Source of the DNA: Campylobacterales bacterium
GTDB lineage: Bacteria; Campylobacterota; Campylobacteria; Campylobacterales; Nitratiruptoraceae
Length of the DNA stretch: 32,012 nucleotides
Direction of reading: 5' to 3'
NCBI GenBank assembly: GCA_027024145.1
Contig: JALVTF010000053.1
Location: 1-32,012, forward strand
The notes under the pieces are model-generated. The model searched no databases. It saw nothing but the letters and a program-made list of their open reading frames with translations, and was not told the DNA's origin. Below are positions 1-32,012 of this stretch, piece by piece. How positions within the stretch are numbered: position 1 is the first letter of the stretch; each line of letters starts with the position of its first letter. The position numbers and the translations under genes were made by a program.

Positions 1-30
1 ACCCCTACTAAACCCCTCTCTGTTACAACA
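1..30 (-). ncRNA. putative 5' end (anti-repeat) of a tracrRNA, continuing off the left edge
   Basis: Plus strand acccctActaaacccctctctgttacaa is a degenerate CRISPR repeat (one inserted A, one internal substitution, diverged end). Its reverse complement TTGTTGTAACAGAGAGGGGTTTAGTAGGGGT lies ~6 nt downstream of a minus-strand TGCTATAAT extended -10. Confidence 0.6.
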
Positions 31-35
31 ATCCT

Positions 36-63
36 ATTATAGCACAAAGCGGATATTTTGCAA
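36..63 (-). promoter_or_regulatory. sigma70-type promoter for the putative tracrRNA
   Basis: Reverse complement reads TTGCAA-(16 nt)-TATAAT, preceded by TG (TGCTATAAT). -10 at 36-41, -35 at 58-63, AT-rich upstream. Confidence 0.6.
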
Positions 64-90
64 ATTTATAAAATTAAAAACTCTTTAACA

Positions 91-1299
91 GTTTTAAGAC
101 CCCTCTAAACCCCGCTCTGTTACAATACAGATGGCTAATTGGATACCGAAGAATCTGTTTTAAGACCCCTCTAAACCCCGCTCTGTTACAATGAAGCCAG
201 AAGGCAATGTACCGATGTTGCTGTTTTAAGACCCCTCTAAACCCCGCTCTGTTACAATAAATAGCCAAGACCAGCTCCAGCCACTTCCGTTTTAAGACCC
301 CTCTAAACCCCGCTCTGTTACAATGTTCGTTGTTCCACGTATCGAGGGCGTTCCGTTTTAAGACCCCTCTAAACCCCGCTCTGTTACAATTTGTTTGCTC
401 AAACATAAGCAGGTTCTTCAGTTTTAAGACCCCTCTAAACCCCGCTCTGTTACAATGGCGTTTTGCTCCTCAATCTGCTCCAGCCGGTTTTAAGACCCCT
501 CTAAACCCCGCTCTGTTACAATACGTCCCGCCGTCAAACTCCGTCACCATCAGTTTTAAGACCCCTCTAAACCCCGCTCTGTTACAATTCGTTTCATAGT
601 ATTTTACATCAACGTCGGGTTTTAAGACCCCTCTAAACCCCGCTCTGTTACAATTTTGACGCGAGCAGCCTTCTCCTCGCCACTGTTTTAAGACCCCTCT
701 AAACCCCGCTCTGTTACAATCAATTTTGTTGCATGATTCTTTGAAAATTCGTTTTAAGACCCCTCTAAACCCCGCTCTGTTACAATGGTTTGTATTCGCG
801 ACGCTTTTCGTAGTCGGTTTTAAGACCCCTCTAAACCCCGCTCTGTTACAATCACTGCTATTCAAGCAACACATGTCGCTTCGTTTTAAGACCCCTCTAA
901 ACCCCGCTCTGTTACAATAGATGTACCTCAATTACCTCCCTTATAAGCGTTTTAAGACCCCTCTAAACCCCGCTCTGTTACAATTCTATGTGCTGCCGAA
1001 CGGTCGCAAGGTGTGTTTTAAGACCCCTCTAAACCCCGCTCTGTTACAATCTCAATTTCTAAAATATCTTCTTCATTTTCGTTTTAAGACCCCTCTAAAC
1101 CCCGCTCTGTTACAATTCTGATCATGAATTTACGCACGCGATTGCCGTTTTAAGACCCCTCTAAACCCCGCTCTGTTACAATTTGAAAAGATGATAGGTG
1201 TGAGGCACATAGGTTTTAAGACCCCTCTAAACCCCGCTCTGTTACAATTCGTGTCGAAAAAAGTGTTCGAGATCGTGTGTTTTAAGACCCCTCTAAACC
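91..1299 (+). CRISPR. CRISPR array, 18 full repeats plus one truncated terminal repeat, 18 spacers of 30 bp; type II-C-like
   Basis: Repeat GTTTTAAGACCCCTCTAAACCCCGCTCTGTTACAAT (36 bp) starts at 91 and every 66 bp to 1213. Terminal repeat at 1279 keeps only the first 21 nt. All spacers differ and are exactly 30 bp. Confidence 0.98.
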
Positions 1300-1589
1300 T
1301 TCAATATGATTCGTTATAATATTTTCATGGAAGTAGCAATAACGATCATCGGGCTCTATGTCATCGTAGATTGGATATTGTGGCAGGATGCAAGATATTT
1401 AGTCTTAGGCGCTATCTGGTATATTTTGCTTTCGGTTTGTTGGTGCACTTTCTCCATTGTCATAGCTTCACTCTTGTCCGCTTTTGTATACTTCTTGCCA
1501 GCACTAGTGCGATTTATGAAAAAGCCAATAGTGCATTCTTGAGCGGTCATAGTGGCTTCTGGTTGTAGTGCCAAGAGTATATGAGGCGA

Positions 1590-1748
1590 GCAGAAAGCCC
1601 TATGCTTGAAATTGTGAGTACTATGCAACATATCCATATCTGCATGATGGAGAGCCGTTGCCACGAGTTTTGATAGAGGCTCGAGAGATTTTTGGAAATG
1701 GACGTGTGTCTTGAGGTGGAGTTTGATATAGAGTTCGTGGTATTGCAT
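1590..1748 (-). pseudogene. Cas6-like endoribonuclease N-terminal remnant
   Basis: MQYHELYIKLHLKTHVHFQKSLEPLSKLVATALHHADMDMLHSTHNFKHRAFC resembles the start of Campylobacterota Cas6 proteins (MKYFELxxxxxLKKDIxFxxxxxxxSKxI...LHxxxxFKxYxF). GGAG precedes the ATG at 1748. Similarity is lost after ~53 codons. Confidence 0.42.
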
Positions 1749-1800
1749 TGCGCTCCAAGAAACTTTTTTTATTGTGATGCTTTGATGTTGCAAAATTGTT

Positions 1801-2238
1801 TTATCTTCTTGTGAGCGCAAGTTCGTAGATTTTGTCTCCTACGATGAGGTAGCAAAAGTGATCTGCGAGCATCTTGCCAAAGAGCGTGGCGTGTTGACAG
1901 GCGATGTATTTATCACCCTTTTGAGGTAGCTGGGATTTTTCGAAAAGTTCTGCTTTGATGCGATAGGTTTCGTTTGTGTCCAGGTCTTTGACGCTGTGGC
2001 CTTTGATGGCGATATGGCGAGAGATGTGGTAGACGTTGTGTTTGAGGGGTAAAATCGCACCGAAAAGAAACATCGCCAGTACCACACCTAAAGCCAGCTC
2101 GCTTTTGTGCATGACGATAAAGGCTCCCATGAAGGCAAGCGCCGCTAAAAGAACCCAGCCTGCTGGAATGTAGTAGATACCGAGGATGATGAGCGCCAAA
2201 GCGATGAGGGTAGAGATGAGGATGAGGAGTTTGTTCAT
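1801..2238 (-). CDS. small membrane protein of unknown function
   Basis: 145 aa ORF, N-terminal hydrophobic segments, soluble C-terminus; RBS-like AAGGAGCG upstream. Confidence 0.7.
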   Translation of the reverse strand: MNKLLILISTLIALALIILGIYYIPAGWVLLAALAFMGAFIVMHKSELALGVVLAMFLFGAILPLKHNVYHISRHIAIKGHSVKDLDTNETYRIKAELFEKSQLPQKGDKYIACQHATLFGKMLADHFCYLIVGDKIYELALTRR

Positions 2239-2292
2239 GATTCGCTCCTTTGTATTATGGACTATAATAGCGAAAAAAAGTTATGTATAGTG

Positions 2293-4410
2293 CTACAAAA
2301 GTAGCGCTGCGAAGTGGTAGACCACAAACGCTACCGTGTAGGCAAGGATTGGTAAAAGTGCTGTTTCAAAGAGCATCCAGCGCCAGCCAAATTCGTTTTT
2401 GATAGCTGCCATGGTAGAGACGCATGGAATATAAAGCAGGATAAAGACCAGATAGCTGAGTGCCGAGAGGGGTGTGAACTGCTGGCGGATACGCTGCTGG
2501 ATCCTCGAGGGTGCCACCTCAGTTTCGAGGCTGGTGATCTGGATGGCCAAGAGATTGTGCGCAGAGCGCTCGGTAGCGACCCAGAGTGTATGCAGCTCTT
2601 TTGTGAGGTCTTCCAAGATGCTGCTTTTTGCCATCGGCTTGTGAGCAGCTTCCACTCCATAAATAGTCCCCAAAGAGCCGATGATCACCTCTTTGGCCAA
2701 AGTACCGGGGATGAGAGCCGCCACAGGCTCCCAGTGCTCGCCAAATCCCACAGGCTTGAAAATGGGTGTGATCTTTTTGGAAATCTGAGCAAGATAGGAT
2801 GTCTGCGGCGTCGCAGAAGGCGGGAGATTGATGATCCCCCACAAGATCACCGAGGCCATCACGATCACGGTGCCGGCACGCACGATGAAGTCTTTGAGCT
2901 TGGGCCACATGAGCATCCAGATGGCTCTGGCCGATGGCATATGGTAGGTGGGGAGCTCCATGAAAAAGGGTTTGGCCTGGGATGTGGGTAGTGCCTTATT
3001 GGCTATGAAACCGACGATGAAAGCTACGAGGATACCAAGGAGATAGAGCGAAAAGATGATGAGCGCCTGATGGCGCGTAAAAAAGAGAGCCGTAAAGAGA
3101 GCATAGACCGGTAGTCTCGCACTACAGCTCATAAAAGAAATCATGAGTGCAGTGATGAGGCGCTCGCGAAAAGAACTCAGCGTCCTCGTGGCATAGACTG
3201 CCGGGACGTTGCAGCCAAAGCCTACGATGAGAGCGATGAAGGCGTTACCTTTGATACCCAAAATGCCGGCTACTCTATCGAGCAAGAAGCTGACTCTGGC
3301 CATGTAGCCACTCTCTTCCAACAGCGCCATGAAAAAGTACAAAAATGCCAAAAGCGGCAAAAACGAAAGTACCAATCCCACACCACTGACGACACCATCG
3401 ACTGTGAGAGAGACGAGCCAAGACGGCAGATCCGCCATGGCAGCTCGCAGGTGTGGCGCTACGAACCCATCGAAAAAGCCGCCTACCCAATCCACAAAGG
3501 GCGTACTGCCATCGAAGGTGGTCTTGAACATCAAAAACATCACTATAAAAAAGAGCGGAATTCCAAACCACCTGTGCAATGCGATAGTGTCGATCTTGTC
3601 TGTCAGGAGCACACGATCCACCAAAGGTTTGTGGAGCACCTGCGCAAGGATCGCATCGATCTTTTGGTAGCGATCCTGGACGATGAACTCTTTGACATCC
3701 ATTCTCAGGTGTCTTTGGAGGCGTTCTCTGGCTTTGTGTGCCAGATCCACGATGGCCGGATCGAGCTCTTGCATCCTTTGGATGGCGTAGCTGTCGTTTT
3801 CCAAAAGCTTGATGGCCAAGAATCGCTTGATCTGGCACTCCAGACCCTCCATTTTGTGTACCAAAAAGGCGATCTCCTTTTCGATATGCTCCTGGTAGGG
3901 GATGAGGTGGGGGAGTTGGCACTCCTTGTAAACTTCATAGAGCCTACCAAGGAGCGTTTTGGTGCCGATGCCTTTGGATGCGATAGTGGGAATACAGGGG
4001 ATGCCGAAGATCTCTTGGAGTTTTTCCACGTCCAGTCTGTAGCCTCGCTTGCTAAACTCATCGAACATATTGAGGGCTATGACCATCGGCTTTTGCAGAT
4101 CGATGAGCTCGAGGGTGAGGTAGAGATTACGCCGTAGATCGGTGGTGTCTACCACATTGACGATGGCATCGAACCCACCGGCACAGAGATTGGAGCGGGT
4201 GACCTTCTCTTCGAGGGTATAGGGCGAGAGGGTGTAGGTGCCGGGCAGATCCACCAGGTGGAGCGTTTCGTCTTCATATGTGAATGTTACCTCCTTTTTC
4301 TCCACCGTCACGCCGGGCCAGTTGCCCACCTGTAGGTCGCTACCGGCTATGGCGTTGATGAGGGCCGTTTTTCCGACGTTGGGATTGCCTACGAAAGCCA
4401 CTTCGATCAT
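2293..4410 (-). CDS. feoB: ferrous iron transport protein B
   Basis: G1 motif GNPNVGKTALIN, GNWPGVTVEKKE, DLPGTYTLSPYTLEE, then a polytopic Gate/nucleoside-recognition domain; preceded by FeoA. Confidence 0.97.
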   Translation of the reverse strand: MIEVAFVGNPNVGKTALINAIAGSDLQVGNWPGVTVEKKEVTFTYEDETLHLVDLPGTYTLSPYTLEEKVTRSNLCAGGFDAIVNVVDTTDLRRNLYLTLELIDLQKPMVIALNMFDEFSKRGYRLDVEKLQEIFGIPCIPTIASKGIGTKTLLGRLYEVYKECQLPHLIPYQEHIEKEIAFLVHKMEGLECQIKRFLAIKLLENDSYAIQRMQELDPAIVDLAHKARERLQRHLRMDVKEFIVQDRYQKIDAILAQVLHKPLVDRVLLTDKIDTIALHRWFGIPLFFIVMFLMFKTTFDGSTPFVDWVGGFFDGFVAPHLRAAMADLPSWLVSLTVDGVVSGVGLVLSFLPLLAFLYFFMALLEESGYMARVSFLLDRVAGILGIKGNAFIALIVGFGCNVPAVYATRTLSSFRERLITALMISFMSCSARLPVYALFTALFFTRHQALIIFSLYLLGILVAFIVGFIANKALPTSQAKPFFMELPTYHMPSARAIWMLMWPKLKDFIVRAGTVIVMASVILWGIINLPPSATPQTSYLAQISKKITPIFKPVGFGEHWEPVAALIPGTLAKEVIIGSLGTIYGVEAAHKPMAKSSILEDLTKELHTLWVATERSAHNLLAIQITSLETEVAPSRIQQRIRQQFTPLSALSYLVFILLYIPCVSTMAAIKNEFGWRWMLFETALLPILAYTVAFVVYHFAALLL

Positions 4411-4652
4411 CGTTTGTCCTTGAAGCGTTCCACTACGATTTTTTGGGCTTCGCTTTTACGTATGGCGATATGGGTGTTGCCGATTTCGAGCTCCATGGGA
4501 TCGCCAAAGGGAGCGACGCGCACCACCTCTATCGGCGTGTTGGCCAAGGCACCTAATTCCATGAGGCGGTTTTTGAGCTCACCGATATCGCCTATCTCTT
4601 TGATGATACCCTTTTCTCCGGGATGCAGGTCTGATAGCTTCTTGCGGCTCAT
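4407..4652 (-). CDS. feoA: FeoA family protein
   Basis: 81 aa, SH3-like FeoA sequence (LSDLHPGEKGIIKEIGD...RLMELGALANTPIEVVRVAPFGDPMELEI); overlaps feoB by 4 bp. Confidence 0.93.
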   Translation of the reverse strand: MSRKKLSDLHPGEKGIIKEIGDIGELKNRLMELGALANTPIEVVRVAPFGDPMELEIGNTHIAIRKSEAQKIVVERFKDKR

Positions 4653-4660
4653 CCATGCTC

Positions 4661-5368
4661 CTAAATGATGTGCATATCGGGTGTGACGGGTTTTTCTATG
4701 ATCTTTTTATTTTCTATGCTTAAAACTCTATCACAAAATGGCAGCAGCGACTCGTCGTGTGTCACCATGACGATGGCGACATTTTTGTCTGTAGTGAGTT
4801 TTTTGAGCATCTTGACCACATCGATGGTGCGTTTTCTATCCAGAGCCGCTGTCGGTTCGTCTGCCAAAATGATCTGAGGGTCGTTGGCCAGGGCTCTGGC
4901 GATGGCGGCACGCTGATTTTGGCCACCTGAGAGGTGTGCTGGCATTTCGTTTGCCTTGTCTGCTATTTCGAAATACTCCAAAAGCTCCATAGCGCGCTTG
5001 CTTGCCTCTTTTTTGGGAACACCGTTGATGATGGGAAGCATCGTAACGTTTTCGAGGATGGTAAGGAAGGGGATGAGATAGTGGGCTTGGAAAATAAAGC
5101 CGATTTTCTTGCGCCGCAGAGCTCTTGGGTCTTTGATGAGCCAGTGATTATCGTAAACTTTTTCTTCCCCCAGCCATATCTGGCCGCTATCGGGCTCTAT
5201 GACGCATCCAAGCATCATAAGTAGCGTTGTCTTACCGGCTCCACTGGGGGCTACGAGGGCCACAAGCTCACCCTTTTGCACTGTAAAGCTTGCACCTTCA
5301 AAGACTCTGACGATATTGTCACCTTTGCCAAAATGTTTGTAGAGATTGTGCACCTGAATCGCTTGCAT
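4661..5368 (-). CDS. ABC transporter ATP-binding protein (MacB/LolD/DevA-like)
   Basis: Walker A APSGAGKTT, signature LSGGQNQRAAIARAL, Walker B IILADEPTAALD. Confidence 0.95.
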   Translation of the reverse strand: MQAIQVHNLYKHFGKGDNIVRVFEGASFTVQKGELVALVAPSGAGKTTLLMMLGCVIEPDSGQIWLGEEKVYDNHWLIKDPRALRRKKIGFIFQAHYLIPFLTILENVTMLPIINGVPKKEASKRAMELLEYFEIADKANEMPAHLSGGQNQRAAIARALANDPQIILADEPTAALDRKRTIDVVKMLKKLTTDKNVAIVMVTHDESLLPFCDRVLSIENKKIIEKPVTPDMHII

Positions 5369-6505
5369 CTATCCTCCGATGGCTTCTGTGGGGTCGGCCT
5401 GGAGCACTTTGCGAATGCCTGCCAAGGAAGCGAGCAGTGAAGCGATGATGACGATCGCAAAGAGCTTTTTGGCATCATCTGCTTCCAAGACCACTCTTTT
5501 TGGGAATTTATCGTAGATGAGGTGGGCGAAAATGTTGGCAAAAATGAAGGCCAAAATCCCGAGTGTCAAGGTCTCTTGGCCGATCATGCCCACGATCTTG
5601 CTATCGGGGATGCCGATGAGCTTCATGATGGTGATCTCTTTGATTTTTTCCAGTGTCATTGTATAGATGATGAGGGCGATGATGATGGTAGAGACGATGA
5701 TGAGGATGGTGGTAAACATCCCGATCTGCTTGGAAGCCATTTTGATAAAGTTTATCGATAAAATATTCTCTTCTTGCTCTTTTGTATAAACACTTTTATG
5801 AAGGTTTTTTTCTATATCTTTTGCCACCCTTTCTTTGTCGTATCCTGGCTTTACTTTTACTACAATCGTATTGACAAAGTGCGCTGGATTTTCCTCTACG
5901 CCTCTTGCACGATCGCTACGGATGCGGTTGTTGGAGTAGGAAAACTGCAGTTCTTGAGCGTCTTTGAGTGAAACAAATACCAGCGGAACGCCGCCGCTGG
6001 AGACGCTAAGGTGTGTGATGCCGACCACTTTGTAGCGGTGGCGCAAGATCGGCACCACATCGCCTACATGCAGGCCGGTTTTGTCCGATACCACGATTTC
6101 ATAATGATCATGCAAGAGGACTCTTCCCTCTACGAGCCTTTTGATAGGATCGATTTTGCCAAACGGATCGTACCCTACAGCCATAACACGCATGGGGCCT
6201 TTGGGAGTGGGCAACTGGAGGCTTTGAAATGTGAGCGGCTCTGCGGCGGCCACTCCCTCCATCGCCGCCACCACATCGCGTGTATCCTCAAAGAGTCTGG
6301 AGCTTTCGGCGATGGGACCCAGAGTCTTTTCCTGTACCACCCAAAGGTCTGCTCCCACATCTTCGATCATCGCTTTTGCATCGATGAGCATCCCTTTGTA
6401 GACTCCCATCATAATCAGCACGATCCCTAACAGCATCCCCACTCCCATAGCCGTGACGAGAAATTTACCCAAAGAGTAGCGAATGTCTTTGTATGCAAGG
6501 TTCAT
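5369..6505 (-). CDS. ABC transporter permease, FtsX/MacB/DevC-like
   Basis: 378 aa, N-terminal TM, periplasmic MacB-type domain, three C-terminal TMs; between the ATPase and HlyD genes. Confidence 0.9.
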   Translation of the reverse strand: MNLAYKDIRYSLGKFLVTAMGVGMLLGIVLIMMGVYKGMLIDAKAMIEDVGADLWVVQEKTLGPIAESSRLFEDTRDVVAAMEGVAAAEPLTFQSLQLPTPKGPMRVMAVGYDPFGKIDPIKRLVEGRVLLHDHYEIVVSDKTGLHVGDVVPILRHRYKVVGITHLSVSSGGVPLVFVSLKDAQELQFSYSNNRIRSDRARGVEENPAHFVNTIVVKVKPGYDKERVAKDIEKNLHKSVYTKEQEENILSINFIKMASKQIGMFTTILIIVSTIIIALIIYTMTLEKIKEITIMKLIGIPDSKIVGMIGQETLTLGILAFIFANIFAHLIYDKFPKRVVLEADDAKKLFAIVIIASLLASLAGIRKVLQADPTEAIGG

Positions 6506-7641
6506 CGATAGACTCGCATCCCTTCATGGAGTGTTTTTTTGTTTTTAGTAGGGATGAGGATGATGGTGTGGGCATCGATGCCTTCGACGCCGGCATACTG
6601 CTCGTCTCTTGCGATTATCCTGATGGGTTGCAGATGCGCTTTGCCGTTTGTATAGACCCACACTGCCGGTGTTTGGCCAAAATGGATGAGGCGCAAAGGG
6701 ATTTTGTAGAGATCATCGTAGCGGTGGGTGATGATTTTCACATAGGCTTGCTCGTGCAAGAAAAATGGCTTGGGAAGTGTGGCAAACGCTACGTCGATAC
6801 GCTTTTCGAGGGTGACGGGGTCGGCTTGGGGCTCGATGCGTTTGACAGAGCCGACAAAATGCTTGGCGGGGGATGAGCGCAGCGTGATAAAAGCCTTTTG
6901 GCCTGGCTGGATAGCAGTGCTGATACGCTCGTCGATATAGGTTTTGACCCATACCTCATCGGGACGCACCACCTGGAAAATGGGTTGGCCGGGAAGGAGT
7001 GTTTGTGAGATTGTGGCCTTTTTTGCCACCACGTAGCCATCGATGGGAGAGGTGATTTTGTAGCGAGAGAGCTTTGCTTTGAGAGCTTCAAGCTCTTTTT
7101 GCAACGAGGCGATTTTTTTTGATTGTGCTTGTATGGATAGCCTCTTTGCTTGTATTTGTGCCGTGATACTATCGAGTGTCGCTTTTGCTTTGTCGTATTC
7201 AGCCTGGGAGACAAAGTGGTTTTTAACCAGATGCAAGTATCTTTGATACGTTTTGTTTGCCAAAACTTTTTGCGCTATGAGGCTACCCAGCTCCTTTTTT
7301 GTAGCGTTTTGCAAGAGTTTTACCTCTTCTATCTGCTTTTGGAGAGACGCTATTTTTTGGGGCAGATCCACCGGATCAATCAGAGCGACGAGATCTCCTT
7401 TTTGTACCCATTTGCCTTCATCTATAAAGATTTTTTCTACTTTACCGCCGAGTTGAGAAGTGATATTGTAGATGTTTTTCGCCGCTATTTCTCCTACACC
7501 CGTCACCACATTATCTATGCTTCCCATGGTGGGACGGTAGGTGGCGTAGGTAATGCGTGGTTTGTAGACTTTGGCATAGAAAAGGTAGCCACCTATGGCG
7601 ACGATAGCAAAGAATACGATCCAGCCAAGAGCTTTTTTCAT
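6502..7641 (-). CDS. HlyD/MacA-family membrane fusion protein
   Basis: N-terminal TM, biotinyl-lipoyl halves (IDEGKWVQKGDLVALID; ITSPIDGYVVAKKATISQTLLPGQPIFQVV), coiled coil. Confidence 0.93.
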   Translation of the reverse strand: MKKALGWIVFFAIVAIGGYLFYAKVYKPRITYATYRPTMGSIDNVVTGVGEIAAKNIYNITSQLGGKVEKIFIDEGKWVQKGDLVALIDPVDLPQKIASLQKQIEEVKLLQNATKKELGSLIAQKVLANKTYQRYLHLVKNHFVSQAEYDKAKATLDSITAQIQAKRLSIQAQSKKIASLQKELEALKAKLSRYKITSPIDGYVVAKKATISQTLLPGQPIFQVVRPDEVWVKTYIDERISTAIQPGQKAFITLRSSPAKHFVGSVKRIEPQADPVTLEKRIDVAFATLPKPFFLHEQAYVKIITHRYDDLYKIPLRLIHFGQTPAVWVYTNGKAHLQPIRIIARDEQYAGVEGIDAHTIILIPTKNKKTLHEGMRVYR

Positions 7642-8852
7642 AATTTTCCCTCCAAGTAGCGAAGCTCGTCGATGAGCAGACTCCTTGTATAAAGGGTTTG
7701 TAGGAGTGCGAGTCTGCTTCGCAGGAGCAGATCGTCGCTATCGAGGAGCTCTATGTAGTTGCTCAGACCCTCTTTGTAGCGCGCTTGCATGATTGCCAAC
7801 GTCTCCTTTGCCGCTTCGATCTGGGCTTTTTTCGCTGCGATCGTGGCTAAGAGCCTATCGATATCGATGCGCAGTGAAGCGATACGGTTTTGGATGGTAA
7901 GTTTCGCATCTTGATGCTCGGCTATGGTTTGGAGTGTAGCGATTTTGCTTTTTTGTATCTGCGCACGCAGCTGTTTATCAAAAAGCGGCAGCGAATAGCT
8001 CAAAAAAACGTCGTTGCTATTGTATGTGGCGAGGCGGTAGATGCGCGCTAAAGAGGCTTGCAGTTCTAAGTGGCCGAATTTTTGGCGTTTTGTAGCTTGA
8101 TAGAGGCTCTTTTGCTTTTGGATGGCGAGCTTTGTCTTTTGGAGTGTGAAATTGTGCGAAAAGTCTTGGGGGAGTTTGACGGGGTGGGTAAAAATATCTT
8201 CTTGCAAAGCGAGTTTTGCCGGGAGGTGCTCACCCATGAAAAGTTCCAAGGTTTTCTTGGCCTTTGCATAGGCGGCGCGCTCTCTTTGCACAGCGTCGTG
8301 TGCGGCGATGGTGGCGGCTCGCATGCGGCTTACATCAGCCGGGGTTTTGAGGCCTTGACGCAATAAAGCCTTGGCCTGGGCGAGGTAGCTGCGTTTGGTT
8401 TGCAAATCTTTACGGCGTACCGCTATCGCCTTTTGCTCAAGTACAAGCAGTTTGTACAGCCTTTTTACCTCCAATGCCACGAGCGCTTTGGTCTCTTGCA
8501 GCGAAAGACGCGCTATTTTGCTCTCTATTTCGGCTGCTTGGAGCTGCTTGGACGTTTGACCGAAGTCGAAGAGCTTTTGTCTTAGCTCTAAAGAGACCTC
8601 GTCGGAGCTGGCATGGAGTGTCTCTTGTCTGGGCGAAAGGAGCGTCTGGTCGAAAGCATGGGAGGCTTGGAACGTGAGCTTTGGGTAGTCGGCAGATTGC
8701 ACGAGCTCTTTGTGTGCGCGGGCACTTTGGAGCTTTTGGTAAAAAATTTTGATGCGATGGTGGTGCGCTAACGTCGCATCGATGGCCTCTTGGAGCGTGA
8801 GGGCGTGGAGCAAGCAAGCGCTCATAAGAAAAAGCGTCGCTCTAAAAAACAT
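7638..8852 (-). CDS. TolC-family outer membrane efflux protein
   Basis: Signal peptide, repeated helical OEP domains, ending with YKEGLSNYIELLDSDDLLLRSRLALLQTLYTRSLLIDELRYLEG. Confidence 0.9.
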   Translation of the reverse strand: MFFRATLFLMSACLLHALTLQEAIDATLAHHHRIKIFYQKLQSARAHKELVQSADYPKLTFQASHAFDQTLLSPRQETLHASSDEVSLELRQKLFDFGQTSKQLQAAEIESKIARLSLQETKALVALEVKRLYKLLVLEQKAIAVRRKDLQTKRSYLAQAKALLRQGLKTPADVSRMRAATIAAHDAVQRERAAYAKAKKTLELFMGEHLPAKLALQEDIFTHPVKLPQDFSHNFTLQKTKLAIQKQKSLYQATKRQKFGHLELQASLARIYRLATYNSNDVFLSYSLPLFDKQLRAQIQKSKIATLQTIAEHQDAKLTIQNRIASLRIDIDRLLATIAAKKAQIEAAKETLAIMQARYKEGLSNYIELLDSDDLLLRSRLALLQTLYTRSLLIDELRYLEGKL

Positions 8853-10068
8853 GCCATCCTCCCAGATAGAGTCCCACTTCGGCTGTGATACCTATCGCAA
8901 AGACCCAGAGGATATTGAGCCGAAAGTAGCGCACCGCCACAAGGGCAAAAACGCACCAGATGAAGGCTGCTTGGGAGTTGAGGCTATACTCTCCCAACGA
9001 AAGTGCCACAAAGAAAATCATCCCCGTAAACGCGGCCAAGATAGCGCGCAACGCTTTTTGCAAAAGGACGAAGTGCTTGATCTTAGAATAGATCTCGCTC
9101 ATAAGGAGTGTATAGAAAAAGGAGGGATAGAAGATCCCGATGGTGGCGAGGATACTGCCGGGGATGCCGGTGAGCTTGTAGCCGATGAAAACCGCCGTGA
9201 TCAAAAAGGGTCCAGGAGTTACCTGGCCAAAGGCGATGCCGTCGGCGAACTCCTTGAGGCTCAGCCAATGGTGTGAGAAAACTACTTCTTGTTGTAAAAG
9301 TGGCATAATTGTCATACCATTGCCAAATGCTATTGCTCCCACTTTGAACATTGAAAAAAGAAGCTGGCCGTTTAGACTTTTATCATATAGCCCCCAAGTT
9401 AAGAGTGCGACGAAAATGGCTCCGCTGATAAATAGTCCCAAGAGTCTGTGTTGCAGCGATCCCGGTATGGAGAATGTACGGGTATCGATAGCGATTTCGT
9501 TTGCGCGAAAGAATGCAATACCTGCAATGATGGCCAAGAGGATGATGGCAAAAGCGTCAATGCGATATAGCATCGAAAGAAAGGCGAGTGCGGCTATGGT
9601 GGCGGTTTTGGGGTCTTTGACATAGCGAGCGGCGAAATCGAGAGCCACATGGATGACGATACCTACTACCATCGCTTCGAGGGCGATGAAGAGTGGATGG
9701 ACCCATCCCAAATCGGCATAATGAAAGTAGAGATACGAAAGTCCTACCATTAAAAGATACGAGGGAAGCAAAAAGGCCAGAAAGCACAGCACGGCGGCGA
9801 CAAAACCACGGAGTCTGTAGGCTACGTAGACAGCGAGATTGACGAAGATGGGACCGGGATAGAGCTGTACCATCGCAAGTCCATCGTCCACCTCCTCTTG
9901 ACTAAGCCATCCCCGCTTCACCACCAAAGCTTTGAGCTGCTCGAGCATCGCCATGCTATAGGCCGTAAGACCTATGAGGAAAAATGCAGATACGAGCTCG
10001 AAAAGGGTGGGTGCAGCGCTGTTCGAAGAGGTTTGAATAGTCGGTTGTGCTCTTTTTTGCTGCTTCAT
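8842..10068 (-). CDS. chrA: chromate transporter, ChrA family
   Basis: Two duplicated CHR domains (EVDDGLAMVQLYPGPIFVNLAVYVAYRLRGF; EFADGIAFGQVTPGPFLITAVFIGYKLTGIPGSILATIGIFYPSF). Confidence 0.92.
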   Translation of the reverse strand: MKQQKRAQPTIQTSSNSAAPTLFELVSAFFLIGLTAYSMAMLEQLKALVVKRGWLSQEEVDDGLAMVQLYPGPIFVNLAVYVAYRLRGFVAAVLCFLAFLLPSYLLMVGLSYLYFHYADLGWVHPLFIALEAMVVGIVIHVALDFAARYVKDPKTATIAALAFLSMLYRIDAFAIILLAIIAGIAFFRANEIAIDTRTFSIPGSLQHRLLGLFISGAIFVALLTWGLYDKSLNGQLLFSMFKVGAIAFGNGMTIMPLLQQEVVFSHHWLSLKEFADGIAFGQVTPGPFLITAVFIGYKLTGIPGSILATIGIFYPSFFYTLLMSEIYSKIKHFVLLQKALRAILAAFTGMIFFVALSLGEYSLNSQAAFIWCVFALVAVRYFRLNILWVFAIGITAEVGLYLGGWHVF

Positions 10069-10130
10069 CGATCCATCCCCTTCAAGCTCGCTGCACTTTG
10101 AGAGTATCCTAACTTTTTCGGGCTGTATCT

Positions 10131-11363
10131 TTACTTACGCGCTTTTCCCGCAAGATGCAGCACCTCTTCGAGCATCTTGACGGCAAAATCTGGTGGCATG
10201 TGGCCGTGGGTGTAGTGGTACTCCGCATCGAAACTGAGCTTCATGAATTTTGCCAAGGACGAATGCCATGCCAAATCGTATTCGCCGCCGTAGAGTGCGT
10301 TGGAGTAGATGAGAATCGCTTCGAATCCTCCCATATTCATGATGCAAAAGACCTCTGGGGTAAACTCCACCACTTCGTCGCTGAGATTCTCTGCTCTGGC
10401 TAAAGCCGCTGCGGCGACGTCCGCTTGATTGACGGCGACGTGTCCTAATTTTGGCTGTGCCAGGGCGTTGATGTCGCCGATAGCGTAGATGTTGTCGTAG
10501 TCGAGATGTTTCATATCGCGATCGGTGGGTACCCATCCCTTGTCGTCACCAAGACCGCTTTTGGCGATGTAGTCGGGCGCTTTGTAGGGTGGAATGATGA
10601 TAGCCAAGTCACAGGGCATCGTGCTGCCGTCGCTAAAAATGACGCTCTCTTTTGTGATTTCCACCAGCTCTTTGCCGGTTGTGAGGCTGATGCCGTGCTC
10701 TTGCATGATTTTTGCCACAGGCTCTCTGGCGTTGTCTCCCACATCTTCGAAGAAAATCTCTGATGGCGAGAAGACGCTGATGGTGCTTTTATCGCGTTTG
10801 CCTTCTTCGCGCAAGCGATGATCCATCATAAACATTACTTCGCCTATGGGGCCTTCACAGGGCGCTTTGAGATCGGGAGCATTCACTCTGTGGCCAAACT
10901 CGCTCTTGGCCGCTCCCGTGACCACCGCGCCGCCTTCGAAGGTTTTGAGGCGCTCATGGAGTCGCAACGCCTCCTTGTCGTCACAGACAGAATAGCCGTA
11001 TTCGCGGTAGCCTTTGATAGCGTCGTAGTCTTTGATGGCACCGGTGGCCAGGATGAGGTAGTCGTAGGAGAGTCTCTTGCCGTCTTTGAGGGTGAGGCTA
11101 CTTGCTTTGGGGTCGATGTGCTCTATTTCACCCTGGATGAATGTGGCGCCATGTTTTTGGAGCTGCTGTGGCAGGGGGATGTGGACTTTTTCGATGGTTT
11201 TGTCTTCGAAAGCGACTTCCGGGAGCGCAGGGCGCTCCAAGGAGTAGTCGTGACGGTCTATGACTGTAATGTCAAAATGGTCGCGGTACTTTTCGATGCG
11301 ATATAAAAAGCGCAGACCCGCAAATCCTGCTCCTACGATGACGAGGTGTTTTTTCGTTTGCAT
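10131..11363 (-). CDS. FAD-dependent pyridine nucleotide-disulfide oxidoreductase, sulfide:quinone oxidoreductase-like
   Basis: N-terminal FAD motif VIVGAGFAGLRFL, LILATGA, YAIGDINALAQPKLGHVAVNQADVAA; Cys in APCEGP and VFCIMNMGG contexts as in SQR/NDH relatives. Confidence 0.8.
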   Translation of the reverse strand: MQTKKHLVIVGAGFAGLRFLYRIEKYRDHFDITVIDRHDYSLERPALPEVAFEDKTIEKVHIPLPQQLQKHGATFIQGEIEHIDPKASSLTLKDGKRLSYDYLILATGAIKDYDAIKGYREYGYSVCDDKEALRLHERLKTFEGGAVVTGAAKSEFGHRVNAPDLKAPCEGPIGEVMFMMDHRLREEGKRDKSTISVFSPSEIFFEDVGDNAREPVAKIMQEHGISLTTGKELVEITKESVIFSDGSTMPCDLAIIIPPYKAPDYIAKSGLGDDKGWVPTDRDMKHLDYDNIYAIGDINALAQPKLGHVAVNQADVAAAALARAENLSDEVVEFTPEVFCIMNMGGFEAILIYSNALYGGEYDLAWHSSLAKFMKLSFDAEYHYTHGHMPPDFAVKMLEEVLHLAGKARK

Positions 11364-11372
11364 AGTTTCTCC

Positions 11373-12263
11373 TTAGTTTGGTATTTTCTCTTTACTGTGA
11401 TTGCGTGCATACTCACACTGAAAAGTGGTGTGCAAGATATGGAGCGCTTTGAGCTTCTCCTCGATTTTTTTCAAGATTTCGTTACACTCCGAGAGCCTTA
11501 GATCCTCTTTGAAATCGATGTGAGCTTCGAGAAAGATGTGCTTGTCATCGAGCTGCCACAGGTGGATATGGTGCACGTTGTCGATCTTGGGTTCGCTTTC
11601 TATCACTTTGGCCACCTCTTCGATATCTATCCCTTTGGGAGTAGATTGCATCAAGATGGCTGCAGACTCCGTGACCAAAGCGATAGCCTCTTTGATGAGG
11701 TAGAGGGCGATGAGGATGGAGATGGCCGCATCGATCCAGTAGATGTGCCACAATGCCATCGCCACACCACCAATCACCACGGCGATAGAGGTCATCACAT
11801 CTGTGAGCAGATGCAAGTAGGCAGCTTTGACATTCATACTTTCATGAGCATCCTCTTTGATAAGCAGCACGCTTACGCTATTGAGCACGATGCTCAGCAC
11901 CCCCAGCCAGATCACCAGTGTAGAGTCGATAGGCTCTGGATGGATGAATTTACGCACAGCTTCGACGATGAGGAAAATACCGATCCCTACAAGCACCAAA
12001 GCGTTCAAGAGTGCCGCTAAGATTTCGGCTCTCTTGAGGCCAAAGGTGAACTCTTTGCTCTTTGGCTTGGCAGCCAAGCGATTGGCCACGTAGGCGATCA
12101 CCAGAGCCAATACGTCGCTGAAGTTGTGCATCGCGTCACTCAGCAGCGCCAGTGAGCCGGAGAGTATCCCACCTACGATCTGTGCGAGGGTGATGAGGAT
12201 ATTGAGGATAATGGTGATAAAAAGATTTTTGCCGCTGACGTGGTGATGATGATGGTCGCTCAT
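11373..12263 (-). CDS. cation diffusion facilitator (CzcD/ZitB-like)
   Basis: His-rich N-terminus MSDHHHHHV, SGSLALLSDAMHNFSDVLALVIAY, CDF C-terminal cytoplasmic domain (IDNVHHIHLWQLDDKHIFLEAHI). Confidence 0.95.
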   Translation of the reverse strand: MSDHHHHHVSGKNLFITIILNILITLAQIVGGILSGSLALLSDAMHNFSDVLALVIAYVANRLAAKPKSKEFTFGLKRAEILAALLNALVLVGIGIFLIVEAVRKFIHPEPIDSTLVIWLGVLSIVLNSVSVLLIKEDAHESMNVKAAYLHLLTDVMTSIAVVIGGVAMALWHIYWIDAAISILIALYLIKEAIALVTESAAILMQSTPKGIDIEEVAKVIESEPKIDNVHHIHLWQLDDKHIFLEAHIDFKEDLRLSECNEILKKIEEKLKALHILHTTFQCEYARNHSKEKIPN

Positions 12264-12280
12264 AGTTCTCCTTTAGCGAA

Positions 12281-12301
12281 GCGAAGGAAAACTTCCCTCG
12301 C
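12281..12301. repeat. inverted repeat / hairpin between the Tat-protein and CDF genes
   Basis: GCGAAGGAA-AAC-TTCCCTCGC: 9-bp arms with one mismatch (G:U when read on the minus strand). No U-tract on the minus strand, so terminator function is uncertain. Confidence 0.5.
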
Positions 12302-12304
12302 CTT

Positions 12305-13267
12305 TTATGCTTTGTTGGTAAGGATCAGCGTCTTATAGAATGGCTCGACGGGCAGATCCAACAGGTAGGGAAAGAGTTTGGCTACGGCACTCCTGAATCT
12401 TGGATCGATATGGGAGTTTTCGTGATCCCAGACGCTCTCCCATGTACCATGGAAGAGATAGTGTGTCTTGCCGCCATCGCTAAAGGCGCTTTGCAAGATC
12501 TCCGTAGTCACCGCTTTGCGGTAGTGGCGTGTTTGGTATTCGCCGGGCATGCCGTCGGGAAACTTGGGATTGTAGTCCGGATCGCCGGGTGCCGGGCGGA
12601 AAGTATCTTGCGCGATTTTGAGCAGTGCCGCGCTCTCTTTGTTGAAGATCTCTTTGTCTTTGGTATGGATGGAGACGTGGTTGTTGACGGTGACGAGATC
12701 CTCGATGGGGTGATCTTTTTGGCGTGTGAGGAAATGGCGGATCTGCTCTGGTGTGCTGTAGATTTTCTCTCTATCGCCGGCCGCTACCGTGACGAAGATC
12801 CCCTCGTAGTAGTTTTTCGATAGCGCTCCATAGCGTTGCATAAGCTGTGCGAACTCTTTATGCAAAGCGGATCGCTTGAGATCGCCATATGAGTCAAAGC
12901 GAACGAAAAGAGCGTAGAAGAGCGGGAGTCTATTTTGCTTGAAAGCGTCGATGTAGGCGGTTTTGAGCACCCCTTTGAGCTCGGTGGGGTAGTTTTTGAC
13001 CATGGTGGAGTCGCCGACCATGTTTTTGAATGAAAGTGACAAAAAGCCGCGTTTTTTTTCGGCTCTTTTTGCAAACTCCCTCATATGACGGATCAAGTCG
13101 TCACGCTTGTTGCCCGGGATACGAAACTCGAAGTAGAGTGTTACGGGACCTTCGGGAATCTTTTCACCTTTAGCCGGTGCGATCATGCTCGCGCTGCCAA
13201 GTGTTGGAAAAAGCGCTGCCGCGCCTGCTGCAAGGGCTGAGCCTTTGAGAAATTCTCGTCGTTTCAT
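12305..13267 (-). CDS. Tat-exported protein of unknown function (possible ferredoxin-like alpha/beta barrel domain)
   Basis: MKRREFLKGSALAAGAAALFPTLGSASM is a twin-arginine signal. ATG at 13267 with AAGGAGAATACC upstream is preferred over the longer ORF start at 13315. Confidence 0.8.
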   Translation of the reverse strand: MKRREFLKGSALAAGAAALFPTLGSASMIAPAKGEKIPEGPVTLYFEFRIPGNKRDDLIRHMREFAKRAEKKRGFLSLSFKNMVGDSTMVKNYPTELKGVLKTAYIDAFKQNRLPLFYALFVRFDSYGDLKRSALHKEFAQLMQRYGALSKNYYEGIFVTVAAGDREKIYSTPEQIRHFLTRQKDHPIEDLVTVNNHVSIHTKDKEIFNKESAALLKIAQDTFRPAPGDPDYNPKFPDGMPGEYQTRHYRKAVTTEILQSAFSDGGKTHYLFHGTWESVWDHENSHIDPRFRSAVAKLFPYLLDLPVEPFYKTLILTNKA

Positions 13268-13308
13268 GGTATTCTCCTTTATGTGAGATAGTATATCGTA
13301 GCATATAT

Positions 13309-13326
13309 TTACCAAACGTTCAGTAA
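13309..13326. promoter_or_regulatory. putative TetR operator (site C), promoter of the Tat-protein gene
   Basis: Minus-strand TTACTGAACGTTTGGTAA; 14/18 identical to the site in front of tetR. 8 bp upstream of a TGCTACGAT -10-like element. Confidence 0.55.
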
Positions 13327-13369
13327 CTTTAGTAGCAAAAAAATATATTGTGAGGCCAGGGGGCCTCTG

Positions 13370-13732
13370 TTAGTCTTCGAAGGTTTTCAAAGCCGCTTTG
13401 GCTTTGCCCATCACGGCACTTGCGTGCGCGTGTTTGACGATTTTGACGAGGTAGGCAAGCTCCTCTTTGGTCAGACCCATTTTCTTGAGCATTCTCGTTT
13501 GCACTTCGGCGCACTCGTCGCTACCGAGGGTCATGGAGACAGCAAGCATAATGAGCATGGATGTTTTGGGGTCGAATGGGTTCTTTTCATCCTGGACGCT
13601 AAACTTGCTGCTCATGGCCTGTTCGATGAGAAATCTTGGATCGACTGCTTTTGCGAGATTGAGAGACTCGGGCAGTGCACCCATCTTTTCTATCATCATC
13701 TGTTCTACTTGTTCGGGTGTTGGGACGTTCAT
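13370..13732 (-). CDS. carboxymuconolactone decarboxylase/AhpD-like protein
   Basis: 120 aa; SMLIMLAVSMTLGSDECAEVQTRMLKKMGLTKEELAYLVKIVKHAHASAVMGKA resembles the CMD helix pair; no CxxC. Confidence 0.6.
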   Translation of the reverse strand: MNVPTPEQVEQMMIEKMGALPESLNLAKAVDPRFLIEQAMSSKFSVQDEKNPFDPKTSMLIMLAVSMTLGSDECAEVQTRMLKKMGLTKEELAYLVKIVKHAHASAVMGKAKAALKTFED

Positions 13733-13757
13733 TCTTCCTCCTTTTTGGTTTGGAACT

Positions 13758-13763
13758 ATTGTA
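13758..13763 (-). promoter_or_regulatory. extended -10 of the CMD-like gene
   Basis: Minus strand TGTGCTACAAT, in the gap between the CMD gene and its upstream neighbour. Confidence 0.5.
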
Positions 13764-13770
13764 GCACAAA

Positions 13771-13788
13771 TAACTTAACGGTCGGTAA
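13771..13788. promoter_or_regulatory. putative TetR operator (site B), overlapping the -35 region of the CMD gene promoter
   Basis: TAACTTAACGGTCGGTAA, 14/18 identical to the tetR-proximal site. Confidence 0.55.
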
Positions 13789-14098
13789 TTTCTTGCAAGA
13801 GCTTTTCAAATGTCTGTGTAATTTCTTCGGCGCTTACCAGACCTTCGAGGAGGATCTTGCCATTGTATGTGAGTGTGGGATCTTTGGCCACACCTTCTTC
13901 GATCGATCGCATGGGATCTTTTTCGTAGTGGATCTGCAGGCGCAGTGGCAAGTGCTTGACGGCGCATACCAAGCGTTTGGAGAGCTTCACACGCTCTGTG
14001 TCGCTGCCGTGGATCGTGACGCGAAAGAGGGGCCACTCGGGGTGAGTGGCGTGGAGCATCTCGCCTTCGGGTAGCGCGTAGCAGTATTCGGCCCTCAT
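13775..14098 (-). CDS. small thioredoxin-fold-like protein lacking CxxC
   Basis: 107 aa; C-terminus DPTLTYNGKILLEGLVSAEEITQTFEKLLQEI resembles thioredoxin-like domains. Overlaps the upstream gene by 4 bp. Confidence 0.45.
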   Translation of the reverse strand: MRAEYCYALPEGEMLHATHPEWPLFRVTIHGSDTERVKLSKRLVCAVKHLPLRLQIHYEKDPMRSIEEGVAKDPTLTYNGKILLEGLVSAEEITQTFEKLLQEITDR

Positions 14099-15195
14099 GC
14101 CTCTTCCTTAGCGCGCAGATAGAGTGTGAGCTTGATGGCTTCGAGAATCAAGTCTATGCTTTCAAGCACATAGAGTTTGTTGGCCACATCGCCGCAATCG
14201 ATAGCCACGTAGAAAAGGTGCTCTTTGTATGCAAGAAGCTTTGTTAGATCATGCTCCTCCTTGGGCTCTTCGTCGAAAAATTCAAGCCTTTCAATAGCCC
14301 AGCCAAAATTGTGTGCCAAGAGCTTGCGGATGGTCTGCTGAATGGTAGGGATGTCTAAGCGCTGCTCTTTGGTGACACTTCTGCGATAGATGATCTCTGT
14401 CATGGTGCCAAGCAGCGCCAAGGCGCTATCGATGCTCAGATACGCCGATACTCGCAGATCAGCCAAAGGCCGCTCGATGCTGTGGCGAAGATGCTCTAAG
14501 TTTTGCTCGTTCGGTTCATTGGCAAACTGGGTGCAAAAGCGCTTGATAGTGCTGAGATTCAATCCCGCCTCTTCCAAGACTTCGCGATAGGGTTGCAGTT
14601 CTTCTAAGCTCTTTTCAAACATCTCTTTGGCTCTTGCATCCACTCTCATAGCAGCGAAGGAGTTTTGGCAGCGTACGTATGCCATGTGCAAGATGTTGAT
14701 AGCCACAAACAGATCGTTGGCGCGATACGGCGATTCAGCCAAGGTCTTTTGTGCAAAATACTCTTCGCTCATGATCGCTTCAGCCACTTTGAGGTATTTG
14801 ATGATGAGCTTGAGATAGGGCAGCAGCGTAGGGTCTTTTTGGGATTGGGCGAGGATGAGGTCCGAGAGCACATGGTAGCCGTAGGACATGGAGACAGGAT
14901 CGAGCTTGATGTGGTAGTGGGCGATGGCCACCTTGGCGATGCGTTTGTAGAGTTTTTCATCGAAAGGCATCGTCAAAAGATCTTGGAGGAACTTGATCTG
15001 CTTCTTTTTAAGCTCCTCGATACGCTCAGTGGGAATGAAGGCTGCTATATTAGGCTTTTGCAAAAGCTTTTCATAAAAAGCGTCCATGATCGCATCCACG
15101 TAGGAAGCTATCTTTTGTAGCGCCTCTTTGCGCTCGTGTAGGTCGTCGCCAAGCTGGTAGATCTCTTTGATAAGAGCGATTTTTTCTTTCATCAT
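14095..15195 (-). CDS. protoglobin/globin-coupled-sensor domain protein with uncharacterised C-terminal region
   Basis: VDAIMDAFYEKLLQKPNIAAFI...KKKQIKFLQDLL...KVAIAHYHIKLDPVSMSYGYHVLSDL matches the sensor-globin pattern (proximal His in HxxIxLxP). No GGDEF, MCP or HisKA motif seen C-terminally. Confidence 0.7.
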   Translation of the reverse strand: MMKEKIALIKEIYQLGDDLHERKEALQKIASYVDAIMDAFYEKLLQKPNIAAFIPTERIEELKKKQIKFLQDLLTMPFDEKLYKRIAKVAIAHYHIKLDPVSMSYGYHVLSDLILAQSQKDPTLLPYLKLIIKYLKVAEAIMSEEYFAQKTLAESPYRANDLFVAINILHMAYVRCQNSFAAMRVDARAKEMFEKSLEELQPYREVLEEAGLNLSTIKRFCTQFANEPNEQNLEHLRHSIERPLADLRVSAYLSIDSALALLGTMTEIIYRRSVTKEQRLDIPTIQQTIRKLLAHNFGWAIERLEFFDEEPKEEHDLTKLLAYKEHLFYVAIDCGDVANKLYVLESIDLILEAIKLTLYLRAKEEA

Positions 15196-15641
15196 AGCAC
15201 CTCTTCTAATGTTTGATACATCTGTGCGATCTTTTCATCGCTTTTGCGCAAAAACGCAGCCATCATCGAGAGAGCGTTTACGAGCATTTGGTTGCCGGCT
15301 TGGGGGTTTTGCGCACAAAAGTGCAAAAACTCTTTTTTGGTAAAACTCAATATCACGGCATCGCTTTTGGCCTCGACGCTTGTGAGACTCTTGCCGCCGT
15401 CGAGCATACAGGTAAAGGAAAAGAGCACATCCTCGCCGCCTACGATGGTAGCTACCTCCATTTCTTCTTGGGAGGAGCTCTTTTTGACGCTCACGGTGCC
15501 TTCCAATAAAAAGAAGGCCTTATCGGTCTTCGCGCCTTCCTTTTTGATAACGGTGCCGCTTTTTATGGGCTCTTTTTTGCACAGCTGCAAGAAAGCCTCT
15601 TTGGCTTTGCTGTCCATGTTGGCAAAAAGTTTACTATCCAT
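15192..15641 (-). CDS. cyclic nucleotide-binding domain (Crp-like sensor) protein without HTH
   Basis: LFANMDSKAKEAFLQLCKKEPIKSGTVIKKEGAKTDKAFFLLEGTVSVKK...EVATIVGGEDVLFSFTCMLDGGKSLTSVEAKSDAVILSFTKKEFLHF: cNMP-fold; 149 aa leaves no DNA-binding domain. Confidence 0.85.
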   Translation of the reverse strand: MDSKLFANMDSKAKEAFLQLCKKEPIKSGTVIKKEGAKTDKAFFLLEGTVSVKKSSSQEEMEVATIVGGEDVLFSFTCMLDGGKSLTSVEAKSDAVILSFTKKEFLHFCAQNPQAGNQMLVNALSMMAAFLRKSDEKIAQMYQTLEEVL

Positions 15642-16740
15642 GTTTTCTCTCCATTACGATGATTGCCGCAAATTCGGGGATGATGAAATCGTCTTCGGGG
15701 TTGATCACCACTTCTATCTCCAATTCCCCTTTTTTGAGTTTGGCAAGCATCGTTTTGTATTTGCTCGCATCCCCGCCGAAGCGAAGCTTGGAGAGCACGA
15801 TCTGTTTGAGCTTGGCTTCGGTGATGTAGTTTTTGATCACACCAAGGAGGATTTCACCACGCTGCAGGCTCTCCTCGAAGGCTTCCTTGTAGCTGCGTCC
15901 TACGAAAGGGTGGTCGGTGACGATGCGAAAGTTTTGGGTTTTGAGGAGATTGCGCACCACTTTCGACATGCCGGGTTCGGTGATCGATTTGGAGAGCAAG
16001 AAGCGGTTGTACTCCTCGCTCATGATGATCTCGTTGCATTTACTTTTGATGAGGTAGTTTTCATATTTTGGATCGACGATCTCGGCGATGATGTAGACGT
16101 TTGGGTTGAGGGATCGGATGAGGATGACCGTCTCGAGGACCTTGGCGTCGGAGTAGTCGTCATGGTCGTTGAGGATCATGACTTTGTCGGCGCGCTCGAT
16201 GTGCGCCTCTTTGAGGACCGCTTCGTCGTTGTATTCGCCTTGGGCCCATTTGAGGTGGTGCTCTTCCAAAAGCTTTTTAAGCTCAGGCACCAGTTCGGGA
16301 TAGACGATGACGATGTTGGTGCCATAATGACGTTTGAAACTCTCCAGGACCTCCCGGCGCGGTGTTTTGAAGCCGCAGATGACTAAGTGGTGATCGAGTT
16401 CGTCCAGCATTTCGTAATCCTTTTTGGCAGCGATGGTGCGCTCCACCAGCGCGCTGGTCATGAGTGCGGTGAAGGCGGCCACGGCGATGACGCCACCTAT
16501 GATGATGAGAATAGCGATGATCTTGCCTGTGATGGTGTGGGGGACGATGTCGCCATAGCCGACAGTAGTGGCGGTCACCACAGACCACCATAGAGCGTCG
16601 AAGTAGTCGTGGAAGTTTTTGGGCTCTACAAGAAGTATCACCCACGAGAGGATCAGCAAAAGCAGCGCATAGGCGAGGATGTAGATGCTCGCTAAACTCA
16701 GCTCTATGCGCAGCAGCTTTTGCCAAAACTCTCTTTGCAT
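15634..16740 (-). CDS. potassium channel with RCK/TrkA-N domain
   Basis: Pore loop ALWWSVVTATTVGYGDIVPHTITGK followed by HHLVICGFKTPRREVLESF Rossmann (RCK) domain. Confidence 0.95.
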   Translation of the reverse strand: MQREFWQKLLRIELSLASIYILAYALLLLILSWVILLVEPKNFHDYFDALWWSVVTATTVGYGDIVPHTITGKIIAILIIIGGVIAVAAFTALMTSALVERTIAAKKDYEMLDELDHHLVICGFKTPRREVLESFKRHYGTNIVIVYPELVPELKKLLEEHHLKWAQGEYNDEAVLKEAHIERADKVMILNDHDDYSDAKVLETVILIRSLNPNVYIIAEIVDPKYENYLIKSKCNEIIMSEEYNRFLLSKSITEPGMSKVVRNLLKTQNFRIVTDHPFVGRSYKEAFEESLQRGEILLGVIKNYITEAKLKQIVLSKLRFGGDASKYKTMLAKLKKGELEIEVVINPEDDFIIPEFAAIIVMERKHG

Positions 16741-16741
16741 C

Positions 16742-19700
16742 CTACATCTCTTCTATCTTTTCGATAGGGTTGGTCTTTTTGTTGTCTGGATCGGTGGCGT
16801 AGCTATAGAGCGGTACGTAGATGAGGGTGAGCAGCGTACCGATGAGCAGACCTCCGATAGCCACGTCCGCCAGAGGGCTGAGGCGCTCCAGACCCACCGC
16901 TTGCTCCAAGGCGATAGGGATCATCCCTGCGATCGTACCGAATGCCGTCATCATGACAGGGCGAAAACGCACGCGCACACTTTGAAGCGCCGCTTCGAAG
17001 GGGCGTTTGCCCTCTTTTTTGTACTCTTTGTAAAAGTCTATAAGAAGAACCGCGTTTTTGATGATGATACCAAAGAGCAGCAATAATCCCACCATGCTTG
17101 GCATACAGCTTGGCTTGTCAAAGAGCATCATCCCCCATGCCGCACCGATCATGGAAAGGGGCAGCACCAAGATCATAATAATCGCCAAGCGCACGGACTC
17201 GTAGATGGCCGTGAGGGTCATGAGCAGCAAGATAACGCCGATGGCGATCGCTTTGATCATGCGTTTGAAGCTGTCATTGAGCTGCGCGATATCTCCCTCT
17301 TGGCTGACGACGAAGCCGGTGGTGTCAAGCTTTTTGAGCTCTTTATTGGCATCCTCGGTGATGTGGGTGATGGGACGTTTGGCGCGATAGCCGTTAACGT
17401 CGATGCTATAGAGGAGTTTATCGCGCTCTATCTTGGCCGGAGTGAGCTGGTAGGTGATTTTGGCGATCTCGGCCAAAGGAATCTCACCTTGTTTAGTCTT
17501 GATGGGAAGAAGTTTCAAAGCCTGGATATTTTGCGCGTAGCGGCCTTTGAAGTAGAGGCGCACGAACTGGGTGTTCATAGAGGGGAGGTTCGCAGCCAAT
17601 GAGACCACTTGGCCTTTGAGAGGCAGCTGCATCGCCACTTGCAGCGGCGTGACGCCGTAGCTGAGGGCTTTGTTTTTGTCGATATCGATGAAGACTTCCG
17701 TGAAATCCTTGTCCCAGCTTTGGCTGATGGATGTGAGGCCTTTGACGTTGTGCAGCGCTTTGGCCACTTTATGTGCCATATCGGGGAGGTCTTCGTAGTT
17801 GCCGGATTTGATGCGCACATCAAGAGGCGCTTTGATAGTCGAGAGTGCCGTGGCGCCAAAGTCGAAAACGTCGTTCTTTTTCACGCCTGGCAGCTCTGCG
17901 ATACGGTCGCGAATCTCATCTTCGAGCTGCCAGATGCTCTTTTTGCGATGGAAGCGATCCACGGCGTTGATGGTGATGGTGGCTTCGCTGGGGAGATTCC
18001 CGCTACCAAGGCTGAGCACCCCCGCTTCGCTTCCGAAAGCCACGGAGCTGCTTTTGACCCAGGGCTGTTTGTGTAGCCACGTAAGAAACTTTTGCAGCTT
18101 CTTCTCTGCGCTGTCGACGGTTTCGTTGGCGCTGAAGGCCACTTGTGCTTTGATGATACCGGTATCCATGGGCGGCATCACATCTTTACCGATAAGCGGC
18201 ATGACGTTTTTGAGGCTGAGCACAAGGGTAAGCACCACCGCCATCGTCAGCAGCATTCTGCGCAGTGGCCAGAGTTTACCGTTGGAAAACTGCAAGACGC
18301 CGACGTAGGGACCCACGAGACGGCCGATGGTGTTTTGGTAGAGCTTTTCGAACCACTTTTCTATCTTCGTCTTGCCTGCACCCTTGCTATAGAGCCAGAC
18401 CGAGAGTCTGGGGATGAAGGTGATGGAGAGAAAGTAGCTCACCAAAAGAGCGATGATGAGCGTGGAGATGAGTGGGCGGAAGATGTGCTGCGGAAAGTCG
18501 CCTACGAACATGAGTGGAAAGATAATGGCGATAGTAGCAGCCGTTCCCGCAAAGACGGGTCCGAGCACCTCTTTGGTGCCGTGGATGATGGCATCTTGGA
18601 TGTTTTCGTGCATCTCCAAGTGGCGCTCGATATTTTCGAGCACAACCACCGCATCGTCGACGAGCATACCCAGAGCTAAGATGATGGCGGTGTAGATGAC
18701 GATGTTGAGCTCGCCGCCGCTAAGCCAAATAATGGCGATAGTGCCGAAAAAGACGAGAGGAATGGAGATACCGGCTGCGATGATGGCACGGAAATTCCCC
18801 AAGAAAAGCAGCAACACCAAGAGCGTATAGACGATGGCATCACGCAACGCTTCGAGCATGTTTTTATTGGCGGTTTCGATCAGGTCGCGCTGGGTGTCGG
18901 CTATCTGAAAATCGATGTTGGGGTAGAGTTTGGCAAGCTTTTTAATCTCGGCGCGTGCAGCATCGCTCACATCCAGCACACTACCACCGGGAGCGCGCTG
19001 GATAGAAAGTGCGATAGCCTGCTTGCCGTTGCCTAAATACCCGCTGGTGCGCTTTTTGTAGCTCCAGCTGACTTTTGCGATGTCTCTTAGCTTGACGTTT
19101 GGCAAGATAGAGAGGTTTTTGAGTTTTTCTATATTGTCCTTTTCGCCATAGTAGGTGATGGTGTAGAAATCTTCGTCGCTTTTGGTAAAGCCGATGGGGA
19201 TGTCTTTATTAAGTGCAAAAAGCGCTTTGGCGAGCGCATCGAAGCTGATGCCATACTTCTTGGCTTTATAAGGATCCACTTCGATATTGATGGCGCTTTG
19301 GTAGCCGCCGAAGACCTCTACGTTTCCGATGTGCGGGTTTGCCAAGAGGTAGGGTTTGATATGCGAATCTGCGATTTTGCGAATCTCGGCGAGGCTGATA
19401 GCATCATTTTTGGGACTGAGTGCCACCACCTCCACGGGTAGTGTGAAGTCACCCACGGTGTAGATGGAGGGGTTGGCGTTTTTGGGGAGTTTGCCTTTTG
19501 CGATGGAGAGGGCGTTGGCCACGTCCACTGCTGCTGGCTCGAGGCCTTTTTTATATTCAAACTCCGCCTTGACGATGGAGAAGTTGGCCACGTTGACGCT
19601 GGAGACGTCACGCACGAGGCTGATGCGGCTGATCTCCTCTTCGATGGGCTTGCTCACGGTGTTGGCGATCACTTCGGCCGTGGCACCGGGCAGAGAGGTG

Positions 19701-19837
19701 ATCACCACCACCTGCGGGCGGTTGGCATCGGGAAAAAGGTTTTTAGGAAGAGCCTTGAGGCCTATGATCCCCATGACGAAAAAGCCGACAATGAGTGCGA
19801 AGAGCAGATAGGGACGTTTGTAAAAGTATGCAAACAT
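16742..19837 (-). CDS. RND efflux transporter permease (AcrB/MexB/HAE-1-like)
   Basis: 1031 aa; ALPKNLFPDANRPQVVVITSLPGATAEVIANTVSKPIEEEI, GMLVDDAVVVLENIERH, and C-terminal FRPVMMTAFGTIAGMIPIAL. Confidence 0.97.
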   Translation of the reverse strand: MFAYFYKRPYLLFALIVGFFVMGIIGLKALPKNLFPDANRPQVVVITSLPGATAEVIANTVSKPIEEEISRISLVRDVSSVNVANFSIVKAEFEYKKGLEPAAVDVANALSIAKGKLPKNANPSIYTVGDFTLPVEVVALSPKNDAISLAEIRKIADSHIKPYLLANPHIGNVEVFGGYQSAINIEVDPYKAKKYGISFDALAKALFALNKDIPIGFTKSDEDFYTITYYGEKDNIEKLKNLSILPNVKLRDIAKVSWSYKKRTSGYLGNGKQAIALSIQRAPGGSVLDVSDAARAEIKKLAKLYPNIDFQIADTQRDLIETANKNMLEALRDAIVYTLLVLLLFLGNFRAIIAAGISIPLVFFGTIAIIWLSGGELNIVIYTAIILALGMLVDDAVVVLENIERHLEMHENIQDAIIHGTKEVLGPVFAGTAATIAIIFPLMFVGDFPQHIFRPLISTLIIALLVSYFLSITFIPRLSVWLYSKGAGKTKIEKWFEKLYQNTIGRLVGPYVGVLQFSNGKLWPLRRMLLTMAVVLTLVLSLKNVMPLIGKDVMPPMDTGIIKAQVAFSANETVDSAEKKLQKFLTWLHKQPWVKSSSVAFGSEAGVLSLGSGNLPSEATITINAVDRFHRKKSIWQLEDEIRDRIAELPGVKKNDVFDFGATALSTIKAPLDVRIKSGNYEDLPDMAHKVAKALHNVKGLTSISQSWDKDFTEVFIDIDKNKALSYGVTPLQVAMQLPLKGQVVSLAANLPSMNTQFVRLYFKGRYAQNIQALKLLPIKTKQGEIPLAEIAKITYQLTPAKIERDKLLYSIDVNGYRAKRPITHITEDANKELKKLDTTGFVVSQEGDIAQLNDSFKRMIKAIAIGVILLLMTLTAIYESVRLAIIMILVLPLSMIGAAWGMMLFDKPSCMPSMVGLLLLFGIIIKNAVLLIDFYKEYKKEGKRPFEAALQSVRVRFRPVMMTAFGTIAGMIPIALEQAVGLERLSPLADVAIGGLLIGTLLTLIYVPLYSYATDPDNKKTNPIEKIEEM

Positions 19838-19840
19838 CGC

Positions 19841-20935
19841 TTAGTCCTTTATGGCTCGTAGTTTGATGCCAGAAAGCAGCTTGAGCAAGATATCAGGTTT
19901 TGCCACTACGACCCGTTTGCCGTCGAGGTTTTCGGCGATCACCACACCGCTGTCGCTGGAGGCGACGATATGCACCTCTTGTGGCACGGCATGATCACCC
20001 TGGGCAATGAGGACATAGTTTTTGCCGTCGCGACTGAGGACGGCATCCTGGGGCAGGAGTGTGCCGTCACCCTCATAGGTGATGAGCTCCACTTCCGCGC
20101 GCTCACCTGGAACGAGGGCAGGGTCGTTCACATCGGCGCGCAGCTCGCGCAGGCTATTGAATGTGGAGCGGGTGTCGTGCACAGCGATGCGCTTACCTTT
20201 GTAGAGAAGGCCGTAGACTTTCGTCTGTGCAGGCACGCGCACGAGTAGGTAGTTGGATGCACCGTCGATGAGAGTTAGCAATGGGTGGCCGGGCATCGCG
20301 ATGTCACCAACGTTCACAAACTTCTTGCCTACCGTGGCATCGAAAGGCGCGCGAATCCAAGCGTAGCTCAGCTCGTTTTTGATGCTCGCTATTTTGCTTT
20401 TGAGTTCTGCCGCTTTTGCCTGGAGGCTTGCAAGTTTCGCCTTGGCTTCGGCGATTTTGGTCTCTTCATGCTCGAGCTGCTCTTTGGATGCGCCGCGCAC
20501 CTGATAGAGCTTTTTGGTGCGTTTGTGGGTGGCGTAGAGGTTCGATAGAGCCACTTTCGTAGCAGCAATGGCGTTTTTGGTGGCCGTAAGACCCCAGGCC
20601 AAGCCTGATAGCTGGGATTTGAGGGCTGTATCATCGAGTTTGACAAGGGTGTCGCCTTTGTGCACCTTCGCTCCCTCTTCGGCTATTTGGAGTACACGAG
20701 CCGGGAATTTGGAGACGAGTTGTAGCTCTTTATCGCTTTTGACGAGGGCCAAGTAGGGGGTGGTGAGAGTAGCGTGTGTGCGCTTAGCTATCACTGTTTT
20801 GGCGAGCACCGCATACTCTTTGGCCAGAGGAATCGCCGCTTCTTCGGCCTTTTTCTTCTTCACAAGCCGCACGGCACCGATGACAAGGAGTGCTACGATC
20901 AGCAAGAAGATGAGAATCTTGATCGCTTTTTTCAT
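19841..20935 (-). CDS. RND periplasmic adaptor (membrane fusion protein)
   Basis: N-terminal TM, ARVLQIAEEGAKVHKGDTLVKLDD and IRAPFDATVGKKFVNVGDIAMPGHPLLTLID lipoyl halves. Confidence 0.93.
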   Translation of the reverse strand: MKKAIKILIFLLIVALLVIGAVRLVKKKKAEEAAIPLAKEYAVLAKTVIAKRTHATLTTPYLALVKSDKELQLVSKFPARVLQIAEEGAKVHKGDTLVKLDDTALKSQLSGLAWGLTATKNAIAATKVALSNLYATHKRTKKLYQVRGASKEQLEHEETKIAEAKAKLASLQAKAAELKSKIASIKNELSYAWIRAPFDATVGKKFVNVGDIAMPGHPLLTLIDGASNYLLVRVPAQTKVYGLLYKGKRIAVHDTRSTFNSLRELRADVNDPALVPGERAEVELITYEGDGTLLPQDAVLSRDGKNYVLIAQGDHAVPQEVHIVASSDSGVVIAENLDGKRVVVAKPDILLKLLSGIKLRAIKD

Positions 20936-22203
20936 TGGACTATCCTTTCAAGGTCGTTTCCATAGATAACTGCAAGCTGGGCGAGGATTTGCCACTTTTG
21001 GAGTCTGGTCTGGGCCAGTTTGGTCTGGGCTTCAAGTAGCGCCGTCTCGTAGCGCAGGTACTCCTCCTCATCCATTCTGCCGACTTCAAAGGCGGTTTTG
21101 GCGTATGTGAGGAGATTTCTTTGGCTTACTACCTGCTGGGCGGCAAGTTTGCGGGCTTTTTCGTTGAGGCGCAGCTGCTCTTGCAGCGCTTTGGCTTTTG
21201 CTACGAGCTCTTGGCGTTTTTGTGCCACGAGTGCATCGTTTTGCATCAGTTTGGCTTTGGCTATCTGGATGTCGGTGAAGTTACTTTTACTCAGAGGTAT
21301 CACTAATTTGAGGGCCGCGTAGCCATAGCCGCGATCCACATCTTTGCCAAACATCGCATCGTTTTGGCCATAGCTTTTGGCGTAGCTTCCTTCGGCCAAA
21401 AGTTTTGGCAAAAACTGCTCTTTGCTGGCTTGCAGCGCTTTTTTGGCCGCTTGCGCTTTGGCTTTGAGCGGCTCGATGGCAAAGAGCGCGCTCATATCGA
21501 TAGCGGCTTTTTGCTGCAGCGGCGCAATGTGCGACGGTCTGGTCTCTACCAGCGCTTGAATGAGACTCTGGGCTTTGGCGCGATTGGCCGCCACGTTGAC
21601 CAGGGCGATATCGATACTGTTTACGATATTGGTGATTTTGTCCAGTGCGACGGGAGCGGCACGGCCGCTTTGGACTTTGATCTCGATATCCTCTTTCGTT
21701 TTTGTCAGTGCCTTTTTGCGCGCTTGCAGCGCCTTTTGCAGTTCGTCCAAGTAGCGAAGCTGCGCATAGGCTCCTACAAGCAGCGCCTCGTTTTGCAAAA
21801 GATCGAGCTTGGCTTTGAGGCGTGCCGCTTTTGCGAGGTAATTAGCCTTTTTTCGCAGCGTAAAGATCGATTTGACGAAAATCGGCATCGAAAATTTGGC
21901 ACCGATGCGCTGGATGTTTTGGGCAAAAGGGAGTGGTCGGTGTTGTGCGATGAGACGGTTGGCTTCTGGTGGCGGGACAGGACGGAGGTTCGTATCGTTG
22001 GTGTAGTGCTCATAAGTGCCGAAAATCGCGATGTCTGGGTAGAGCTTGTCAGTGACCTTTTTGGCATAGAGGTTGGCGATTTTGGCGCTGGCGTTTTGCG
22101 CTTTGGTTGCGGGAGCGCTTTTGAGTTTGTGCAAAAGATCTTGGATCTCGGAAGCTTGCAAAAGCGCCGCTACGGTGAGGGAGAGAAGAAGAGACCTTTT
22201 CAT
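20932..22203 (-). CDS. TolC-family outer membrane efflux protein
   Basis: Signal peptide MKRSLLLSLTVAALLQA, two OEP repeats; overlaps the adaptor gene by 4 bp. Confidence 0.9.
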   Translation of the reverse strand: MKRSLLLSLTVAALLQASEIQDLLHKLKSAPATKAQNASAKIANLYAKKVTDKLYPDIAIFGTYEHYTNDTNLRPVPPPEANRLIAQHRPLPFAQNIQRIGAKFSMPIFVKSIFTLRKKANYLAKAARLKAKLDLLQNEALLVGAYAQLRYLDELQKALQARKKALTKTKEDIEIKVQSGRAAPVALDKITNIVNSIDIALVNVAANRAKAQSLIQALVETRPSHIAPLQQKAAIDMSALFAIEPLKAKAQAAKKALQASKEQFLPKLLAEGSYAKSYGQNDAMFGKDVDRGYGYAALKLVIPLSKSNFTDIQIAKAKLMQNDALVAQKRQELVAKAKALQEQLRLNEKARKLAAQQVVSQRNLLTYAKTAFEVGRMDEEEYLRYETALLEAQTKLAQTRLQKWQILAQLAVIYGNDLERIVQ

Positions 22204-22817
22204 TGCTCTTTCCTTATGGCTTTGATGATTTTCGTAGCGAGTGTTTTGGCCAGATCTTTAATATCGGGCTCAGGTGTGACGGCAAATTCTTGGACGTAGT
22301 GTGCTACGCGCTTGCGTAGGCCCGCCGTGGTCTGGTGCAGCACGAAAGATGAGACGATCATCAGCTGCACCGCAAAAGGATTTTGGATAGTAAAGACCCC
22401 TTGATCGATGCCTTCGTTGAGGATGGCGGTGAGGGTGCCGAGGGGTTGTGCGAGTGTTTGCACCGCCTTTTCGCTCATATGCTTGCCGTCATCTGCAAAC
22501 TCGTGTGCCAAGATAGCAGCGAAGCAGGGGTACTCCTCTAAAAAGGCGCCGAAACTTTCGATATATTGGCGTAGCTTCTCTTCTGGCTCTTCGGCCGTAA
22601 TGGAAGCTTTGATATGGACTATGAGGTTTTCGAGGCGAAAGAGCAGCACCGCTTCATAGAGTGCCTCTTTGTCTTTGAAATGGTAGTAGATGGCGGCTTT
22701 GGTGATGCCTACCTCCTTGGCGATCGCATCGAGGCTCACCCCTTCGTAGCCGTGTTTGGAGAAGTGTCTGGCTGCGATTTGGAGGAGTTTCTCTTTTTTG
22801 CTAAGACCTTTGATCAT
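22200..22817 (-). CDS. TetR/AcrR-family transcriptional regulator
   Basis: KEKLLQIAARHFSKHGYEGVSLDAIAKEVGITKAAIYYHFKDKEALYEAV HTH; first gene of the RND operon. Confidence 0.96.
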   Translation of the reverse strand: MIKGLSKKEKLLQIAARHFSKHGYEGVSLDAIAKEVGITKAAIYYHFKDKEALYEAVLLFRLENLIVHIKASITAEEPEEKLRQYIESFGAFLEEYPCFAAILAHEFADDGKHMSEKAVQTLAQPLGTLTAILNEGIDQGVFTIQNPFAVQLMIVSSFVLHQTTAGLRKRVAHYVQEFAVTPEPDIKDLAKTLATKIIKAIRKEQ

Positions 22818-22826
22818 GAGCTATCC

Positions 22827-22844
22827 TTACCTGTCGTTAAGTAA
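22827..22844. promoter_or_regulatory. putative TetR operator (site A) at the tetR/RND operon promoter
   Basis: TTACCTGTCGTTAAGTAA (minus strand TTACTTAACGACAGGTAA), TTAC/GTAA arms, abutting the -10 TATACT. Confidence 0.6.
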
Positions 22845-22871
22845 GTATATGCTCTTTTTGCTTAAAATCAA
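22844..22871 (-). promoter_or_regulatory. promoter of the tetR/RND operon
   Basis: Minus strand TTGATT-(16 nt)-TATACT. Confidence 0.5.
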
Positions 22872-22920
22872 TTGAAAGCGCTTGCATTGTTGCTATACTA
22901 TCAAGCAAAAAAGGTCTACA

Positions 22921-24108
22921 ATGCAGTTTACGGCCAAGCCAAAAAGCAAACGTGACTACTTCTTCTCCCAGCCGCACCAGCCCTTTTTCGCACTCGGCAT
23001 CCTCGATGCGATTCTTTTCATGCTTCTTTTCATTCCGGCTTTTCGCGGCATTATCGCTACGGATGCTTTGTATCTGCACGCCTTTTCGATGATTTTCTTG
23101 GTCTTTACCAACTTCTTCTATGGCTTTTTGTATACCACCTTTCCAAGATTCTCCGGTACCGAGCCGATAGCGCCGCGCCAGTATCTCGTGGTGGTGCTTT
23201 TGCAAGCGCTTGCTGCTGTGACGTTTTTGGTAGGCATCTGGTGGCAGCCCGGGCTCTATGCCGCTGCGCTTTTCGTAGCGGCAGGTTTTGGCAAGACGCT
23301 GCAGGTGTTTTATAGGATCTATCAGCGCTGTACGCTCCCTAAGCGCGATCAGTACTGGATCATCGTGGCGCTGGGGATTGGGGCGATGAGCGATATACTC
23401 TTTTTGCTCTCACTGGTGCCTTGTAAATGCGCTACGAACGTCTTCTTCGCCACGGCAGTGGGCTTTGGAGTCTATATGTATATGTTTTTTTTGGCTTTCG
23501 TGGTGGGGTTTCGGATGGTACCCTTCTTTTCGCATGTGATGGGCTACGTAGTGCCTAAATGGCTGCACATAGCGATCCTCACGCTCTTTACCCTCCACTC
23601 TTTTTTTTCGGTAGCGTTTCCAGAGGCGCTCTTCGTGATGGATGCGCTTGCGGGTGCTTTGATCGTGCGCGAACTCATCAGAATGCGCCTGCCCTTTCCC
23701 AATAGCGAGCCGCTTTTGTGGATACTCCATCTTGCACTCTTTTGGCTGGGCGGGGGGCTACTCCTTGGCGCTATCGTTGAAGCCTTCGAAGCCTTTGGCG
23801 GCTGGAGTTCGCTCCACTTGCCACTCCATCTGTTGGCGCTTGGGTTTTTGACCACGGTGCTCATAGGCTTTGGCACGCGTGTGACATTAGGACATTCAGG
23901 CAATATGCTGCGAGTAGGTAGAGCGACTGTTTGGATATTTTACTTTACCCAAGTGGTGCTCTTAGGGCGCATCGTGCTCTCTCTCGCTGCCGCTTTTGGC
24001 CATATCTCACCCTATTTCGATATCAGCGCGGCGCTGTGGATAGCGCTCTTTGTGTGGTGGATGGCCAAATATTTCAAAGTCCTCGCTTTTGGAGCGAAAA
24101 TTGCGTAG
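22921..24108 (+). CDS. nnrS: NnrS family protein
   Basis: DYFFSQPHQPFFALGILDAILFMLLFIP plus polytopic His-containing helices (LHAFSMIF, HLLALGFLTTVLIGFGTRVTLGHSG). Start at 22921 preferred over 22882 because a TTGAAA-16-TATACT promoter lies upstream of it. Confidence 0.85.
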   Translation: MQFTAKPKSKRDYFFSQPHQPFFALGILDAILFMLLFIPAFRGIIATDALYLHAFSMIFLVFTNFFYGFLYTTFPRFSGTEPIAPRQYLVVVLLQALAAVTFLVGIWWQPGLYAAALFVAAGFGKTLQVFYRIYQRCTLPKRDQYWIIVALGIGAMSDILFLLSLVPCKCATNVFFATAVGFGVYMYMFFLAFVVGFRMVPFFSHVMGYVVPKWLHIAILTLFTLHSFFSVAFPEALFVMDALAGALIVRELIRMRLPFPNSEPLLWILHLALFWLGGGLLLGAIVEAFEAFGGWSSLHLPLHLLALGFLTTVLIGFGTRVTLGHSGNMLRVGRATVWIFYFTQVVLLGRIVLSLAAAFGHISPYFDISAALWIALFVWWMAKYFKVLAFGAKIA

Positions 24109-24712
24109 TGTGGAGTTTATGGGTCGGGCCGTGGCGCCCTGTAAGATCGTGTGCATAGGGCGCAACTACGTAGAGCATATCCGTGAGCTTGCAAACGAAA
24201 TACCCGACGAACCCGTCTACTTCATCAAGCCAAACTCCGCAATTTCTGAGACTATCATCTACCAAGATGGGCTCCACTACGAGGGAGAGATCACCTTTTT
24301 GATCCAAAAGGGGCGCATCGTAGGCGCCGGCGTGGGGCTGGATCTGACGCTGCGCGAGGTGCAGTCGCGCCTCAAGGCCAAGGGACTACCTTGGGAACGC
24401 TCCAAAGCCTTTCGAGGTAGCGCGGTGCTGAGCCCCTTCGTACCTATTAATAGCTGGGAAGGACTCGCTATCGAAGTGTATAGAAACGGTGAGCTCGTCC
24501 AAAAGGGCGATGTAGATTTGATGCTCTACAAGCCGGACTTTTTAGTGACCGATATTGATCGGATTTTCGGGCTCGATGACGGCGATGTGATCATGAGCGG
24601 CACACCAAAAGGTGTGGGTCCTATCATGCCTGAAGATGCTTTCACGCTGCGGCTTTCGCAAAATCAAAAGCCGCTTCTTACTTTTCGGACATATTGTCTA
24701 AATAGTACGTGA
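24101..24712 (+). CDS. fumarylacetoacetate hydrolase family protein
   Basis: RSVEFMGRAVAPCKIVCIGRNYVEHIRELANEIPDEPVYFIKPNSAI...YEGEITFLI...GDVIMSGTPKGVGP. Likely TTG start at 24101 overlapping the nnrS stop; ATG at 24119 is the alternative. Confidence 0.9.
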   Translation: MRSVEFMGRAVAPCKIVCIGRNYVEHIRELANEIPDEPVYFIKPNSAISETIIYQDGLHYEGEITFLIQKGRIVGAGVGLDLTLREVQSRLKAKGLPWERSKAFRGSAVLSPFVPINSWEGLAIEVYRNGELVQKGDVDLMLYKPDFLVTDIDRIFGLDDGDVIMSGTPKGVGPIMPEDAFTLRLSQNQKPLLTFRTYCLNST

Positions 24713-26006
24713 CATCATTGATACCGAAGCGGATATCACCGGTGTATTTGATGGATGTGGTTACCATCGGTCCGATCTCTTCGAGGATGGTCGTGGTGTT
24801 GTCCACGAGATTTTGCACTTGGGTAAAGATGATGGAGAACTTCTCGTCTTCGAGTTTGAAAGCTTCGATGAGGCCGTTGACCTGGATATAGTGGAGCTCT
24901 TTGATGAGGCGCTCGATTTTGTTGATAAAAGAGAGTGTACGACCCAGATCCGATTCGAGCTGGCGTGAAAGTGTAGCGACTTGCTTGGTGGAATGGTGCA
25001 TAAGAGAGATGAAATCGTTGACTTTGTCCATGCACTCGCCCATAGTGCAGGTTTGATGCACCACCGTCTCTTTGATGTAGTATAAAATCGCAAAGATTTG
25101 GATATTGAGCGAGAGCAGATACAGGACGCTTTGTTTGATGGTAGCGATGGACTGCTCGATATTTTTGCGAAGATCCAGGATATAGTAGCCGATACGCTCC
25201 GAATCCTTTTTTATCTCATGCGACACCACGGCAAAGGAAGCGCCCAATGAGCCGATTTTGTGGCTCTCGATGGAGGAGTTGAGTGCGATGAGCGACAGGT
25301 CGTCCGTCATTTGGTAGATGGATGCGAACTTCTCTTCGAGCGTTGTGCTAAGCTCGAGGAAAAAGGCGATCTTTTCATACATGGAGGTGTAGATCGCTTC
25401 CGCTTTTTTGGCATTTTCATAGACTCTGCGCACGTTGGGATGGTAGGCGATTTCGTTGTCCAAATCGATATGAAAATGCTGCTCTTTATCTTCGAACTCC
25501 TGCATCAAAGCGTCGATCATGAAATCGTCGTAGCTTTTGTAGCCAAGTTGCGCCAACCCATCTTGCAAAAACCCTTCGGCAGACTCCCCTTCGAGTTCTA
25601 ATTTTCGCATCTTTTCATAGAGTGAGCGGGCGATGTCGAAATATTTGGTGGTGGGTTTGATGCGCACCGAGAGGTATCCCTCTTTTTGCTGGGCGTTGTA
25701 GAGGGGAAAAACGATGGCGAAGACCCAATAGTACGAGCCGTCTTTTGCGAGATTTTTGATGTATCCCGCAAAGGGTTTGTCGGCTTTGATGTAGTCCCAC
25801 AGCAGCTTGAAGATCGCCTTTGGCATATCGGGATGGCGCACTACGTTGTGGGGTTTGCCGATAAGCTCTTTTGGAAGGTATTTCGCTGTGTCGTAGAAGG
25901 TTTTGTTGCCGTAGATGATGACACTTTTGGGATCCGTTTTGGAAAAGAAGACCTCGTCGACACCGAAAGGGGATTCGATGGGGATAGGGTTTGGGCGCAT
26001 CGTCAC
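24678..26006 (-). CDS. PAS-domain methyl-accepting chemotaxis-like protein with degenerate signalling hairpin
   Basis: Aer-type PAS (KELIGKPHNVVRHPDMPKAIFKLLWDYIKADKPFAGYIKNLAKDGSYYWV) and LSLIALNSSIESHKIGSLGASFAVVSHEIKKDSERIG. Confidence 0.85.
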   Translation of the reverse strand: MTMRPNPIPIESPFGVDEVFFSKTDPKSVIIYGNKTFYDTAKYLPKELIGKPHNVVRHPDMPKAIFKLLWDYIKADKPFAGYIKNLAKDGSYYWVFAIVFPLYNAQQKEGYLSVRIKPTTKYFDIARSLYEKMRKLELEGESAEGFLQDGLAQLGYKSYDDFMIDALMQEFEDKEQHFHIDLDNEIAYHPNVRRVYENAKKAEAIYTSMYEKIAFFLELSTTLEEKFASIYQMTDDLSLIALNSSIESHKIGSLGASFAVVSHEIKKDSERIGYYILDLRKNIEQSIATIKQSVLYLLSLNIQIFAILYYIKETVVHQTCTMGECMDKVNDFISLMHHSTKQVATLSRQLESDLGRTLSFINKIERLIKELHYIQVNGLIEAFKLEDEKFSIIFTQVQNLVDNTTTILEEIGPMVTTSIKYTGDIRFGINDVTYYLDNMSEK

Positions 26007-26893
26007 TCCTCGCTGCTTTTACATATAGTATCGAGCTCTTCCCAATAAAAATGCATAATTTTGAGGTAATTTTTAAATCTTTCACAGGCGATGTCACCGT
26101 TTTTCACCGCCTCTTTGACGGCGCAGCCCGGTTCGTTGGTGTGGGTGCAGTCGGGAAATTTACACCTATAGCGGTTAAATTCGCGAAAATAGCGATGCAC
26201 CTGGCGTGGCTCCATGAAGTAGGTGGCTTCCACTTTGCTAAAGCCGGGGGTATCGGCGATGAAGGACTCATGGCCGAAGGGATAGAGGGTGACGGCGGTG
26301 GTGGTGTGGCGCCCACGGCCTAACTTTTCGCTAACAGCCCCCGTCTTGATGGGGATGCCAAGAAGCCTCGAGAGGATCGTGCTCTTGCCCACACCGCTGG
26401 GACCAGCGAGGATACAGATATGTCCCTGGACGTAGGATGTGATCTTTTCGATGCCTGTTTCTTCGAGGGCACTCGCAGCGCTCACTTCGTAGCCTATGGA
26501 GGAGTAGAGGTCTATCCACTTTTCGAGCTCTTTGGTATCTTCTAATAGGTCGATTTTATTGAAGACGATGACGGGTGTGATCTCTTTGTATTCGTAAACT
26601 GCCAAAAAGTTGTCCAGAAGGTAGCTATCGAAATCGGGATTTTTAATGGCCATAACGATGATGACGTTGTCTACGTTGGCTACGCTGGGGCGTGTGAGGA
26701 GGTTTTTTCGCTCTTCGATCTTTTCTATCACGAACTGATCGCCGACTATCTCTCCCTCGACGAAATCACCGGCGTAGAGTTTGTACTTTTTGAGCTTTTT
26801 GCGAAGGATAGCAGGATAGGTTTTTCTCTCAGAGAGTGTGGTGACCTTGCTCGCAGCGGCGCTGCGATAGGTCACGAGGCCCTTAACACTCAT
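26003..26893 (-). CDS. rsgA: ribosome small subunit-dependent GTPase A
   Basis: Circularly permuted GTPase: [33 protein letters not shown]-terminal Zn motif [16 protein letters not shown]. Start MSVKGLV at 26893, not the longer ORF start. Confidence 0.95.
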
Positions 26894-28577
26894 CTTTGAG
26901 TACCGCGCCGTGTGCTGCGTTGGTGACGAGAGAGCGATACTGGCGTAGCCAGCGACCTTTGATATCTTTGACTTTTGGTGTGAAGTTTGCGCGGCGACGG
27001 GCGATCTCCTCGTCGCTGAGACGCACTTCCAGCGTATAGGTATCGACATTGATGTAGATCTCGTCGCCATCTTCGAGCAGTCCTATCATGCCTCCTTCGG
27101 CCGCTTCGGGGCTGACGTGCCCGATGCTAGCACCCCTTGTAGCACCACTGAAGCGTCCGTCGGTAATGAGCGCCACCTTGTCGCCCAGTCCCATGCCTGC
27201 GATGAGGCTGGTGGGAGCGAGCATCTCTTGCATGCCGGGTCCGCCTTTGGGCCCTTCGTAGCGGATGACCACCACATGCCCTGGCTGCACTTTGCCGGCG
27301 AGGATCCCATCGATCGCCTCTTGCTGGCTGTCGAAGCAGATAGCCTTACCGGTAAATTCACGCATAGTAGGATCGATCCCCGCTGTCTTGACCACGGCTC
27401 CCTCTTCGGCTAGGTTGCCGAAGAGAATCGCTAGGCCCCCTACTTCGCTGTAGGGGGTTTCAATGTGGTGGATGACGGAGGTATCGACGATCTTGGCATC
27501 GGCGATGCGCTCGCCTATGGTACCCCCTTCGATGACGGGATTGTCGAGAAACAGCACCGTATCGCTACGTCTACTCGCCTCTTTCATCACAGCGCTCACG
27601 CCACCTGCGCGATTGATATCCTCCATGTGTACCGTTTGCAAGGAGGGAGAGATTTTGGCGATGTGCGCTACGTGTTTGCTGATGTCGTTGAGCTTCGCCA
27701 GATCGAAATCCACGCCCGCTTCCTTGGCGATAGCCATCATATGGAGCACCGTATTGGTGCTGCCGCCCATAGCCATGTCGACTACGAAGGCGTTGTGGAT
27801 CGCTTTTTGGTTGATGATGTTGCGGATTTTGTACTGCTCTGTAAGTTTTTCATTTTTTGCGATTTCACAGATGCGGCGTGCCGCCTGGCGCAGCAGCTCT
27901 TCGCGCTCAGGCGTGAGAGCGAGGATCGTACCGTTGCCTTTGAGGGCGATACCCATCGCTTCCATGAGGGTGTTCATGGAGTTTGCCGTAAACATCCCCG
28001 AACAGCTCCCACCACTGGGGCACGCTTCGCACTCGATCTGATAGAGCTCCTCTTCGCTCATCTCACCTTGCGCCACTTTGCCCACAGCTTCGAAGGCGGT
28101 AGCCAGGTCGATGGGCGTACCGTCGGGGAGTTTGCCCGCTTTCATCGGACCACCGCTGACAAAAATTGTAGGCACGTTGACCCGCAATGCTCCCATGATC
28201 ATCCCGGGTGTGATCTTGTCACAGTTGGGGATACAGATGAGGGCGTCGAGTTTGTGGGCATTCATTACTGTCTCTATGGAGTTTGCGATGATTTCGCGGC
28301 TGGGCAGACTGTAGAGCATCCCGTCATGCCCCATGGCGATACCGTCATCCACGCCTATGGTATTGAACTCGAAAGGCACACAGCCGTTTTTGCGAATCTC
28401 GTCTTTGATAATCGCGGCATATTTATTTAAAAAGAAGTGCCCCGGGATAATCTCGATGAAACTGTTGGCCACTCCGATGAAAGGCTTGTCGAAATCTTCG
28501 TCTTTGAGTCCTACGGCTCTGAGCAGACTTCTATGAGGTGCTCGCTGAAATCCCTTTTTTATCTCATCACTTCGCAT
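26883..28577 (-). CDS. ilvD: dihydroxy-acid dehydratase
   Basis: [63 protein letters not shown]. Start MRSDEIKKG at 28577 preferred. Confidence 0.97.
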
Positions 28578-28648
28578 CGATGCTCCTATTTTTGGTATGA
28601 TTTTCACAATTATACTACACAGATATTTACAACTTCCTATTTTTTGGT

Positions 28649-28654
28649 TATAAT
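28649..28654 (+). promoter_or_regulatory. -10 element upstream of the tRNA cluster
   Basis: TTGGTTATAATTTC, 15 nt upstream of the first tRNA. Confidence 0.5.
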
Positions 28655-28669
28655 TTCACTCCAAACGTT

Positions 28670-28745
28670 GCGGGAGTAGCTCAGGGGCTAGAGCACCACC
28701 TTGCCAAGGTGGGGGTCGCGGGTTCGAATCCCGTCTCCCGCTCCA
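28670..28745 (+). tRNA. tRNA-Gly (GCC)
   Basis: Acceptor GCGGGAG/CTCCCGC, anticodon loop CTTGCCAAG, GGTTCGAATCC T-loop, encoded CCA. Confidence 0.97.
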
Positions 28746-28808
28746 GATATATACGAAACGACCCCTCTAATAACCTATCGGTGCCCACATCGATAACATT
28801 TTACCTTC

Positions 28809-28895
28809 GCCCGGGTGGCGGAATTGGTAGACGCAAGGGACTTAAAATCCCTCGGAGGTTTCTCCGTGCCGGTTCAAGTCCGGCCTCGGGCACCA
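28809..28895 (+). tRNA. tRNA-Leu (TAA)
   Basis: GCCCGGG...CTCGGGC, anticodon loop ACTTAAAAT, long variable arm, encoded CCA. Confidence 0.97.
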
Positions 28896-28899
28896 AGAC

Positions 28900-28973
28900 G
28901 GCGCCATAGCCAAGTGGTAAGGCAGGAGCCTGCAAAGCTCTGATCCCCGGTTCGAATCCGGGTGGCGCCTCCA
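28900..28973 (+). tRNA. tRNA-Cys (GCA)
   Basis: GGCGCCA...TGGCGCC, anticodon GCA in CCTGCAAAG, encoded CCA. Confidence 0.97.
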
Positions 28974-28988
28974 TCCATTGCTACCTCA

Positions 28989-29080
28989 GGGGAGGTGGCG
29001 GAGCTGGTTGAACGCACCGGTCTTGAAAACCGGCGTAGGTGATGAGCCTACCGTGGGTTCGAATCCCACCCTCCCCGCCA
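28989..29080 (+). tRNA. tRNA-Ser (TGA)
   Basis: GGGGAGG...CCTCCCC, anticodon loop TCTTGAAAA, long variable arm, encoded CCA. Confidence 0.96.
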
Positions 29081-29101
29081 CTGCACACTACCGCGACTTT
29101 T

Positions 29102-29192
29102 GGAGAGATGGCCGAGTGGTTGAAGGCGCACGCCTGGAACGCGTGTAAGGGTTAACAGCCCTTCGTGGGTTCGAATCCCACTCTCTCCGCCA
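29102..29192 (+). tRNA. tRNA-Ser (GGA)
   Basis: GGAGAGA...TCTCTCC, anticodon loop CTGGAAC, long variable arm, encoded CCA. Confidence 0.96.
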
Positions 29193-29248
29193 GACTCCAA
29201 AATTTCTCCCCATTTCCGATAATGGCTCTAAAATCAAAGGTTTTTTTT

Positions 29249-29428
29249 ATGAAAAAGTATCTTTTTGCGCTCATTATCGCGCTGCTGTTTGCAGGTTGTG
29301 GCGTGGGCTCTGTGGTGGCGATGCCATTCAAGGTCACGGGTGCGGCAGTGAACGTGGTGACCCCAAAAGTGGTGGGCAACACCATCGCCGGTACGGGAGA
29401 GGTGATAGAAGATACCGTCCCTTTTTAA
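29249..29428 (+). CDS. small lipoprotein
   Basis: MKKYLFALIIALLFAGCGVGS signal peptide with lipobox FAGC; 59 aa. Confidence 0.75.
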   Translation: MKKYLFALIIALLFAGCGVGSVVAMPFKVTGAAVNVVTPKVVGNTIAGTGEVIEDTVPF

Positions 29429-29430
29429 TG

Positions 29431-29448
29431 CCAAGGCTATGACCTTGG
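29431..29448. repeat. short hairpin after the lipoprotein gene
   Basis: CCAAGG-CTATGA-CCTTGG, directly after the stop; only a weak T-run follows. Confidence 0.4.
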
Positions 29449-29516
29449 TTGCATCAAAGGAGGCTTTATAGTATAATTGTGCTGCGAGCGGAGCACTCAG
29501 GGTAGTGCGCTATCTT

Positions 29517-29625
29517 GAATGCTCCGTTCAGACCCGTGCGACGGGCGCAAGCGGCAACGCTTCAGGGCGGGAACGCAGCAGAGCACTGCTTGTGTCCGGG
29601 CGCCGCGGGGATCTGGGCGGAGTCT
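29517..29625 (+). ncRNA. ffs: bacterial small signal recognition particle RNA (4.5S)
   Basis: Long imperfect hairpin CTCCGTTCAGACCCG...CGGGGATCTGGGCGGAG with apical CAGGGCGGGAACGCAGCAG (SRP domain IV-like). TATAAT at 29472-29477 upstream. Confidence 0.8.
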
Positions 29626-30550
29626 ACTGCAAAAACTCCTCGATATTTCTTACTATCCCTGCTACCAATTTTTGACGTGCTTCGATGCTGGTCCAAGCGA
29701 TGTGCGGCGTGATGAGGAGCCTATCTTTGTTTTTGATGTGAAGAAGTGGCGAATCCTTTGGCAGTGGTTCGCGTTCTGTCACATCGAGTCCCACGAAAAT
29801 CTCTTTGCTATCGATCGCTTCAGCAAGCGCCTCTTCGTCGATGATACCGCCGCGTCCTAAATTGAGCAGCACGGATCCTGGCTGCAGGAGTTCCAACTCT
29901 TTTGCTCCTATGAGATTTTTGGTGCGCTCATTGAGCGGAGCGTGGATGGAGACGATTGTGGATGTGGAGAGCAGCTCTTCGAGAGTGGTGCGCGTGTAGT
30001 CGCAGGTATCGTTGCGGCCGCTGGTGGAGTAGTAGACCACTTCTGCACCGAAGATGCGCGCTGCGTTTGCCACTTCGCGCCCGATGGTGCCTAGACCTAT
30101 GATCCCCCACCGCTTGCCGGCTATTTCGAAAAAGGGCCTGTCGATGCAGGTAAAGATCCCCGATTCGCTCCACTTGCCGCTTTTGACGAAGTCGTCATAG
30201 TAGCGTAGCTGTTCGATGAGATACAAGGCCATAGCAAAGGTGTGCTGCACCACATTAGTGGTGGAGTAGCCGGCCACGTTTTTGACTACAATCCCAAGCT
30301 CCTTAGCGGCTTCTAAATCGATATTGTTCATTCCCGTAGCGGCTACGCAGATGAGGCGCAGTTTCGTAGCTTTTTGCATCAAGCTTTTATCGATGACCAC
30401 CTTGTTGGTCACTACGATATCGGCATCCGCGATATGCTGGAGTGTTTCCCCAGGCTGGGTGGTAGGGTAGATCACCACTTCGCCGAAGCGCTTCAGAGCG
30501 CGTAGATCTGCATCTCCTAACGTTTTGGCATCGAGGACTACGATCTTCAT
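29624..30550 (-). CDS. D-2-hydroxyacid dehydrogenase (NAD-dependent)
   Basis: GKRWGIIGLGTIGREVANAARIFGAEVVYYS, VSIHAPLNERTKNLIG, LLNLGRGGIIDEEAL. Confidence 0.95.
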   Translation of the reverse strand: MKIVVLDAKTLGDADLRALKRFGEVVIYPTTQPGETLQHIADADIVVTNKVVIDKSLMQKATKLRLICVAATGMNNIDLEAAKELGIVVKNVAGYSTTNVVQHTFAMALYLIEQLRYYDDFVKSGKWSESGIFTCIDRPFFEIAGKRWGIIGLGTIGREVANAARIFGAEVVYYSTSGRNDTCDYTRTTLEELLSTSTIVSIHAPLNERTKNLIGAKELELLQPGSVLLNLGRGGIIDEEALAEAIDSKEIFVGLDVTEREPLPKDSPLLHIKNKDRLLITPHIAWTSIEARQKLVAGIVRNIEEFLQ

Positions 30551-30973
30551 CTACTCTCCCATCAGTGTGACGTAGATTTTGCGATTGGTGGCAAAATCGC
30601 GATGCTCGCACAGATATATCCCCTGCCAGGTGCCAAGCACCAGTCGGCCGGAGTTGATGGGGATAGCGAGGAAGTTGCCGTAGAGGCTACTTTTTATATG
30701 GGCAGGCATATCTTCGCTGCCCTCGAGTGTGTGGGTGTAGTAGGGCTCGTTTTCGGGAACCAATCGATTGGTAAAAGAGAGGAAGTCTTTGCGCACGCTG
30801 GGATCGGCATTTTCGTTGATGGTGAGGCTGGCACTCGTGTGCATCAAAAACAGATGCGCCACGCCGGCGTGAAAGTCCGCGAGTTCCGGCAGATGCTCGA
30901 GTATTTCGCTCGTTATGAGATGAAAGCCGCGGGGGCGGGCTTTGAGTGTAATGAGCTTTTGTGCGATCTTCAT
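30551..30973 (-). CDS. YjbQ/UPF0047 family protein
   Basis: [23 protein letters not shown]...[41 protein letters not shown]. Start at 30973 overlaps the purT stop. Confidence 0.93.
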
Positions 30974-32012
30974 TGGAAAATCTTCAATAGTTTTTTGAAA
31001 AAGCCGCACTGCTGCGCTTCTTGGGCCTGGACGGCTTCGGGCGAACTTTGCATCGCTTCGCTGTAGTCGGCGTCGCTGATTTTTGCCACCAGCTCCTTGG
31101 CGCGCTCTAAGGCCTTTTGGGTTTCACCCATCGTCAGTACCACAGCTATGCGGCGCCCCTCATGGCTCTCTGGCTTGCCAAAAATGCGCAGGAAACTATC
31201 TTTTCCAAAAATTTCGGGATCGACTTCGAAAACGGGGTTGAAGCTTTCGGACTTCGCTTTATACGCCGCGCTGGCTCCTCCCGTGATTTGGCGAAAGCCA
31301 AGGGGCAGTCCCAGCACCGCTCGTACGTGCAGCGCAAATTCGCTCTGGGTCTGGGTGATCATCGTCACCATCCCCGTATCGTGGGGGCGGGGAGAGACTT
31401 CGCTAAAGTAGACTTCCTCGCCTTTGATAAAGAGCTCCACACCGAAAATCCCACGGCCTCCCAAGCCGTCGGTGATGGTTTTGGCCACTTCCTGGGCCTT
31501 TTTTTTCATCTCTTTTTTCATTTCCATCGGCTGCCAGCTAAAGATGTAGTCGCCATCCTTTTGAATATGGCCGATGGGTTCGCAAAAGACTGTTCCCGTT
31601 TCGTTGCGGGCGGTCAGCAGCGTGATTTCGTAGTCGAAGTTGACGAACTCTTCTATGATGAGCTCGCTGGCATCGCCTCTGGCCTCCTTGGCTATCTCCC
31701 ACGATTTGGCGAGGTCTTCCGGGCTCTTGGCGATGCTCTGGCCGTGCCCCGAAGAGCTCATCACCGGTTTAATGACGCAAGGGAATCCTAACTCCTTGGC
31801 CGCCGACTCTAACTCTTCGAAGCTGGAGACGAAGCGGTAGGCGCTGGTCTTGAGGCCAAGCTCTTCAGCAGCGAATTTGCGGATGTTTTTGCGGTTCATC
31901 GTTTTATTGACCGCTTCGGCGTTGGGGATGACGTGAAAGCCCAGACGTTCCGCTTCAAAAAGCGCGTCGATGTTGATCGCTTCTATCTCTGGAAGGATAT
32001 ACGTAGGGCGCT
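30970..32012 (-). CDS. purT: formate-dependent phosphoribosylglycinamide formyltransferase, 5' end beyond window
   Basis: ATP-grasp protein; frame continues past the listed ORF start to the right edge ([53 protein letters not shown]...). Confidence 0.95.

Follow-up and report, generated by a model that had tools for sequence, protein, structure and literature searches.

Type II-C CRISPR arrays have been described as running opposite to the cas genes (PMC3936727, PMC6737040), and new spacers as being acquired at their transcribed 3' end (PMC12080349). A study from 2025 suspects that II-C subgroups differ in the end at which they acquire spacers, with none named in the accessible part of that text (PMC12638026). 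Orientation tools disagree most on type II-C. In Campylobacter jejuni, transcription starts inside spacers and trimming by RNase III were measured (PMC3656092).

The locus described here resembles the system of PMC3656092 in having cas9, cas1 and cas2 only, a tracrRNA, and a -10-like box at the repeat end, which would start each crRNA. In that system, however, the array and the tracrRNA share one strand and run towards cas2, whereas here the two diverge from a common leader. Acquisition at the 3' end is reported for systems of that type, against the 5' end that we infer for the present lineage. With type II-A (Streptococcus) the locus shares an array that runs on the same strand as its cas genes and a leader before the first transcribed repeat, but it has no csn2, and its repeat ends in a promoter-like TACAAT rather than an AAAAC-type end. 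The type II-C system of Riemerella anatipestifer (He et al. 2018, PMC6008519) likewise has three cas genes; unlike the present locus, it has 47-nt repeats without an internal promoter (PMC5006608) and a tracrRNA upstream of cas9.

The stretch analysed, hereafter the window, is the entire 32,012-nt contig C53 of a Campylobacterales genome. We propose, with a probability of roughly 85%, that window positions 1–63 are the start of a leftward type II-C tracrRNA gene, that the array is read rightward, inverted with respect to the usual II-C layout, and that new spacers enter the first transcribed repeat. The features are as follows.

1–30, minus strand: 5' part of the tracrRNA anti-repeat, which forms the duplex with the repeat; truncated by the contig edge and continued on contig C83
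31–90, no strand assigned: AT-rich leader, common to the minus-strand tracrRNA promoter and the plus-strand array; the end adjoining repeat 1 is conserved in the lineage
36–44, minus strand: extended -10 box TGCTATAAT of the predicted tracrRNA promoter (promoter scan 10/12, with TG; predicted start near 29)
58–63, minus strand: -35 box TTGCAA of the same promoter, 16 nt from TATAAT
91–1248, plus strand (crRNA sense): CRISPR array; its 18 intact repeats are 36 nt long (GTTTTAAGACCCCTCTAAACCCCGCTCTGTTACAAT), and 17 of the 18 spacers lie here
1249–1278, plus strand: the 18th (oldest) spacer
1279–1299, plus strand: decayed terminal (nineteenth) repeat, its first 21 nt intact as the crRNA handle of the oldest spacer
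L004:12440–12478 (contig C83): the whole anti-repeat

A tracrRNA gene cut by the contig edge

The initial annotation had claimed that the edge of the window cuts a putative tracrRNA, with a promoter followed by an anti-repeat on the minus strand. On that strand TTGCAA (63–58) is followed after 16 nt by TATAAT (41–36), which is preceded by TG, and then by the anti-repeat, from about position 29 down to 1. A promoter scan matched at this place, against a mean of 0.3 matches in shuffles, and most relatives have -10-like boxes at the equivalent position. The duplex between the 30-nt stretch inside the window and the repeat was predicted at -45.4 kcal/mol; the best other duplex, among 10,190 other 46-nt windows on both strands, reached -31.5 kcal/mol. 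The complementarity noted at first reading is thus real and far beyond chance.

The remainder of the gene was found on contig C83, one end of which is identical, base for base, to window positions 1–127. These common 127 bases comprise the leader, repeat 1 and one base of spacer 1. An assembler run with k=127 leaves a 127-base overlap at a fork, and a fork directly after repeat 1 could fit a population that carries alternative first (newest) spacers. C53 and C83 are joined through this assembly overlap, and the gene order is the same in every relative. On C83, cas9, cas1 and cas2 overlap or adjoin one another and are followed by the tracrRNA on the opposite strand, so that the type II cas genes predicted to the left of position 1 are all present. 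By profile match they are cas9 (TIGR01865, E=6.6e-126; 1131 aa), cas1 (TIGR03639, E=1.6e-72; 304 aa) and cas2 (TIGR01573, E=7.5e-19). Neither csn2 nor cas4 was found at the C83 locus; the interval from cas9 to the tracrRNA holds no further gene, and no ORF occupies the place of csn2, the mark of type II-A. The gene content is thus that of type II-C, and the Cas1 is nested among the II-C Cas1 proteins of the class.

With the C83 sequence added, the anti-repeat pairs with 35 of the 36 repeat bases at -55.9 kcal/mol, with one mismatch and one bulge, the imperfect pairing that had been expected. It is followed, on the minus strand, by a nexus-like hairpin (GGCTGTC-TTT-GACAGCC), also foreseen, and by a second, stable hairpin (GGTCTATC-TTCG-GATAGACC). 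The prediction of a terminator held only in part: the last hairpin is there, but in place of a canonical U-run it is followed by TCCCCTCTTT, a weak T tract that adjoins the cas2 stop, and a scan for Rho-independent terminators was empty. A search with the Rfam 15 covariance models, up to E=10, returned no tracrRNA family. The locus has these features of a type II tracrRNA gene: a predicted promoter before the anti-repeat, a structured 3' tail with a nexus-like hairpin, and an anti-repeat complementary to the repeat of its own locus.

We searched 399 genomes of the order for Cas9 homologues, detected them in 18 and read their loci. Fourteen Campylobacterales loci share the order cas9-cas1-cas2, tracrRNA (minus), leader, array (plus). 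Across these 14 loci, changes on both sides were seen in 12 of 35 pairs of the repeat:anti-repeat duplex and in all eight pairs of the last hairpin, and the covariation score was 0.392, whereas shuffles scored 0.145 and slid partners no more than 0.092. The alignment fitted the nexus poorly (40% of cells paired), while each sequence folds a nexus hairpin of its own. The RNA is conserved, with covariation, between loci whose Cas9 identity falls to 34%. This conservation, together with the covariation of repeat and anti-repeat, confirms the tracrRNA, and we regard it as near certain, from the sequences compared, that the window edge cuts a real type II-C tracrRNA gene, in itself an ordinary one.

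In six relatives (L034, L036, L037, L039, L040 and L042) the 3' end of the repeat is copied within the nexus stem-loop (GTTACAAC or GTTATAAC). The copy tracks the repeat's own base change in relatives and is absent from the species of the window. A switch-like role, in which a nexus copying the repeat 3' end CTGTTACAAC competes for the anti-repeat, fits several relatives; it does not fit the focal sequence and was dropped.

The array and its reading strand

The first full repeat starts at position 91, a small correction to the initial annotation. Spacers are 30 nt long, which gives the array a period of 66 nt, and each repeat ends in the extended -10-like sequence TGTTACAAT; this end reads TACAAT here and TATAAT in some relatives. 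The terminal repeat has lost its last 15 nt (1300–1314), including the -10 box. On the tracrRNA side of the arrays of this lineage the leader end is conserved, as TTTAATR or TTTATCG before GTTTTAA; in the window it is TTTAACA.

No convincing protospacers were found for the window's own spacers among phages and plasmids or, for four of the spacers, among viral contigs. The arrays of L042, L041, L036, L045 and L047 gave either no protospacers or weak matches (unlikely hosts or low significance). L035 is a species of the same genus; four spacers in its array (original strand 2899–3717) match Nitratiruptor phages (NrS-1 to NrS-4 or NrS-5) with 1–4 mismatches. These matches also hint that the genus itself is Nitratiruptor. 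In crRNA sense, the 3' flanks of these protospacers read ctattg or caatag; aagata; caaagg or caaaag; and caaaag, while the 5' flanks have no pattern. All mismatches to NrS-1 and NrS-4 lie outside the last 12 nt. The four protospacers tentatively suggest an NARWNR-like PAM on the 3' side for this Cas9 group. The likeness of the 3' flanks and, for NrS-1 and NrS-4, the mismatch-free last 12 nt fit a type II PAM and seed on the 3' side of the crRNA, and hence a plus-strand crRNA, although the protospacers number only four.

Two other readings of positions 1–30 were weighed. A repeat and an anti-repeat cannot by themselves reveal their strand, so the tracrRNA could lie on the plus strand and the crRNA on the minus strand. 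We consider this very improbable: only on the minus strand do a promoter and hairpins lie on either side of the anti-repeat in the expected order, the TANAAT end of the repeat matches the in-repeat promoter of C. jejuni (PMC3656092), and the PAM-like flanks and seed side in L035 fit a plus-strand crRNA. Nor, in all likelihood, are positions 1–30 merely a decayed repeat at the leader side of the array, with no tracrRNA gene. They do resemble the repeat in direct orientation (79–86% over 29 nt), and another repeat of a longer array had been named at the outset as what they might prove to be; yet no further repeats lie to their left, their spacing to repeat 1 is not array-like, and a promoter and two hairpins stand in correct order on the minus strand, conserved with covariation across the divergent loci described above. 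As to how the array came to be turned, the anti-repeat, directly oriented relative to the present array, may have been the founder from which a new array grew.

The tracrRNA gene read leftward and the array read rightward together suggest how the locus would operate. The tracrRNA would start from TTGCAA-16-TATAAT and comprise an anti-repeat of about 38 nt, the nexus-like hairpin and the second hairpin, ending beside the cas2 stop. The array would be transcribed rightward, probably from one promoter inside each repeat, each starting the next crRNA, by analogy with C. jejuni. The spacer-repeat transcript would pair with the anti-repeat, supplied by the divergent promoter within the leader; host RNase III would trim the duplex, and Cas9 would use the dual RNA. 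Cas1-Cas2 would still add spacers at the cas2/leader side, which here is the first transcribed repeat. The last repeat's promoter would direct transcription outward from the array, and it is this part that has decayed here. Transcription, processing and acquisition end are in each case deduced for the focal locus from its sequence.

Array orientation across the class

That the tracrRNA diverges from the array had been stated in the initial annotation, and is borne out (array plus, tracrRNA minus); the divergence is itself the unusual feature, which that annotation missed. The array lies on the cas strand, and not opposite the cas operon as in the usual II-C layout. We surveyed the class, in which type II Cas1 was present in 87 of 397 genomes, and read the surrounding loci. 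Our survey yielded 75 oriented arrays: 61 were usual (towards cas2, with crRNA sense opposite to the cas genes), 12 were flipped and two were II-A-like. Many of the usual arrays have a tracrRNA anti-repeat on the crRNA-sense strand between cas2 and the array, and in loci without an anti-repeat there the crRNA sense was taken from the TANAAT-type end of the repeat alone. Loci in the survey whose repeats are of C. jejuni type (e.g., L082) likewise have a minus-strand tracrRNA beside cas2. In the 12 flipped loci the array is on the cas strand and diverges from the tracrRNA, and two more loci (L039 and L046) read likewise.

In the Cas1 tree (IQ-TREE, 87 rows) the flipped loci all fall on one side of a single branch (support 99/93; recovered in 100% of the bootstrap trees), a group that takes in L039 and L046 as well. 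The sisters of this branch, L048 and L050, have arrays in the usual II-C orientation; their Cas9 is about 33% identical to the focal one and their tracrRNA is in the same place and on the same strand. The focal repeat is plainly akin to that of L048, GTTTTAAGACCCCTGCAAACCCCTTTGTGCTAAAAT, which argues that it was the array that turned round, and not the tracrRNA. The flipped loci thus appear, with good support, to be one II-C branch whose array was inverted relative to the cas genes, the tracrRNA and the leader. The literature searched, outside which most subscription papers lay, held no description of a flipped II-C subgroup. Two Campylobacterales loci, L093 and L109, have II-A-like repeats (GTTTGAGAGTTGTG...). 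In both, the array lies about 1 kb after cas1, and their Cas1 forms a branch of its own with good support.

The end that gains spacers

Decay of repeats normally marks the old end of an array. The repeat on the cas side is intact in both orientations, with one mismatch in total in each group; in the flipped arrays, the leader-side repeat is intact in nine of ten and has one mismatch in the tenth. At the cas-distal end, the terminal repeats of the flipped arrays have no mismatches in the inner half and 41 in the outer half (6/10 arrays decayed), and those of the usual arrays have 10 and 143, respectively (about 28–31 of 59 arrays); the search let either half of a terminal copy be the better kept, and copies decayed throughout would be missed by these counts. 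Indirect signs, namely unbroken repeats beside the leader, a leader end conserved in the flipped lineage, and decay limited to the cas-distal terminal repeat, point to the cas2/tracrRNA side as the growing end in all of them. The flipped lineage is therefore likely to acquire spacers at the crRNA-5' repeat, the first transcribed, as in type II-A, while apparently keeping promoters of II-C type in its repeats. A direct test of polarity by shared spacers found none between the surveyed genomes.

The locus might otherwise be an ordinary one in which the direction of the array is a trivial rearrangement, with spacers still added at the crRNA-3' (cas-distal) end. A single inversion could give a flipped array, and published II-C systems are described as 3'-end acquirers (PMC12080349, PMC12638026). 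The conserved flank on the tracrRNA side and the terminal decay at the opposite end speak against such growth, which we judge improbable, if less so than either alternative reading of positions 1–30. Acquisition at the first transcribed repeat is the reading we retain.

Where the orientation is usual, the half that decays corresponds to the crRNA-5' portion of the "extra" repeat, and its decay has been explained as silencing of an extraneous crRNA (PMC12080349). Where the array is flipped, this half, physically the same one, is the promoter portion. Both cases would be covered if the inner half of the terminal repeat is all that the oldest spacer requires, this half being its promoter in usual arrays and its crRNA handle in flipped ones. 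Selection on the terminal repeat could differ between the two groups. We lean towards a scheme in which this II-C lineage inverted its array against a fixed leader, cas operon and tracrRNA; Cas1-Cas2 would insert at the crRNA-5' repeat, the spacer's PAM side would point away from the leader, and the in-repeat promoters would be kept. Outer-half decay would then follow position, affecting the half that the oldest spacer does not need, rather than selection against extraneous crRNA.

The flipped lineage thereby offers a concrete candidate, bounded on the tree, for a II-C subgroup with a different acquisition end. Because its sister has the usual orientation, exchanges between the two can address which component flipped: the repeat, the leader or Cas1-Cas2. 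For the proposal that extraneous crRNA is silenced through mutation of terminal repeats, the lineage serves as a natural control as well.

To the right of the array, Pfam searches of eight proteins (window 2293–11363 and 16742–19837) found no defence genes; they identified feoB, an export cluster of MacB/HlyD/TolC type, a chromate transporter, an oxidoreductase and an AcrB-type pump. Farther on, Rfam gathering hits mark five clustered tRNA genes, followed by a small SRP RNA (28670–29189 and 29525–29622).
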